Assembly (NCBI GenBank): GCA_031761875.1
Contig: CP134492.1
Coordinates: 2,914,001-2,978,000 of the forward strand
DNA: 64,000 nucleotides
From: Bacillaceae bacterium IKA-2
GTDB taxonomy: Bacteria > Bacillota > Bacilli > Bacillales > Anaerobacillaceae
Direction: 5' to 3'
Under the pieces are notes generated by a model, which ran no database searches, had not been told where the DNA came from, and saw nothing but the letters and a program-made list of their open reading frames with translations. Each line of letters starts with the position of its first letter. Position 1 is the stretch's first letter. The translations under genes and the position numbers were made by a program. Below are positions 1 through 64,000 of this stretch, in pieces.

Positions 1-507
1 ATTTGGATGAGACATCGTGTGATTACCAATCTCAAAACCAAGATCATAAATTTTTTGTAACTTTTCTCTACCTTCTTCATTAGAAATAAAATGTCCGTTA
101 ACAAAAAAGATCGCATTAATATCGTTTTCTTTTAAGAGTTCAGCCATTTCAACACCATAATTCTCTGGGGCATCATCTATCGTCAACAGAACAACTCGAT
201 CAGAGTCAGTTTCATCAATCGGTTTAACCGAATTGTCACTTTGTAGAGCGTAACGCGGTTGAGTTTCTTTGACTTCTTCCACCGCTTCCACTTCTTCCAC
301 TTTTTCAACTTCTTCTAAATCAGCAGCTTCATTTTTCTGATCGGGAGTAGAAGCATTATTTTCGTCCAAAGATAGCGCCTCGTCATCGTTACTAACTTCC
401 GGTTCTTTTGCTTCTCCTACTTCTATTTCCCCATCATTATCACTGCTGCATCCCACCATTAAAGCAATTACCAAGATAATAAAAAAAGTGGTCCAAACAT
501 TTTTCAT
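1..507 (-). CDS. Polysaccharide deacetylase lipoprotein (3' end beyond window)
   Basis: The reading frame starts at ATG 507 and runs off the left edge, leaving 169 codons. It begins with a hydrophobic signal peptide ending in a lipobox (LMVGCSS), so the product should be a membrane-anchored lipoprotein. An acidic Glu/Val-rich linker of about 70 residues follows. A NodB-type carbohydrate esterase 4 domain then begins, with the TIDDAP form of the TFDDGP motif near residue 110 and the HTMSH metal-binding His motif at the edge. The family removes acetyl groups from cell-wall glycans or polysaccharides. The substrate cannot be told, and the catalytic C-terminus is outside the window. Confidence 0.85.
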   Translation of the reverse strand, partial: MKNVWTTFFIILVIALMVGCSSDNDGEIEVGEAKEPEVSNDDEALSLDENNASTPDQKNEAADLEEVEKVEEVEAVEEVKETQPRYALQSDNSVKPIDETDSDRVVLLTIDDAPENYGVEMAELLKENDINAIFFVNGHFISNEEGREKLQKIYDLGFEIGNHTMSHPN

Positions 508-718
508 ATTTCTTCTCTCCTCGACTAATATTCTCTAGTTTGTTAGCGTTTCTTGAGTTACCAATATAGTAACATAATCTGCTCAAAAAAAATAACAACT
601 GTTTTGATTGGCTTTATAATCCAAACTAATGAATAATTATCCATTTTTAATCCAAACTATTCTTATCTTAAACATAAATTAGATTGTTTAAATAACAGAT
701 TTAAAAAGGTGAGAAGCA

Positions 719-1780
719 ATGATAGCTTATAAATTTATAGGTCCGAGAGTAATAAAAACTGGAATCGCTGTATTTATTACGGCATTAGTATGTATAGAGC
801 TTAATTTACCTGTTATTTTTGCTGTTATTACGGCCATCGTAACGACTGAACCAACAGCTGCCCAATCATTACAAAAAGGAATTATTCGTTTGCCCGCCGC
901 TGCTATTGGTGCAGGCTTCGCTTTACTTTGTGATCTGTTTTTTGGTCAAACCGCGCTTACTTTTGCCCTCGTAGCTATGCTTACAATACTTGTTTGCTAT
1001 CACATGAAACTTGATAGCGGTACATTAGTAGCCACATTAACAGCTGTTGTGATGATCCCTGGGCTTGCAAATGAAATGGTATTAACCGAGTTTTTGCTAA
1101 GACTTTCTGGGACTTCTTTAGGAATTATTATCTCGACATTAGTTAATTTCGCCGTCTTACCACCAAAGTTTGGGCCTTTACTCGTCGAAAAAGTGAACAG
1201 GCTTTATACAGATGTTGCCGACTATTTAGAGGAGTCTATTGAAACAAATATAGATGAACCTGCTTTTAGTTGTCGAAATAAAATTCGAAAGTTAAACCAA
1301 GAACTAGAAAAAGCTTACCAGTTAAGCGAGTACCAACATGCTGAATGGAATTATCGCAGAAATAATCAATTCGAAGAAAGATCATTTTATTTTTTGCAAA
1401 AAAAATTAGCTCAACTACAAAAATTACTTTCTCATATAAGTAATATTTACACTATTGGGCTAACAAACATTCAACTTACTGCAAAAGAAAAAAAGTTAAT
1501 TTTAGATACTGTAAATAAAATTAAAACCATTTGCGTAAATCCTGATTATGAAACTAGCTCAGATCATAACTATTTACAACTGCAGCTATATAAATTATTA
1601 AAAAAAGAAGCACAACAAAGCCAAAAGTATCAAAAAAAGGAAGCTCTCCTCTACGAGTTAATAGCGGTCACACACTGTTTAGAGGTATTACAGCACGCCA
1701 CAAAAGAAGAGCTGCTGTTTTCAAATACTCATTCAAATTACCCAGCTTATATTTTCCCTAAAAAAATCCAATATGATTAG
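719..1780 (+). CDS. Aromatic acid exporter family membrane protein (ArAE_1 type, YqjA-like)
   Basis: The protein has 353 aa. The N-terminal 150 residues hold about four to six hydrophobic membrane segments typical of the FUSC/ArAE_1 fold. The C-terminal 190 residues are hydrophilic and helical, rich in Lys, Glu and Gln, as in the ArAE_1 C-terminal domain. Members are thought to export aromatic or other organic acids, but the Bacillus homologues are not biochemically defined. The start is ATG at 719 with an AAAGGTGAG ribosome site five bases upstream. The gene stands alone, divergent from the deacetylase gene. The 211-bp region between them is AT-rich with no clear operator. Confidence 0.75.
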   Translation: MIAYKFIGPRVIKTGIAVFITALVCIELNLPVIFAVITAIVTTEPTAAQSLQKGIIRLPAAAIGAGFALLCDLFFGQTALTFALVAMLTILVCYHMKLDSGTLVATLTAVVMIPGLANEMVLTEFLLRLSGTSLGIIISTLVNFAVLPPKFGPLLVEKVNRLYTDVADYLEESIETNIDEPAFSCRNKIRKLNQELEKAYQLSEYQHAEWNYRRNNQFEERSFYFLQKKLAQLQKLLSHISNIYTIGLTNIQLTAKEKKLILDTVNKIKTICVNPDYETSSDHNYLQLQLYKLLKKEAQQSQKYQKKEALLYELIAVTHCLEVLQHATKEELLFSNTHSNYPAYIFPKKIQYD

Positions 1781-1850
1781 ATTAATAATCTGAAGATTTC
1801 GGATTACGTTTCAATTATATAACAGTTTGATTACGAACTGAAAAATGTCT

Positions 1851-1911
1851 CTTTTACATGGTAATATAAACCTAGCATTAATAGGTTTATATTACTATTG
1901 ACTCGTAAAAG
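1851..1911 (+). promoter_or_regulatory. Long hairpin directly 5' of the lipoprotein ribosome site
   Basis: A perfect 14-bp stem (1861-1874 with 1882-1895, 7-nt loop) is enclosed by a second 7-bp arm pair, CTTTTAC (1851-1857) and GTAAAAG (1905-1911). The outer arm touches the GGGAAGTG ribosome site of the next gene. No U-tract follows, so it does not look like an ordinary terminator. It could control translation or mRNA stability, but that is inference. Confidence 0.5.
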
Positions 1912-1923
1912 GGAAGTGATGGT

Positions 1924-2310
1924 TTGATTACAAGGAAAAGATTAACAGCTTCTTTTATCACCATCCTCCTATTTATTTTAGCAAGCTGTACAAACAACGA
2001 GGATGTAATCACAAATTACCCATTTTTACAAAAAAAAGATGAAAATATTACCATGCTTTTCTCTGATGATCAGTTTATAAACGAAGAAGGAAATTATTAT
2101 GATGCCCTTTTAGATGTAAAAAAGCGCTATCCACAAAGAGTTCGTTCTTTTAATGTTATCCATTCCTCCGAGCGAGATTTAGTTCGGCACTATGAAATCA
2201 ACGAATACCCGACTTTACTTATCATACATAACGAAACAGTAACTATTCGAGTGGAAGGTCCTTTACAAAAAACTGAAATTTTAAAAATACTTGAAGAATT
2301 ATTAGAATGA
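1924..2310 (+). CDS. Small lipoprotein with thioredoxin-like fold
   Basis: 128 aa, starting at TTG 1924 behind the ribosome site GGGAAGTG. Residues 1-22 form a signal peptide with a lipobox-like end (LASCTN), so it is probably a membrane-anchored lipoprotein. The mature part resembles a thioredoxin fold: a beta strand (NITMLFSDD), a middle helix, then YEINEYPTLLII, which matches the region around the thioredoxin cis-proline. There is no CxxC pair, so it is unlikely to be a disulfide oxidoreductase and may be a binding or structural relative. The stop codon lies inside a dispersed repeat element (2307-2407). I cannot name the family with certainty. Confidence 0.6.
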   Translation: MITRKRLTASFITILLFILASCTNNEDVITNYPFLQKKDENITMLFSDDQFINEEGNYYDALLDVKKRYPQRVRSFNVIHSSERDLVRHYEINEYPTLLIIHNETVTIRVEGPLQKTEILKILEELLE

Positions 2311-2407
2311 ATTTCATAACACTAAAAACTAGCCACATCAAGCTACCTAGTAACTTGAATCACTAGCAAGTTACCCAGTGGCGCGGAATCTGCATTATGA
2401 AATTCAT
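2307..2407. repeat. 101-bp interspersed inverted-repeat element, copy A
   Basis: The ends are perfect 13-bp inverted repeats (ATGAATTTCATAA and its complement). Inside are nested pairs GCCAC/GTGGC and GTAACTTG/CAAGTTAC, so the whole element folds into one long hairpin. Copy B at 12531-12631 is also 101 bp and differs at 8 positions by my alignment. Copy C at 30892-30966 lacks the inner hairpin. There is no coding capacity, so it looks like a MITE or REP-type element. It overlaps the stop codon of the preceding lipoprotein gene. Confidence 0.85.
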
Positions 2408-2420
2408 TTATTAGAGTAAA

Positions 2421-2465
2421 AAAATAGAAAGAGGATGATTTTTCCAATCATCCTCTTTCTATTTT
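2421..2465. terminator. Bidirectional rho-independent terminator between lipoprotein gene and pdhD
   Basis: A perfect 20-bp stem (2421-2440 with 2446-2465) and a 5-nt loop. A/T runs at both ends allow termination in either direction. It overlaps the pdhD stop codon by two bases and separates two convergent genes. Confidence 0.9.
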
Positions 2466-3873
2466 ACTTTACAATATGAATTGGCATACCGATGGCAACT
2501 TCTGCTGTTTCCATCATAATTTCTCCAAGAGATGGATGAGCATGAATCGTCATCGCTATATCTTCTGCAGTCATCCCTGCTTCAATAGCTACACACGCTT
2601 CTGATATCATGTCCGATGCGTTTGTACCTGCAATTTGTACTCCAAGAACCAAACCATCCTTTTTTCTCGTTACCATTTTCATAAATCCATCCGTTTCATT
2701 TAAAGATAGTGCACGTCCATTAGCAGCAAACGGGAACTTAGAAACGATTACTTCGTACCCTTCCTCTTTTGCTTGGGCTTCTGTTAATCCAACTGAAGCA
2801 AGTTCTGGACCTGAAAAAACAACCGCCGGAATAGCTAAGTAATCAACTTCAGCCGGATGGCCTGAGATAGCCTCAGCCGCAACTTTAGCTTCATAAGAAG
2901 CTTTATGGGCTAAAGCCGGACCAGCAACAATATCTCCAATCGCATAAATCCCATTAATATTTGTTTTACATTGCTTATCAACTTTCACTAAGCCACGATC
3001 TGTCAACTCAATTCCAACTTGCTCCAAACCAAGCTCCTCAGTGTTAGCACGACGTCCAACGGTTACTAATGCATAATCCGCTTCAAATGTTTGTGTTTCG
3101 CCTTTTATTTCAGCAGTAACCTTAACACCATCAGAGGTTTCTTCAACGCTTTTGGCCGAAGCATTGGTGAAAATTTGGGCACCGTTTTTCTTTAAGCGCT
3201 TTGCCACTAATTGACTCATTTGTTTTTCAAATCCCATTAAAATTTGCTTTTCGCCTTCTAATACTATCAATTCTGTTCCTAAGTTTGCATATGCTGAGCC
3301 TAGCTCAATTCCAATATAGCCGCCACCAATAACAATCATTTTCTTCGGTACTTCCTCTAAAGCAAGTGCTCCTGTGGATGAAAGGACACGTTTACTCCAC
3401 TTAAATGCAGGTAACTCAATAGGTCGAGACCCTGTTGCAATAATACAATTATTAAACTTATAGGTTTGTGATGATTTTTCGTCCATAATTCGAACTGTAT
3501 TTTCATCTACAAAATAAGCCTCTCCTTTTACGATATTAACTTTATTTCCCTTTAATAAAGCTTCGACACCACTTGTAAGTTTGTTTACAACTGAGCCTTT
3601 CCATTTTTGGACTTTAGTGAAATCAAGAGAGACATTTTCCACTGTAATCCCAATTTCCTCAGAATTATTTGCATCATGATATTTATGTCCAGCTGAGATA
3701 AGCGCTTTCGATGGTATACAACCAACATTTAAACAAACTCCGCCTAAGATTTCCTTTTCAACAATCGTTACCTTCTGTCCTAATTGAGCTGCACGAATAG
3801 CTGCAACATAACCACCGGGACCCGCTCCGATAACGAGCGTATCTACTTCTTCTGCAAAATCTCCTACTACCAT
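2464..3873 (-). CDS. pdhD: Dihydrolipoamide dehydrogenase (E3) of pyruvate dehydrogenase
   Basis: 469 aa, nearly colinear with B. subtilis PdhD. The enzyme reoxidises dihydrolipoamide on E2 with FAD and NAD+. Visible motifs are the FAD loop GAGPGG (17-22), the redox pair in GGVCLNVGC (Cys47, Cys52), the NAD loop GGGYIG (about 183-188) and the C-terminal HAHPSLGE catalytic His/Glu motif. The ATG start has GGAGGCG seven bases upstream, lying in the end of pdhC, and the gene follows pdhC after four bases. It is the last gene of pdhABCD and stops in a strong terminator. In Bacillus the same E3 can also serve 2-oxoglutarate dehydrogenase. Confidence 0.97.
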
Positions 3874-3877
3874 AATT

Positions 3878-5203
3878 CTACGCCTCCATTACTAATAATT
3901 GTGGATCGTTCAGTAAGCGTTTAATGTGATTTAACGCATTTTGTGCGGTTGCACCATCAATTAAACGATGGTCAAAACTTAAAGATAAGGCAAGTACTGG
4001 TGCAACGACAATTTCTCCATTTTTGACAATTGCCTTCTCAGCAATACGACCAATACCTAAAATAGCTGCTTCTGGGTGATTAATTACTGGCGTAAACCAT
4101 TGACCACCAGCACTGCCAATGTTGGTAATTGTACATGAGCCACCTTTCATAGTATCAGCCGCTAACTTACCTTCACGTGCCTTTGTTGCTAATTCATTAA
4201 TTTCTGCTGAAATTTTAAAAATTGATTTACGCTCAGCGTCTTTTACTACTGGAACTAACAATCCTTTATCCGTATCAGTAGCAATACCAATATTATAGTA
4301 GTGCTTATAAACAATTTCATCCTTTTCATCATCAATAGAAGCATTTAATGTTGGATATTCACGCAATGCCGAAGTAAGTGCTTTTACGACGTAAGGTAAA
4401 TATGTTAATTTAATTCCTTTATCTTCTGCAACTGATTTAAATTTTTTGCGGTGCAGAACTAGGTCAGTCACATCTACATCATCCATTAATGTTACGTGGG
4501 GAGCTGTTTGTTTCGAATGAACCATCGCACTTGCGATCATCTTACGGATACCACTCATTTTTTCGCGAGTTTCTAACTCTCCATGAACAGCTTGATAAGG
4601 TTTAACAGCTTTTTTATCAGAGGATACTTGATTTTGAGTAGCAACTTCCGCTGTCGTTTCAGCCTCCACAGCCGCTACATTTGAATCCTCTGATCCAAAA
4701 GAATCAATGTCCGTCTTAAGAACACGATCGTTATTTCCTGATCCTTGGACTTTACGAATATCAATACCTTTTTCACGAGCATATTTACGAACAGCTGGCA
4801 TTGCGATTATCCGTTTAGACTCATCTACTTCAACCTCAGTTACTTCTTTTGCTGGCTCTTTAGATTTTTTAGCATCTGTAGGTTCTTCAGCTTTCTTTTC
4901 TTCCACCTTTGGCCCCACTGTCTCTTCTTCTTCATGATCTCCATGAGCAGATCCAGGAATTTCACCATCATAATCAATCGTAACAAGTACATCGCCCACG
5001 ATTGCAACTGTGCCTTCGGTCACTTTCAATTCCAAAATTTTACCTTCAACGGGTGATGGGATTTCAACAACCGATTTATCATTTTGTACTTCTAGTAAAA
5101 TGTCATCTTCTTTTATTTCATCTCCAGGCTTTACCAACCATTTAACTATTTCACCTTCATGAATACCTTCACCGATATCAGGAAGTTTAAATTCAAACGC
5201 CAA
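3878..5203 (-). CDS. pdhC: Dihydrolipoamide acetyltransferase (E2) of pyruvate dehydrogenase
   Basis: 441 aa. E2 transfers the acetyl group from lipoate to CoA and forms the core of the complex. Domain order: lipoyl domain (1-80) with the lipoylated lysine in NDKSV (Lys43); a flexible Ala/Lys/Glu linker; an E3/E1-binding domain (about 130-168, [16 protein letters not shown]); and the catalytic domain from about 210, with the HRLIDG motif (His412, Asp416). The start is TTG with GGAGG eight bases upstream, which fits the expected [13 protein letters not shown] beginning. It sits between pdhB and pdhD in one operon. Confidence 0.97.
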
Positions 5204-5225
5204 TTAAAACGCCTCCCTTTTCTGT

Positions 5226-6203
5226 TTAGAAATTAATAACTTTCTTAGCTGTTTCAACAATGTCCTTATAACCTGGCAACCAAACATCTTCTCCTGATGC
5301 AAAAGGGAACACAGTATCTGGTGCCGTTACACGAAGAACAGGTGCCTCAAGACTCAAAATAGCACGCTCATTAATTTCTGCTACGACATTCGCGGCAATT
5401 CCTGCTTGCTTTTGCGCTTCCTGTACTACGATAGCACGATTTGTTTTTTCAACAGATGTAATAATCGCCTCAATATCTATCGGACTAATTGTCCGAAGAT
5501 CAATAACTTCTGCCTCGATTCCATCTTTTGCTAATTCTTCAGCTGCTTTAAGAGAGGAGTGAACCATTGCCCCATAAGTAATAATTGTAATGTCAGTGCC
5601 TTCTCGTTTAACATCTGCTTTTCCTAGTTCAATTGTGTATTCTCCTTCTGGAACTTCACCGCGGAATGAACGATAAAGCTTCATATGTTCTAAAAATATA
5701 ACTGGATCATTGTCACGTATTGCAGAAATTAGTAAACCTTTGGCATCATAAGGTGTAGCTGGTATAACAACTTTTAAACCTGGAGATTGGGCCATCAATC
5801 CCTCTAAGTTATCTGCATGCAATTCTGGCGTTTTAACTCCTCCACCAAACGGGGCACGAATCGTAACGGGTGAATGGTATTTTCCGCCTGAACGATAGCG
5901 CGTCCGAGCCATTTGACCGGCAATTGAGTCGAATACTTCAAATACAAAACCAAAGAACTGAATTTCCATTATTGGACGAAATCCAGTTAATCCTAAACCG
6001 ATTGCAAGTCCTCCAATCCCGGATTCTGCTAAAGGTGTGTCGAACACACGATCTTCCCCAAATTCTGCTTGGAGCCCTTCAGTTGCACGGAAAACTCCGC
6101 CGTTCTTCCCTACATCCTCACCAAACAAGAGTACGTTTTCATCACGTTTTAACTCGACACGCATGGCATCTGTTATCGCTTGAATCATTGTCATTTGTGC
6201 CAT
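5226..6203 (-). CDS. pdhB: Pyruvate dehydrogenase E1 component, beta subunit
   Basis: 325 aa, the usual length. With PdhA it forms the thiamine-diphosphate E1 that decarboxylates pyruvate and acetylates the lipoyl group of E2. The N-terminus ([11 protein letters not shown]) and the [13 protein letters not shown] and PLAESGI segments are typical of the transketolase-like beta subunit. The C-terminal transketolase domain carries the [11 protein letters not shown] segment. ATG start with AAGGAGG about 11 bases upstream. The gene begins three bases after the pdhA stop, whose codon lies inside the ribosome-site spacer, so the two are probably translationally coupled. Confidence 0.96.
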
Positions 6204-6206
6204 AGT

Positions 6207-7304
<1,098 letters not shown>

Positions 7305-7445
7305 TTACCTTTCGTATCAAAAAAAATATTATTAATCGTTAGACTTATGTTTTAGATTAACCATAATCCACTCCAAAACAACTTCAGTTAAATAGAAACT
7401 TTAAACAATTGATGTAGGATGTAAACAAATAGTTTCTATATAGTG

Positions 7446-7462
7446 AGTTGTTTGAAACAACT
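7446..7462. promoter_or_regulatory. 17-bp palindrome in pdhA leader
   Basis: AGTTGTTT-G-AAACAACT is a perfect 8-1-8 inverted repeat between the predicted pdh start site and pdhA. It does not match the Rex consensus well. It could be an operator or a small RNA hairpin. No regulator is assigned. Confidence 0.4.
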
Positions 7463-7512
7463 GTATTACTTTATAATTAATAACACTAGTACAAAGGTGC
7501 TATTTATAAATT

Positions 7513-7542
7513 ATTTTACAGTAGCGATAAATCAATTGTCAA
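7513..7542 (-). promoter_or_regulatory. Predicted sigma-A promoter of pdhABCD
   Basis: On the minus strand, TTGACA (7537-7542), an 18-bp spacer and TAAAAT (7513-7518). Transcription would start near 7506, leaving a leader of roughly 210 nt before pdhA. The rest of 7293-7820 is AT-rich intergenic sequence with no gene. Confidence 0.6.
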
Positions 7543-7744
7543 CGTAAAAGCTCATTAAAACAATAGATTTAATCATTTTATATAAGTTAATTAAATACAC
7601 AATATAATAAACTGTTATACTTTTTTTATCTTACTGTATTATAAAATTAACGAAAGTATCGATTTAACAATGTTTCTACAGTGTTAATACACGAAACTGT
7701 GTTGCAGTAAGACGAACCACTTTTAAAAAATTAAAAAAAAAAAA

Positions 7745-7809
7745 AAACTGATAAGGATGTGCAGGTAAGAAAGTCATCAGACATTCTAAATTGCTTACAT
7801 TATCAGTTT
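7745..7809 (-). terminator. Terminator of ykyA-like gene
   Basis: A 10-bp inverted repeat (7745-7754 with 7800-7809) with a wide, partly structured loop, followed on the minus strand by a long U-tract (the A-run ending near 7747). It lies just past the ykyA-type stop. Confidence 0.55.
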
Positions 7810-7820
7810 CCACTATTTAA

Positions 7821-8474
7821 TTAATTATAAACTACGTCTAATTCGCCAATCTCATAAAACTGGCGCTTCAAATCGTTATATTGCACTGTAAATTGATTAA
7901 ACTCTTCCTTTAAATTATTAATCTTTTCATAAGAAGCATTAACCTTCTCATGCGCTACCTCTAGCTCTTCAATAGTTAGATCCTCTTTACCAACTAGTTC
8001 ATAAAGTTGCAAGTCAAGATCAATGGCATCCTTATATTCATTATGTAAGGTCATGTACTTTTCATATCGTTCATCCATTGCTTCCACTAGTTCATCAGAA
8101 ATAATTCGCAAATCGTCGACTTCAATCGAGTCAATGATTGGTTCGATCTGGGAAAACTCATCATACGCTGATTGAATACTTTCTCGTTCTTTTTCGATCA
8201 TTTCATATCTTAATGCGGCTAACTGCTTTGCTTCAAGAGCTAACTCTATGATTTCTTCAATTTCTGTTAAAAGCAGTATTTTATCATAAATTTCATATTC
8301 TTCAATTTCAGCCTTGGATAATGGCTCTTGCTGCTGTTCAAAGACGACCTCCAAAGAAACTGCTTTTTCTAAATGGTGGTAAATGTCCTCAGCAGGGTTC
8401 ACCTTAGTACACCCAGTTATGATCACGATAAAAATCATCATCATCATAAAGCTAATTTTTTTTTCACTAAACAC
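7821..8474 (-). CDS. ykyA: YkyA-family cell-wall-binding lipoprotein
   Basis: About 217 aa from GTG 8474, chosen because AAAGGGGGA lies eight bases upstream. A longer frame from GTG 8507 has no ribosome site. The N-terminus is a signal peptide ending in a lipobox (VIITGC). The mature protein is almost wholly charged helix with coiled-coil character, as in the YkyA family of putative wall-binding lipoproteins. B. subtilis ykyA occupies the same place between pdhA and the deformylase gene, which supports the call. Its molecular role is unknown. Confidence 0.8.
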   Translation of the reverse strand: MFSEKKISFMMMMIFIVIITGCTKVNPAEDIYHHLEKAVSLEVVFEQQQEPLSKAEIEEYEIYDKILLLTEIEEIIELALEAKQLAALRYEMIEKERESIQSAYDEFSQIEPIIDSIEVDDLRIISDELVEAMDERYEKYMTLHNEYKDAIDLDLQLYELVGKEDLTIEELEVAHEKVNASYEKINNLKEEFNQFTVQYNDLKRQFYEIGELDVVYN

Positions 8475-8652
8475 GAGAAAATTCCCCCTTTTTTTGGCGT
8501 GTGCCACTAAAATATTATACTATAAAACAACTTTTGACAACAGAAATTCACCAACAATAACTCGTCCTTTCTTTTTCAGTTTCCTTAGTATAGTATATCA
8601 TTATATTAAGTAATATTTATAAAACCATAGGTGTGTAAGGAGAGACTGATAA

Positions 8653-9201
8653 ATGATTACAATGAAAGATATTATTAATGAAGATCATCCTACTTTACGA
8701 AAAGTGGCTGAAGAAGTAGCCTTACCAGCATCATCAGAAGATCAAGAAACCTTAAAAACAATGATTGAGTTTTTACATAATAGTCAAGATCCCGAACAAG
8801 CTGAGAAATACAATTTAAGACCTGGGGTTGGTTTAGCAGCACCACAAATAAATGTAAGTAAACGGATGATCGCTGTTTTGACAACTGACCAAAACGATAA
8901 CCCATACGAATATGCTCTTTATAATCCCAAAATCGTTAGTCACTCAATTGAAATAACTCAACTAGAGAACGGTGAAGGATGCTTATCAGTTGGCAGAGAT
9001 GTTCCAGGATCAGTTCCTAGGTATGCAAGAATTACTGTTCAGGCATCAACACTAGAAGGAGAGAGTATCTCAATACGCTTACGTGGTTTCCCTGCTATCG
9101 TCTTTCAACATGAAATCGACCACCTAAATGGGATTATGTTTTATGACCGAATAGAAGAAAGTAATGACCAATATAAAAAACCTCTGCCTCATTCTTTATA
9201 A
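8653..9201 (+). CDS. def: Peptide deformylase
   Basis: 182 aa. It removes the N-formyl group from new proteins using a metal-dependent site. All three motifs are intact: GVGLAAPQ (58-65), EGCLS with metal ligand Cys110, and QHEIDHL with His153, Glu154 and His157. The insert before motif 1 and the length mark it as the Gram-positive type-2 form, like B. subtilis DefB (YkrB). The ATG start has TAAGGAG ten bases upstream. It is divergent from ykyA and followed by its own terminator. Confidence 0.95.
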
Positions 9202-9214
9202 AAATATTCACGAT

Positions 9215-9258
9215 AGCAACCAAAACAGGTTTTAAGATCTGTCTTGGTTGCTTTTTTT
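9215..9258 (+). terminator. Rho-independent terminator of def
   Basis: Stem AGCAACCAAaACAG pairing with CTGTcTTGGTTGCT, then seven T residues. It lies 14 bases past the def stop. Confidence 0.85.
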
Positions 9259-9596
9259 GTCTAGCTTCTCAAATTCAGAAATTTTTTTTCATCAGTTTAA
9301 CGCCACAACACATACTAATGACAAGAATATAATTTTTAGGAAAAGCGAGAGCTATTTATGCGTAAAAAATGGCGCGACAAATTACTCAAGCACTATCTTT
9401 GTCTGCTTCCAAAGAAACGTCCATTAGAAACTTAAAACTAATCCAAATTTTCTATTTCTATCGCAATTGCGCCTTGGTTTTATTTCTACATTTGTTATCT
9501 AGAGAAAAATATTGTATGATGCTTTTAGCATTGTTTTCCTTTATAATGGATTATTGGATGGTTTAAATTCAGAAAAAACTTTATAAACGTGAAAAG

Positions 9597-9626
9597 CTGA
9601 AAAGAACAACCGATTTCATTTATAAT
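9597..9626 (+). promoter_or_regulatory. Predicted sigma-A promoter of rpoY-rnjA
   Basis: TATAAT at 9621-9626 with a weaker -35 (CTGAAA, 9597-9602). The ribosome site AAGGAGAGG follows at 9650-9658. Elsewhere in 9259-9596 I see no convincing gene. Confidence 0.5.
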
Positions 9627-9663
9627 GATAAAAGATAAATAATAATTTTAAGGAGAGGTTAAG

Positions 9664-9873
9664 TTGATTTATAAAATTTTGTACCAAGAAAAAATCTGGG
9701 AGGTTCCTGTACGTGAAAAAACAAAATCAATGTATATTGAAGCTGATTCAGAAATGGACGTAAGAAAAAAATTAGTTTCTAGAGAACATAACATTGAATT
9801 TATTTTACCTGTTGAAGGTGCCTTCTTAGAGTATGAAAAGCAAAATGAAAATTTTAAATTGGAGATTATTTAA
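9664..9873 (+). CDS. rpoY: DNA-directed RNA polymerase epsilon subunit (RpoY, YkzG)
   Basis: 69 aa, clearly homologous to B. subtilis Ykz[11 protein letters not shown] at the start, VPVREKT, and the NIEFI...GAFLEYE core. Epsilon is a small accessory subunit of Firmicute RNA polymerase that binds the core. TTG start with AAGGAGAGG five bases upstream. Its stop codon is immediately followed by the rnjA ATG, the same gene pair as in B. subtilis, so the two are probably translated in a coupled way. Confidence 0.93.
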
Positions 9874-11544
9874 ATGATTAAACAAGTTAAAAATAACCAA
9901 ACTGCTGTTTTTTCCCTCGGGGGCTTAGGTGAAATCGGAAAAAATACTTATGCTGTTCAGTTTCAAGATGAAATTATTATCATCGATGCTGGAATTAAGT
10001 TTCCTGAGGATGAACTTTTAGGAATTGATTATGTAATTCCTGATTATACGTATATAGTCAAAAATATCGATAAAGTTAAAGGTTTATTTATTACTCATGG
10101 GCATGAAGACCACATTGGCGGTATTCCATATCTTTTAAAACAAGTAAATGTTCCTATTTATGGTGGGAAGCTAGCACTAGGTTTATTAAAAGGAAAATTA
10201 GAAGAGCACGGTTTGCTTCGAAAAACAACGATGCATGAAATTCATGAAGATGAAGTAATTAAATTTACTAAAACGTCTGTATCTTTCTTTCGGACAACTC
10301 ATAGTATTCCAGATTCATACGGAGTAGTTGTTCATACTCCAGCAGGAAATATCGTTCAAACTGGCGATTTCAAATTTGATTTTACACCTGTTGGTGAACC
10401 AGCTAATTTAACAAAGATGGCGCAAATTGGACAAGAAGGTGTTCTATGTCTCTTATCTGATAGCACAAACAGTGAAATTCCTGGATTCACGATGTCTGAA
10501 AGAAAAGTTGGTGAAAGTATTGATGCGATTTTTCGTAAAGTAGATGGACGACTTATATTTGCTACTTTCGCCTCAAATATTTACCGCCTTCAACAAGTGA
10601 TCGAAGCTGCTGTTATTAATAAGCGTAAGGTAGCAGTTTTTGGAAGAAGTATGGAATCAGCGATTAGGATTGGACAAGAATTAGGTTATATTCGCGCTCC
10701 ACAAGGAACATTCATCGAACACAATCAAATCAATAAACTACCTGCCAGTGAAGTAACGTTATTATGTACAGGCAGTCAAGGTGAGCCTATGGCCGCTTTA
10801 TCTCGTATTGCATTCGGCACACATCGCCAGATCCAAATTATTCCTGGTGATACGGTTGTTTTTTCATCATCACCTATTCCGGGAAATAACTTGAGTGTAA
10901 GTAAAATAATTAATCAATTATACCGAGCGGGAGCAGAAGTAATCCACGGATCATTAAGTAACGTTCATACTTCAGGACATGGTGGTCAAGAAGAACAAAA
11001 GCTTATGATTCGTTTAATGAAACCCAAATATTTTATGCCAATTCACGGTGAGTACCGCATGTTGAAAACACATGTTAAATTGGCTGTAGAGTGCGATATC
11101 CCAGAGGAAAATTGTTTTGTGATGGATATTGGTGAAGTTTTGGCTCTTAGTCAAGATGAAGCTGCCGTGGTTGGAAAAGTTCCATCTGGTACGGTTTATG
11201 TAGATGGTAACGGTATTGGCGACATTGGTAATATTGTGCTTCGCGATCGTCGAATTCTATCAGAAGAAGGTCTTGTAGTTGTTGTTGTCAGCTTAAACAT
11301 GAAAGAGTTTAAAGTTACAGCAGGTCCAGACATTATCTCAAGAGGATTTGTTTATATGCGAGAATCTGGGGACTTAATTAATGACGCGCAATCGTTATTA
11401 GCTAAACATTTACAATCGATAATGGAACGAAAAACTACTCAGTGGTCAGAAATTAAAAATGAAATCAGCGACGTATTAGGACCATTTTTATACGAAAAAA
11501 CAAAACGCCGACCGATGATACTACCAATCATAATGGAAGTGTGA
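9874..11544 (+). CDS. rnjA: Ribonuclease J1
   Basis: 556 aa, the family length. A metallo-beta-lactamase/beta-CASP nuclease with 5'-3' exo- and endonuclease activity, central to Firmicute mRNA decay and rRNA maturation. The zinc motif HGHEDH (75-80) is intact, as are further His/Asp ligands such as TGDFKFDF and the C-terminal HTSGHG segment. It directly abuts rpoY and ends at a strong bidirectional terminator. The ribosome site (GGAG) lies in the end of rpoY. Confidence 0.96.
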
Positions 11545-11545
11545 T

Positions 11546-11576
11546 AAAAAAAGCTGCCAATTGGCAGCTTTTTTTT
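11546..11576. terminator. Bidirectional terminator between rnjA and ktrC
   Basis: A near-perfect palindrome (A-run, AGCTGCCAA / TTGGCAGCT, T-run) between two convergent genes. It overlaps the ktrC stop. Confidence 0.92.
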
Positions 11577-12240
11577 AATCATCATCAAATAAAGATTTTT
11601 CTAATTTATTTATATCTGTTACAGCACCTATAATAATAACAATATCCCCTATCAAAATTTTATCCGTCGCATGAGGCGAAACGTTAATGACTCCATCTCG
11701 TTTAAGTGCCATAACATTAACTCCATATTTTGCGCGAATATTTAACTCAACGATAGATTTATTATTCATTTTTTCACCGGCAATTAATTCGACTATACTA
11801 TAATCTTTTGAGAGTTCTAAATAATCTAAGACGTTTTTCGAGACAATATTATGGGCGATTCGTATTCCCATATCTCTTTCTGGATGAACGACCTTATGGG
11901 CCCCGATCTTATTTAAAACTTTTTCATGATAATCATTTTGTGCTTTTACTGTTATATGCTTTACACCCAATTCATCTAAAATGAGGGTTGTTAAGATACT
12001 AGCTTGAATATTGTCCCCAATAGCGACAATAACATGTTCGAAGTTACGAATCCCTAAGCTTCTTAGCGCATTCTCATCTGCTCCATCTGCAACAACTGCA
12101 TGGGTAACAATAGAAGCAAAACTATTTACTTTTTCTTCATCTGTATCAATAGCAAGGACTTCCATTCCTTGTTCACTTAGGGCTTTACAAATGCTTCCTC
12201 CGAACCTTCCTAGTCCTATGACTGCAAACTGCTTTTTCAT
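11575..12240 (-). CDS. ktrC: KtrC potassium channel gating subunit (RCK)
   Basis: About 221 aa from ATG 12240, which has GGGGGAA nine bases upstream and matches the B. subtilis KtrC start (MKK.FAVIGLGRFGG). An upstream in-frame ATG at 12264 has a poor ribosome site. The N-terminal half is an RCK/TrkA-N Rossmann domain (GLGRFG near 9-14) that binds nucleotide. The C-terminal half is a TrkA-C domain, which in KtrC-type proteins can sense c-di-AMP. It gates the KtrD membrane channel, not encoded here. The order rnjA-ktrC is conserved with B. subtilis (ykqC-ykqB). Confidence 0.93.
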   Translation of the reverse strand: MKKQFAVIGLGRFGGSICKALSEQGMEVLAIDTDEEKVNSFASIVTHAVVADGADENALRSLGIRNFEHVIVAIGDNIQASILTTLILDELGVKHITVKAQNDYHEKVLNKIGAHKVVHPERDMGIRIAHNIVSKNVLDYLELSKDYSIVELIAGEKMNNKSIVELNIRAKYGVNVMALKRDGVINVSPHATDKILIGDIVIIIGAVTDINKLEKSLFDDD

Positions 12241-12412
12241 AATGAAAATTTTCCCCCATCCCATCGTAATTCACTACTTACTATCATAATAACATAACTA
12301 ATGAAAGGACATATGCATCTAGCCCACCCTAGGAATTCAACATGCCCCGAAATCAGAAGTTGTGGAACGACGATCGATGGCTATTTTTTTATTATTTATT
12401 TCCACAAAAAAA

Positions 12413-12452
12413 TCACTTTTTTTCTATATAGCTTTATATAGAAAAAAAGTGA
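12413..12452. repeat. Perfect 18-bp hairpin with 4-nt loop
   Basis: Arms 12413-12430 and 12435-12452 are exact reverse complements around the loop GCTT. The stem is AT-rich with TCAC/GTGA ends. No U-tract follows in either direction, so it is not a standard terminator. The rest of 12241-12530 upstream of ktrC holds nothing else I can name. Confidence 0.6.
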
Positions 12453-12530
12453 CGCTATTAATTTATTAAAAACGGAAAATTTCTTAGCAATGGTCGGACT
12501 TTAGGCTTATTTTTTTTTTCAGTTAGATGT

Positions 12531-12631
12531 ATGAATTTCATAATACCAAAAACTAGCCACATAAATCTACCTAGTAACTTGAATCACTAGCAAGTTACCT
12601 AGTGGCGTAGAATCTACATTATGAAATTCAT
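12531..12631. repeat. 101-bp interspersed inverted-repeat element, copy B
   Basis: Same length, 13-bp terminal inverted repeats and nested inner pairs as copy A at 2307-2407, with 8 mismatches over 101 bp. It lies between ktrC and ykuV, just past the ykuV stop. Confidence 0.88.
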
Positions 12632-12650
12632 TCAGATTGCGATGCTTAGG

Positions 12651-13097
12651 TTATTCCTTGATTCCTAAAACACGGTTAACACGTTTGGTAAGCATTTTCA
12701 TACCACCACCACCTGCTTGAAAATGGCGTAATTGGCCTTCACTATCAAAAACATAATACGCAGGAACATATTCATTTTCAAAGGCATCAGCTAGCTTATG
12801 TTCACTATCTATAAAAATCGGTTGCGTAATACCATGCTCAAAAGCAACCTTTTTTATTTCTTCAATATCAAGATCTTTTTCTGAGCGGGGCATATGAACC
12901 GCAACTACATTTAATTGATCTTCATAGTCATCACGAAATTTGTTTACATTTGACATTGCTTCTTTACAAAGACCACAACTTATTGACCAAAAATGAAATA
13001 GTGTTGGCTTTCCACCTACTAAATCAGCTCTTGTTAAAGAAGTATTTATCCATTCTGTTGCGCCAGAAAGCTCCGGCATCTGAGTCCGTAATTTCAA
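12651..13097 (-). CDS. ykuV: Thiol-disulfide oxidoreductase YkuV
   Basis: 148 aa from TTG 13097. This start has AGAGGAG upstream and gives exactly the length and N-terminus (MKLR..MPELSG) of B. subtilis YkuV. It is a TlpA/AhpC-type thioredoxin-fold protein without signal peptide, so cytosolic. The active pair CGLC is Cys41/Cys44 in FWSISCGLCKEA, and the cis-Pro loop YVPAYYVF is present. YkuV proteins act as general dithiol oxidoreductases. It follows ykuU on the same strand after about 108 bases, so it may share its oxidative-stress control. Confidence 0.92.
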   Translation of the reverse strand: MKLRTQMPELSGATEWINTSLTRADLVGGKPTLFHFWSISCGLCKEAMSNVNKFRDDYEDQLNVVAVHMPRSEKDLDIEEIKKVAFEHGITQPIFIDSEHKLADAFENEYVPAYYVFDSEGQLRHFQAGGGGMKMLTKRVNRVLGIKE

Positions 13098-13205
13098 TTT
13101 AAGAACACTCCTCTTTCTCCTATATGCAAATTGCAAAATTGTCTCAGAAAAAGCCTAGCCTAAGCTAGACCTTTTCAGGTAAAAATAACTTATCTAGTTA
13201 GTTAC

Positions 13206-13751
13206 TTATAAAGTAGCTTGCCCTGGCTTCCAGTTTGCTGGGCATAGTCCACCAGTTTGTAGAGCTTGAAGTACACGTAGTGTCTCATCTACGTCACGAC
13301 CAATGTTATTGTGGTTTACAACCGCATACATTAGCTCACCTTCTGGGCTAATAATAAATAAACCACGTAAAGCTATACCAGCATCTTCTATTAAGACACC
13401 ATACTCTTTTGAGATAGTATGATTCGTGTCAGCAGCTAAAGGATACTTTAACTCACCTAATCCATTAAAATCACGATCTGTGTTAATCCAAGCTAAGTGT
13501 GTATGAATCGTATCAGTAGAGACACCTATCACGTCAGTATCTAAATCTTCGAATTCATCAAAACGATCGCTCACAGCTGTAATTTCAGTTGGGCAAACAA
13601 ATGTAAAATCCATTGGATAGAAGAAAAGAACTGTCCACTTATCATTTTTCATATTTTCTTCTAAAGTAACTTTTCCAAACTCTTTATTGGGCATTACCGC
13701 ATCCATTTCAAATCTTGGTGCTTGTTTTCCTACCATTCTCATGTCAGTAAT
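13206..13751 (-). CDS. ykuU: 2-Cys peroxiredoxin YkuU (probable ATT start)
   Basis: About 181 aa from ATT 13751, or 178 aa from ATG 13742. It is closely similar to B. subtilis YkuU (180 aa). The peroxidatic Cys is in DFTFVCPTE and the resolving Cys in GGLCPANW. It reduces hydrogen peroxide and organic peroxides with a thioredoxin-type donor, perhaps YkuV. The ribosome site AGGAGG (13760-13765) is 8 bases from ATT but 17 from the ATG, and an in-frame TAG precedes it. The ATT start also gives an MTDMRMVGKQAP beginning close to the homologue. A predicted promoter with a PerR-like box lies upstream. Confidence 0.9.
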   Translation of the reverse strand: MTDMRMVGKQAPRFEMDAVMPNKEFGKVTLEENMKNDKWTVLFFYPMDFTFVCPTEITAVSDRFDEFEDLDTDVIGVSTDTIHTHLAWINTDRDFNGLGELKYPLAADTNHTISKEYGVLIEDAGIALRGLFIISPEGELMYAVVNHNNIGRDVDETLRVLQALQTGGLCPANWKPGQATL

Positions 13752-13791
13752 ATGTAAAACCTCCTAAAAAATATTCCTTAAACAGGAACTC

Positions 13792-13834
13792 TAATTACAG
13801 TAATTATTATAAAAGAAATAATATAATTAGTCAA
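13792..13834 (-). promoter_or_regulatory. ykuU promoter with PerR-like box and 7-1-7 palindrome
   Basis: On the minus strand, TTGACT (13829-13834), a 17-bp spacer and TATAAT (13806-13811). The stretch TTATAATAATTACTG (13798-13812) matches the PerR consensus TTATAATnATTATAA except at its last three bases. Just downstream, TAATTAC-A-GTAATTA (13792-13806) is a perfect 7-1-7 inverted repeat at the start site. Peroxide-responsive repression fits the gene, but it is a prediction. In 13835-14046 I see only AT-rich sequence. Confidence 0.55.
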
Positions 13835-14046
13835 GAATAAAGAAATAATAACTTTAAATTACTAGTTTCATCCTTTTATAACAATTCTCTTGTTATTATA
13901 TCCTTTATCTAAGATAAAACGAATCATTTGCCTTATAAACTTAGGATAATTATTAAAACTTAGTTGACCCATTCTCAATTAAGAAATAAACTATTTTTTT
14001 AAAAGTGCGCAGATATGTAATCATCTGTTATTAGTATTTTCTTTAC

Positions 14047-14083
14047 GACGTAAGAGGTTGACTTTATGTCAACCTCTTACGTC
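14047..14083 (-). terminator. Perfect 16-bp hairpin past ykuS (possible terminator)
   Basis: GACGTAAGAGGTTGAC (14047-14062) pairs exactly with 14068-14083 around a 5-nt loop. The T-run lies on the ykuS side of the stem instead of after it, so a standard rho-independent terminator is doubtful. It may protect the transcript end. Confidence 0.45.
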
Positions 14084-14096
14084 AAAAAATATAATT

Positions 14097-14339
14097 TTAC
14101 TGAAATTTTTTTTCAACTTGCTGACAAACTTCATCAGCACTTAAGCCTTGGGCACTAATAACGGAGCCTTGAGTAACAATATTTTGAATACCCATCATAT
14201 TTTGATCTTGACCTGTGACAACGCAGCAATCACAGCCTTGTGCATCACTTTCTTGCTTTAATTGAACTACATCATACCCTTTTGCTTGCAGTGCTTCTTC
14301 CACATCCATTAAAGATTGCTCTACACCAACCTTAGGAAT
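14097..14339 (-). CDS. ykuS: UPF0180 family protein YkuS (probable ATT start)
   Basis: 80 aa from ATT 14339. A longer frame from ATG 14366 has no good ribosome site and would put the strong AAGGAGG (14347-14353) inside the coding region. AAGGAGG is seven bases before ATT, and translation from there gives (M)PKVGVEQSL, matching the B. subtilis YkuS beginning and its length of about 81. The conserved core is VGVEQSL, then [12 protein letters not shown] with a Cys-x-Cys-Cys cluster. Function is unknown. It lies between ykuR and ykuU as in B. subtilis. Confidence 0.85.
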
Positions 14340-14539
14340 AACTGTTCCTCCTTCCAAATGGTACATGAAATAAGTTAAGAGAGTTTTCTCTTACATCGGT
14401 AATGTAACCAAATAAGTGGAAGATTATTCTTAACTACTAGATGAAAAAACTAAAAATCTGTCTTTACCCGCTTCTCTCCTGTAAGTTAAGAGAGTAAGTG
14501 TGGTAGGGAGATCAAAGGATTTAAGAACTGTTGGTTTAT

Positions 14540-14579
14540 CTTTAGACTTTAGACTTTTGACTTTTGACTTTTGACTTTT
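14540..14579. repeat. 7-bp tandem repeat
   Basis: Two CTTTAGA units, three CTTTTGA units and a partial CTTTT in a row, followed by a short CTTTCCAT duplication (14585 onward). It lies between the ykuR stop and the start of ykuS, in otherwise unremarkable sequence. Confidence 0.75.
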
Positions 14580-14604
14580 CCAACTTTCCATCTTTCCATC
14601 TTTC

Positions 14605-15723
14605 TCAAATTGATTTTATATAATCGACAAGTAATTCAATCGCAAAGGGAATTGCTTCTTCATCTGGATTCAAAGAACTTGAATGTAATCCATGGCTTGA
14701 ATCTACACCTAACCAAAACATAAACCCTGGGATTTCTTTTAAGAAATAACCAAAATCCTCACCAGTCATTGCCTCTCTGCATTCAACAAAAGTAAGCTTT
14801 GATCGATTTTGAAGAAAAGTTATAAACTCACCAGTAACAACTTCATCGTTATATACTTGGCAATAGTTAGCCCCGAAGTCAATTGTTGCTTTGCACTCAA
14901 AGCCTTGCTCAATTCCCTTAACAAGGGCTGTAATTCTTGCTTTAATTGTAGCCATTGAATCCATAGAAAGTGTACGAATTGTTCCTTCTACTCTGGATCG
15001 TTCGGCAATAATATTTTGTTTTGTTCCCCCTGTAATTTTTCCTATTGTTACAACAGCTGAGTCTAGTGGATCAATGTTTCTTGAGACAATTGACTGAAAC
15101 TGCGTCACTAAATGGCTTGCGGCAACAACCATATCATTAGCATGATGAGGATAGGCAGCGTGACCTCCTGTACCTACAAGGTCAATAAATAACTCTGAAG
15201 TATTAGCAAAAAGTAATCCTTTTTTCGTTGCTACTGTTCCAACTGGGTACTCAGGTGCAATGTGCAAAGCAACAATTCTATCAGGAAGATTATTTTTCAA
15301 ATAATAACTTGCAAGCATTAGCTCCGCTCCACCCGGGCCCTCTTCCGCAGGCTGAAAAATAAATAGCAATGTATCCTTCGGTTGATTGGAAGCAAAAAAA
15401 GTAAGCACCCCTAGAGCGATACTCATATGAAAATCATGGCCACAAGCATGCATGTTCCCGATATGCTTTGATTTAAATGGCAGGTTTGTTTCCTCTTCCA
15501 ATGGCAACCCATCAATGTCAGCACGGTAAGCAACTACTTTTGTTGATTGACTGCCTTTCACTTTGACAAAAATCCCAGTCTTCCAAGTATCGACTTGCAA
15601 CAACTGTTGTGGCAAGTCTTTAATGTGCGACAACAGAAATTGTTGAGTCTCAAACTCTTCAAAGCCAAGTTCGGGAATTTGATGAAGTTCCCGCCTAATC
15701 GAAATAAATTCTGAAAAACTCAT
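14605..15723 (-). CDS. ykuR: N-acetyldiaminopimelate deacetylase
   Basis: 372 aa from ATG 15723, seven bases after AGAGGT. The GTG at 15729 is too close to that site. It is an M20D amidohydrolase that frees LL-diaminopimelate from its N-acetyl form in the acetylase branch of lysine and peptidoglycan synthesis. The metal-binding residues are visible: HACGHD near 97-102, the EEGPGGAE segment with catalytic Glu, and the C-terminal [10 protein letters not shown]. It lies downstream of dapH on the same strand, the previous enzyme of the pathway, in the B. subtilis order. Confidence 0.92.
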
Positions 15724-15899
15724 GGTCACTACCTCTTTTTTTAATAATATTTTCGTTATTCAGCTATAAAGCGCGCTCCTGCGGTTACTTGTCGTAAAAC
15801 CCGCTTATGAAGTAACAAAAGGTGGTGGGTGTGTCTTGGAGCTAGACAAACAAATCGCCTACTTACCTTTGAAAGGCTTGCAGGCAATTTAAGTCCGTA

Positions 15900-16622
15900 T
15901 TAATTATCCTCATTTAATCGACGAAGCTCTTGGATAATTTCCGTTTTCCCTTTTGTTTTTCCATCAATTTCTTTTATAACACGGGCTGGCATTCCAGCCA
16001 CAACAGTCCGTGCTGGAACATCCTTAGTTACAATCGCTCCAGCTGCGACAACGGCTCCTTGCCCTACTGTAACCCCTTCAAGGATTACTGCATTTGCACC
16101 TATTACTACATCATCTTCGACAACAACCGGTTTGGCTGATGGTGGCTCAACAACACCCGCTAATACTGCACCCGCACCAATATGGCAATTTTTACCTACT
16201 GTTGCCCTTCCACCTAATACAACGTTCATATCAATCATTGTCCCATCACCGATAACTGCGCCGATATTAACCGATGCATTCATCATAATAACGACATTGT
16301 CACCGATCTCCACTTGATCACGAATTATCGCACCTGGTTCAATTCTAGCTTTAATATTTTTCATATCAAGTAATGGAATCGCTGAATTTCGTCGATCATT
16401 CTCAACAACAAAATCTTCAATTTTATTTGCATTGGCTTTTAAGACAGCGGATATTTCCGACCACTCACCAAATAATGTCCCCACATTTCCTGAGATAAAT
16501 GTCTTTGTACTTTCCCCAAACTTAATTTCTTCTAAATCACCTTTGATATAAACCTTAACAGGTGTTGACTTTACACTCTTCGATATAAAAGAAATGATTT
16601 CATTTGCATCCATTGTATTCAT
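15900..16622 (-). CDS. dapH: Tetrahydrodipicolinate N-acetyltransferase
   Basis: 240 aa (B. subtilis DapH 236). It acetylates tetrahydrodipicolinate with acetyl-CoA to open the acetylated diaminopimelate route. The N-terminal 90 residues are the DapH-specific domain. From about 90 the left-handed beta-helix hexapeptide repeats appear (IGDNVVI, IGDGTMI, VGKNCHI, IGANAVI and so on). ATG start with GGAGG eight bases upstream. Head of a dapH-ykuR-ykuS-ykuU-ykuV block. Confidence 0.95.
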
Positions 16623-16757
16623 TTAATAATCCTCCAATTAATGTCTGTAATATATTGCAATTTTACTGATTTCTGAATAATTCACTACTTTACTGTATCA
16701 AAAAGTTGTCGTAGTGACAAGAAATTCGTTTTCATTATCCTTCGTTCAAAAAACGCT

Positions 16758-16793
16758 AAAAAAAAGCACAGCGTCTGGCGAAGGACGCTGCAC
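16758..16793 (-). terminator. Rho-independent terminator of aceA
   Basis: Minus strand: a GC-rich stem (GCAGCGTC with GACGCTGTGC) followed by eight U residues, 40 bases past the aceA stop. Confidence 0.85.
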
Positions 16794-16832
16794 TATCTAT
16801 GGAGGTAATTAACCTTAATTACAACTTACTAA

Positions 16833-18110
16833 TTAAAACTGCGCTACTTCAGTGGAACCTTTTAATGCAGTTGTTGAAGATGTTCCACCAGAAACCGCTT
16901 GTGAAACCTCATCAAAGTACCCTGTACCAACTTCACGTTGATGACGAGTTGCTGTGTAACCTTTTGCTTCACTATCAAACTCTGCTTGTTGGAACTCAGA
17001 GTACGCACCCATACCACGCGCCTTATAAGCATGAGATAATTCAAACATTGAATGATTTAAAGCATGGAAACCGGCTAATGTAACAAACTGGAATTTATAT
17101 CCCATTTTACCAAGTTCAATTTGATAAGTTTCAATTGTTTCTTCATCAATGTTTGCTTTCCAATTAAACGAAGGGGAACAATTGTACGCTAGCATTTTTC
17201 CTGGGAACTGAGCATGAATTGCATCAGCAAACTTTTTTGCTTCTTCTAAACTTGGCTTAGAAGTTTCACACCATACTAGGTCTGCATAAGGTGCATAAGC
17301 TAAACCTCTTGAAATTGCTTGATCAATTCCTGGAGTTGTACGGAAAAATCCTTCTGGTGTTCGCTCACCAGTAATAAATTCTTGGTCACGTGGATCAATA
17401 TCACTAGTAATTAAATCAGCTGCATCTGCATCTGTTCTTGCAATTACTATTGTCGGAACTCCAGAAACGTCGGCAGCAAGTCTAGCTGCAGCTAAATTAC
17501 GAATAGCCGTTTGAGTTGGGATTAATACTTTTCCACCTAAATGACCACATTTTTTTTCAGAAGCAAGTTGATCCTCAAAGTGTACTGCAGCAGCACCTGC
17601 TTCTATCATGCCTTTCATGAGTTCAAAACAGTTTAATTGTCCACCAAAACCAGCTTCAGCATCAGCAATGATTGGTAAAAAATAATCAATTTCGTCTTTG
17701 CCTTCCATATGTTGAATTTGATCTGCTCTTTGTAATGCTTGGTTAATTCGCTTTACAACCAACGGAACACTGTTAGCCGGATATAAACTTTGATCTGGAT
17801 ACATTTGACCTGCAACATTTGCATCAGCTGCAACCTGCCAACCACTTAAGTAAACAGCTTGTAGTCCAGCTTTAGCTTGTTGCATTGCTTGATTTCCTGT
17901 TAATGCTCCTAATGCTGGAACAAAATCCATTGTATGAAGTTGCTCCCAAAAACGAGCTGCTCCACGACGTGCTAACGTATGCTCTATTTGAACAGAACCT
18001 CTTAAGCGCACTACTTCTTCAGCAGTATATGTTCGCTCAATTCCAGCCCATCTCGCTTCATTTTTCCAACTAGCTTCTAATTTGTTAACTTCTTCTTGAA
18101 AATTATTCAT
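16833..18110 (-). CDS. aceA: Isocitrate lyase
   Basis: 425 aa. It splits isocitrate into succinate and glyoxylate, the first step of the glyoxylate shunt. The catalytic KKCGHLGG motif is at 186-193. The Mg-binding DAEAGFGG and the NCSPSFNW substrate segment are present. ATG start with GGGAGATG upstream. The gene is monocistronic, with its own promoter and terminator. The partner enzyme here is the malate synthase G at 28582-30759, about 10 kb away. B. subtilis lacks this pathway, but many other Bacillaceae have it. Confidence 0.96.
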
Positions 18111-18248
18111 GTTTCTTCATCTCCCATTTTTTAATTTTGTAATTTCCCATCTCCATTAATAAGCAAAAACTCTGCCTACCAAAACAACTCTCTTTTTTTC
18201 TTGTCCTTCCCTTTACCTGTTTTATTACAGTTTCTATTTCATAAACCT

Positions 18249-18277
18249 ATACTATAACAGTGACTTTAAAATTGCAA
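18249..18277 (-). promoter_or_regulatory. Predicted sigma-A promoter of aceA
   Basis: Minus strand: TTGCAA (18272-18277), a 17-bp spacer and TAGTAT (18249-18254). I see no clear catabolite-repression (cre) site next to it. Confidence 0.45.
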
Positions 18278-18323
18278 TAAAAACTTTTATTATTTTCCGA
18301 ATATTTTTTTATTATTTAAAATC

Positions 18324-18350
18324 AAAAAAAGAATGGCTAAATGCCATTCT
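18324..18350 (-). terminator. Terminator of the stress/redox operon
   Basis: Stem AGAATGGC / GCCATTCT with a 5-nt loop, then a seven-base U-tract on the minus strand. A second inverted repeat (TAGCTCAA / TTGAGCTA, about 18356-18400) lies between it and the gene. Confidence 0.85.
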
Positions 18351-18426
18351 CACGGTAGCTCAAATAATATTTTCAAGAAACTCCGTTTTTCTTGAGCTAA
18401 ATCTACTTCTTCGTTACTCTCACTAC

Positions 18427-19686
18427 TTAATATTGTGATTTTAGTTTTGTACGATTATTAACGAATTGGTCAGCTCCTAGTGCAGCTATAGCACCGTCAG
18501 CAGCCGAGATAACCGCTTGTTTAATTGGCGTTTTCCTTGCGTCACCACCAGCAAAGACTCCGGGTATATTTGAACGTAATTGATCATCAACGATAATATA
18601 ACCTTCTTCATCAAGGCTTAGATTACCCTTTATAAAGTCAGTTGCTGGCTTCATTCCGCCAAGATAAAGAAATACCCCATCTACATCCCATTCGATCTCC
18701 TCGCGGTTGTTATCTAAGACAACTACTTTTTCAACGTTATCTTTACCTTTAATTTCTTTAATACGATGTTTTCTATAGATTACAACATTAGCTTTATTTT
18801 CAATACTGGCTAAACCTGATTCACCATGTATTGTGCCACTTGGAATTAATACACGTACTTCTTTACAAAATTTAGCAAGCGAAGCAGCCTCATCAACTGC
18901 TTCGCTATTGTCTCCAACAACGACAACAAGTTTGTTATCATAAAATGCAGCATCACAAGTTGAACAGTAGCTAACTCCGCGACCAGTAAATTCTTCTTCA
19001 CCACTAATTTTACTAGCTGGCGCTTTGGCACCAACTGCAACAAAAACTGCTTTTGCTCTTACAATTCCTTCAGCAATTGCAATTTCCTTTATTTCATTGG
19101 AAAAATCTACTGACAACACATTAGATCGAACAAATTTCGCCCCAAAACCTTTGGCTTGGACTTGCATTCTTGTTAACAATTCTAGCCCAGTTACACTTTC
19201 GCGAATACCAGGATAATTAGCTATTCTGTGTGTTAGTGCAAGTGTCCCTGCTTTTGGTGCCTTATCAATAACAAGGCATTTTAGTTTTGTCCTTGCAGCA
19301 TAAACAGCAGCAGAACTCCCCGCTGGTCCAGCACCAATCATCACAAAATCATAAATTTCAGCTAAGACATTTTGATCAACTTTATCAAAAATTTCATCTT
19401 CAATAGTGATTTCCTTTTTCGGTGGCTCGACGTTAGCTTCATCAGTCTCTTCCATCCCAAATGCTTTCCTAAATTTCTTTTCCTGAAAACCTAAAACTAA
19501 TTTACCGTTTACATATGTAGCTGGTGTCCCAAATACTTTTTTTTCTCGAAGCTCATCAAAATATTCTTTATGTAATGAAACATTACGAACTTCGTATTCA
19601 ATACCCCATTCACCTAATTGATTTTTAACTCTTTCGCAATACGGACAGCCAGAACTGGTATACACGATTACTTCGAATGAAGACAT
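18427..19686 (-). CDS. Glutaredoxin-thioredoxin reductase fusion
   Basis: 419 aa in two parts. Residues 1-80 are a glutaredoxin with CPYC (Cys14, Cys17) and the GTPATYVNG cis-Pro loop. From about 112 a thioredoxin-reductase-like flavoprotein follows: FAD loop GAGPAGSSAA, redox pair CSTC (Cys241, Cys244) and C-terminal GVFAGGDARKTPIKQ. The NADPH domain is atypical: GGGDSA is replaced by GDNSEAV (258-264), and the usual HRR motif for the NADPH 2'-phosphate is missing. The electron donor may therefore not be NADPH. ATG start with GGAGGGG. It follows an MscS gene by 30 bases. Confidence 0.88.
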   Translation of the reverse strand: MSSFEVIVYTSSGCPYCERVKNQLGEWGIEYEVRNVSLHKEYFDELREKKVFGTPATYVNGKLVLGFQEKKFRKAFGMEETDEANVEPPKKEITIEDEIFDKVDQNVLAEIYDFVMIGAGPAGSSAAVYAARTKLKCLVIDKAPKAGTLALTHRIANYPGIRESVTGLELLTRMQVQAKGFGAKFVRSNVLSVDFSNEIKEIAIAEGIVRAKAVFVAVGAKAPASKISGEEEFTGRGVSYCSTCDAAFYDNKLVVVVGDNSEAVDEAASLAKFCKEVRVLIPSGTIHGESGLASIENKANVVIYRKHRIKEIKGKDNVEKVVVLDNNREEIEWDVDGVFLYLGGMKPATDFIKGNLSLDEEGYIIVDDQLRSNIPGVFAGGDARKTPIKQAVISAADGAIAALGADQFVNNRTKLKSQY

Positions 19687-19716
19687 CCAAACCCCTCCGA
19701 TAATATGTTTTTTTCC

Positions 19717-20787
19717 TTATTTTTCTTGTTTTTCAATATAAATACTTCGGCTTGGAAACGCAACTGAAACCCCTTCTTCTTCAAGAATTTCCAAAATTTT
19801 ATAATTAATATTTTCCTTTACTTCTAAATATTCACCCCAAGATGTTGTTTTCGTAAAGAAATAAAGAAAAATATCTAAACTACTATCGTTAAATTCACTA
19901 AATCGAACGAAAATTAACTCTTGGTCCACCTCTTGGTGGCTTTTAAGTAACTCGTCGATTCTTTTCACGACAGTTTCTAATTTTTTCTTTGGAGTCGTAT
20001 AAGTAACACCTAAATTAAAAGTAATTCTTCTTTTCCCCATTTTTGTCCAATTTGTAATTGGTTCATTTGAGAGCGTTGCATTAGGGACCGTTACAATTGC
20101 ATGAGCAAAGGTTCGGATTTTCGTACTTCTAAACGAAATTCCCTCAACTGTCCCTTCAACACTTGGCGTTTTAATCCAATCACCGATCGAGAAAGGTTTT
20201 TCCGTAATAATAACGACACCACCAAAAAGGTTTGCAAGAGCATCTTTAGCTGCTAGAGCAAACGCAAGTCCACCTAAGCCCAGTCCTGCAACAAAGCCGT
20301 TAACGTCAAACCCCCAGTCACCTACAATGATGCTAAACATTAAAGCAACAATAATAATTCGGACAAATTTTGATAGAAATGGCAATAAAATTTGATCAAC
20401 TTCAATATTATATTTAGAACTGACTTTTTGGAACATTACTGATGTCGACGCAGCTAAGTTAAACAATCCATAGCCTATTAAAAAAATAATAAAAGATCGA
20501 TAAATTTGGATAATGACTTCATCCGTTTTCTCTTGTAACGGTAAATACATTAGCGAAATATAAAAACCTAATCCAATAAAAAATAATCGTAATGGTCCTT
20601 CAAAAGCAACAAAAATATTTAACAGTTGCTCAGTAGATGTTTTTTTTGACAGTTTAAATAAGAGTTTAAGTGCATGCTTTGTTAGTAGCTTTCTAAATAT
20701 ATGAAATGTGATAAAAATAGCTAAAGCTATCCCAATTTGCTCCCATTCAGTGAGCCACCAATATTGGGATAAAAAATCCTCAAACAT
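19717..20787 (-). CDS. MscS-family mechanosensitive channel
   Basis: 356 aa. About four N-terminal membrane segments precede the conserved pore helix and beta domain (GLGLGGLAFALAAKDALANLFGG region, then VGDWIKTP and VEGISFRSTKIRT), which define the family. Such channels release solutes during osmotic downshock. It is longer than B. subtilis YkuT (267 aa) and may not be its orthologue. ATG start with AGGAGG upstream. It lies 11 bases after the universal stress gene and 30 before the redox fusion gene, suggesting a three-gene operon. Confidence 0.9.
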   Translation of the reverse strand: MFEDFLSQYWWLTEWEQIGIALAIFITFHIFRKLLTKHALKLLFKLSKKTSTEQLLNIFVAFEGPLRLFFIGLGFYISLMYLPLQEKTDEVIIQIYRSFIIFLIGYGLFNLAASTSVMFQKVSSKYNIEVDQILLPFLSKFVRIIIVALMFSIIVGDWGFDVNGFVAGLGLGGLAFALAAKDALANLFGGVVIITEKPFSIGDWIKTPSVEGTVEGISFRSTKIRTFAHAIVTVPNATLSNEPITNWTKMGKRRITFNLGVTYTTPKKKLETVVKRIDELLKSHQEVDQELIFVRFSEFNDSSLDIFLYFFTKTTSWGEYLEVKENINYKILEILEEEGVSVAFPSRSIYIEKQEK

Positions 20788-20798
20788 CTAAAATCCTC

Positions 20799-21251
20799 CT
20801 AATTACTTTCCAAGGGTACAATTGTTACAGGACATGATGCTAAATGTAGTACACCATAGGTAACACTGCCTAATACAGCACTGACCACTGGACCATTACC
20901 TCTAGTACCAATAACAATCATTCGAGCCCCTTGTTCCTTGGCTTCTGAAGTAATCTCGATTGTAGCGATCCCGATTCTGACCTTTGTTTCAAAAGGAACA
21001 TCTTTGCCGCTCAAAAATTCTATCGCTTCGGCCATGTTATTTAAGCCTTTTATTTTTTGTAGCCTCTTTATTTCTTCGTTATCAATATCAAAAGATTGGG
21101 CTCTTTTTAAGACCTCATACTTTGCTTGAACGTTTAAAAGGATAATTTTATCTCGATTGAGCTTAGCGTTTTCAATTGCAAATGCTAAGGCTTTTATTGA
21201 CGACGGCGAACCGTCAATCGGAACGACTAAAATTTTATTTTGCAAATACAT
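20799..21251 (-). CDS. Universal stress protein (UspA family)
   Basis: 150 aa, one Usp domain. The ATP-binding motif G-x2-G-x9-G-S/T is present (GTRGNGPVVSAVLGS) near the C-terminus, so it is probably of the nucleotide-binding type. The N-terminus VVPIDGSPSSIKAL is typical. ATG start with GGAAGGA. First gene of the likely usp-mscS-grx/trxR operon, with its own predicted promoter. The physiological role is not evident from the sequence. Confidence 0.92.
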   Translation of the reverse strand: MYLQNKILVVPIDGSPSSIKALAFAIENAKLNRDKIILLNVQAKYEVLKRAQSFDIDNEEIKRLQKIKGLNNMAEAIEFLSGKDVPFETKVRIGIATIEITSEAKEQGARMIVIGTRGNGPVVSAVLGSVTYGVLHLASCPVTIVPLESN

Positions 21252-21293
21252 TCTTCCTTCCTGATAATTATTTAGTTTAAATTTCCGATTGTT

Positions 21294-21322
21294 ATTTTAT
21301 ACTGTATACTATTCTTTATCAA
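21294..21322 (-). promoter_or_regulatory. Predicted sigma-A promoter of the usp operon
   Basis: Minus strand: TTGATA (21317-21322), a 17-bp spacer and TAAAAT (21294-21299). The remaining intergenic bases up to 21535 carry only the ribosome site (AAAGGGTGAG) of the divergent ABC gene and a weak hairpin. Confidence 0.5.
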
Positions 21323-21535
21323 AGGGTTGAAATCCTTTTTTATTTAACGAGATCCTTCATTCGTCAGGAACATTTCCCTATAATTAATCAACTGTTTAAG
21401 TCATCATACTGTATTCTTACGATAAAATCCAAACTTTTAAAAGAATTGTTATTTATTTTATCGGCAATTAATGGTTAAATTATATTATCGGAATTTTAGA
21501 GATCATTTCAATTACTACTGAAAGGGTGAGGCTTT

Positions 21536-22228
21536 ATGTATGCAATATCAGCCAACAACATTTCCAAAAAATATATATCGGGAAATCAAAAAATAATCTT
21601 GTTTAATGACTTGTCATTAAATGTAAATGAAGGAGAAATTATCTCTATAAGTGGACAGTATGGGAGTGGGCGAACAACATTGTTAAAAATGATTGCCGCT
21701 ATGACACCCCCAAACCATGGAACAATTGAAGTCTTCGGAAAAGATATTCTAACAATTAAGAGGCGTTCTGATTGGCGTCTTAAACATATTGGTTTTTTAA
21801 CGAATAAGGAGTCTTTAATTCCTTACTTTACTACAAAGCAACATCTGTTAATGGGTCAAAATGATGATGATCTAGATTTTGAATTTTTTAATGAAGAAGC
21901 GCAATATATTTTAACTATGCTGGGTATAGATGAAAATAAGCTAACTCAATATCCAGACCAACTAGCAAAAATGGATCGTCTAAAAATCACAGTTGCACGA
22001 GTTCTAATGACCAACCCACGGTTACTTTTAATAGACGAGTTAGCAACCGATTTATCTGCCGAAGAGCGATTTAGTTTATATAGCAGCCTTGTTGAATTTG
22101 CACATAAACAAAACATTACGATCATTAGTACAGAAAACTATAACGACTGCTTTTTCGACCGTATGTATACACTTAAAGATGGAAAACTCATCGAAGTAGG
22201 AAAACAGAAGCAACAAATTCTACACTAA
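21536..22228 (+). CDS. Orphan ABC-type ATPase with degenerate catalytic motifs
   Basis: 230 aa with the overall ABC fold. The Walker A lysine is replaced by arginine (GQYGSGRTT, Arg46). The LSGGQ signature has become LAKMD, and the H-loop histidine is missing (ISTENY). Walker B with its catalytic Glu survives (LLLIDE). No permease or substrate-binding gene lies nearby. It probably hydrolyses ATP poorly or not at all, and may be a regulatory or decaying relative of LolD/FtsE-type ATPases. ATG start with GGGTGAG, and a terminator follows. Confidence 0.8.
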   Translation: MYAISANNISKKYISGNQKIILFNDLSLNVNEGEIISISGQYGSGRTTLLKMIAAMTPPNHGTIEVFGKDILTIKRRSDWRLKHIGFLTNKESLIPYFTTKQHLLMGQNDDDLDFEFFNEEAQYILTMLGIDENKLTQYPDQLAKMDRLKITVARVLMTNPRLLLIDELATDLSAEERFSLYSSLVEFAHKQNITIISTENYNDCFFDRMYTLKDGKLIEVGKQKQQILH

Positions 22229-22254
22229 ACTTGTTGGTCAACGTACTTCTTTAT

Positions 22255-22288
22255 AAAAAGAGGAATTCATTTATGAATTCCTCTTTTT
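22255..22288. terminator. Bidirectional terminator
   Basis: Perfect 16-bp stem AAAAAGAGGAATTCAT / ATGAATTCCTCTTTTT with a 2-nt spacer, between convergent genes ending at 22228 and 22308. Confidence 0.9.
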
Positions 22289-22307
22289 ACTTTTATTGTT
22301 TAAATTT

Positions 22308-23846
22308 TTATAATGCTAAAAGCGAGAATGCAACACCGATTATTCCAATTAACATTAATATATACACTGGTTTTTTTGGCATTTCTCCGTCTTTCTCCAT
22401 TGCCTTACCAAACATAAAGAAAACGATTGGGTGAACTAAGAACGGCATCGAGAAAATAAACGGAATTAAAGCAGCCGCATCCACTCCAAACATGCCTTCT
22501 TGGATCGCTGCAAATAAGCCAAAGTGAGAAATAGCAGATGCTTGTGCCATTGCTGCGTAATCCATTGGCATTGCACTAAAGTTTAGTAATGTTAGTCCTC
22601 CAAAAATAGCACAAAGCTGCCAACCAAATGAAAATTGCATCAGTGCCTTTACCTCTTTATTATCAACACCATTGGCAACGCGGAGGTTTTTCATTGCTAG
22701 AGCTGTTAATACAATTCCAACAGCTACAATGATTAATGAAGGTAGTAAAAGTAGTGAACCTTGTTCAGCACTAATTGCAAGTACAGAAAATACAAACACA
22801 TGGCCAAAAAACGGGATGTTAATCATAATTGGTGCTCGAGTGGCCGCAGTTTTACCAAGGTCACCTGCAGTACAAGCCCCAGTTAAACCGGAGTGTGAAA
22901 GTGCTCCAGCCATCCCGGCGGCTAAGTTTCTAACATTTGAAGTTTTCGCAAAATACATTAGTAAGGCAATTCCGCCAAACATCCACAGTAACTGTCCAAA
23001 AAATCCGTATGCCAGTACTGAATTCATTCCTTCCATTGCAAACGCTTCACCAATCCTTGAACCACCTACCATAAAGTTAGCTGCAAGTACGACTGGAATC
23101 CCTGCAAAAAGCAATGCTTTGATCGTTGGGCCAAAGCTATACTTATAAAAAACGGCTCCAATTCCCGCCGCAACTAACATCGCAAAGAAGATCTGTGGTA
23201 GCGCAATAATTGGGCGCACAAGAGCAGCAATATGGAAAGAAATTAATAAAATGCCAACAATAACAATAATCTCGATGACACCTTTACGAATATATAAATG
23301 TTTGTTTGTAATTTTGGCTTTATTATCAATTAAAATAATTGAACCGACAAGACCTATGTAGGCAATTAACGGATAATAACGACTAAGTTCCCCTGCATTT
23401 AAACCTAGAATTAATCTAACTAACCCTTCGATTCCCAGTAGTAGGAAAAATGAACGTAAGATAAATACAAAATGTGTTCTCGTTGTTCCTAAAATCGTTT
23501 CCTCCGCAGAAGGAACGACCATGTCTTCACCACCTAGAACTTTCCCACCAAAAATCTTTCTAAGTTCTTGACCCCCGACAAAAAACGAGACAATTAAAGC
23601 AATAATCGTTGTTCTTGCTATAAAATTGACAAGTGGAAACTCACTTAAGCCTGGCTCTGCTACACCACTCGCTACTAAGACATACCCCATTGTTAGTCCA
23701 AAAATAACAATAATCAAAATTGGTGAATAACGAGTTCCAGCAACAACAGTTCTTGAAATTAGAACCATAGGAATCAGTAAAAATAATGTCAACCAAAATT
23801 GATTTAACATCTGTAAGCTAGCTATTTGTTCGAGAATTGCTTCCAT
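22308..23846 (-). CDS. Unrecognised polytopic membrane protein (possible transporter)
   Basis: 512 aa with about 12 to 13 hydrophobic segments. A conspicuous conserved-looking stretch lies near 310-345 (GALSHSGLTGACTAGDLGK) with Ser, Gly, Thr, Cys and Asp in membrane context, as in substrate or ion paths of secondary transporters. I do not recognise the family and give no substrate. ATG start with AAGGGGAG upstream. It appears monocistronic, with the next same-strand gene (holin-like) 160 bases upstream. Confidence 0.7.
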   Translation of the reverse strand: MEAILEQIASLQMLNQFWLTLFLLIPMVLISRTVVAGTRYSPILIIVIFGLTMGYVLVASGVAEPGLSEFPLVNFIARTTIIALIVSFFVGGQELRKIFGGKVLGGEDMVVPSAEETILGTTRTHFVFILRSFFLLLGIEGLVRLILGLNAGELSRYYPLIAYIGLVGSIILIDNKAKITNKHLYIRKGVIEIIVIVGILLISFHIAALVRPIIALPQIFFAMLVAAGIGAVFYKYSFGPTIKALLFAGIPVVLAANFMVGGSRIGEAFAMEGMNSVLAYGFFGQLLWMFGGIALLMYFAKTSNVRNLAAGMAGALSHSGLTGACTAGDLGKTAATRAPIMINIPFFGHVFVFSVLAISAEQGSLLLLPSLIIVAVGIVLTALAMKNLRVANGVDNKEVKALMQFSFGWQLCAIFGGLTLLNFSAMPMDYAAMAQASAISHFGLFAAIQEGMFGVDAAALIPFIFSMPFLVHPIVFFMFGKAMEKDGEMPKKPVYILMLIGIIGVAFSLLAL

Positions 23847-24005
23847 ATAAATCTCCCCTTTACCTCAAAACAATTATTAATATCATTTTCATAACGTAAT
23901 ATATCATACCTGTTTTTACAGTGAAGGTAAATGATATTTTGCAAAACAACTGATGACCTGTCGTTTACAGTCAATTTTCAAAAGGGGCCTTATCAATCCT
24001 GCCCC

Positions 24006-24323
24006 TTATTTCTTTTTCATTTTACTCGTTTCAGCCCTTGCTCTACTAATACACTCTTCTCGATCACGATTCATTGATTGTTTATATGCTTGGTGTGTTG
24101 TTATTGCTGCTCCTGCTGCAATAATTCCATTAGCAATGCCACTAACAGTAAATCCGATCGTTAGTCCACTGGCAATGACTCCAATCGTTAAAAGGACCCA
24201 GACAATGACCCAATCTTGAACTTTAGGGGTTCGTTTTAAAGCATAGCCAATAATCAGCAAAGCTGGTATGACAAAGGTTAGTTGTTCGTGGATGACTATT
24301 TGAGAGAATATCTCAGTTAACAT
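24006..24323 (-). CDS. Holin-like small membrane protein
   Basis: 105 aa. Two to three hydrophobic segments (about 15-27, 36-60, 62-80) and a highly charged C-terminal tail (NRDREECISRARAETSKMKKK). The size, topology and LKRTPKVQDWVI segment resemble phage holin families found alone in Bacillus chromosomes. No lysin or other phage gene is near, so a prophage origin is not shown. The start is ATG behind a purine-rich stretch. Confidence 0.6.
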   Translation of the reverse strand: MLTEIFSQIVIHEQLTFVIPALLIIGYALKRTPKVQDWVIVWVLLTIGVIASGLTIGFTVSGIANGIIAAGAAITTHQAYKQSMNRDREECISRARAETSKMKKK

Positions 24324-24475
24324 TTTATTTCCCCCCCCTCTTTTTACTAGTTTATTCTTAGTAGTTTTAATAAGTAACTGTATTTCGTTTATTTTTTTGT
24401 ATTTAGTTACCTATACCAAAGCATCCGCCCAACCAAAAAAATGACACGATCATATGATAAATCGAGGTGAATAAA

Positions 24476-24904
24476 ATGAGTAAAAACAAAGACAACTTAC
24501 CAACTACTTTTAATGAGGTGCCAATTGTAGATTTTCTTCGATCGATTGATGGCTTTTTCAAAGATTCATTTCGGAATTTTCAATTTATTAGTGGGTTTCC
24601 AATATATCAATATGAGACAAAAAGTCACTATATTATTGAGGCCCAACTTCCTGGAGTAAAAAAAGAACAAATCCATCTTGATATTTATAGTAATCACATA
24701 AAAATTAGTGTAGAAGACTCTAAAATAGTTGAAGAAAAAGATGATATTCACCATCTTTACCAGAGTTCAAGATCCTATCAAAAAGCTGAAAGATTAATTA
24801 TGCTTCCATTTTCCATTAATGAGCATGACATTAAGGCTTCTTATCGTGAAGGAATTTTAAAAATATCAATTCCCAACAAAAAAAAGACAATTAAAATTGA
24901 CTAA
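24476..24904 (+). CDS. Hsp20/alpha-crystallin small heat-shock protein
   Basis: 142 aa from ATG 24476, six bases after GAGGTG. The GTG at 24467 is part of that ribosome site. The alpha-crystallin domain spans about 45-138, with the YIIEAQLPGVKKEQI strand, the A-S-Y-R-E-GILKISIP form of the A-x-x-x-n-GvL motif, and a short C-terminal tail. It is an ATP-independent holdase. In Bacillus such proteins include spore-coat members (CotM type), and which kind this is cannot be decided here. No CIRCE site was seen upstream. Confidence 0.88.
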   Translation: MSKNKDNLPTTFNEVPIVDFLRSIDGFFKDSFRNFQFISGFPIYQYETKSHYIIEAQLPGVKKEQIHLDIYSNHIKISVEDSKIVEEKDDIHHLYQSSRSYQKAERLIMLPFSINEHDIKASYREGILKISIPNKKKTIKID

Positions 24905-24957
24905 AAACTGTGCTTAGGCAGTTGTACGAATCAGCTGAAGTATCTTTGAGTTTGTCA

Positions 24958-24999
24958 AAAAAAAAGTTTCTTCTGAAGAACCAGAAGAAACTTTTTTTT
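24958..24999. terminator. Bidirectional terminator between hsp20 and the radical SAM gene
   Basis: Perfect 18-bp stem (24958-24975 with 24982-24999), 6-nt loop, T-run at the plus-strand end and A-run at the other. A solo copy of the dispersed repeat end (AATGAAATTCATT, 25009-25021) follows. Confidence 0.92.
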
Positions 25000-25020
25000 G
25001 CTTATACGAATGAAATTCAT

Positions 25021-26226
25021 TCACACTGATGTAGAATTTTCTTTTTTACGCATCGACTCTGGAATATACACACAGAATGGTTCGCTTTCTAAATAATCTC
25101 CAGTTACCGCGTATGTTCTTGAGCGGGAGCCGCCACATATAAACTTATATTCGCATACACCACACTTACCTTTGTAAAGGTCAGGATTGCGCAGTTCTTT
25201 AAGAACAGGTGACTCACGATAAATTTCTTTTAATGGCTTTTCTCTTATATTACCTACAACAATTGGTAATAATCCACTTGGCATTACGTCACCAGTATGA
25301 GATACGAAAATAAAGCCATTGCCATCATTCACACCTTTTGGCGCGCGTTTTAAACCATCAATTAAATATGCTGTATCTGTAATGGAGTCTTCATAACGAA
25401 TATCTTCTTTTTCGACAAGTTTTTCACGGTGTTTTTGTTGAATGACAACACGACGATAATGCTGTGCAGCTGTTGTTTTAATATCATAAGGTGCTGTTTT
25501 TCCGAGTTCATATAACCATCTGAATACTTTTTCATGTTCTACCGGTGTTAAACAGGCATCCATCTGCCCTCTTCCAGTTGGAACAAGCAAGAAAATATAC
25601 CACATAACTGCTTTTAATTCGCCAACCAATTCAGCCATTTTTTCTAGTGAATCATAATTATAACGAGAAATAACGGTATTAATTTGTAGTGGCATATCTA
25701 ATTCATTTAAGTATTTAATTTTTTCAACTGTTAAATCAAACGAACCTTCAGTTCCTCTGAAGTGATCATGAATTTCTGGTGTCGGTCCGTCAAGACTAAT
25801 TCCCCACCGTGAAAGTCCAACATTTTTGGCTTTTTCCATTGCTTCTTTCGTCACGTTATCTGTGGCGCTTGGCGTCATTGAGACACGCATACCTTTACTG
25901 ACAGCATATTCAGCTAGATCAAATATGTCTTTACGCAATAAACAATCTCCACCTGTAAAGACAAGCATTGGATTATCCATGTCGTATATTTGATCAATAA
26001 GGTTTAAGCCTTCTTCAGGCGATAGCTCGTCTGGATGTGGATCTATCTGAGCATCAGCTCGACAATGAAGACACTTCAATTCACATGCTCTGGTCACTTC
26101 CCAAATAATAATAAACGGATTTTGATCATAATCAATTGCCGTACCCATACCACCAGGGTGTCCGCCCGGATGTCCTTTGCTTTTTGGATGTCCATCAGTA
26201 TTTTTTGATTGCTCCATTTTATGCAT
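25021..26226 (-). CDS. Radical SAM/SPASM protein with His/Gly-rich N-terminus
   Basis: 401 aa. The radical SAM cluster motif is C-x3-C-x2-C in RACELKCLHC (about residues 48-55). A SPASM-type C-terminal Cys cluster (CGVCEYKFICGG...FC) should hold extra Fe-S clusters. The overall pattern matches the TIGR04053-like branch related to heme d1/AhbD-type maturases. Residues 10-27 add an unusual His/Gly/Lys-rich leader (GHPKSKGHPGGHPGG) that could bind metal. No peptide substrate or partner gene is next to it. The product is unknown. Confidence 0.85.
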   Translation of the reverse strand: MHKMEQSKNTDGHPKSKGHPGGHPGGMGTAIDYDQNPFIIIWEVTRACELKCLHCRADAQIDPHPDELSPEEGLNLIDQIYDMDNPMLVFTGGDCLLRKDIFDLAEYAVSKGMRVSMTPSATDNVTKEAMEKAKNVGLSRWGISLDGPTPEIHDHFRGTEGSFDLTVEKIKYLNELDMPLQINTVISRYNYDSLEKMAELVGELKAVMWYIFLLVPTGRGQMDACLTPVEHEKVFRWLYELGKTAPYDIKTTAAQHYRRVVIQQKHREKLVEKEDIRYEDSITDTAYLIDGLKRAPKGVNDGNGFIFVSHTGDVMPSGLLPIVVGNIREKPLKEIYRESPVLKELRNPDLYKGKCGVCEYKFICGGSRSRTYAVTGDYLESEPFCVYIPESMRKKENSTSV

Positions 26227-26483
26227 TTTTCATCACCAAACTTTTTTTTATTTTTTTATTCATTGTTAACAGTATAACTCTAATTATTAAAGGGTAGATT
26301 GCTGATTCCATGGCTTTTGTTACAATATACTTACAATTAATCTTCTATATGTAAAGCTTATTCCATATCTAGTTCAATAACTGTGATTTTTTTCACAATA
26401 AAAAATGCTTTTTTACTCAATATTCCTATAAACCGTTATATTATCCCGCTTTGCTTATTTCCGAACATTTCATGAACTTTAAT

Positions 26484-26559
26484 AAAAAAAGCGCAAGGCG
26501 CCCGCCTATCGGCGAAAACCGGTGGAAGGCCTTTGACAGAAGTCGCTTTTTGACTTCCG
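26484..26559 (-). terminator. GC-rich structured element ending in a terminator-like U-tract
   Basis: On the minus strand: GAAGTC-n7-GACTTC, then a tight hairpin CGCC-GATA-GGCG, then GCGCCTTGCGC followed by seven U residues. It lies just past the GGDEF-EAL stop and probably terminates it. It is far more GC-rich than its surroundings and resembles repeated intergenic elements seen in Bacillaceae, though only one copy is in this window. The remaining 26227-26483 is AT-rich without a gene. Confidence 0.6.
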
Positions 26560-26566
26560 AAAAGGA

Positions 26567-28228
26567 CTAATCTCCCTTTTTCATTATGTAACCTTTTTCA
26601 AGTTCAAGCTCGAACGCTTCAATAGGTATTGCTTTACTAAATAGAAATCCTTGTCCGATGATGCATTGGTTTGTAATCAAAAATGTTAACTGATCGCTTG
26701 TTTCAATTCCTTCAGCAACAACTTCAAAATCCAAGTCCCTGGCTAATGAGATAATCGCCTTAATAATATGATTTTCTTTACCGTTTTTTCGAATGTTATT
26801 AATAAATGTTTGATCTAGTTTAATTATATTTAATGGTACTTCTTTTAGATAACTTAGTGATGAGTATCCCGTTCCAAAATCATCAAGAGCAATTTTAATC
26901 CCTATAGCTTTTAATCTATCTAATTTTTTAATGACACAGCCTATATCGCTAATCATTGCCGTCTCGGTAATTTCAAATACAGTTGTAGAATAATCGACAT
27001 CAATGTCTGCTAATAGATTTTCAATTTTAGAAAAATTCGTATCACTAGTTAGTGTTTTACTTGATAAGTTAATCGAAATATTTAGGTGAGCTTTCCCATC
27101 TTGCTCCCATTTTTTCTTTTGTAATAATGCTGTTTTGACAACCCAACTATCAATTGAATATATTTTACCACTTTCTTCGGCTAACGGGATAAAATCCATT
27201 GGCGAAATGAAACCTCTTATTGGGTGAATCCAGCGTAATAACGCCTCGACACCAATTATTTCCCCAGTAATAATATTGACTTGCGGTTGATAATAAAGCG
27301 AAAGTTGTTCATTTTCAAGGGCATATTTTAATTCGTTTGATATTCTTATATTCTCTAAATTAGAGTTGGAAAACTCGTCTTCAAAAAAGACATATCGATC
27401 TTTTCCAGATTTTTTTGCATAATACATCGCAATATCTGCATTTTTAAAGATCGTCATGACATCTTTGCCGTTTTCAGGATAAAGAGCAACTCCTGCACTA
27501 ATTGATACAAAAAATTCATGTTGCTGATATTTCCAGACATGTTCAAAACTTTTTACAAGTCTGTCCATAAAAAGAGTGATTTCATCAGTATTTGAAAAAT
27601 TCTTGAACAGGATTGCAAATTCATCCCCACCTTGCCTAGCAACAAAGTCAGTTGTCAGAATTTCTTTTTTAAACTTAGTGGCAATATACTTCAAAAATAG
27701 ATCGCCTGTTTGATGTCCGAGGCTATCATTAATATATTTAAAATTATCAATATCAATATAAACGACAGCGAATCTGGATTTTCCCTCTTCAATCAGACTA
27801 TTAATTTCCTTTTCAAGCATGATCCGATTAGGTAAAGAAGTAAGGGAATCGAAATATGCTTGATAGTGAAGCTTTTCCTTTGCAACATTTAGTTTTTCAT
27901 TTGTTAATTGCAACAATTTACTAGATTTCACAACACTGTTAATTGCTTGATTAAACATAAACATTCGTGTTCTTATTAGAATAAAAAGTAAAAAGGTTGT
28001 TAAAAACACGTACAGCCAACCTTTATATGTTTGAAGTGTATTATAAAGAGTAACATTAGTAACATAGTACAATAATAGCTTGTCTGATAGTGTAACCCAT
28101 AAAATACCAAAAATAAAATAAGCCAATGAAATCACGAAAGCTTCTTTACCAGGTTTTATTTGCTCAGGATTTTTAATGTATGAGGATAGATTTTTAAAAA
28201 GAGGTTTCTTCGGCATTTTTTTTTCCAT
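26567..28228 (-). CDS. Membrane GGDEF-EAL protein (c-di-GMP turnover)
   Basis: 553 aa. Two membrane helices (about 32-58 and 70-88) and a short helical linker lead to a GGDEF domain (about 125-285) with an intact GGDEF signature. An EAL domain (about 300-545) follows with EALLRW, the DDFGTGYSS loop and further metal residues intact. Both c-di-GMP synthesis and hydrolysis look possible; which one dominates cannot be told. ATG start with AGGAGG seven bases upstream. Monocistronic. No sensor domain is seen apart from the membrane part. Confidence 0.93.
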   Translation of the reverse strand: MEKKMPKKPLFKNLSSYIKNPEQIKPGKEAFVISLAYFIFGILWVTLSDKLLLYYVTNVTLYNTLQTYKGWLYVFLTTFLLFILIRTRMFMFNQAINSVVKSSKLLQLTNEKLNVAKEKLHYQAYFDSLTSLPNRIMLEKEINSLIEEGKSRFAVVYIDIDNFKYINDSLGHQTGDLFLKYIATKFKKEILTTDFVARQGGDEFAILFKNFSNTDEITLFMDRLVKSFEHVWKYQQHEFFVSISAGVALYPENGKDVMTIFKNADIAMYYAKKSGKDRYVFFEDEFSNSNLENIRISNELKYALENEQLSLYYQPQVNIITGEIIGVEALLRWIHPIRGFISPMDFIPLAEESGKIYSIDSWVVKTALLQKKKWEQDGKAHLNISINLSSKTLTSDTNFSKIENLLADIDVDYSTTVFEITETAMISDIGCVIKKLDRLKAIGIKIALDDFGTGYSSLSYLKEVPLNIIKLDQTFINNIRKNGKENHIIKAIISLARDLDFEVVAEGIETSDQLTFLITNQCIIGQGFLFSKAIPIEAFELELEKGYIMKKGD

Positions 28229-28539
28229 GATTTTACCTCCTATTCAAGTATTTCAATTAATTAACCGCTCCGTTATTAATATTGGTTAAATGAAATTTCC
28301 ACCAACTTAGGCGTTATAAAAAAATAACAGAACAAAGATGACGAGGATAATTTATCATACTGATCGATTTTTTTGGAAATAACTTAACAAGAATAGACTA
28401 ATTATACATTAATTTATTCATATTTATAGACTTTATAATTATTATTCGACTTTTTTTGATAAAAAGTAAAAAACACCCAATCAATTTTTAAATTAATAGC
28501 ACAAACCTTATTACATCCATTTCATAATTTTAATAAATA
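28229..28539. other. Intergenic region without recognisable feature
   Basis: About 310 AT-rich bases upstream of the GGDEF-EAL gene. I see no open frame with a ribosome site, no strong repeat, and no promoter I would defend. Confidence 0.5.
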
Positions 28540-28568
28540 AAAAGGAGCCTGGTTATCAGGCTCCTTTT
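28540..28568. terminator. Terminator of malate synthase gene
   Basis: Stem AAAAGGAGCCTG / CAGGCTCCTTTT with a 5-nt loop, about 14 bases past the glcB stop. Confidence 0.88.
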
Positions 28569-28581
28569 TTAATCTATTCAT

Positions 28582-30759
28582 TTACGCATTAACAAACTTC
28601 GCTTTTGCTTCCTGACGACGACGGTGTAAAATCGGTTCCGTGTAGCCACTCGGTTGGCTTCGACCTTCAATTATAAATTCACAAGCTGCTTGGAATGCGA
28701 CAGAATCATCATAATCCTTAGCCATAGGATGATACAGCGGGTCATTGGCATTTTGCTTATCAACCACCTTAGCCATTCGCTTCATCGTTTCCATTACTTG
28801 TTCCTCAGTACAAATACCATGGTGCAACCAATTTGCCATATGTTGACTAGAAATCCGCAATGTTGCCCGGTCTTCCATAAGTCCAACATTATTAATATCT
28901 GGAACTTTTGAACACCCTACTCCATGTTCTACCCAGCGAACAACGTACCCAAGAATTCCTTGAGCATTGTTATCTAGTTCCTGCTGAATTTCTTCTAAAG
29001 ACCAATCTGGATTTTCTTCAACAGGAAAAGTTAACATTTCATCTGTTAACCCTGTTTGAAGATTGTTAGCCACACTTTTTTGGATTATATTTACATCAAT
29101 TTGATGGTAATGCAAGGCATGCAAACTCGCTGCTGTTGGTGAAGGTACCCAAGCGGTATTGGCGCCCGTCTTGAGATGCCCAATTTTTTGCGCTAACATA
29201 TCTGCCATTAAATCAGGCATTGCCCACATTCCTTTACCTATTTGAGCACGACCTGGTAATCCAGTTGTTATTCCTACTGCTACATTAGATTTTTCATACG
29301 CTTGCAGCCATGTAGATGATTTCATATCATTTTTACGAATTACTGGGCCTGCTTCAAGTGAAGTATGTATTTCGTCACCTGTGCGATCTAGGAAGCCTGT
29401 ATTAATGAAAACAATTCTTTCTTTTACCTGATGAATACAATTCTTTAAATTTAACGATGTACGTCGTTCCTCATCCATAACACCAATTTTAATAGTATTT
29501 CGAGCTAAGCCAAGTAAGTCTTCAATTCGGTCAAACAATTTATTGGCAAACGCAACTTCCAAAGAACCGTGCATTTTCGGTTTGACAATATAGATAGAAC
29601 CTTTATTAGAATTTTTATAACAACTATTACCGATAATATCATGCGTGGAAATAAGAGCTGTCAGCAGCCCATCAATCATTCCTTCGGGAACTTCCTGCTC
29701 GTCAATTAGTATTGCTGAATTTGTCATCAAATGACCAACGTTTCGAACAAACATCAGTGAACGACCTGGCAATGTAAATGTTTCCCCAGAAACAGATAGA
29801 TACGTTGGATCAGGATTTAACGAACGTGTAATCGTCTTATCTCCTTTTTTGAAGCTAGCAGTTAAATCGCCTTTCATTAAACCGAGCCAGTTACGATACA
29901 CTTCGACTTTATCCTCAGCATCTACAGCTGTAACCGAGTCTTCAAAATCCATAATCGTAGTCAATGCCGCTTCCATGAGGATGTCTTTTACTCCGGCTTT
30001 ATCCGTCTTGCCGATAGGATGATTACGATCAACTTGAATCTCAAAATGTAAACCATTATTTTTTAAAAGTAGCACAGTCGGTGCTTCTGGTTCCCCGTTA
30101 TAACCAATTAACTGTGATCCTTCTTGAAGATTTCTAGTTTTCCCACCAGACAGCGAAGCCGCTAGTTCTCCGTCAATAATTGAGTATTGAACAACTTCCT
30201 GATGAGTCCCATCTACTAACGGGGCAGCTTGATCAAGAAAATTCTTGGCATATGAAATAACCTTCTCGCCTCGAACTGGATTGTACGCCTTACCTGGCGC
30301 TGCATCTCCTTCATCACTTATGGCATCAGTACCATAGAGAGCGTCGTATAAACTCCCCCAGCGAGCGTTCGCAGCATTAATAGCATATCTAGCATTATTA
30401 ACTGGAACAACTAATTGCGGACCAGCTTGTAAGACAATTTCATCGTCTGCCGCCTCAGTTGTAATTTCAAAATTTTCGACCTCAGGTTCAAGATAGCCAA
30501 GTTCTTCTAAAAATTCTTTATACTTTGCAAATTGAAAACTTTCTCGATTTTGTTTATGCCATTCATTAAGATCATTTTGAATTTCCTCACGCCGCGCTAG
30601 TAAAGCCTTGTTCTCTGGCATTAATTCAGTTACAAGTGCTTCAAAGTTAGACCAAAATTTCTCACTGTTCATTCCAGTTCCCGGAATCGCTTCGTTATTA
30701 ACAAACTCATAAAGAACACGGGCAATTTGAAGTTTGCCAACTTTTAGATAATCTCTCAT
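28582..30759 (-). CDS. glcB: Malate synthase G
   Basis: 725 aa from ATG 30759, eleven bases after AAGGAGG. A longer in-frame extension to 30843 has no ribosome site and overlaps the promoter. It condenses glyoxylate with acetyl-CoA to malate. The size (about 720, against about 530 for malate synthase A) and segments such as [15 protein letters not shown], the [13 protein letters not shown] region and [14 protein letters not shown] mark it as the G isoform. With aceA it completes the glyoxylate shunt. A 30-bp palindrome overlaps its promoter. Confidence 0.95.
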
Positions 30760-30822
30760 CGAATTATTTTCCTCCTTGAATAATCGTCTTGATAAATAAC
30801 AGTTACATAAAATTATATCTGT

Positions 30823-30865
30823 ATTATAACACATTTTTTTCATGATAATATGTTATCATGAAAAA
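30823..30865 (-). promoter_or_regulatory. glcB promoter with 30-bp palindromic operator
   Basis: TATAAT (minus strand, 30823-30828) has no good -35. At that place lies a palindrome of 13-bp arms, TTTTTCATGATAA (30836-30848) and TTATCATGAAAAA (30853-30865), four bases apart. Its position covering -35 suits an activator or repressor of the gene. I do not recognise the regulator. Confidence 0.6.
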
Positions 30866-30891
30866 TTTTTATAATATTTATTTTAACATGA

Positions 30892-30966
30892 ATGAATTTC
30901 ATAATACCAATAAACTAGCCACATAGAGCTGCATCTAGTGGCGTAGAATCTGCATTATGAATTCAT
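30892..30966. repeat. Interspersed inverted-repeat element, copy C (internally deleted)
   Basis: 75 bp. It has the same left end (ATGAATTTCATAA), CTAGCCACAT, TAGTGGCGTAGAATCTGC and right end as copies A and B, but the inner GTAACTTG/CAAGTTAC hairpin is missing and one A is lost in the right end. It lies between the glcB promoter and the yjcZ terminator. Confidence 0.85.
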
Positions 30967-30976
30967 TCACATAGAA

Positions 30977-31009
30977 AAGAAGGTATCCATATTAAATGGA
31001 TACCTTCTT
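30977..31009 (-). terminator. Terminator of yjcZ-type gene
   Basis: Perfect 14-bp stem AAGAAGGTATCCAT / ATGGATACCTTCTT with a 5-nt loop, followed on the minus strand by UUUUCU. Confidence 0.8.
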
Positions 31010-31028
31010 AAAAAGTGAATATCATCTA

Positions 31029-31124
31029 TTAGTAACCGTAGCCTACATAAGAAGCTCCGATAATTACTAATAAAATAAACAATACTACAATTAACGCAAA
31101 TCCTGCGCCTGCTGGATGAGCCAT
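31029..31124 (-). CDS. YjcZ-family small sporulation protein
   Basis: 31 aa: an Ala/Gly/His/Pro start (MAHPAGAGF), a single hydrophobic segment (ALIVVLFILLVIIGAS) and a Tyr/Gly end (YVGYGY). This is the pattern of the YjcZ family, short proteins made in large numbers of paralogues in Bacillaceae and mostly linked to sporulation. ATG start with AAAGGGGTG eight bases upstream, and a perfect terminator downstream, so it is a real transcription unit despite its size. The function is not known. Confidence 0.85.
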   Translation of the reverse strand: MAHPAGAGFALIVVLFILLVIIGASYVGYGY

Positions 31125-31236
31125 ATTAGATACACCCCTTTGTTATTTTTAGTGGGTTTTATCCACTTACAACACTATATTCAGGTACACCTAATTGTGC
31201 TTAGACAAATGCTGATTTTTTTAACTTTTAAATAAA

Positions 31237-31258
31237 AAAGCACCCGTTAAGGTGCTTT
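31237..31258 (-). terminator. Terminator of htpG
   Basis: Stem AAAGCACC / GGTGCTTT with a 6-nt loop and an adjoining U-tract on the minus strand, just past the htpG stop. Confidence 0.8.
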
Positions 31259-31264
31259 CTACTT

Positions 31265-33139
31265 TCAAACCATGATCTTGCACATGTCATTCGTAAACTC
31301 AACTGGGTCATTGATTGGTAAACCTTCAATAAGTAAAGCTTGGCTATACAATAAGTTTGTATATAAACTTAGTTTTTCCTTATCATTTTCAAAAGCAGAT
31401 TTCAATGTTTTAAAAACATCATGATTACTATTAATTTCGAGAATTTTATCTGCTTTAATATGTTGGCTGTCAGGCATTGCCTTGAGAATTTTTTCCATTT
31501 CAATTGTCACTTCACCATCTGTCGCTAAACAGACTGGATGTGTTTTTAATCTTTTTGATCTTCTTACGTCTTTGACTTTTCCTGCTAATAAAGTTGCCAT
31601 ATGATCAAAAAGCTCTTTGTTATCAGCCTCTTCTTCAGTGTCAATAACCTCATCTGCTTCAAACCCTAAGTCTCCACTGGATATAGATTTGAATTCTTTT
31701 TCTTTGTATGTCATTAGCATTCTAATTGCAAACTCATCAACATCATCAACGAAGTACAAAATTTCAAAACCTTTATCAGCTACTAGCTCTGTTTGAGGGA
31801 GTTTTTCAATTCGGTCATAAGAAGCTCCAGACGCATAATAGATGCTTTTTTGATCTTCTGGCATTCTTGAAACATACTCATCAAGAGTGACAAGCTTCTT
31901 CTCCTTCGATGAATAGAACATCAGTAAGTCCTGAAGCGTATCTTTATTGCTACCAAAGTCGCTATATACGCCATATTTTAACTGTGTTCCAAATGATTGA
32001 TAAAACTCTTCATACTTTTCTCGCTCATCTTTCAATAAGCTTTGCAATTGACTCTTAACTTTACTTTTAATATTTTTGGCAATCAGCTTTAATTGGCGAT
32101 CATGTTGTAACAATTCTCTAGAGATATTTAACGATAAATCTTCTGAATCGACCATTCCTTTAACAAAACTAAAATAGTCAGGAAGTAAGTCAGCACATTT
32201 ATCCATAATCAAAACACTGCTAGAATAAAGCTCTAAGCCTTTTTCATACTCCTTTGTATAAAAGTCGTAAGGAGTTTTTTCTGGAATATACAATATCGCA
32301 TTATATCTTATCGCACCATCAACACTAATGTGAATATGCTTTAGCGGCTTGTCAAAACCATAACGTTTTTCTTGATAAAAGTTTTCATAGTCTGCTACTG
32401 TAAGCTCACTTTTGTTCTTTCTCCAAATTGGGACCATGCTATTGACCGTTTGTTCTTCAAGATAATCTTCGAACTCATCCTCATTTTCGGCTTTTGGCCT
32501 TTTACCACTTACATCCATTTTAATTGGGTAACGAATAAAATCAGAATATTTTTTAATTATCGCTTTTAAAGGATTTTCTTCAAGATAATCATCATAGCTC
32601 TCATCTTCCGTATTTTCCTTAATTTTTAAAGTGATCTCTGTACCTACTTCGTCTTTTTGACACGGCTCAATTGTATAACCCTCTGTTCCTTCTGATTCCC
32701 ATTTGTAAGCTTCTTCACTTGCTAATGCCTTACTAATAACCGTAACAGAATCTGCTGCCATAAATGATGAATAAAAGCCAACACCAAATTGACCGATAAT
32801 ATCATGGCCATCTTTTTGTTCATTTTCATTTTTAAAAGCTAGCGAACCACTTTTAGCAATTGTTCCTAGGTTTGCTTCAAGCTCTTCTTTTGTCATACCA
32901 ATTCCAGTATCTGAGATTGTTAAAACTCTATTTTCTTTATCAACAGCGACTTTTATGTAGTAACTTTCTTTACTAAAAGTAAGAGAGTCATCTGTTAGTG
33001 CCTTGTAGTACATTTTATCAATCGCATCACTAGCATTAGAAATTAACTCTCTTATAAAAATTTCTTTTTGCGTATAAATCGAGTTAATCATCATTTCTAA
33101 TAATCGTTTCGATTCTGCCTTAAACTCTGTTTTTACCAT
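31265..33139 (-). CDS. htpG: Chaperone protein HtpG (Hsp90)
   Basis: 624 aa, the normal length. The ATP-binding GHKL domain is at the N-terminus: [18 protein letters not shown], and the [11 protein letters not shown] lid segment. The middle and C-terminal dimerisation domains follow without a break. It assists folding and stability of client proteins in the cytosol. ATG start with AAAGGGG. It is transcribed from a predicted sigma-A promoter directly followed by a perfect CIRCE operator, so HrcA repression and heat induction are expected. That differs from B. subtilis, where htpG is not in the HrcA regulon. Confidence 0.97.
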
Positions 33140-33230
33140 TTAAATATCCCCTTTCAATATGAAAACTACGCAAACATGAATTAGCGTAGTTAGCTTGCTG
33201 AACAATGCTTACCTATTCATTGGTAATCAA

Positions 33231-33257
33231 TTAGCACTCTAGATAACCGAGTGCTAA
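33231..33257 (-). promoter_or_regulatory. CIRCE operator (HrcA site) of htpG
   Basis: TTAGCACTC (33231-33239), exactly nine bases, then GAGTGCTAA (33249-33257): a perfect match to the CIRCE consensus, placed between promoter and htpG. Confidence 0.95.
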
Positions 33258-33267
33258 TCCTTCTATT

Positions 33268-33296
33268 TTTTTACCATATTTATACCTTTGTGTCAA
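33268..33296 (-). promoter_or_regulatory. Predicted sigma-A promoter of htpG
   Basis: Minus strand: TTGACA (33291-33296), a 17-bp spacer and TAAAAA (33268-33273). Transcription would start just before the CIRCE element. Confidence 0.65.
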
Positions 33297-33424
33297 GAAA
33301 ATGGCATACGTTAATATTGAACAAAGCTACATAGAGTAGACACATTTGACGATTACCATATTGGTACATAATAATCTTTTTACTCATCTTGTTCACCAAC
33401 AATTCAAATATTAACTGTTAGCCA

Positions 33425-34618
33425 TTAGGCTTTCTTGATAAATACAACTTTAAGATAGTTGCCTTCGCTGTATTGCTTACTTGTTCTAAAGTCATCAGGT
33501 AGCGAAAATTGCTCTTCGATACTATATTTCACGTTACTTTCCTTGAATGCTGCATCAATAAACCCTTTAAACTTTTTCATATCAAACGTTGCGCAATTAG
33601 TTGAAGCGACAATGACACCTTTATCCTCAGTTATTGCTATCGCTTCTTTGAGGAGATTTTTATAGTCCTTCGCTGCACTAAACGTATATTTCTTAGACCT
33701 TGCAAAACTAGGTGGATCAAGAATCACGATATCAAAACTCAGCCTTTTTTTTACAGCATATTTAAAATAATTAAAGACATCTTCGACAATAATATCATGA
33801 GCTTGATAATCAATTTTATTGACACTAAACTGCTCAATCGTCTTCGCTAAACTGCGATTAGCAAGATCGACACTCGTTGTTTTTATGGCCCCTCCTAATG
33901 CTGCAAAAACAGAAAATGCCCCTGTGTATGAAAATGTGTTTAAAATTGTTTTTCCATTTGCATACTTATCACGGATCGTTCTTCTGACGTCTCGTTGATC
34001 AAGAAAAACCCCAACCATCGCTCCATCATTTATGTATACTGCAAAATTAACGCCATTTTCTTTGACAATAATCGGAAACTGACCTCTTTCGCCTTCTATA
34101 AATCCATCTTCTTCGATATATTGGCCGTCAATATTAAAGCGTTTTTTCTGATAAATGGCTCGAAATTCAACCAGTTTTTTTAATGAAGTAAGTACATAAT
34201 CGCTATACTTAAAAACTCCTTTACTGTACCAATTAATTAAGTAATAACCATCAAAATAATCAATCGTTAAACCACCAATTCCATCACCTTCAGCATTAAA
34301 TACCCGAAATGCCGTAGTTTCTTGATCGTTAAAAAATAATTTTCTTTTATCAAAGGCTACTTTAAGCTTTTTTTCAAAAAATGCTTGGTCAATTTTTTCA
34401 TTTTCATTTTGACTGAGAACCCAGCCATAGCCTTTATTTTGCTTTCCATAATACCCTCTACCGATAAATCTATGATCTTCATCAACACACTTGACGAGCA
34501 CACCTTCTTCAGTTAAGGAATCAAGATTGTTGATTGCGTCTTTAAATATAAGTGGATAACCTGCTCTAAATTTATTAACAAATTTTGATTTCACCTTTAA
34601 AATTACTTCTGCTTCCAT
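33425..34618 (-). CDS. RlmI-like class I rRNA methyltransferase with PUA domain
   Basis: 397 aa from ATG 34618 (MEAEVILK). The ATG at 34627 has essentially no spacing from its possible ribosome site. The N-terminal PUA-like domain is followed by an EEHD-type central part and a Rossmann SAM-binding domain with NTFSYTGAFSVFA and the DPPSFA motif. This family includes the 23S rRNA m5C methyltransferases RlmI/YwbD. It acts on rRNA in the cytosol; the exact base is not shown. It is preceded 17 bases upstream by the end of a small open frame of unknown nature. Confidence 0.88.
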   Translation of the reverse strand: MEAEVILKVKSKFVNKFRAGYPLIFKDAINNLDSLTEEGVLVKCVDEDHRFIGRGYYGKQNKGYGWVLSQNENEKIDQAFFEKKLKVAFDKRKLFFNDQETTAFRVFNAEGDGIGGLTIDYFDGYYLINWYSKGVFKYSDYVLTSLKKLVEFRAIYQKKRFNIDGQYIEEDGFIEGERGQFPIIVKENGVNFAVYINDGAMVGVFLDQRDVRRTIRDKYANGKTILNTFSYTGAFSVFAALGGAIKTTSVDLANRSLAKTIEQFSVNKIDYQAHDIIVEDVFNYFKYAVKKRLSFDIVILDPPSFARSKKYTFSAAKDYKNLLKEAIAITEDKGVIVASTNCATFDMKKFKGFIDAAFKESNVKYSIEEQFSLPDDFRTSKQYSEGNYLKVVFIKKA

Positions 34619-34635
34619 TTTCCCCATCCTTACTT

Positions 34636-34764
34636 TTACATACTATCGATCCTATCTATTTTTACATAAGTTGACGAAATTTCAAAATGAACAGTAAAAT
34701 CTGCATCGTCTTTGCCGATTTGGGTAACCTTGATGTTAAACCCCTGACTATATTTTATCGTCAA
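34636..34764 (-). pseudogene. Short open frame, probable gene remnant upstream of the methyltransferase
   Basis: The minus-strand frame from the stop at 34813-34815 to TAA 34636 reads as ordinary protein (for example VTQIGKDDADFTVHFEI). The only usual start inside it is TTG 34764, giving 42 aa, with no ribosome site. It looks like the C-terminal end of a lost gene, ending 17 bases before the methyltransferase start. I do not recognise it. A true small protein is possible but less likely. Confidence 0.35.
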
Positions 34765-35088
34765 TTCATAGTGAGGTTTTTTAAAAAATTCTATTGGAAA
34801 ATAATTTATTAATTAGAAATAGTTACTCATATTACTACAGCTTTTACAATGTTAAAATATCGTTAGAAAGCCATACTTTTTAGAAAAGGAAAAAAAGGAA
34901 TTAATAAATTGAAGTGACCTGGTCAATTGGCAGTAAATTATTTACTGTGAACTTATCACACCGTTCAAACATTAGAACCGACTGTTAGGGCAACCCTTTA
35001 AGACTTAGCATCCTCTTTATAGTACTATTATATAGTGATATTTTTTTTTGAAAAAACTATTCTACTTTATATTAGGAGAAAATTACAC

Positions 35089-35832
35089 ATGTATAAATTA
35101 CCAGTTAGGAAAATTAAAATAGTGATCGCTGAAGACAATAATGATTTTCGTGAAATTTTACAATTATTCTTTGAACCTCTTGACCAATTTGAAGTAATAG
35201 GTGTAGCTAATGACGGCCTGGAACTATTAGATCTAAACTTCACGTTAAAACCCGATCTAATTTTAGTGGATATTCAAATGCCCATGTTAAATGGAACAGA
35301 TGCCTATAAAGAATGTGTCAAAACAAATTCTAAAGTTAAATGTATTTTTATTACTGCTTACGATGATTTTGCAATTGAAGCATTCGAATTGAATGTTCTC
35401 GACTATATTGTAAAACCTATTGATAAAAAGCGATTGTATGTTGCCTTAGAAAGAGCTAGAGAAGGAATTGAAGCTGAGAACCAATTAAATAATCCATCTC
35501 AATTAAAAAGACTTGTAGTCAAATTTGACGGTTCTCTATACGTTATTTCACTAAATTCAATTATTTATATCGAAAAAGTAAATAGAAAAACATACGTTCA
35601 TACAAAAGAGCAAATATTTGAAACTTATGAGACGCTTGAGACAATAAAGGAAAGTTTAGATGAGCACTTCTTTGCTTCCCATAGATCCTACATTATTAAT
35701 CTAAAGCATGTTTCTCAAATAAAAAACGATGGTGAAACTTATTTTGCCTACTTTCGTAACTATCTGAAATTTGCTTACGTTTCTAAATTGAAACTTCAAA
35801 TCCTACAAAATAAATTGAAAAATTTGATATAA
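35089..35832 (+). CDS. LytTR-family response regulator
   Basis: 247 aa from ATG 35089, which has AGGAG upstream. Residues before it in the longer frame have no ribosome site. The receiver domain (about 9-125) has the acidic pair (AEDNND), the phosphoacceptor Asp in LILVDIQMP, and the conserved Thr and Lys (FITAYDD, VKPID). A LytTR DNA-binding domain (about 143-240) follows. No LytS-type kinase gene is adjacent. An Sda gene follows after 22 bases on the same strand, so the two are probably co-transcribed. A 270-bp upstream region with small hairpins precedes it. Confidence 0.92.
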   Translation: MYKLPVRKIKIVIAEDNNDFREILQLFFEPLDQFEVIGVANDGLELLDLNFTLKPDLILVDIQMPMLNGTDAYKECVKTNSKVKCIFITAYDDFAIEAFELNVLDYIVKPIDKKRLYVALERAREGIEAENQLNNPSQLKRLVVKFDGSLYVISLNSIIYIEKVNRKTYVHTKEQIFETYETLETIKESLDEHFFASHRSYIINLKHVSQIKNDGETYFAYFRNYLKFAYVSKLKLQILQNKLKNLI

Positions 35833-35854
35833 ATTCAAAGGAGGAGCTTTCTAA

Positions 35855-36016
35855 GTGGGTTTACAAACATTGTCTGATCAGTTGCTAATCGAATCTTATC
35901 ATAAAGCAAAAACTTTAAAGTTAGATAAGGAATTCATTTTCTTGTTAAAGAAAGAAATAGAATTAAGAAATATTATAGTCGATAAACTAATGATGACGAA
36001 TGAAAAGGAAAGCTAA
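35855..36016 (+). CDS. sda: Sporulation checkpoint inhibitor Sda
   Basis: 53 aa, starting at GTG 35855 ten bases after AAGGAGG. The LSDQLLIESYHKAKTLKLDKEFI...EIELR segment matches B. subtilis Sda (LSDELLIESYFKA...), a helical hairpin that binds the sporulation kinase KinA and blocks its autophosphorylation when replication is disturbed. The C-terminal 13 residues are an extension. In B. subtilis sda stands under DnaA control. Here it follows a LytTR regulator gene by 22 bases and ends in its own hairpin. A PAS histidine kinase gene lies convergently next to it. Confidence 0.88.
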   Translation: MGLQTLSDQLLIESYHKAKTLKLDKEFIFLLKKEIELRNIIVDKLMMTNEKES

Positions 36017-36047
36017 GACTACTATCGATAATAGCAGTCTTAGCTTT
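36009..36047 (+). terminator. Hairpin terminator of the LytTR-sda unit
   Basis: AAAGCTAAGACT (36009-36020) pairs with 36036-36047, with a further CTAT/ATAG inside. It overlaps the sda stop. The U-tract is short. Confidence 0.65.
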
Positions 36048-36119
36048 GAATATTATCGTCTAGAAAAGAAGGCAATATAGTGCATGTAGTAGGTACTATT
36101 TTGGAGTGCCCAGAAAAAT

Positions 36120-37730
36120 TTAGACACCCAAATTTTGGTCTTTTTCTAAAAATGGAAATTTGACCCAAAAAACACTTCCTTGTCCAATTTTACTTGTGAC
36201 CCCATATTCTCCATTCATCATTAAGACATACTCTTTTACAAGTGCTAAACCAATGCCAATACCTTCTCTTTCAGCAGTGGCTCCTTCAACTCTATAGAAT
36301 GGTTCGAAAATATCGACTAAATGCTCCTCGGTAATTCCCTTTCCATTATCAATAAATAAAAGTTTGACGTGCTTATCCTCTAATTCGCACTCTACATTTA
36401 CATAACCACAATCACGGTTATATTTAATTCCATTCGTTAGTAAATTAATAATAATTTGTGTTAATTTATTTTTATCGGTCATGATGTGACTGTGGTTGTT
36501 GAAATCTTCTTCATTACACTGAAATTTCACGGTAATATCAAACTGCTCTGCAAAAGGCTGTACCACTTCTATACATTGATTAATCAAAGAATATAGATCT
36601 GTCTTACAAATAGTAAGAATCTCTTTATTTGATTCGATTTTAGAAAAATCTAATATTTCATTAATCATCGCAATAAAATGATGGGACGCAACAATTTGCT
36701 TCTTTACCCAGTTATAAGGCTTACTACTAACTGGAATTTCTGTTGAGCTCTCAATCAGTTGTGCGTATCCTAAAATGCTATTTAATGGGGTTCTCAATTC
36801 ATGACTCATTTGCAGTAAAAATACACTTTTGGCATTATTAGCTTTTTCAACTTTCTCTTTTTCAATCGATAATTTACTCTCAAACCTCTTTCTATCGGTA
36901 ATATCAAGAAGTATCCATAAACGATATTTTAATTTCCAATTCTCATAGATCGGAATGATCACACGTTCAAAAAAACGTCCATCTACAAGTTCAATTTCTT
37001 CTTTTATCAGTGCACCTTTTACGGTATCTGCTTTAATAGGCGCTTCCTCTTGTTCGTTATATTCATCTACATTAACAAGCCCTTTTAACTTGTTGAGAAA
37101 ATAAGACCTATCTTCTCCTACCATCTCACTACAATCATCGGATTCCCCTATAATCTCACAAAAAAATCTATTTAGAACGGCAATTTTACCGTCTTCTTCA
37201 AGAACTAACCCTATATTTAAATTCTCTAGTAACACATCTTTTAATTTATTTTCTTGTTCAATCTTTAAGTTATATTTTTGCTGTTGTAGTAGGTCCCGTT
37301 TTAAATCATTAGCATCTTTAAATGCCTGCTCTGAGTTATCGCTTATATCGCTTTCATTATTTAGATTATTTTGATTAAGCTTTCGCTTTGTAACATCGTT
37401 GATGACATCCGTGAATACAATCATCGCACCAATAATTTTTTGGCCGCTATTTCTTATTAGCTTCGTATCAATTTTTAAAGGCTGCTCATACGAACCGAAG
37501 TTATCTTCAGTTTCATCTAAAGTCAAATCCTTTTGTTCTTCTAAAGTCCTTTGAAGATAGAGGACATTTCCAGGTGGAAAATTAAGAAGATTTTCGACAT
37601 TTTGGTTTATTGCATCTTCTGCATGAATATTAAAAACTTTTACTGCTTTTTTGTTAAACGTTGTCACTTGGAAATTGGCGTCGATAGCAACAACAGCTAC
37701 ATCTAGTAAATCTACTATATAGTTATCCAT
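36120..37730 (-). CDS. Cytosolic PAS-domain sensor histidine kinase
   Basis: 536 aa, no membrane segment. Two PAS-like domains (about 5-115 and 170-280) precede a HisKA domain with the phosphoacceptor in LQMSHELRTPLNS. The HATPase_c domain follows with N box (NLLTNGIKYN), DNGKGI and GIGIGLALV. The layout resembles Bacillus sporulation kinases such as KinA. No cognate response regulator is adjacent on the same strand, as is usual for kinases feeding the Spo0F phosphorelay. That role is an inference strengthened by the neighbouring sda. Confidence 0.88.
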   Translation of the reverse strand: MDNYIVDLLDVAVVAIDANFQVTTFNKKAVKVFNIHAEDAINQNVENLLNFPPGNVLYLQRTLEEQKDLTLDETEDNFGSYEQPLKIDTKLIRNSGQKIIGAMIVFTDVINDVTKRKLNQNNLNNESDISDNSEQAFKDANDLKRDLLQQQKYNLKIEQENKLKDVLLENLNIGLVLEEDGKIAVLNRFFCEIIGESDDCSEMVGEDRSYFLNKLKGLVNVDEYNEQEEAPIKADTVKGALIKEEIELVDGRFFERVIIPIYENWKLKYRLWILLDITDRKRFESKLSIEKEKVEKANNAKSVFLLQMSHELRTPLNSILGYAQLIESSTEIPVSSKPYNWVKKQIVASHHFIAMINEILDFSKIESNKEILTICKTDLYSLINQCIEVVQPFAEQFDITVKFQCNEEDFNNHSHIMTDKNKLTQIIINLLTNGIKYNRDCGYVNVECELEDKHVKLLFIDNGKGITEEHLVDIFEPFYRVEGATAEREGIGIGLALVKEYVLMMNGEYGVTSKIGQGSVFWVKFPFLEKDQNLGV

Positions 37731-37768
37731 TCACACCACCACTTCCTTTTTTTTTACATTACTTGCCT

Positions 37769-37938
37769 AAGGCATCTCAAAAAAAATAATCGATCAGTTA
37801 ATTATATTTTAGGGCGCCATTATGTAGCAGAATTTTGTTGAGCTAAAGCGTAATCAACTGAATTCTGCTCTTATATGGCTAATTAATTGATATTATGAAA
37901 TTGACTCGACGGTCTATTATTTTTTTTGCAATGCCTAA
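37769..37938. repeat. 170-bp element of nested inverted repeats
   Basis: The outer arms 37769-37790 and 37917-37938 are near-exact complements (each with CAAAAAAAATAAT and GGCAT). Inside, GCCATTATGTAGCAGAATT (about 37816-37834) pairs with 37861-37879, and GTTGA with TCAAC in the centre. The whole folds into one long hairpin without coding capacity. It lies between the kinase gene and the BCCT gene. It resembles a MITE-like element, unrelated in sequence to the 101-bp family. Confidence 0.7.
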
Positions 37939-37971
37939 GTTCTTTTGTTCAACAATTTTAACATTTTAGTT

Positions 37972-38005
37972 GTAAAAAACACTCCCAAAGCCCGAGTGTT
38001 TTTAC
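37972..38005 (-). terminator. Terminator of BCCT gene
   Basis: GTAAAAACACTC / GAGTGTTTTTAC stem (one bulged A) with a 9-nt loop, about 25 bases past the stop. Confidence 0.75.
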
Positions 38006-38029
38006 TTGTATTTAATACTTTTAGTTCTT

Positions 38030-39646
38030 TTAGTTCTTTTTCTTTTCTTTCTTTAATTGTTCCTTTAAAACTTCATTTTCTTCCCTCAGTTTAAATTTCT
38101 CTTCTTTAAGTATTAATCTCTCTTCTTTCATTTTAAGTTTGCTGAGTTTATCTTGAAATAAAAATAATTGTTCTTTGCGCAACTCTTTAAATAAAGAGAT
38201 AATCATAAATATCATGATAATCGTGAATGGTAATGCTGCTATGATTGCAGCTGTTTGTAGTGCTCCTAGTCCACCCGAGGCAAGTAAAACTGCTGCTGCT
38301 GCTGATTGAATCAAGCCCCAAACCAGCTTTACCGAGTTAGGCGGATTTAGTCTACCATTTGTTGTTTGCATTCCTAGCACAAAGGTAGCTGAGTCAGCGG
38401 AAGTAATAAAGAACGAACAAATCAGAAAGACAGCTAGAATTGAAATAAAAGTACTAAACGGAAATTGCTGTAAAACTGTGAATAGGGCTACTTCCATGCC
38501 ATTCGTTTCAATAACATCCATTATCCCAACATTATCGAATAAATCTAAAGAGATGGCTGTACCACCAAAAACAGAAAACCATAACGCACTAAACAAAGTA
38601 GGTACCGCTAGAACTCCAATTACAAATTCACGAATCGTTCTTCCTCGCGAAACTCGTGCAATAAATGTTCCGACAAATGGCGCCCAAGAAATCCACCAGG
38701 CCCAATAGAAAATCGTCCAACCTTGAACCCAATTCGACTCAGAATCAAAAGGATCCATACGGAAACTCATGCTGATAATATTTTGAAAATAGTTACCCAA
38801 AGTCTGTGTAAAGGCACCCATAATATACGTTGTTGGTCCTAGAAAAAGGACAAATAACATTAAAGCGACAGCTAAGTAAACATTTGCTTTACTAAGAATG
38901 CGAATACCTCGATTTAATCCAGTTAGCGCAGATAGCATATACAAAATCGTAATAATAACGATAATAATTAACTGTGTCATGAACGTATTCGGAATAGAAG
39001 CGCTTATTTCAGATAATCCACCAGAAATTTGCATTGTACCAAACCCAAGTGACGTCGCAACCCCAATTATTGTTGCAAATACAACTAAAACGTTAACCAT
39101 CGTACCAATTGGACCGTTAACTCGGTCACCTATTAACGGACGTAATGTCTCACTAATGACTCCGGAGTATCCTTTACGGAACTGAAAGTAAGCCAAAACT
39201 AGTGCTACTATTGCATAAATTGCCCAAGGATGTAAACCCCAATGAAAAAATGAATAGCGTAAAGCTTGTCCAGCTGCTTGAAAATCCGTTATATTCTCAT
39301 TTGGCGGATAATGAAAGTGGTACATCGGTTCAGCAACACCCCAAAAGACTAATCCAATACCCATACCTGCTGTAAATAAGAATGAAAACCAAGTTATGTA
39401 GTTATATTCTGGTTCTTCATCGGGCCTACCTAATTTAATTCTTCCAAATGGACTAACAACTAAAAATAAAGCGACAATCAAAAATGACGTGGCCGCTAAT
39501 AAATAAAACCAGCCAAATTGGGCGGTAATAACCCCTTGAATATTTCCAGTTACTTCTTCTAAATTACCAGGTGCAATTGCACCCCATAATATTAAACTGA
39601 TCGTAATAAAAGCCGATATATAAAAAACAGGCGTTAACTTCTTCAA
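38030..39646 (-). CDS. BCCT-family glycine betaine/choline-type transporter
   Basis: 538 aa from TTG 39646, six bases after AAAAGGGGAA. An ATG further upstream has no ribosome site. Twelve membrane segments, with the BCCT signature stretches GMGIGLVFWGVAEP and FYWAWWISWAPFVGTFIARVSRGRT, which carry the aromatic betaine-binding box. These carriers import compatible solutes with sodium, for example OpuD in B. subtilis. The last 50 residues form a highly charged helix with regular Leu spacing, likely a coiled coil and an osmosensing or regulatory tail. A good promoter lies about 140 bases upstream. Confidence 0.92.
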   Translation of the reverse strand: MKKLTPVFYISAFITISLILWGAIAPGNLEEVTGNIQGVITAQFGWFYLLAATSFLIVALFLVVSPFGRIKLGRPDEEPEYNYITWFSFLFTAGMGIGLVFWGVAEPMYHFHYPPNENITDFQAAGQALRYSFFHWGLHPWAIYAIVALVLAYFQFRKGYSGVISETLRPLIGDRVNGPIGTMVNVLVVFATIIGVATSLGFGTMQISGGLSEISASIPNTFMTQLIIIVIITILYMLSALTGLNRGIRILSKANVYLAVALMLFVLFLGPTTYIMGAFTQTLGNYFQNIISMSFRMDPFDSESNWVQGWTIFYWAWWISWAPFVGTFIARVSRGRTIREFVIGVLAVPTLFSALWFSVFGGTAISLDLFDNVGIMDVIETNGMEVALFTVLQQFPFSTFISILAVFLICSFFITSADSATFVLGMQTTNGRLNPPNSVKLVWGLIQSAAAAVLLASGGLGALQTAAIIAALPFTIIMIFMIISLFKELRKEQLFLFQDKLSKLKMKEERLILKEEKFKLREENEVLKEQLKKEKKKN

Positions 39647-39788
39647 TGATTGTTCCCCTTTTACTAAATAAATTTTTAAAAAGATTTCAAATTTGTAGCA
39701 TCCCAACCGGTAAGGTTAAGTTTTCACATTATTATCCGTTCATCCTTTGTACTGATTTCAAGGTATTTTATAAAAGATCAACTAAACC

Positions 39789-39817
39789 ATTATACAAGTT
39801 TATCTTATTTTGCGCAA
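39789..39817 (-). promoter_or_regulatory. Predicted sigma-A promoter of the BCCT gene
   Basis: Minus strand: TTGCGC (39812-39817), a 17-bp spacer and TATAAT (39789-39794), giving a leader of about 135 nt. Confidence 0.6.
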
Positions 39818-39901
39818 ATTCTGGTTATTTAAAACTATTATTAATTTTAATAGCGTTCATTATTAACGTTTTGAACTTAGTTACATGAATGAATTGCATA
39901 T

Positions 39902-41491
39902 TTACATAAACAACCTATTTATTAATCGAAATATTCTTGCCGCAAGAGCTTCAGGAACAAACGGTTTTTCAATGTAATCATCTGCACCCATTTCTAAAAA
40001 ACGGATGACATTCTTTTCCCCAGTTAACCCTGTCAACATTGCTATGAGTACATTTTGACTAGAATAGTCTCTTCTAACCCTTTTTAATACTTCTATTCCT
40101 TCCAACCTTGGCATAATGCCATCCAGTAGGATCATGTATTTTTCATCAGGACGATACCAATCAGACTCCAAAAAAGTAATTCCGTCACTAAACTCTAAAA
40201 CACTTATTTCAAATTCTTCACTAGGATTCCAAACAGTAAAAAAATCGATTAATATCTGTCTAATTAAAGGGTCATCGTCGACAATGATGATCCTAATTTT
40301 AACTCGTTTTTTGACACCTTTCATACTAGACTCGTAAATTACTGCTTGATTTCTACCCGAATGTTTAGCATAGTATAGTGCCTGATCTGCTTCATCGATA
40401 ATTGTTTCCGGGTCTAAGTTTTCCTTTGTAACTTCTGCTATTCCTGCTGAAAAGGTAACCTGGAAATATTCTTCCTTTACCGTGAAAGTCTTTTTTTCAA
40501 ATGTACTTCGCATCCGATTAACCATTTGTTTTGCGCCCTCAAGTTTTGTATCTGGTAGTAGTAAAACAAATTCTTCCCCTCCATATCGACAGAGAATATC
40601 CCCTTCACGTTTTAGGCTTTTTACGATAGCTGCAAACTGACGAAGCACATAATCTCCAGTAATATGGCCGTATTTATCATTAACTTTTTTGAAATGATCA
40701 AGGTCGATAAGAACAACTGTAAAAGGAGCCTCACTCCGTCTAAATTGGTAAATGAAATACTCAAGCTGGCTATTCAAATAACTTCGATTATAGGCGCCTG
40801 TTAATTCATCAATAATAATCGATTTCTCGACCTCTTGTTTATGCGCCAAACGATTTTTTATATTGGCGATTAAGATTTCCGTATCGATAGGTTTTGCAAT
40901 AAAATCAACCGCCCCTAACTCATATGAACGGATCATGTTCTCTTTACTTTTGTCAGCGCTTATCATCGTAATTGGAGTGAATGTTTTCTTAGCCTTATCA
41001 CGGATTCGTTCTAGTACTTCAAGGCCATTGAGATCAGGTAAATGGATATCAAGTAAAATAAGGGAAGGTCTAAAATCATAAATCATCTCAAGAACACGTT
41101 TGCCGTGAGGAGATACAATGACCGAAAATCCTTCTTTTTCTAATCTGTTCTTTGTTACTGTGACAAACTCAACATCAGCATCCACTAATAAAATAAAATC
41201 TTGTTCCGATTCATCAATCGAATTTTTATCCATTAAGGAGATGAACGGAGTAATAAACAGTTGCCACTGTTTTTTTTTGAAGTTCTTCAATGTCCTTTTC
41301 TTTAATAAAACTAGGTTGTCTGTAGCAATTTTTTCAAGCTCCGTTATGTTATTCGTTTTTGCCACATCATTTATTGAGTTAATAAAGTTAACTAGCTCTT
41401 CTTGTGTAACTTCCTCTTGATTCGCCCATTGCAAAAAAACCTTTTTCATTTCAGTAAAAATTGTTTTTTGATTTTCATTTTGTTTATTCAT
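39902..41491 (-). CDS. REC-GGDEF-REC diguanylate cyclase
   Basis: 529 aa from ATG 41491, eight bases after GGAG. A helical N-terminus (about 1-95) is followed by a receiver domain (about 97-215, Asp in LILLDIHLP). A GGDEF domain (about 225-385) has an intact GGEEF active site, and a second receiver domain (about 403-525) has its Asp in ILLDGIMP. It should make c-di-GMP under phosphorylation control at both ends. No EAL domain. No cognate kinase is adjacent on the same strand. Confidence 0.92.
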   Translation of the reverse strand: MNKQNENQKTIFTEMKKVFLQWANQEEVTQEELVNFINSINDVAKTNNITELEKIATDNLVLLKKRTLKNFKKKQWQLFITPFISLMDKNSIDESEQDFILLVDADVEFVTVTKNRLEKEGFSVIVSPHGKRVLEMIYDFRPSLILLDIHLPDLNGLEVLERIRDKAKKTFTPITMISADKSKENMIRSYELGAVDFIAKPIDTEILIANIKNRLAHKQEVEKSIIIDELTGAYNRSYLNSQLEYFIYQFRRSEAPFTVVLIDLDHFKKVNDKYGHITGDYVLRQFAAIVKSLKREGDILCRYGGEEFVLLLPDTKLEGAKQMVNRMRSTFEKKTFTVKEEYFQVTFSAGIAEVTKENLDPETIIDEADQALYYAKHSGRNQAVIYESSMKGVKKRVKIRIIIVDDDPLIRQILIDFFTVWNPSEEFEISVLEFSDGITFLESDWYRPDEKYMILLDGIMPRLEGIEVLKRVRRDYSSQNVLIAMLTGLTGEKNVIRFLEMGADDYIEKPFVPEALAARIFRLINRLFM

Positions 41492-41674
41492 ATCCAACGC
41501 TCCAAGGAATTTCAAATTTAGTAAAAATTCATGTTCCTTCAATCTCTGTAAAGTCAATTCTTCATTGCCTTCATTTTTAAATCATCTAGAAATACTGAGA
41601 AAATTTAAAGAAATTACCCTTTAAAATAATAGTAGACTACATCTATTCTACTTGTTGGCATTTTTTTTGTAAAT

Positions 41675-41713
41675 AAAAAAACCAAATCATAGCATGTTAT
41701 GCAATGGTCTGGT
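41675..41713 (-). terminator. Terminator of the racemase/DUF1611 operon
   Basis: An interrupted stem (ACCA...TGGT outside, GCAT/ATGC inside) followed by a U-tract on the minus strand, 17 bases past the racemase stop. Confidence 0.6.
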
Positions 41714-41729
41714 AATAAAAATTTTGTAA

Positions 41730-42839
41730 TTATACATCTGTTTGTTTAAAATCTTGATTGCCTAAATCAGTATTGATGTACTTTTTGTATACATATGGGG
41801 ATGTCATGACAGAAAGAAGTGCACCATAGTTAAGATTGAATGTTACTTCGTCTCCTACCATTAAGTTGCTTTTTTTTGCATCAAGTATCGTGTGATCGCT
41901 GCTTGAACCAAGAATTTCAATATCCAACGTTGGTGTTAGTCCTGCCACCAGTATGTCTTGATTCCCGACTCCAAGAACGGCTCTTTTCATTTGTCCGCGA
42001 TCTTGAAATTTTGGAATGACTCCAAAAGCATTTTGACCTATTTCTCCGTATGGTATAGATGGTTTAGTTTTCAATTCAATCACTTCTGTAACAAAAGTGA
42101 ATGCGTCGGTATATAAACCTGGTATCGCCATTCGGTTTAAAGTTTCACGTCCCAAATAAATTGATTCACCTATCCGCAGGTTATTGACTCTCCCAACACT
42201 ATCTGCTGACATAAACCAATTATAATTGGCCGAGTTTCCACCGGATACATATGAGAGAGAGAGCAAAAATTTCATTTCAACCGCTCTAGCCAGTTTAGAT
42301 AAATCATTCATTTTTTGTTCGTTTGGTTTGACTCCTCCAAAACAAGCAAAGTTTACACCTATTCCGACAATTTTAATCCCTTTAAGTTTCAAGACCTCTT
42401 CAATAAAAGACTCAAGATATTCGGGCATGATCCCTTCTCTTAAATCTCCCATTTCGATCATGAGAATAATTTTCTGGACAGTGAAAGATCTCAAAGCGGC
42501 CTCAGATAATTTTGTAATAACTGTAAGTTCAGTATTAATACTAATATCTGCATTTTTTATCACCGAATCAATTTCAGTTAAAGCGGGTGATCGGAGTAAA
42601 ATAAAGTTTGCCTTAATTCCTGCATCACGCATTTTTTGAAGATTTACCAATTTCGAATCTGCAAGCATCTGAATACCTTGCTCCAAAAATATTTCTGCTA
42701 TTTTCGGATCCCCACAAACCGTTTTAGTAACGCCCATAATTTCGATATTTTTAGAGCCATATATTTCAACTAGTTTCGCTGCGTTATGGGCAATTTTTGC
42801 AAGATTAATTTCAATCCTAGGTGTAAATGGCTGGGTCAC
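41730..42839 (-). CDS. Alanine/ornithine racemase-family PLP enzyme
   Basis: 369 aa. Fold type III PLP enzyme with an N-terminal TIM barrel. The cofactor lysine should be the one in IMGVTKTVCGDP (about residue 39). The sequence is closest in feel to the ornithine/alanine racemase subgroup and not to the cell-wall alanine racemases. The start is GTG, overlapping the end of the upstream DUF1611 gene as GTGA, so the two are translated together. It probably interconverts L- and D-forms of an amino acid handled by the partner protein; the substrate is not known. Confidence 0.8.
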   Translation of the reverse strand: MTQPFTPRIEINLAKIAHNAAKLVEIYGSKNIEIMGVTKTVCGDPKIAEIFLEQGIQMLADSKLVNLQKMRDAGIKANFILLRSPALTEIDSVIKNADISINTELTVITKLSEAALRSFTVQKIILMIEMGDLREGIMPEYLESFIEEVLKLKGIKIVGIGVNFACFGGVKPNEQKMNDLSKLARAVEMKFLLSLSYVSGGNSANYNWFMSADSVGRVNNLRIGESIYLGRETLNRMAIPGLYTDAFTFVTEVIELKTKPSIPYGEIGQNAFGVIPKFQDRGQMKRAVLGVGNQDILVAGLTPTLDIEILGSSSDHTILDAKKSNLMVGDEVTFNLNYGALLSVMTSPYVYKKYINTDLGNQDFKQTDV

Positions 42840-43924
42840 TTGACTAATACTTTTTGCTGTTTACTTTTCAAATTTGGATATGCTTCAAAGATAGATGCAA
42901 CCAGTTTGTCGCACCCTAATTTAAGAGCGTCCGTTGTCGGCAGTTTAAGATCCGCTTCATATTCTGAAATTATTTTAGTAATCTCTGCATCAGACATGTT
43001 CTCATGGTTGATCGTCACCGCGATCACTTTTGCTTTTGAAAAGTTTTCAATAAGATCGATTTCACTTCTCACAGTTGGCATTTTCATATAACTAAAATCA
43101 CCTAAATGTTCTCGTTTCGGTGCGTGTTGAATGATAACTGCCCCAGGCATTGAGCCCCTGATAATTCCGCACGAACTTATATACGCTGGATGGCTTAACG
43201 CCCCTTGGCCTTCAACAATAATGATGTCGGGATTTTCGTTTTCATAAGCCCTCATAATCTGATTTTCAATTTCACCTGTCATAAACTGAGAAGGAATCGC
43301 ATCAATAGCCACTCCGTATTTCGCACCTTGTATTAATCCTGTTTGCCCAGTTGCAATAAAAGCAACATTTAAACCTTTTTCAAGCAATGCATCTTCGAGC
43401 AGTACCGATGTAGTTCGCTTACCTATTGCGCTATCTGTACCCAGTACGGCTACAATTGGTGTCTTGATGTTTAATATCCTCCCTGAAAAAAGATGCATTT
43501 CCTTTTTTGGAGAAGGTTTTCTTACATCATGGATTGTGACATTACACTTTTTAGCATGATTTATAAATTCTTCATCATCCGTAAAAAATTCATGAAGAGG
43601 GTTAACAATATTCATCCCATGTCCCATCGCTTTAAAAAGAAGATTTCTTTCATCTGTTTTCAAGAAAGCCTGAGAAGGAGCTATTCCGTAAATAAACTGA
43701 TCAGGAACCCTTGGAAGGCTGTCTAATACATGATCAAGGTCCTTAAATATAGGAATTCCATTTTTATTCCCGACAAGGTATTCACCTGCATCGATGCCAA
43801 CCTTTGTACTATCAATTACACCAACAATCTCAAATTTCCTTGAACTTCTAACTAGCCCATTAGCTGTCTTTCCATCCATTGTTCCAAAATTATTTTCACA
43901 ATATACGATTGCTGTTTCTTTCAT
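42836..43924 (-). CDS. DUF1611 P-loop protein (DgcN-like)
   Basis: 362 aa from ATG 43924, ten bases after AGGAGG. Upstream codons in the same frame have no ribosome site. The N-terminal domain (about 1-145) is a Rossmann-like fold. The C-terminal domain carries a Walker A (GTDSAIGKRTT) and an acidic Walker B-like IIIVEGQGAL. Relatives are usually paired or fused with an enolase-family epimerase (dipeptide-epimerase/DgcA type) and linked to D-glutamate metabolism. Here the partner is a PLP racemase overlapping by four bases. Confidence 0.8.
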   Translation of the reverse strand: MKETAIVYCENNFGTMDGKTANGLVRSSRKFEIVGVIDSTKVGIDAGEYLVGNKNGIPIFKDLDHVLDSLPRVPDQFIYGIAPSQAFLKTDERNLLFKAMGHGMNIVNPLHEFFTDDEEFINHAKKCNVTIHDVRKPSPKKEMHLFSGRILNIKTPIVAVLGTDSAIGKRTTSVLLEDALLEKGLNVAFIATGQTGLIQGAKYGVAIDAIPSQFMTGEIENQIMRAYENENPDIIIVEGQGALSHPAYISSCGIIRGSMPGAVIIQHAPKREHLGDFSYMKMPTVRSEIDLIENFSKAKVIAVTINHENMSDAEITKIISEYEADLKLPTTDALKLGCDKLVASIFEAYPNLKSKQQKVLVK

Positions 43925-44164
43925 AAAGGCTTTTCCTCCTAAAATATATTTTAATACCTTATCTCCTCGAAATGAGATTTTACATTTTTTGGTGAAGGAA
44001 AAAATACCTTTACCATATAGAAAAACCAAAATAATATTCAATGTAATTTTTTGGCATAATAAACAAAATATTCATACACTCCCACAAGTATAGCACAGTT
44101 CATAAATCTAGGTTTATCATTATACAAATAATGGGAGTCGGATTTTACATTTTAAAGTATTAAT
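43925..44164. other. Upstream region of DUF1611 gene
   Basis: AT-rich, no gene. Minus-strand TTGAAT-n16-TATATG could be a weak promoter. Nothing else is clear. Confidence 0.35.
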
Positions 44165-44196
44165 ACAAAAAAACTAGAGCAGAATTTGCTCTAGTT
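44165..44196 (-). terminator. Terminator of the SDR gene
   Basis: Stem AACTAGAGCA / TGCTCTAGTT, 5-nt loop, followed by a U-tract on the minus strand. Confidence 0.85.
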
Positions 44197-44240
44197 CATT
44201 TATTTTGTGGTCAGCAGACACTTATAATCTGTCAGAGATA

Positions 44241-44975
44241 TTACTGAGCTGTGTAGCCACCATCAACGAGTAAGTTTGCTCCTGTCACAAAGCTAGCATC
44301 ATCAGAAGCTAAGAATAAAATAGCGCTGGCAACTTCTTCAGATCTTCCAAGCCGTCCAATCGGATGTAATGAAATTAAATGATTTTTCATATTCTCATCT
44401 AGCTGATCGAGAAGTGGTGTATCGATATAACCTGGACATACAGCGTTGACCCTAATATTCTCCTTCGCATATTCAACAGCTAATGCTCTTGTAAAGTTGA
44501 CAACGCCACCTTTTGACGCGGAATATGCGGCTGTCTGTGCCTGACCGACGTGACCTAGGATAGAGGCTATATTAACAATACTTCCTCCACCATTTTTTCG
44601 CATCGCTTTTAGAGCATGTTTTGCGACTAAAAAGACCCCATCTAAATTTACAGAGATTACTTTACTCCACTCTTCTAGAGACTGATCAGCAGTTGGACTC
44701 ATTGAACCGATTCCCGCATTATTAACCAAAATATCTACTTTTCCAAATGTTGAAACAGCTGTATCAATCATTTTTTTAACATCTGCTTCATTGGTAACAT
44801 TAACATGAACATAAATTGCATTTTCATTTAGTTCTTGTGCTATTTTAGTCCCTAACTCATCATTCATATCAGCGATGACTACTTTTGCTCCTTCATTTGC
44901 CATTGCACGAGCGGTAAATTCCCCAATTCCACTCGCTCCACCAGTTACTACAGCTACTTTTCCGTTTAATTTCAT
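44241..44975 (-). CDS. Short-chain dehydrogenase/reductase
   Basis: 244 aa from ATG 44975, seven bases after AGGAGGG. Classical SDR: cofactor loop TGGASGIG (about 11-18), NNAG, catalytic Ser in NIAS and the YSASK active site. The Asp after the second strand (VVIADMND) favours NAD over NADP. The substrate is unknown. It shares the strand with the UbiD gene upstream (about 90 bases apart). Confidence 0.9.
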   Translation of the reverse strand: MKLNGKVAVVTGGASGIGEFTARAMANEGAKVVIADMNDELGTKIAQELNENAIYVHVNVTNEADVKKMIDTAVSTFGKVDILVNNAGIGSMSPTADQSLEEWSKVISVNLDGVFLVAKHALKAMRKNGGGSIVNIASILGHVGQAQTAAYSASKGGVVNFTRALAVEYAKENIRVNAVCPGYIDTPLLDQLDENMKNHLISLHPIGRLGRSEEVASAILFLASDDASFVTGANLLVDGGYTAQ

Positions 44976-45065
44976 CAAAGTGCCCTCCTAGTATTTTGGT
45001 CGTTTAATGAATTTCTTAATACTGATCCATCACCAGTTTGAAACTACATCCTAGTTGAGTTGTTA

Positions 45066-46913
45066 CTAACTTTTATGATCACTAACTTTCAACCCATGCA
45101 AACTAGCTCCATTAACAAAGAGCCTTTCAATACTTTTCTCAACAGTTGGATTGGGAATTAATGGTGGTGCATGATGGGGCTTTTTGCGGACATCAATAAT
45201 CAGATTGTCACAACCCCAATGTTTATTTTGATAATAACTGTTAACGCCGTGTATATCATGTGAGGGATTACTTCTCGTAAACGCGACCCATAGAAAGTTA
45301 CTGACTGTCTTGCTAATAAAATCACTATCATCACAAAGGATAATCATCGGGCAAGTTGGGACTGAGCCCCTTTTTCCAATAGCCGTCGATAAATCCTTTA
45401 ACTCTTCTTCGGCCTTAGAGTATGTAGAAAATTCAGGTCCTTCCAAAGCAACGATACCTGGCATCACCAACTTTGGATTTATAAATTCTCCTAGTCCCTT
45501 TAAATTTTCTGGTATTTCTGTACATAAGTCTCTTTTTTTATCACCATAAGCTGCAATAACGACTTTGCTACCGGTATTTAATCCAGTTCCAGAATAATCT
45601 AACGTATCAATTGTCGTATTCGTTTGAAAATGAATATCGCGCTTAAGATCTAGTCGTTCTAAAATATAAGTCAAAAACTCTGCTTCCTTATGGGTGTCTA
45701 AAGGTTGGTTTTCTTCTGCAGTAATAAATAAATATTTTGCTAAACTTAATTGTCCTGTTCCCAAAATTCTATTTGCAATCGTCAGAAGTTCCGCCGGTTG
45801 TTTTACTTTTTGGTAAGGTGTGTAACGTTCGCTACCGATCGCAAAAAGTAATGGATGTACGCCAGCGGCATCAACTGCGTGGACTTCTTGTACACCTGGT
45901 ATTTCTTGCTTAATGGCATCTCCAGTCAACGCATGAATCAGATTACCAAATGCGGTATCTTCTTGAGGTGGTCTTCCAACAACGGTAAACGGCCAAATCG
46001 CAGCTTTTTTCGCATATACTTTATGGACTCTCATTAGTGGGAACTCGTGAGTAAGACTGTAATAGCCTAAATGATCACCAAAAGGACCTTCTGGCTTCGT
46101 TTCACCAGGGTGGATTTCTCCAGTAATAACAAAATCAGCATCATTACTAATACAATAACCGTCTATATAACTATAACGGAAGCGACGTCCAGCAAGCATT
46201 CCTGCAAATGTCATCTCACTTAAGCCTTCTGGTAATGGCATAACTGCCGCTAAAGTGTGGGCAGGGTGGCCACCAATAAAGATACTGACTTTTAACGGAA
46301 CACCAAGTTTATTGGCTTTTTCTTGATGAACTCCGATTCCACGATGAATTTGATAGTGAACACCAATTTCTTGATCCATTTCATATTCATTTCCACTAAG
46401 TTGTATGCGATACATCCCTAAATTGGCGTTCATAATCCCAGGTTTTTCTGGATCTTCACTATAAACTTGAGGTAATGTAACAAAAGCACCTCCATCATCT
46501 GGCCAATGCTTAATCAGGGGAACGTCAGAAATATTAATTTCCTCGTGACTCACCGGTAGGCTATGCTTTTTTTTGACTGGTAGTGCTTTCGAAGCTGCTA
46601 GTCCAGTACTGAAATGCTTAAACGGATTTTTCAAAGCGCTTATCGGGTCGTTACGAAGGGCAACGATGTTCTCAACCGAAGCCCACGTTTTCCGAAAAAT
46701 AAACTTACTTCTCTCTAGTGTGCCGAATAAATTGGATACCGCCCGAAATTTCGAACCTTTTACATTTTCAAATAACAAGGCAGGGCCACCAGCTGCATAA
46801 ACTTTCATGTGGATAGCAGCCATCTCAAGATTAGGGTCTACTTCCTCATGAATACGAATTAATTGACCATTTTTTTCTAAATCAAGAATACATTCTTCTA
46901 GGTTTGGATACAT
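45066..46913 (-). CDS. UbiD-family decarboxylase
   Basis: 615 aa. UbiD proteins use prenylated FMN to decarboxylate or carboxylate aromatic or unsaturated acids. The typical segments are present: the GVHYQIHRGIG region, E in EGLSEMTFAG, and the cofactor/active-site stretch KPEGPFGDHLGYYS. Its natural substrate is unclear; menaquinone synthesis or aromatic acid breakdown are options. The prenyltransferase that makes the cofactor (UbiX) is not in the window. ATG start with AGGAG upstream. Confidence 0.88.
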   Translation of the reverse strand: MYPNLEECILDLEKNGQLIRIHEEVDPNLEMAAIHMKVYAAGGPALLFENVKGSKFRAVSNLFGTLERSKFIFRKTWASVENIVALRNDPISALKNPFKHFSTGLAASKALPVKKKHSLPVSHEEINISDVPLIKHWPDDGGAFVTLPQVYSEDPEKPGIMNANLGMYRIQLSGNEYEMDQEIGVHYQIHRGIGVHQEKANKLGVPLKVSIFIGGHPAHTLAAVMPLPEGLSEMTFAGMLAGRRFRYSYIDGYCISNDADFVITGEIHPGETKPEGPFGDHLGYYSLTHEFPLMRVHKVYAKKAAIWPFTVVGRPPQEDTAFGNLIHALTGDAIKQEIPGVQEVHAVDAAGVHPLLFAIGSERYTPYQKVKQPAELLTIANRILGTGQLSLAKYLFITAEENQPLDTHKEAEFLTYILERLDLKRDIHFQTNTTIDTLDYSGTGLNTGSKVVIAAYGDKKRDLCTEIPENLKGLGEFINPKLVMPGIVALEGPEFSTYSKAEEELKDLSTAIGKRGSVPTCPMIILCDDSDFISKTVSNFLWVAFTRSNPSHDIHGVNSYYQNKHWGCDNLIIDVRKKPHHAPPLIPNPTVEKSIERLFVNGASLHGLKVSDHKS

Positions 46914-46984
46914 AATTTTATAGCTCCTATTGTCGATATTTTCTTTAATTATACCAATTCTAGCATCAACTGTCTCCTATGTTT

Positions 46985-47030
46985 AAAAAACATCAAACCC
47001 ATGCCTTGATAGCTGGGTTTGATGTTTTTT
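46985..47030. terminator. Terminator of ablB
   Basis: Perfect 17-bp stem (46985-47001 with 47014-47030) with A and T runs at its ends. Confidence 0.9.
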
Positions 47031-47038
47031 AAATATGG

Positions 47039-47908
47039 TTACTCATATCCTAATTTCTTCACCCAAAGGTTCATATCCTCAAATTTTTCAAACATATCGC
47101 AGTTTTTTGTTAACCTACCATTGTAACGGTAACCTAACTTCCAAAAGACTGCATTCATTCCAAAGGATAGCGCGCGGGCTAGCGAATACACGCAGTAAAT
47201 GTTCTGTTCAATTAGCTTTTTTTCAAGTTCTCTAATTAGTAGCTTCATAAACCCATACTTACGGTGTTCAGGGAGACTTGCACAGTCGGTCATTTCGGCA
47301 TTATGATAATCTAGATTCACTTCTGCTGAAGCAGCACTAACAAATTCACCCTTCCATTCAACAATGAAAAAGATTGTCCCTTCCCCGATAACTTTCTCGA
47401 TATAACTTTTTTCATTCATCGGTGTTGGATAGGATGGGAAGACAAGCTGATATAATTTGGCAAGTGAGCTTGCATCTTCTTTAGTCGCAAGTCTCATCGT
47501 ATAGCCACTAATTAGTGCTTGGGCTTGATCCTTTTCATTATTTTCTAGCTTTACTACACTTTGGATAATGTCATCTCCTTCTTTCCAAGATTGACTTGTT
47601 CGACGTTCATCTGATAAATAATAGGCCACACAATAAGCATCACTTCCACTAAAATACCCTTCAAATATTCCTTCTAGCTGGTACCCATTTGACAGAAATT
47701 GTTTCCAATCTCCTTCTTTCGCTTTAATTATAATTTTTGAAAGTGAATGGTCTTTCGCAATCTCGGTAACGCGTTTCAAAATAGAAGAGACATTTCCACG
47801 ATAGTCATCTACACGCAAACGTTGACTAACAAAATCAAAATAAAGTTTCATCGTATAAAGCTCGTCAGACTCCCATTTTGACATAAAGGGAATTTCAATA
47901 TTTTTCAC
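47039..47908 (-). CDS. ablB: Beta-lysine N6-acetyltransferase (AblB, YodP)
   Basis: 289 aa. It starts at GTG 47908 with AAGGTG five bases upstream. The C-terminal GNAT domain (about 135-270) has the PEHRKYGFMKLLIREL acetyl-CoA loop. The N-terminal part is specific to this family. It acetylates beta-lysine made by KamA, giving N-epsilon-acetyl-beta-lysine, either a compatible solute or a step in lysine breakdown. Last gene of the kamA-yokU-ablB unit, about 160 bases after yokU. Confidence 0.88.
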   Translation of the reverse strand: MKNIEIPFMSKWESDELYTMKLYFDFVSQRLRVDDYRGNVSSILKRVTEIAKDHSLSKIIIKAKEGDWKQFLSNGYQLEGIFEGYFSGSDAYCVAYYLSDERRTSQSWKEGDDIIQSVVKLENNEKDQAQALISGYTMRLATKEDASSLAKLYQLVFPSYPTPMNEKSYIEKVIGEGTIFFIVEWKGEFVSAASAEVNLDYHNAEMTDCASLPEHRKYGFMKLLIRELEKKLIEQNIYCVYSLARALSFGMNAVFWKLGYRYNGRLTKNCDMFEKFEDMNLWVKKLGYE

Positions 47909-48068
47909 TGTATCACCTTCCTATAGTAAGGAAGATATTTCACAAGTACTTTTAACCTCTTTGAAATATCCTCAAAACAATAATTGTCACGCTATCTCTT
48001 CATTCGGTCCATAACGCTGTTAATCGTATGAGGTCATTACCTATTAATTCAGTCAATAATTGATCTTT

Positions 48069-48359
48069 TTAGTTCCTCTCTTCACTTACTATCGACTGCT
48101 TGAATGAAAATATATCTATTACTGGGGCTTCAAGCAAACTTTTGTATGTGATAATCTTTGAATAACTTGATAGGTCTTTCATATATAAAAGATTGTCAAT
48201 TTCTTGGTTCATCTCATCAGTCAAGTATGTCCCACAATTTTGACATGAAATTGCTGGGATTTGTGAAATTTCTAGATAATCTTTTCCGTCTGGCATGATC
48301 CAATAGCAAGTCTTGATCGTTTCTTCTACTTCTTTATTTTCACACCATGTGCATTGCAT
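48069..48359 (-). CDS. YokU-like zinc-finger protein
   Basis: 96 aa. Two Cys pairs (CTWC at 3-6 and CQNC at 39-42) form an MqsA-N-type zinc ribbon. The rest is helical, with no clear DNA-binding helix-turn-helix. It is encoded between kamA and ablB on the same strand, as in other Bacillaceae beta-lysine clusters. It might aid KamA or sense metal, but no function is known. Confidence 0.75.
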   Translation of the reverse strand: MQCTWCENKEVEETIKTCYWIMPDGKDYLEISQIPAISCQNCGTYLTDEMNQEIDNLLYMKDLSSYSKIITYKSLLEAPVIDIFSFKQSIVSEERN

Positions 48360-48392
48360 GACAACCCCTCTTTCTAATTATGGGCATTGATT

Positions 48393-49802
48393 TTATGTTA
48401 CTTTTTTCTCTTTTGCATTTATTAATTTCTCTTTCATTTGATCCCTTTTTTTACGTCGATCCTTTAGTGATGAATACTCTTCAGATAAGCGATAATTCTT
48501 ACGTTTATCAAGACGACGTAGACCTTTAGGAACAAGATTAAATTCAACATCCTCAAACAACGCCGAAATTCCAACTGAATTCGAAGTATCTCTAGTACCA
48601 TAGACTTCATCAAAGTATGCATCTGCTCGACCCGGGAGGTAATTTTTTGGTTCTGGATACGTTGTAATTACACCTTCAAAGTTACGTAAAACGATTTTCT
48701 CAGGACTTTGAGCTAGTATATAATTTGGTTGTAGCGCAATCTTGCCACCACCACCGGGGGCATCAACAACAAAAGTTGGTACGGCAAAACCAGATGTATG
48801 CCCTCGAAGCCCTTCAATAATCTCTAACCCTTTAGAGACTGGAGCGCGAAAATGTCCGATCCCTTCAGACAAGTCACATTGATAAATATAATACGGTCTA
48901 ATACGTGCCTTTACTAAATCTTGCATTAATTTTTTCATGATATGGGTACTATCATTAATACCTGAAAGTATAACCGTTTGATTACCAAGTGGAACTCCTG
49001 CCATTAAAAGCATATCGCAAGCTTTCTTCGCTTCTCCTGTCAACTCGAGTGAATGATTAAAATGTGTATTTAGCCAGACTGGATGGTACTTTTTCAAAAT
49101 ATTGCACAAATTTTCAGTAATTCTTTGCGGAAAAACTACAGGCGCTCTCGTTCCAATTCGGATAACCTCTACATGTGAAATAGCTCTAAGATTTTTCAAA
49201 ATGTATTCGAGAATCGTGTCATTGATCAGGAGTCCATCTCCACCAGAGATTAACACATCTCGAACCTCAGGAGTTTGACGAATATACTCAATAGCAACAT
49301 CTAGTTGCTTCTTAGGCACACCCATTCCAACTTGCCCGGAGAATCTTCGTCGTGTACAGTAACGACAATACATTGAGCATTGATTTGTGACGAGAAATAA
49401 CACCCTGTCTGGATAACGATGAGTTAACCCAGGTACAGGTGAATCATCATCCTCTGATAATGGATCTTCTAAATCGTACTTCGTCTTGTGAATCTCAGCA
49501 GACAAAGGTACCGACTGCAACCGAATTGGACAACGTGGATCATAAGGGTTCATTAGTGAAGCATAATAAGGAGTAATATTTAAAGGGATTGTTTGAGTAG
49601 AAATTCGAACCCCCTCTTCTTCATCTGGAGTTAAATTAACGACTTTCTTTAAATCTTCAAGTGTACGAATCGTGTTTGTTAATTGCCATATCCAGTCATC
49701 CCATTTTTCCTGAGGTACATCCTTCCAAAGTTTAACTTCACTATAATGACGTCCTTCACTAATATTGAATGGTTTGATTACTTCGTCTTGTTTAGTCATC
49801 AT
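48393..49802 (-). CDS. kamA: Lysine 2,3-aminomutase
   Basis: 469 aa. Radical SAM and PLP enzyme that turns L-lysine into L-beta-lysine. The Fe-S motif is Cys142-x3-Cys146-x2-Cys149 in QCSMYCRYCTRR. The GDGLL glycine-rich segment and the PGGGGKI region with the PLP lysine near 355 are present. Two ATG codons in a row follow GGGGG. The first is used here and the second (49799) is equally possible. A -24/-12 promoter lies about 45 bases upstream, and a sigma-54 activator gene directly beyond it. Confidence 0.95.
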   Translation of the reverse strand: MMTKQDEVIKPFNISEGRHYSEVKLWKDVPQEKWDDWIWQLTNTIRTLEDLKKVVNLTPDEEEGVRISTQTIPLNITPYYASLMNPYDPRCPIRLQSVPLSAEIHKTKYDLEDPLSEDDDSPVPGLTHRYPDRVLFLVTNQCSMYCRYCTRRRFSGQVGMGVPKKQLDVAIEYIRQTPEVRDVLISGGDGLLINDTILEYILKNLRAISHVEVIRIGTRAPVVFPQRITENLCNILKKYHPVWLNTHFNHSLELTGEAKKACDMLLMAGVPLGNQTVILSGINDSTHIMKKLMQDLVKARIRPYYIYQCDLSEGIGHFRAPVSKGLEIIEGLRGHTSGFAVPTFVVDAPGGGGKIALQPNYILAQSPEKIVLRNFEGVITTYPEPKNYLPGRADAYFDEVYGTRDTSNSVGISALFEDVEFNLVPKGLRRLDKRKNYRLSEEYSSLKDRRKKRDQMKEKLINAKEKKVT

Positions 49803-49845
49803 AAAACCCCCACAAATTTACTTTTTTTTCATTTTTCTATATAAA

Positions 49846-49863
49846 TTGCAAGAAGGATGCCAA
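49846..49863 (-). promoter_or_regulatory. Predicted sigma-54 (-24/-12) promoter of kamA
   Basis: Minus strand TTGGCATCCTTCTTGCAA: GG and GC separated by exactly ten bases, close to the TGGCAc-n5-TTGCa consensus. Its position 45 bases before the kamA start, with an activator gene next door, supports it. Confidence 0.75.
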
Positions 49864-49891
49864 CCTAACGAATAATTTCCAAAAAAAATAA

Positions 49892-49917
49892 AAATTCAGA
49901 TTATTTTATCTGAATTT
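49892..49917. promoter_or_regulatory. 26-bp palindrome, candidate activator site for kamA
   Basis: AAATTCAGAT (49892-49901) and ATCTGAATTT (49908-49917), six bases apart, centred about 43 bases upstream of the -24 element. It could be the enhancer-type site of the adjacent sigma-54 activator. That is an inference from position and symmetry. Confidence 0.5.
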
Positions 49918-50070
49918 CATACAATAACACTGATATTTATAGGTTTTTATCATTATTATAATTTTTTTGATATTATAACTTACTGAAATAATTCGCCTAA
50001 AACTAGGTTATAAGAACTACACTCTTTCTATTAAAGACAAAGATTTATTTAATTATTACCTTAATGTGCA

Positions 50071-50114
50071 AAAAAAATGGCAGTAGCGAAAGATTACTGG
50101 CTGCCATTTTTTTT
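50071..50114. terminator. Terminator of the sigma-54 activator gene
   Basis: Stem with TGGCAG / CTGCCA and inner AGTA/TACT, flanked by an A-run and a T-run. It overlaps the end of the coding region, whose stop is at 50094. Confidence 0.8.
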
Positions 50115-51527
50115 GCACTTAATTTCAATTTGATATTTTTTTAATTTATATTGCAAAGCCTGCCTTTTTAATCCTAGTGCCTTTGCTGTTCGACTCACAT
50201 TCCCTGCATTCTTTTCAAAGACATTGAAAATGGTTTCTCGCTCAAATTCTTCGATAATGTTCGGTAAATCAATTGACCCTTGCGTTGGTACAAAACGGTT
50301 TACTTCCGGTACTTGTAGAGTCGAAAATTTATAGATATGGGCTGGTAAATGATGTTTTTCTAATCGTTCATATCCAATGTCAATAATATTAAAGGCATAC
50401 TCAATTGCATGACTAAGTTCGCGAATATTCCCTGGCCAATGATAGCTATGTAAATATTGCAAAGCTTCCCTACTAATTTCATGAACATGAGTACCGAACG
50501 TACTATTAAATTTTTCAATAAAATAGTTGACCAACAACGGTATATCTGACTTTCGTTCTTGAAGTGATGGTAGATGAACATGAACAACATTTAAACGGTA
50601 ATACAAATCGGAACGCAAGATATTTTTTTCCAATGCCACCTCGGGACTAATGTTCATTGCCGAAATGATGCGAACATCTAATTCCTTTTCAGCTTTACCA
50701 CCGATTCTTCTTATTTTACCGTCTTGTAAAACACGGAGTAATTTTGCTTGCAAAGTTAAATCAAGACTATTTAGCTCATCTAACAACAACGTCCCTCCAT
50801 TCGCTTGTTCAAAAATACCTGGACGATCAATCGCCCCAGTAAAAGCACCTTTTGTTGTTCCAAACATGAGACCTTCCATTAGCTCTCTAGGAACAGCCGC
50901 GCAATTTTGGGCAATAAATGGCTTTTCACATCGCCTACTATCATTATGGATACTTTGCGCTACTAACTCTTTCCCGGTTCCAGTGACTCCACAAATCATA
51001 ACAGGTGAATCTGAACGCGTGGCTTTCTTTGCGATGTCGATAGCTTCTTGAAAAGGTTTGCTTGCTCCAATTAGATCACTGAATCGATAGTCTGCTGTAC
51101 CCTTAGAGATTTTTTCCTTTTTCTTTGTTTCATAGAGTTTTTTTCGCAATTCTATGGTCTGGTCATACATGCTAACAATTTGTGTAATATCTTTGGCCGA
51201 TTCTACTGCCCCAATGATTTGTTCCCCATCATATAGCGGATAGGTACTATTAATCGTGGTAATATGTTTACCTTGTAAATTAACATAGGTTTGGATTCGC
51301 TCAACAGTTTTCACTTCCTTATACAAGGCCTTGTTTAAGGTACTTGTTTCAACTGTTAATGATGGATACAATTGGAAAATCGTTTTACCGATGACTTTTT
51401 CTCGACTAAGACCATCAATATTTGCCATTGCTTGGTTATAAAAAACTGTACTTCCATTTTTATCAACCATATGAACACCTTCATTGATTTTATGTAAAAT
51501 TGATTCGAAATGTGATGACCACTCCAT
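50094..51527 (-). CDS. Sigma-54-dependent transcriptional activator (PAS-AAA-Fis)
   Basis: 477 aa from ATG 51527, with AAGGGG ten bases upstream. N-terminal PAS domain (about 5-115), then an AAA+ domain: Walker A GVTGTGKE, the GAFTGA loop that contacts sigma-54, and Walker B GGTLLLDE. A C-terminal Fis-type helix-turn-helix follows (NVSRTAKALGLKRQALQYKL). Similar to RocR/BkdR-type regulators of amino-acid catabolism. It lies between kamA and yodQ. The -24/-12 promoter of kamA is its obvious target. Confidence 0.92.
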   Translation of the reverse strand: MEWSSHFESILHKINEGVHMVDKNGSTVFYNQAMANIDGLSREKVIGKTIFQLYPSLTVETSTLNKALYKEVKTVERIQTYVNLQGKHITTINSTYPLYDGEQIIGAVESAKDITQIVSMYDQTIELRKKLYETKKKEKISKGTADYRFSDLIGASKPFQEAIDIAKKATRSDSPVMICGVTGTGKELVAQSIHNDSRRCEKPFIAQNCAAVPRELMEGLMFGTTKGAFTGAIDRPGIFEQANGGTLLLDELNSLDLTLQAKLLRVLQDGKIRRIGGKAEKELDVRIISAMNISPEVALEKNILRSDLYYRLNVVHVHLPSLQERKSDIPLLVNYFIEKFNSTFGTHVHEISREALQYLHSYHWPGNIRELSHAIEYAFNIIDIGYERLEKHHLPAHIYKFSTLQVPEVNRFVPTQGSIDLPNIIEEFERETIFNVFEKNAGNVSRTAKALGLKRQALQYKLKKYQIEIKCKKNGSQ

Positions 51528-51705
51528 AGTTATTTTGCCCCTTTTAAGATGCATTTGACCTTCTATTCGTCCTTAATTGATAAAGCAATTAAGAACACCC
51601 TTCTATATTTTACCATTTATAATCATCCACTTGCCATGAATTAGATGAGTAATTCTGTAAATCAGACTATTTTGTAGTTTTTGGAGTCTTAACATATGAT
51701 GAATA

Positions 51706-51729
51706 GGCCCTAGTCAGTTTACCAGGGCC
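51706..51729 (-). terminator. Hairpin past yodQ
   Basis: GGCCCT / AGGGCC stem with a 12-nt loop, 30 bases past the yodQ stop. No clear U-tract follows, so its terminator role is uncertain. Confidence 0.45.
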
Positions 51730-51758
51730 CATTTAAAAATAATGAACCGCAAACGTGC

Positions 51759-53024
51759 TTATTCGTTTCCTTCTATTTCACACCAATCTATTACAGATAA
51801 GGCGATTATTTCAGCTGCTTCAAAGATTTTATCTATTTCGATATATTCATTTGGAAAATGGGCCAAATTTGAAATTCCTGGGCCAAAAATAATTGAAGGA
51901 GTGTCTCCAACTTGAGATAGCAGACCACCGTCTGTTCCCCAAGGAGAGGCCTCTATAATAGGCTCCTTATTAAGGACCGCCTTATAATTACTTGACAAAA
52001 TATTCATTAAGTGATGATTTTCATCAATTGAACCTGGCAGCCAACGTGCTCCATACCATTCAAGTTCGACTGGGGCTTCTTTAAACCATGAATCAATTGA
52101 CGCTAAGTTTTGTAACCACTTTTCTAACTCAACTTGGACATCTTCAATTCGCTCGTTTGGTGCAATACCAATTCGACCTTCTAGCATTACTAAATCGCAA
52201 ACAGAAGAAGGCCACTCGCCCCCTTCGATTCGGCCAATATTAATAGGTACCGGGATCGGTACATTGGCATACAACGGGTCGTCAATTCGTTTATTGCGTA
52301 GTTGCTCTAAGTTTTCGATATGTTTTAGAACGATCATACTTTTTTCAATCGCGCTTACTCCATGGTACCTCATCCCCCCGTGTGCAGCACGACCTTTGAC
52401 GTGAACTCTAAACCACTTTGAACCTTGTTGTTTCGGGAAAATTTTCATGTTTGTTGGTTCAGGAATAATGGCCGCGTCTGCCTTATATCCTCGTACTATG
52501 GCAGCTAGCGTGCCTGCACCGCCACTTTCTTCTTCCACGACACTTTGTAAAATTATATCTCCTTTAAGTTTAATCCCAAGTGATTGAATGGCTTCTATTG
52601 CAAGCATTAAGGCTACATTACCACCCTTCATATCCGTTGTACCGCGACCATAAACTTTCCCATCGATAATTTTTCCAGAATAGGGATTATCTTTCCATTG
52701 AGTCTCATCTCCTGCTGGAACAACATCCATATGACCATTCAATACGATCGAAGGACCGCCCCCTGAGCCTTTTAATACTCCGACAACATTTTCACTACCA
52801 CTAAATGTTTTTCGTGTGCAAAAAAAGTATCGATTTTTGGAAAGCTCTTCTCCATCTAGTTCCCAAACATCTACATCTAAGCCCATCTCATTAAGTTTTT
52901 TTGCTACTAACGCCTGCACGTTCTTTTCATTTCCTTGTGTACTTGGTATTTGCACAAGCTTTTGTAATAAAGTAACAGCGCTATCACGATTTTTTTCTAG
53001 CCAACTATGGATACGTTCTTTCAT
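51759..53024 (-). CDS. yodQ: M20-family deacylase (YodQ)
   Basis: 421 aa. Zinc-dependent amidohydrolase of the ArgE/DapE type: NGHMDVVP, RGTTDMKGG and EEESGG carry the metal and catalytic residues, and the dimerisation domain shows GRAAHGG. It probably removes the acyl group from an acetyl-beta-lysine-derived intermediate. In B. subtilis yodQ lies in the same yodTSRQP-kamA operon. ATG start with GGAGGCG seven bases upstream, 38 bases after yodR. Confidence 0.85.
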   Translation of the reverse strand: MKERIHSWLEKNRDSAVTLLQKLVQIPSTQGNEKNVQALVAKKLNEMGLDVDVWELDGEELSKNRYFFCTRKTFSGSENVVGVLKGSGGGPSIVLNGHMDVVPAGDETQWKDNPYSGKIIDGKVYGRGTTDMKGGNVALMLAIEAIQSLGIKLKGDIILQSVVEEESGGAGTLAAIVRGYKADAAIIPEPTNMKIFPKQQGSKWFRVHVKGRAAHGGMRYHGVSAIEKSMIVLKHIENLEQLRNKRIDDPLYANVPIPVPINIGRIEGGEWPSSVCDLVMLEGRIGIAPNERIEDVQVELEKWLQNLASIDSWFKEAPVELEWYGARWLPGSIDENHHLMNILSSNYKAVLNKEPIIEASPWGTDGGLLSQVGDTPSIIFGPGISNLAHFPNEYIEIDKIFEAAEIIALSVIDWCEIEGNE

Positions 53025-53062
53025 TAATATTCGCCTCCTAAATACATTTCTTAAAAAACCAC

Positions 53063-53728
53063 CTAAATATACTTTACAGTTTCTGCAATGAAAAAGTTTG
53101 CTTCGGTATGTTTTGTAACATCTTCAATTGTGTATGGTTTCATTACTTCCGTTAATACTAACCCTCCTGGTGTTACGTGAAATACAGCCATATCAGTTAT
53201 GATAAGGTCAACACTCTTTTTTGCTGTTAAGGGTAAGGTACAAGTTTTTAGGATTTTCGATTCACCCGATTTATTGACGTGGTACATTAAAACGATGACC
53301 TTTTTTGATTTTTGGGCAAGCTCAACAGCCCCACCCATCCCAGGAACGATCTTTCCCGGCACAATCCAATTTGCTAAATCACCCGTTTCGCTAACTTCAA
53401 GTCCACCTAAAATCGTAACATCTACTTTTCCACTACGAATAATTCCAAATGCAGTCGCACTGTCGAAATAAGAAGCACCAGGGGTAATCATAACCGGATA
53501 CCCACCGGCGTTACATAAATTTGCATCCTCGTCCCCAATAGCTGGACTTTGACCCGTTCCCAAAATCCCATTTTCAGCATGAAACATTGCTTTTAGAGTA
53601 TCAGGCAAATAATTTGCAACTAATGTTGGGATACCGATCCCTAAATTAACCGTCATACCGTCTTTGATTTCCGCTGCAGCTCGCTTTGCGATTCGTTGTC
53701 TAACATCTATTCCCATACCCATTTCCAA
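53063..53728 (-). CDS. yodR: CoA-transferase subunit B (YodR)
   Basis: 221 aa. Family I CoA-transferase beta subunit. The catalytic Glu is in FHAENGILGTG, and the GGYPVMITPGASYFD segment is typical of the acetoacetate/3-oxoacid type. It works with YodS to load a beta-keto or beta-amino acid onto CoA. It overlaps the end of yodS by 22 bases; downstream ATG codons at 53722 and 53716 are alternative starts. Confidence 0.88.
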   Translation of the reverse strand: MEMGMGIDVRQRIAKRAAAEIKDGMTVNLGIGIPTLVANYLPDTLKAMFHAENGILGTGQSPAIGDEDANLCNAGGYPVMITPGASYFDSATAFGIIRSGKVDVTILGGLEVSETGDLANWIVPGKIVPGMGGAVELAQKSKKVIVLMYHVNKSGESKILKTCTLPLTAKKSVDLIITDMAVFHVTPGGLVLTEVMKPYTIEDVTKHTEANFFIAETVKYI

Positions 53729-54381
53729 TCGACCCCTTGACTTTTAATGATCATATCAACGAACACCCCTGGTGTGACAATTTCCTCTGGATTAAGTTCG
53801 CCTAACGGAACAATTTCTTCAACTTCGGCAATTGTAAATTTTCCAGCCATGGCAACGAGTGGGTTCGTGTTTCTTGCACTTTTATCAAAGATTAAGTTTC
53901 CGTACACGTCTGCCTTTTTCGCATAGACAATGGCAACATCGGCTGTCAGTGCAGTTTCAATTAAATAGGGTTTTCCATTTAGCTCAACCGTTTCCTTGTT
54001 TTCTGCTACCATCATGTCAATTCCAACATCAGTAAGGATCCCACCAAGTCCCATTCCACCTGCACGAATTCGTTCCGCTAGTGTTCCTTGAGGAGAAAAC
54101 TCAACTTTGAGCTTACCTTCTGTCATCAGTTTCCCGGCAATCGGATTAGAGCCAATATGAGAGGCGATTAAACTTGTTACCCTTCCTTGACTGATAAGTT
54201 TACCTATACCGATAGTTGGAAAGCCAGTATCATTGCCAATTAAGTGAAGGTCCCGAACACCTTTGTCGAGAATACCATTTATAAGGGTTGGTGGATTTCC
54301 AACTCCTCCAAATCCACCATACATAAGGGTTATGCCATCATGTATATGTGCTAATGCTTCGTCAATACTACAAACTTTCAT
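53707..54381 (-). CDS. yodS: CoA-transferase subunit A (YodS)
   Basis: 224 aa. Family I CoA-transferase alpha subunit with the GGFGGVGNPPTLI glycine loop and the SPQGTLAERIRAGG segment. Partner of YodR. ATG start with AGAGGAG about 11 bases upstream, 16 bases after yodT. The substrate is probably a product of lysine breakdown, but the family cannot be split by substrate from sequence alone. Confidence 0.88.
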   Translation of the reverse strand: MKVCSIDEALAHIHDGITLMYGGFGGVGNPPTLINGILDKGVRDLHLIGNDTGFPTIGIGKLISQGRVTSLIASHIGSNPIAGKLMTEGKLKVEFSPQGTLAERIRAGGMGLGGILTDVGIDMMVAENKETVELNGKPYLIETALTADVAIVYAKKADVYGNLIFDKSARNTNPLVAMAGKFTIAEVEEIVPLGELNPEEIVTPGVFVDMIIKSQGVDWKWVWE

Positions 54382-54397
54382 TTATTTCGAGCTCCTC

Positions 54398-55756
54398 TCA
54401 CGCTAATGACCCATTATTTAGTAAACCTAATTCTGCTTCTATTTCCTGTACTACTGCATGAAATATAGCTACGAGTTCATCAACCTCTATTTTTGTAATA
54501 ACAAGTGGTGGCGAAATAATAATCGCATCACCAGTCACGCCTTCTTCGCCCGCATTTGCTGGGTAAATGAGCAAGCCTTTACTCATCGATTTTCTAATCA
54601 CCAGCGCCGAAATGTTGAGAGCTCTATTAAATGAACGTTTTTCAATTTTATTTGCGACAAATTCAATTCCTAGTAAAAGCCCTTTACCACGAACGTCTCC
54701 AATTATTGAACTCTTTTTAGCAAGTTCTTCTAATTTCCCTTTTAAATATCCCCCTGTTTCAACCGCCAACTCATCTAGCCGATGTTTTTCAATAAAATCT
54801 AATACAGCAAGTGCTACTGCAGCTGACTGTGGATTGGCACTATAAGTATGACCGCTCATGATTGATTTTGAACCTTTTAAGATTGGTTCCATTACACGAT
54901 CACTAACTAATGTTGCCGCGATAGGTGTATACCCTGCACTCATTCCCTTGCCAAGAGCAACAATATCAGGCTGCACTTTCCAATGTTCGATAGCTAACAT
55001 TTCCCCAGTACGGCCAACACCTGTCATAACTTCATCAGCAATAAATAAAATGTTATAGCGATCACATATTTCTTTTATTTTTTCATAATATCCTGCAGGT
55101 GGCACGACGGCCGCTGCAGCTGCTCCGACGATAGGTTCTGCAATAAATGCAGCTATTTTATCTTCACCAGTTCGTTGAATCACTCTTTCTAATTCACTTG
55201 CACAAAGAAGATCGCAACTAGGATAGTCCAGCTTGAACGGACAACGATAACAATACGGGGCCGAAACGGATGGGAAATCTTCGAGTAACGAGACAAATCG
55301 CTCTCTTCTACCGACATGACCGGACATTGATAATGCCCCCATCGTTATTCCATGGTAACTCATCCAACGTGAAATTATTTTGTTTTTTGTATAAACGCCT
55401 TGCTCTTGCCAATATTGAATCGCTATTTTCATAGCAGTTTCCGTTGCCTCTGATCCACTACTGACAAAAAAGGACCAATTCAAATCACCAGGCATGATCT
55501 CACTTAGTTTTTTAGCTAATGCTTCAGCAGGTTCGCTTGTAAATTGTGAACGATACACAAAAGAAACTTTTTTTGCTTGCTCATGCATGGCATTAATAAT
55601 TTCTTCAACACCGTGTCCGATACTTGCCGTTACTGCACCAGAAGAACCGTCTAGATATTTTTTATTATTTTCGTCATAAAGGTATACCCCTTTTCCGTAC
55701 TTTACCATCGGATATTCCGTTTCTAGGATTGGTTTTATTAAATGGTCGCGTTTCAT
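54398..55756 (-). CDS. yodT: Class III aminotransferase (YodT)
   Basis: 452 aa. PLP aminotransferase with the GSEATETAMK cofactor-binding segment, the FIADEVMTGVGRTG Asp motif and the PLP lysine in ALGKGMSAGY. Like B. subtilis YodT it begins the yodTSRQ run, and probably transaminates a beta-lysine-derived compound. ATG start with GGGAGG upstream. It is divergent from the PucR-type regulator gene. No sigma-54 promoter was found in front of it. Confidence 0.88.
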   Translation of the reverse strand: MKRDHLIKPILETEYPMVKYGKGVYLYDENNKKYLDGSSGAVTASIGHGVEEIINAMHEQAKKVSFVYRSQFTSEPAEALAKKLSEIMPGDLNWSFFVSSGSEATETAMKIAIQYWQEQGVYTKNKIISRWMSYHGITMGALSMSGHVGRRERFVSLLEDFPSVSAPYCYRCPFKLDYPSCDLLCASELERVIQRTGEDKIAAFIAEPIVGAAAAAVVPPAGYYEKIKEICDRYNILFIADEVMTGVGRTGEMLAIEHWKVQPDIVALGKGMSAGYTPIAATLVSDRVMEPILKGSKSIMSGHTYSANPQSAAVALAVLDFIEKHRLDELAVETGGYLKGKLEELAKKSSIIGDVRGKGLLLGIEFVANKIEKRSFNRALNISALVIRKSMSKGLLIYPANAGEEGVTGDAIIISPPLVITKIEVDELVAIFHAVVQEIEAELGLLNNGSLA

Positions 55757-56177
55757 TTTCTAATCCTCCCTTATTGCCTGTACTAACTACTATATATTTC
55801 TATGTGTTGTTTCTTAAAAGTGAACTTTTCAGAATTTTCTTTCTTATAAATATTTTAATGGAATTGTCGGGTAAATTCTATTCGACGCAGTCGCTATAAT
55901 AAAAGATTAATTTTGTACATTTTGTATAAATTTTTCGATTCGGAAATTTATTATTTATGGTAAAATTACAGATATCACTTCTACCTTTAATGAAATATCG
56001 ACTTTAGGGATTGTAAAGAAAATAGCGGTTCAATGATGATAATGATATTTTGTATCGACAATATTTTCATGGAGATACCTTAAAATGAGGAAACGTGTAT
56101 TTTTATCCATACTGGTGACTAATCATATAATTTATGGAGATGTTTGGGGTTACTTTTTAGATGAGGAGATGGACAAG
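55757..56177. other. Divergent regulatory region between yodT and the pucR-type gene
   Basis: AT-rich with no convincing gene. The GG-n10-GC pattern of sigma-54 promoters is absent on the yodT side. Several TATAAT-like boxes are possible, but none has a strong -35. The 56085-56177 part is open in the regulator frame but lies upstream of the preferred start. Confidence 0.4.
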
Positions 56178-57839
56178 TTGGCTATTACCATACAGGAAGC
56201 ACTGGCGTTACCGATTATGAAAGAAACTAGGTTAATTGCAGGACAGAATGGATTAGCAAATTTAATTAAGTGGGTAACCATTGTTGAAATACTAGAAGAC
56301 ATTAATCGACTTCAAGACGGGGAATTTTTAATTACAACTGGCTTTGGATTGAGGGATAGCGATGAAAAAAAAGCTAAATTTGCACAGCTTCTTGGTCAAG
56401 GAAAACTTTCAGGTGTAGCCATTTATACAGGATTTTATTTACCTGAAATACCCGCTTCACTTATCGATGTTGCCAATGAACATAACTTGCCTCTCATTGA
56501 GATTCCGGCAGATATTAACTTTTCGATGATAACGAGAGCAATACTAGAGCAAATTATTAATAGCCAAATGCAATTACTAGAGGATTCTCTAAGTATTCAT
56601 AAAGAATTAACAAGTTTAGTACTTAAAAACAAGGGGACAAAAGAGATTGCTACTACATTAGCAAACCTCACGTCCGCGGCAATTATTGTCTACAATGACA
56701 TTCAAACGATTGATAATATCGTGGAAAATAATATCGACCTATATATACTAGACAAAATGAACATCAAAATTGATGGAGCTGAGTTCAGCTTAAAAGAAAA
56801 GCTTGATAGTAGTGCCAAATTGAGAACACATACACATTTTCACGTCCTAAATTACCATGTATCAGTTTATCCGATTATCGCTAGTAACCAGTTATTTGGA
56901 TCAATCGTTGCAATTAAGCGAAGTGACATGTGGCGTGAAATGGACGATATAGCCATCGAACATGCAGGAACTGTATACGCGATTGAAGGGTTAAGAAAAG
57001 TAGCTATTGAAGAAACTAAAATTCGCCTACAAGGAGACTTTTTAGAAGAGATTATTCATGACCATATTACAAATAAAGCCTATACTCTTGAACAAGGAAA
57101 GAAACTTGGCTATGACCTTTCTAATAGCCAATCATTCTTTTACGTATTGATTAAAAAACATAAAACAGAACCTAGTGAAGTACGCTCATTAGAAACAAGA
57201 CTATTTCAAACGGTGAATCAAGTGCTAAAGAATAAAAATCAGCCCTACATTTGTCGCTCAAAGCTAGATTCGTTAATGCTATTAGTTAATATAGTTGGGG
57301 AAACTGATCTAGAAAAAAAGCAAAACTGTTATTGGCTCGCAAAAGAAATCAATAAACAATGGCTTTATTTCTTTCCCGACTATCCTTTAATTATCGGGAT
57401 TGGCAGATGCTATGACGATATGACTATGCTTTCTCAAAGTGCAAAAGAAGCTCAACTAGCTGTTTCATTATCAGGGTTACTGATTAATCCTGATACAATC
57501 GTTCATTATAACGAGCTCGGGACTTACCATTTACTGATTAACATGAAAGAGGCTGGCATTGATTTAGAAAAGCTATACATTGATTCTTTAGAACCACTAC
57601 TCAAACATGCTCGTAAAGGAACTGATTTGCTTGAAACGTTAGACGTTTATCTATACAATAACCAGAACATCCAGACAACAGCTGGAGATTTATTTATACA
57701 TCGTCATACACTAAACTATCGTCTCAAACAAATCGAAACAAAAACTGGATTACAATTAAAGTCAGCCGATGACCGAATGCAAATTCAACTAGCAATTATG
57801 GCATATAAATTGCTTAATCACACAGGGGAAATAAACTAA
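56178..57839 (+). CDS. PucR-family transcriptional regulator
   Basis: 553 aa from TTG 56178, nine bases after GAGGAG. ATG codons at 56085 and 56169 have no properly spaced site. It has the N-terminal PucR domain (ITIQEALALPIMKETRLIAG and on to about 120), a GGDEF-like middle part, and the C-terminal PucR_2 helix-turn-helix (NNQNIQTTAGDLFIHRHTLNYRLKQIE). These regulators respond to amino acids, purines or similar metabolites. Lying between the yod and roc genes, it is a likely activator of one or both. Confidence 0.88.
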   Translation: MAITIQEALALPIMKETRLIAGQNGLANLIKWVTIVEILEDINRLQDGEFLITTGFGLRDSDEKKAKFAQLLGQGKLSGVAIYTGFYLPEIPASLIDVANEHNLPLIEIPADINFSMITRAILEQIINSQMQLLEDSLSIHKELTSLVLKNKGTKEIATTLANLTSAAIIVYNDIQTIDNIVENNIDLYILDKMNIKIDGAEFSLKEKLDSSAKLRTHTHFHVLNYHVSVYPIIASNQLFGSIVAIKRSDMWREMDDIAIEHAGTVYAIEGLRKVAIEETKIRLQGDFLEEIIHDHITNKAYTLEQGKKLGYDLSNSQSFFYVLIKKHKTEPSEVRSLETRLFQTVNQVLKNKNQPYICRSKLDSLMLLVNIVGETDLEKKQNCYWLAKEINKQWLYFFPDYPLIIGIGRCYDDMTMLSQSAKEAQLAVSLSGLLINPDTIVHYNELGTYHLLINMKEAGIDLEKLYIDSLEPLLKHARKGTDLLETLDVYLYNNQNIQTTAGDLFIHRHTLNYRLKQIETKTGLQLKSADDRMQIQLAIMAYKLLNHTGEIN

Positions 57840-57976
57840 TACAGTTCTGATACTTTGTATTGCTAGAGGAATGAATGAAATTCATTTAAGGACCTATGAT
57901 TTCACATAGAAAACTACTAGTTTCAAGACATATCAACCTGAACACGCAATAAAAGCTTCAGCATACTAACACATGT

Positions 57977-59197
57977 TCATTTAGATAATACTTCTTTAAT
58001 TCTCCCGATTGCCCAATCTAAGTCCTCTTTTGAAATAACTAATGGTGGGGCAAAGCGGATTACATTTTCATGGGTTTCCTTACATAACAAACCAACTTGC
58101 TTTAATTGTTCGCAGTAACTTCTTGCCGGAACACTTAGCTCAACACCGATAAACAACCCTCTACCACGTACTTCTTTGATAATTGGGTTATCTATTTCTT
58201 TGAGTTTTTCTTGAAAATAAGTTCCTAATTCAAGAGAACGGTCAGCAAGCTTCTCCTCGACGATTACATCTAGTGCCGCTGATGCAACCGCACAGGCCAA
58301 AGGATTCCCTCCAAAAGTAGATCCATGTGAACCCGGTTCAAACACCCCAAGGATATCGCTATTGGCAGCCACGACCGAAATAGGCATCACCCCGCCACCA
58401 AGCGCTTTTCCAAGAATGTACATGTCTGGTACAACTGCTTCCCAATCGCTGGCAAACATCTTCCCAGTTCTTGCTAGACCTGATTGGATTTCATCTGCTA
58501 CAAATAAGACGTTCTCTTTTTTACAAAGCTCCAAGGCGGCTTTCAGGAAACCGGTTGGCGGAATGATAATCCCCGCTTCACCTTGAATTGGTTCGGTTAT
58601 AAATGCAGCTGTATTTGGAGTGATTGCCGCAGCTAATGCTTCTAAATCGCCATAAGGGATGATCTTGATACCCGGAAGCATCGGACCAAATCCTCGTTTG
58701 TATTCTTCATTTGAAGAAAGAGAAACGGCCGTCATTGTTCGACCATGAAAGTTATCTTCACTGACAATAATCTCCGCTTGGTCTGTTGGCACACCTTTTA
58801 CATCATAAGCCCAACGGCGAACAGCTTTTACTGCTGTTTCAACCGCTTCAGCACCGGTATTCATCGGCAGCAACATATTTTTTCCAGTTAATTTAGAGAC
58901 TCTCTCATAAAAGTGCGCGAGCTGATCATTATGAAAGGCCCTTGATGTTAAGGTAATTCGATCTGCTTGGTCTTTAAGTGCTTGAATAATTTTCGGATGG
59001 CAGTGCCCTTGATTTAATGCCGAATAAGCACTTAACATATCAATATATTTATTACCCTCTGGATCTTCTACCCAGACTCCTTTTGCTTTTGAGATGACAA
59101 TTGGTAGCGGTTTATAGTTATTAGCTCCATATTTATCGGTTGTTTCTATAATTGAATTTGTTGCGTTCATGTAGGTTCCCTTTGAAGTAACGTTCAT
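57977..59197 (-). CDS. rocD: Ornithine aminotransferase
   Basis: 406 aa, very similar to B. subtilis RocD. PLP enzyme moving the delta-amino group of ornithine to 2-oxoglutarate, giving glutamate semialdehyde. The [19 protein letters not shown] and ILGKALGGG segments (PLP lysine) are intact. ATG 59197 has GGGGGTG upstream; a second in-frame ATG nine codons on also has AAAGGG. It follows rocA by 17 bases, so rocA-rocD form an operon that completes ornithine to glutamate. Confidence 0.94.
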
Positions 59198-59214
59198 TTT
59201 GTTTCACCCCCTAA

Positions 59215-60756
59215 TTAAAGTTGTTCACCCGTTGTTTTTGCTTGTGTAAATAATAATAAGTAGTCAGGTCCACCAGCCTTTGAGTCTGTTCCTGACATAT
59301 TAAACCCACCAAACGGATGATAGCCTACAATCGCTCCCGTACATCCGCGGTTAAAATATAGATTGCCTACATGGAACTCTTCACGTGCTTTTTCAATATG
59401 CTCGCGATTATTTGTGATAACTGCTCCTGTTAAGCCATATTCAGTGTTGTTTGCAATCGCTAAGGCATGATCGAAGTCTTTTGCTTTACAAAAGGCAACT
59501 ACTGGTCCAAAAACCTCTTCCTTCATAATTCTCGCGTTCTCATCAACATCAGCGAATATTGTTGGTTCAATGAAATAACCTGTTGAGCTGTCTCCTTGAC
59601 CACCAGTTATCAAGCGACCTTCTTCTTTACCGATTTCAATATAGCTAAGAATTTTATCGAAGGCATTTTGATCATTAACAGGACCCATAAATTTATTTAC
59701 TACTGGGTCTCCTACTGTTAGCTCTTTTGTTAGTGCTACTGCTTTTTCAAGCACTTTGTCGTAGACCTCTTCATGGATAACTGCTCTAGAACATGCTGAG
59801 CATTTTTGTCCGGAAAATCCAAAGGCAGATTGAACAATTACTTCAGCAGCTAAATCAAGATCAGCTTGATTATCAACAACAATTGTATCTTTTCCACCCA
59901 TTTCAGCAACTACCCGCTTTAACCAAATTTGACCCGGGTGAACTTTTGCAGCACGTTCATAGATACGAATTCCTACATCACGAGAACCGGTAAAGCAAAT
60001 AAACCGAGTTCGCGGATGATCAACAAGATAATCGCCTACTTCAGCTCCGCTACCAGGGATAAAGTTAACAACACCCGCTGGAAGGCCTGCTTCTTCAAGA
60101 ACTTCTATGAATTTATAAGTAACAACGGGTGTTGTACTAGCAGGCTTTAATAAAACTGTGTTTCCAGCAACAAGAGCCGCTGTTGTCATACCTGCCATAA
60201 TCGCAAAAGCAAAGTTCCAAGGTGATATAACAACGCCTACACCTAATGGAATGTACGATAATTTATTTTTCTCATTAGGACGACTTAAGATTGGATAACC
60301 CTTTTTCAATTTTATCATTTGACGACCATAATATTCTAAAAAGTCAATTGCTTCTGCTGTATCACCATCAGCTTCTTTCCATGGCTTTCCTGCTTCGTAT
60401 ACTAAGTATGCCGAAAATTCGTGCTTTCGACGACGTACGATAGCCGCCGCTCTAAATAAGATATCAGCGCGCACTTCTGGATCCCACTTTTTCCATGTAT
60501 TGAACGTACTATCCGCTACTTGCATAGCTTTTTCTGCTAATTCTTGATTAGCTTTAGATACGTACCCAACAATTTGCTTTTTATTAGCTGGATTTTCAGA
60601 AATAATTTTCTGTTCAGTTGCAACTCTCTCTCCACCGATAATTAATGAATAGTCTTTTCCGAGCTCAGATTCTACTAATTTTAAAGCCGCCTCAAATTCT
60701 TGACGGTTTTTCTTTACTGAAAAATCCGTAAAAGGTTCGTGTTTGTATGGAATCAT
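59215..60756 (-). CDS. rocA: 1-pyrroline-5-carboxylate dehydrogenase
   Basis: 513 aa (B. subtilis RocA 515). NAD-dependent oxidation of glutamate semialdehyde to glutamate. The catalytic Cys is in GQKCSACSR, the general-base Glu in VAEMGGKD, and the cofactor loop FTGSRDVG is visible. ATG start with GGGAGAAG six bases upstream. First gene of rocA-rocD. A sigma-A promoter with nearby inverted repeat and a TTGGTTAA box lies upstream. Confidence 0.95.
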
Positions 60757-60786
60757 GTTAATCTTCTCCCTCTTAACCTAAATTAT

Positions 60787-60849
60787 TTTATACTTGAAAA
60801 CCCCTACCTAGCAATTAAATGAGCAACTCTCATTGTCTCTATTAACCAA
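60787..60849 (-). promoter_or_regulatory. Predicted rocA-rocD promoter with inverted repeat and PucR-like box
   Basis: Minus strand: TTGCTA (60809-60814), 16 bp, TATAAA (60787-60792). AATGAG-n5-CTCATT (60818-60834) lies just upstream of -35. TTGGTTAA (60842-60849, minus strand) matches the core of the PucR box known from B. subtilis (WWWCnTTGGTTAA), though the flanking part fits poorly. Beyond 60850 I see no further feature up to the MFS gene. Confidence 0.45.
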
Positions 60850-61079
60850 ACAGTAATAGCTCCACCTTGAACGATAGTTTGAGCTAAAGATCAAAAAAAA
60901 ATACCAATTTCAAGGACAAGCAGCCGACATCTTTCAAAATAAATCACCTGTACTATATCCCTCTTTGGTAAAGATGTTCTACCTATACGTGATATTAATA
61001 CTTTAATTTTCAGATATTTTTATGTATAATATATTTAGTCACACGAAACAATTTAAAATTGAGGTGCTTTATTATTACG

Positions 61080-62303
61080 GTGCAAAGTAAAAACTTATTA
61101 ATTATGTGGATAGCAAATTTTTTAGTTGCTGCTAGTGCAACGATGATTTTACCTTTCTTATCCTTATATATTGGAACTTTTGGTGATTTTTCTAGTTCAT
61201 ATATTCAAAAATGGTCCGGATTCGTGTTTGGAATTACCTTTTTAATCGCATTTTTGATCTCACCTTTATGGGGAAGATTTGGTGATAAATATGGTCGAAA
61301 AAAAATATTAATTATAACTGGATTCGGGATTGCCTTAAGTACCTTTTTAATGGGATACGCTACTTCTGTTACGGAGTTATTTTTCCTAAGAATGTTTATG
61401 GGAATTGTAACAGGTTTTATTCCAACCTCTATCGCGCTAATATCTGCTCAAACAACTAAAAAACATGCTGGAAAAGTGTTAGCGACTGTTCAAACAGGAA
61501 CTGTTTCAGGTGGATTATTTGGCCCTTTATTAGGTGGGAGTTTAGTTGATGCAGTTGGCTTTCAGTATACTTTTATCTTAACTTCTTCAGTTATTTTCTT
61601 AGCAACATTAATTGTCGCCTTCGGAATTAAGGAATTTGTCATTACTGAGGAAGGTAGCAAAATTAAAAATTATAGTAAAAAAGAAGTTTTTCAACTTGTT
61701 TTTAAGAGTAAGCTTATCCTTGCAATGATGCTAATTTCATTTTTAATTCAAACGGCAAACTTTAGTATTCAACCATTACTTGCCCTGTATGTCGGTGGTT
61801 TAACAACAGGTACAAATATTGCCTTCCTAGCTGGTTTAGTTTTTTCAATTACTGGTTTAGGAAATTTGGTTTCCACTCGTAGTTGGGGAAATTTAGGTGA
61901 CCGGATTGGTTATGATAAAGTGCTAATCATCTGTTTGGTTTTAGCTGTATTTTCCTTTATCCCACAAGCATTTGTAACTAATATATGGCAATTGCTATTT
62001 TTAAGATTTTTATATGGGATTACGATTGGCGGTCTAATTCCTTGTATGACTGCTTATATTAGGCAGTTAGCACCTCTTTCTATCCAAGGCGAAATGTTAG
62101 GTTACAATCAAAGTTTTCGATTTTTAGGAAATGTTATTGGTCCCGTATTAGGTGGTGTCGTAGCTGGTTATTTCGGCATTTCATTTGTCTTTATCTTTGG
62201 AGCTGTATTATTAATACTCAGTATCATGATTCTTTGGTATTCTTTAAAGGCCGATAAAATCACTACCGCCGCTACTGAGCATAGACTCGTTGAAAAAGTA
62301 TAA
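61080..62303 (+). CDS. Major facilitator superfamily multidrug-type exporter
   Basis: About 408 aa with 12 membrane segments. The MFS loop motif is present twice (GRFGDKYGRKKIL and GNLGDRIGYDKVL), and motif C-like glycines in the fifth segment (GGLFGPLLGG) suggest a drug:H+ antiporter. The ribosome site GAGGTG (61061-61066) is 13 bases before GTG 61080 but 7 before ATT 61074, so the exact start is unsure. The frame continues back to TTG 61059 inside that site. Substrate unknown. Confidence 0.85.
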   Translation: MQSKNLLIMWIANFLVAASATMILPFLSLYIGTFGDFSSSYIQKWSGFVFGITFLIAFLISPLWGRFGDKYGRKKILIITGFGIALSTFLMGYATSVTELFFLRMFMGIVTGFIPTSIALISAQTTKKHAGKVLATVQTGTVSGGLFGPLLGGSLVDAVGFQYTFILTSSVIFLATLIVAFGIKEFVITEEGSKIKNYSKKEVFQLVFKSKLILAMMLISFLIQTANFSIQPLLALYVGGLTTGTNIAFLAGLVFSITGLGNLVSTRSWGNLGDRIGYDKVLIICLVLAVFSFIPQAFVTNIWQLLFLRFLYGITIGGLIPCMTAYIRQLAPLSIQGEMLGYNQSFRFLGNVIGPVLGGVVAGYFGISFVFIFGAVLLILSIMILWYSLKADKITTAATEHRLVEKV

Positions 62304-62345
62304 TTCTATATCTGTCTGCTTCGATATTGACAAAAAGTATTTAAC

Positions 62346-62386
62346 AAAAAAGATGCCCCATGAAGAGAAATCTCTACAGGGCATCC
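62346..62386 (-). terminator. Terminator of the DUF302 gene
   Basis: GATGCCC / GGGCATC with an inner AGAG/CTCT hairpin, followed on the minus strand by a U-tract. Confidence 0.8.
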
Positions 62387-62421
62387 AAAAATCTGGATTA
62401 TTGAACAAAAGACTACATTCT

Positions 62422-62805
62422 TTAGATACTCTTATCTATAGCTGATATAAGCCTTTTTTCAATATCCAATCCGATCTCATTTAATTTTTCATCATTTATT
62501 AATTTCATAAAAAATGTCGGTTTCGGCAAACCGATTTTAGTTTTACCTTGATCGCTATAAACAACAATTTTACAAGGCAAGAAGTAACCAACCATTTTGT
62601 TTTTGTCTAACACTTTTTTGGCTTCATGTGGATTACACACTTCTAAAACTTTATAGGCTTCTTCAAATTCTAACCCTTTTTCTTGCAGTTTTTTTTGAAT
62701 GTCAAATTCCCATAAAACTCCAAACTCTTCTTCCGTTAAACTCATTTTTAATTTTTCAATTGTTTCCTCGATGCCAGTCGTTGTTTCAACAGTATAATCG
62801 AACAT
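62422..62805 (-). CDS. DUF302 family protein
   Basis: 127 aa, a single DUF302 domain: GVLWEFDIQKKLQEKG, the CNPHEAKKVL segment with a conserved Cys and His, and VGYFLPCKIVVYSDQ with a second Cys. Members are often near sulfide- or metal-responsive genes, but their biochemistry is unknown. ATG start with AAGGAGA upstream. Monocistronic, with a predicted sigma-A promoter and its own terminator. Confidence 0.88.
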   Translation of the reverse strand: MFDYTVETTTGIEETIEKLKMSLTEEEFGVLWEFDIQKKLQEKGLEFEEAYKVLEVCNPHEAKKVLDKNKMVGYFLPCKIVVYSDQGKTKIGLPKPTFFMKLINDEKLNEIGLDIEKRLISAIDKSI

Positions 62806-62874
62806 GTCTATCTCTCCTTTTTTTTGTTAGAGTTTCAATACGAACATAAAGATCACGAATACTACCATAGGTAT

Positions 62875-62903
62875 ATACTAGTAAATTTTCACGTTTTTGT
62901 CAA
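62875..62903 (-). promoter_or_regulatory. Predicted sigma-A promoter of the DUF302 gene
   Basis: Minus strand: TTGACA (62898-62903), 17 bp, TAGTAT (62875-62880). A short inverted repeat, TACC-ATA-GGTA, overlaps the start site and might be an operator. Confidence 0.55.
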
Positions 62904-62945
62904 ACACTAAGGATTATACTTTGCCCGTGGTACAAAACCCGTTAA

Positions 62946-63119
62946 TCAGTTTTTTTCATCTTCAACCGCATGATAAACGATTTCAATCGTTGCGTTATAT
63001 CCACTCGCTATTATCTCCATTATTACAATTACGCTAAAACTATTGTTATAACTGTCTTCCATATTATCCAACAATGCTTTCATTTCTCTCAAATTGAAAG
63101 TAGAGGTGAGATTCTTCAC
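62946..63119 (-). CDS. Small open frame downstream of the nitroreductase gene
   Basis: 57 codons from a GTG (63117-63119) that overlaps the nitroreductase stop by one base, or 45 aa from ATG 63083. The translation has normal protein character (for example IMEIIASGYNATIEIVY). The ribosome sites are weak for both starts, so translation would depend on coupling. I do not recognise it. It may be a real small protein or a remnant. Confidence 0.35.
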   Translation of the reverse strand: MKNLTSTFNLREMKALLDNMEDSYNNSFSVIVIMEIIASGYNATIEIVYHAVEDEKN

Positions 63120-63871
63120 TACTTCAAATTAAATCCTTTGCTCTCTAAAAATCCTTTTATATGAACCCTTCTTTTTTCAGAAAACATCTTGGCGATAGTA
63201 TTCGTCCAACCTGTATTTTTATTATTAGTAGTCCTTGACTGATAGTAAGACTTCATCGTCTCATCATATTGATCTAATAACTGACCATAATGATCCTCTT
63301 GATATGTTTCCTCATGTAAAATCAGTGCAAGTGGTAATCGTGGTTTAACTTCCACCTCTTCATCTGGAATACCTAACGTGAGACCGAACAACGGAAAAAC
63401 TTTATCTGGCAGGTTAACAAGTTCGCTAATTTGTTTGGGGTTGTTACGAATACCGCCAATATAACAGCCACCATACCCTAAAGATTCTGCTGCAGTTAAG
63501 ACATTTTGAGCCATAAGAGCAGTATCAACGACGCTGACAATAAAGGTTTCAGTTGTATCATATTGCATCTCTATTCCTTCCTTTTTACAAGCATACTCTA
63601 GCCTTTTTAAGTCAGCACAAAACAATAAAAATAGTGGGCATTCACTAACCTGTTTTTGGTTACCTGCTAACACACTAATTTTTTCTTTTTTAGCTTTATC
63701 CTTAATTTGGATTACTGAATAGGCTTGAACAAAGCTTGATGATGCGGCACTTTGTCCCGATTTGATTAGTTCATTTACATGTTCGTTTGGAATATCATCT
63801 TGCTTGAACTTTCGAAAAGACCGATGGTTCTGAATGATTTTTATCGTTTCAGATAAATGTTCTTTGTTCAT
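63119..63871 (-). CDS. NfsA-type NADPH-dependent nitroreductase
   Basis: 250 aa. FMN oxidoreductase of the NfsA/NfrA group: N-terminal HRSFRKF (FMN phosphate contact), ASSSFVQAYSVI, and the GGCYIGGIRNN segment typical of this branch. Such enzymes reduce nitro compounds, flavins or quinones with NADPH. ATG start with a weak purine-rich ribosome site. The physiological substrate is not evident. Confidence 0.9.
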   Translation of the reverse strand: MNKEHLSETIKIIQNHRSFRKFKQDDIPNEHVNELIKSGQSAASSSFVQAYSVIQIKDKAKKEKISVLAGNQKQVSECPLFLLFCADLKRLEYACKKEGIEMQYDTTETFIVSVVDTALMAQNVLTAAESLGYGGCYIGGIRNNPKQISELVNLPDKVFPLFGLTLGIPDEEVEVKPRLPLALILHEETYQEDHYGQLLDQYDETMKSYYQSRTTNNKNTGWTNTIAKMFSEKRRVHIKGFLESKGFNLK

Positions 63872-63964
63872 AATTTCTCAGCTCATTTCTTATTTAATGT
63901 CAATATCATTTGGGTAAATACCCCACATGTTAATCGTAAACCCAAGTGGAAGTAAAATACAACA

Positions 63965-63990
63965 AAAACCACTTCTATAGAAGTGGTTTT
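63965..63990. terminator. Palindromic terminator near the right edge
   Basis: AAAACCACTTCTA / TAGAAGTGGTTTT, a perfect 13-bp inverted repeat with T-run on the plus side. The gene it serves is probably beyond the window. Confidence 0.65.
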
Positions 63991-64000
63991 ACTAAGCAAA

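Follow-up and report, generated by a model that had tools for sequence, protein, structure and literature searches.

AUU Start Codons in Described Systems

The infC gene of Escherichia coli begins at AUU, a codon that serves the feedback of IF3 on its own gene (PMC5472188). The first-pass annotation of the DNA described here had named infC as the known bacterial case; it is not alone, however, as AUU is also the start of E. coli pcnB, where it was experimentally shown (PMC1780047), and of Staphylococcus aureus cvfC1 (PMC13009471). The S. aureus starts of cvfC1 (AUU), ccpN (AUA), and citZ (AUA) combine a non-canonical third base with an extended Shine-Dalgarno site and lower the output; reporters carrying AUU or AUA behind such sites reached about 10% of the AUG level in poor medium, and one AUA start up to 30% in rich medium (PMC13009471). 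An AUU start has also been proposed for lepA of Bacillus licheniformis and Borrelia burgdorferi (PMC1780047). In Streptomyces, the oxidative-stress gene sigR begins at GTC and is itself repressed by IF3 (PMC5472188). More generally, IF3 represses non-canonical starts (PMC5472188), and with AUU and the anticodon CAU in vitro, the share of full-length product dropped with rising IF3 (PMC10158994). In evolution, a switch from AUG to AUU was recorded for 1 of 61,358 reconstructed AUG starts, and one from GUG to AUU for 1 of 5,080 (PMC5622118); the AUG-to-AUU count would be expected to be low, as it rests on recognised starts.

Two neighbouring genes of Bacillaceae bacterium IKA-2 (one contig of 4.42 Mb), ykuU and ykuS, carry ATT at the place of the start codon. 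Like infC of E. coli and of this genus, which has a strong Shine-Dalgarno site 7 bases from ATT, they join this codon to a strong site; the ATT of infC is conserved genus-wide, whereas theirs occur in one genome only and have no known feedback. Lineage specificity is shared with the AUA of citZ, although ribosome profiling and reporter assays established the S. aureus starts and those of ykuU and ykuS are deduced from the DNA letters (PMC13009471). Streptomyces sigR offers the likeness of an oxidative-stress gene with a non-canonical start but differs in its codon, in coding for a sigma factor, in elements conserved across Streptomyces, and in an IF3 effect known from mutants (PMC5472188). The genes pcnB and lepA are other than ykuU and ykuS; their AUU likewise restores the full protein, and that of lepA was likewise proposed by inference (PMC1780047). 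The proposed AUU starts of ykuU and ykuS are known in kind and rare in number. Confirmed AUU-initiated genes besides infC are few in the literature surveyed, and no report of AUU starts in ykuU or ykuS, or of an IF3 paralogue of the kind described below, was found in the open-licence literature.

Start Regions of ykuU and ykuS

The features of both start regions are collected in Table 1, with positions in the window, i.e., the whole stretch of 64,000 nucleotides that was analysed. The names ykuU and ykuS are those of the first-pass annotation; profile searches give the AhpC/TSA family and UPF0180, respectively. YkuU matched PF00578 with an E value of 5.7e-37, its NCBIfam matches falling under their own cut-offs, and YkuS matched PF03698 as well as NF002845 over its whole length (137.9 bits against a cut-off of 102).

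Table 1. Positions of start-region features of ykuU and ykuS in the window.
Feature	Position	Strand	Remarks
ykuU start codon (proposed), ATT	13751-13749	minus	ATG at aligned position in 6/6 other genus genomes
ykuU Shine-Dalgarno site, AGGAGG	13765-13760	minus	8-base spacer to ATT; TTTAGGAGGTT identical in 7/7 genus genomes
ykuU rival start, ATG (codon 4)	13742-13740	minus	17 bases from AGGAGG; lysine codon AAA in 6/6 other genus genomes
ykuU coding region from ATT	13206..13751	minus	181 aa; AhpC/TSA-family peroxiredoxin; PF00578
ykuU promoter-like sequence, TTGACT-17-TATAAT	13806..13834	minus	11/12 matches
ykuS start codon (proposed), ATT	14339-14337	minus	ATG at aligned position in 6/6 other genus genomes
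ykuS Shine-Dalgarno site, AAGGAGG	14347..14353	minus	7-base spacer to ATT; AAGGAGGA identical in 7/7 genus genomes
ykuS coding region from ATT	14097..14339	minus	80 aa; UPF0180 family; PF03698, NF002845
ykuS in-frame upstream ATG	14366-14364	minus	From the ORF list; taken by callers limited to ATG/GTG/TTG

The spacings given by the first-pass annotation were confirmed on the minus strand: AGGAGG stands eight bases from the ATT of ykuU and 17 from its first ATG, AAGGAGG stands seven bases from the ATT of ykuS, and the only upstream ATG of ykuS would put that site inside the gene. The ykuU reading frame opens with ATT ACT GAC ATG AGA ATG, so that the first in-frame ATG is codon 4, which is present in the source genome alone among the genomes compared. 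The N-terminus is MSDKRMV in the six genus mates and MTDKRMV in some other relatives (L081, L085, L099). Folding of the ykuU leader revealed nothing that would draw the distant ATG toward the Shine-Dalgarno site; its folding energy was no more extreme than in the relatives, and the ykuS leader was the most stable of seven by about 1 kcal/mol. The promoter-like sequence of ykuU is one of nine such sites in the region, a number not above that in shuffled sequences (mean 8.2); by eye, similar hexamers precede the gene in most relatives aligned.

Read from ATT, residues 2-79 of YkuS match positions 2-79 of model NF002845, which has 80 positions, and the residues directly following ATT (PKVGVEQSL) are the same as in relatives, which indicates that this stretch is translated and disfavours the codon-11 ATG of this genome as the start. 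By eye, no purine-rich or Shine-Dalgarno site precedes the ATG at 14366, the sole upstream in-frame ATG in the ORF list, and the stretch from there to ATT corresponds in the alignment to leader sequence that is untranslated in the relatives and varies among them by one base in length. Judged from these alignments, ykuS has no credible alternative to ATT as its putative start. The first-pass claim that ATT restores the length and N-terminus of the Bacillus subtilis homologues was examined with NF002845 for ykuS and with genomes from the genus and from further Bacillaceae.

Start Codons of Orthologues

The comparison set consisted of members of the genus and of further Bacillaceae, with one genome per species. 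In all six other genomes of the genus, ykuU and ykuS each carried ATG, preceded by an unchanged Shine-Dalgarno site, and the sites of ykuU and ykuS align with those preceding the ATG of the orthologues. In the comparison of orthologues, which the first-pass annotation had proposed, ATT was found at either start in the source genome alone, every scorable orthologue of the wider set having ATG, TTG, or GTG. Among the best 80 of 123 named loci, the motif used to anchor ykuS was found in 76 (four were left unscored), and all 76 had a canonical start (ATG in 70, TTG in three, and GTG in three). In the same 80 loci, the ykuU motif was found in 26, all with ATG; in the other 54, a gene outside the flank or a divergent motif may account for its absence. 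In 30 loci taken from whole genomes, the ykuU motif was present in 28, comprising the source genome and 27 others, each of the latter having an ATG nearby; two loci were unscored, so that 27 of the 27 scored among the 29 other loci were canonical. The source genome itself was scored as ATG in this count only because of its codon-4 ATG. The named-locus and whole-genome sets overlap in at least three genomes of the genus. As any canonical codon within four or five codons upstream of the anchoring motif was accepted, the score proves that a canonical start exists and not which one is used.

Both genes, then, have AUU at the homologous start behind a well-placed Shine-Dalgarno site. As for a better in-frame canonical start, ykuS offers an upstream ATG that has no site, and ykuU an ATG 9 bases downstream at the 17-base spacing.

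Start Codons Across the Genome

Thirty stretches of the source genome (600 kb) and the window were compared with 30 stretches of a relative (G001), covering about 15% of the genome. This start scan gave 393 orthologue pairs, from which 96 with an unclear reference start, one lying outside, and two that were too short were dropped. Among the 294 judgeable pairs, a canonical codon was found at the same place in 262, nearby in 21, and in neither position in 11, compared with 6 of 288 in the reverse control. The 11 comprised ykuU, ykuS (reached by extension beyond the local alignment), infC, and eight others; infC appeared there with a mis-set reference start because scanning for canonical codons misses its ATT, which is shared with the relative. 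The eight others were set aside by eye as internal codons, stretch ends, or genes with a canonical start further on. They include an ATG-to-ATT difference in L179, which has no Shine-Dalgarno site and lies in promoter-like sequence, and a TTG-to-CTG difference in L126, for which the relative has, further on, an ATG with AAAGGAGG. Only ykuU and ykuS had convincingly lost a canonical start, and as these two were known beforehand, the number outside them is zero.

A separate scan of starts with strong sites returned 10 of 182 as non-canonical, two of them ATG-to-ATT changes, namely ykuU and a second case (L183), in which ATG follows as the next codon; the remaining eight were judged by eye to be internal or shifted, and ykuS lay outside that alignment. 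As far as the 393 pairs of source genome and G001 sample it, a general loosening of start codons is rejected. It follows from the start scan that AUU starts are rare in the source genome too and that its two are neighbours.

Spacing was evaluated in 352 genes whose ATG is conserved in G001, of which 110 had GGAGG or AGGAG within 30 bases upstream of it; the other 242 had neither there. The spacing was 4-13 bases in 103 of the 110. The seven outliers include ykuU (23, measured to codon 6) and infC (21), the scan being blind to their ATT; in the outlier at 17, a different ATG lies closer to the site.

Two further observations concern start codons elsewhere. The likely start of ykuV is TTG (13095-13097, minus strand), with AGGAG 10 bases upstream, and relatives have ATG, GTG, or TTG there; three neighbouring genes (ykuS, ykuU, and ykuV) hence seem to be without an ATG start. 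In an ORF of another stretch (G000, L129, +, 17999), the source genome and G002 have ATG, and G001 and G003 have ATA behind the same GAGGTG, possibly an AUA start or else an internal codon.

Interpretation of the ATT Codons and Alternative Starts

On the whole evidence, the two ATT codons are probably genuine starts that replaced ATG in the lineage leading to this species. The 30S subunit would be positioned by a near-perfect, correctly spaced Shine-Dalgarno site, and the initiator tRNA (anticodon CAU) would pair with AUU despite a third-base mismatch. Initiation at AUU would function but be weak and sensitive to IF3, as for infC, so that the output of the YkuU peroxiredoxin and of YkuS would be lowered and not abolished. 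Given that near-cognate initiation is aided by Shine-Dalgarno sites and repressed by IF3, a lower, IF3-sensitive yield of both proteins is likely. The sequence, its alignment, the restriction of both codons to the source genome among those compared, and the intact genes under selection are observed; that cells initiate at AUU, how well they do so, and that IF3 affects it are inferred from sequence. In all seven genomes of the genus, infC reads GGAGGTG-N7-ATT-AGT-AAA-GAC-ATG, from which it follows that AUU starts are used in this genus. Several points count against the explanation: AUG-to-AUU changes are very rare, and two within 600 bases are odd and unexplained; the rival ATG of ykuU, 9 bases downstream, is likewise unique to the source genome; and the pN/pS and unique residues of the source genome (see below) lie toward the upper side of the genus.

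The rival ATG underlies the alternative that fares best, though it is unlikely, in which the start of ykuU has shifted to the new ATG at codon 4, the ATT is former coding sequence, and ykuS is a separate case. The appearance of that ATG coincides with the loss of the upstream one, and the protein would be just three residues shorter. However, the site would then be 17 bases off, a spacing held by 1 of the 110 sampled sites, itself with a nearer ATG; no new Shine-Dalgarno site precedes codon 4; codons 2 and 3 encode TD, as in the relatives with MTDKRMV; and ykuS is left unexplained. With ATT retained as the proposed start, the codon-4 ATG may share initiation with it.

Somewhat less probable still is a local sequence error, one or both bases being miscalled and the real codons being ATG. 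The rarity of the two changes within 600 bases speaks for it, as does the canonical start of all other scorable orthologues in a comparison with one genome per species. On the other hand, two altered starts among 294 would correspond to about 2 errors per 1000 bases, at which, by estimate, dozens of stops and frameshifts would be expected in the sampled genes. A scan of the 393 pairs for split genes, which would miss breaks close to gene ends, found two in the source genome and two in the relative, each with a single in-frame stop in sequence resembling shadow ORFs. None was split by a frame change, and random error at the needed rate is therefore unlikely. Of the two forms of sequence error, the random one is thus improbable for lack of the expected broken genes, and the local one, raised by the first-pass annotation, keeps the low probability given here. 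The residues unique to the source genome after the first codons are also conservative: YkuU has four (counted from RMV) and YkuS two (counted from GVEQSL), against 0-3 for each other sequence in the two alignments.

Both genes are under strong purifying selection, with the source genome toward the upper side of the genus. For ykuU, pN/pS was 0.047-0.086 between the source genome and the six others and 0.013-0.077 among the others; for ykuS, the values were 0.120-0.193 and 0.047-0.211. The pS of pairs with the source genome ranged from 0.47 to 0.70, indicating a long branch. Relaxed selection is thus unsupported by pN/pS, though the source genome lies on the higher side. These values make it improbable that the genes are decaying, their starts lost as products unneeded in this possibly anaerobic lineage. 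A peroxiredoxin may be dispensable where members of the genus are described as anaerobic (PMC5255918), and the pN/pS of the source genome is slightly above that of most pairs of relatives; yet the coding regions have no stops and no radical unique residues, the Shine-Dalgarno sites are intact, and genus mates retain ATG.

As improbable is a start of ykuS at the ATG of 14366, adding nine residues. The frame is open from there, and G001 and G003 likewise have an in-frame ATG upstream of the site, but they also have ATG at the proper place. The AAGGAGG would fall within the added codons of an ORF with no site seen before it, the added stretch corresponds to the leader with its one-base differences in length, and the NF002845 model begins at ATT. 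AUU starts escape any gene caller restricted to ATG, GTG, and TTG; if ykuS begins at its proposed ATT, such a caller would give it nine false N-terminal residues.

IF3 Genes and Possible Control by IF3

The source genome encodes, besides the housekeeping IF3, a second, divergent IF3 at about 2,538,453-2,538,917 of the contig (L169 1492-1956, +), with a TTG start and GGAGG eight bases before it. It scored 96.9 bits with the infC model against 233.6 for the housekeeping IF3 and is without the RFRGR stretch of the C-terminal domain. The source genome alone had two IF3 matches among 199 genomes drawn from the order, itself included. In a phylum-wide sample of 398 genomes, 6 of the 397 besides the source genome, all belonging to a single different family of its class, carried relatives of the second IF3, with 50-62% identity under the stricter limit of that search. 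No close relatives were found on plasmids or phages, all matches being below 60% identity. By eye, ORFs near the gene resemble fragments of a transposase and a recombinase.

A link between the second IF3 and the AUU starts is tempting, but each is a single event in one genome, and the 393 pairs of the start scan gave no sign of a general loosening. The first-pass suggestion of IF3-dependent control of ykuU and ykuS is possible and gains plausibility from the precedent of sigR (PMC5472188). Retention of the non-canonical start across relatives, as in IF3-controlled genes, was, however, not seen, the six genus mates having ATG in both genes; since no relative examined has ATT, it is not a conserved regulatory device. 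Most doubtful of all is the idea that infC, ykuU, and ykuS are controlled together as a small AUU set, in which AUU would be relieved and the peroxiredoxin made whenever IF3 runs short, has its conserved cysteine oxidised, or is displaced by the second IF3. A PPVC motif with this cysteine is present in IF3 of the source genome, and such a set, if real, would be a translational peroxide switch made of start codons alone. Two AUU genes in one stretch, relatives bearing ATG, and a second IF3 in one cell would be a natural setting for testing how weak a start codon a conserved gene can bear and whether IF3 levels serve for control.

Repeats Near the Locus

Just after ykuS, a perfect 16-bp inverted repeat (GACGTAAGAGGTTGAC) with a 5-base loop occupies positions 14047-14083 of the window; no T run follows it on the coding strand, and the terminator scan did not report it. 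At about 14504-14606, the window contains a dispersed repeat of the CTTTAGACTTTTGACTTTTGACTTT type, for which at least 30 partial copies of 70-93% identity were found in the genome when 40 of 143 candidates were scored.
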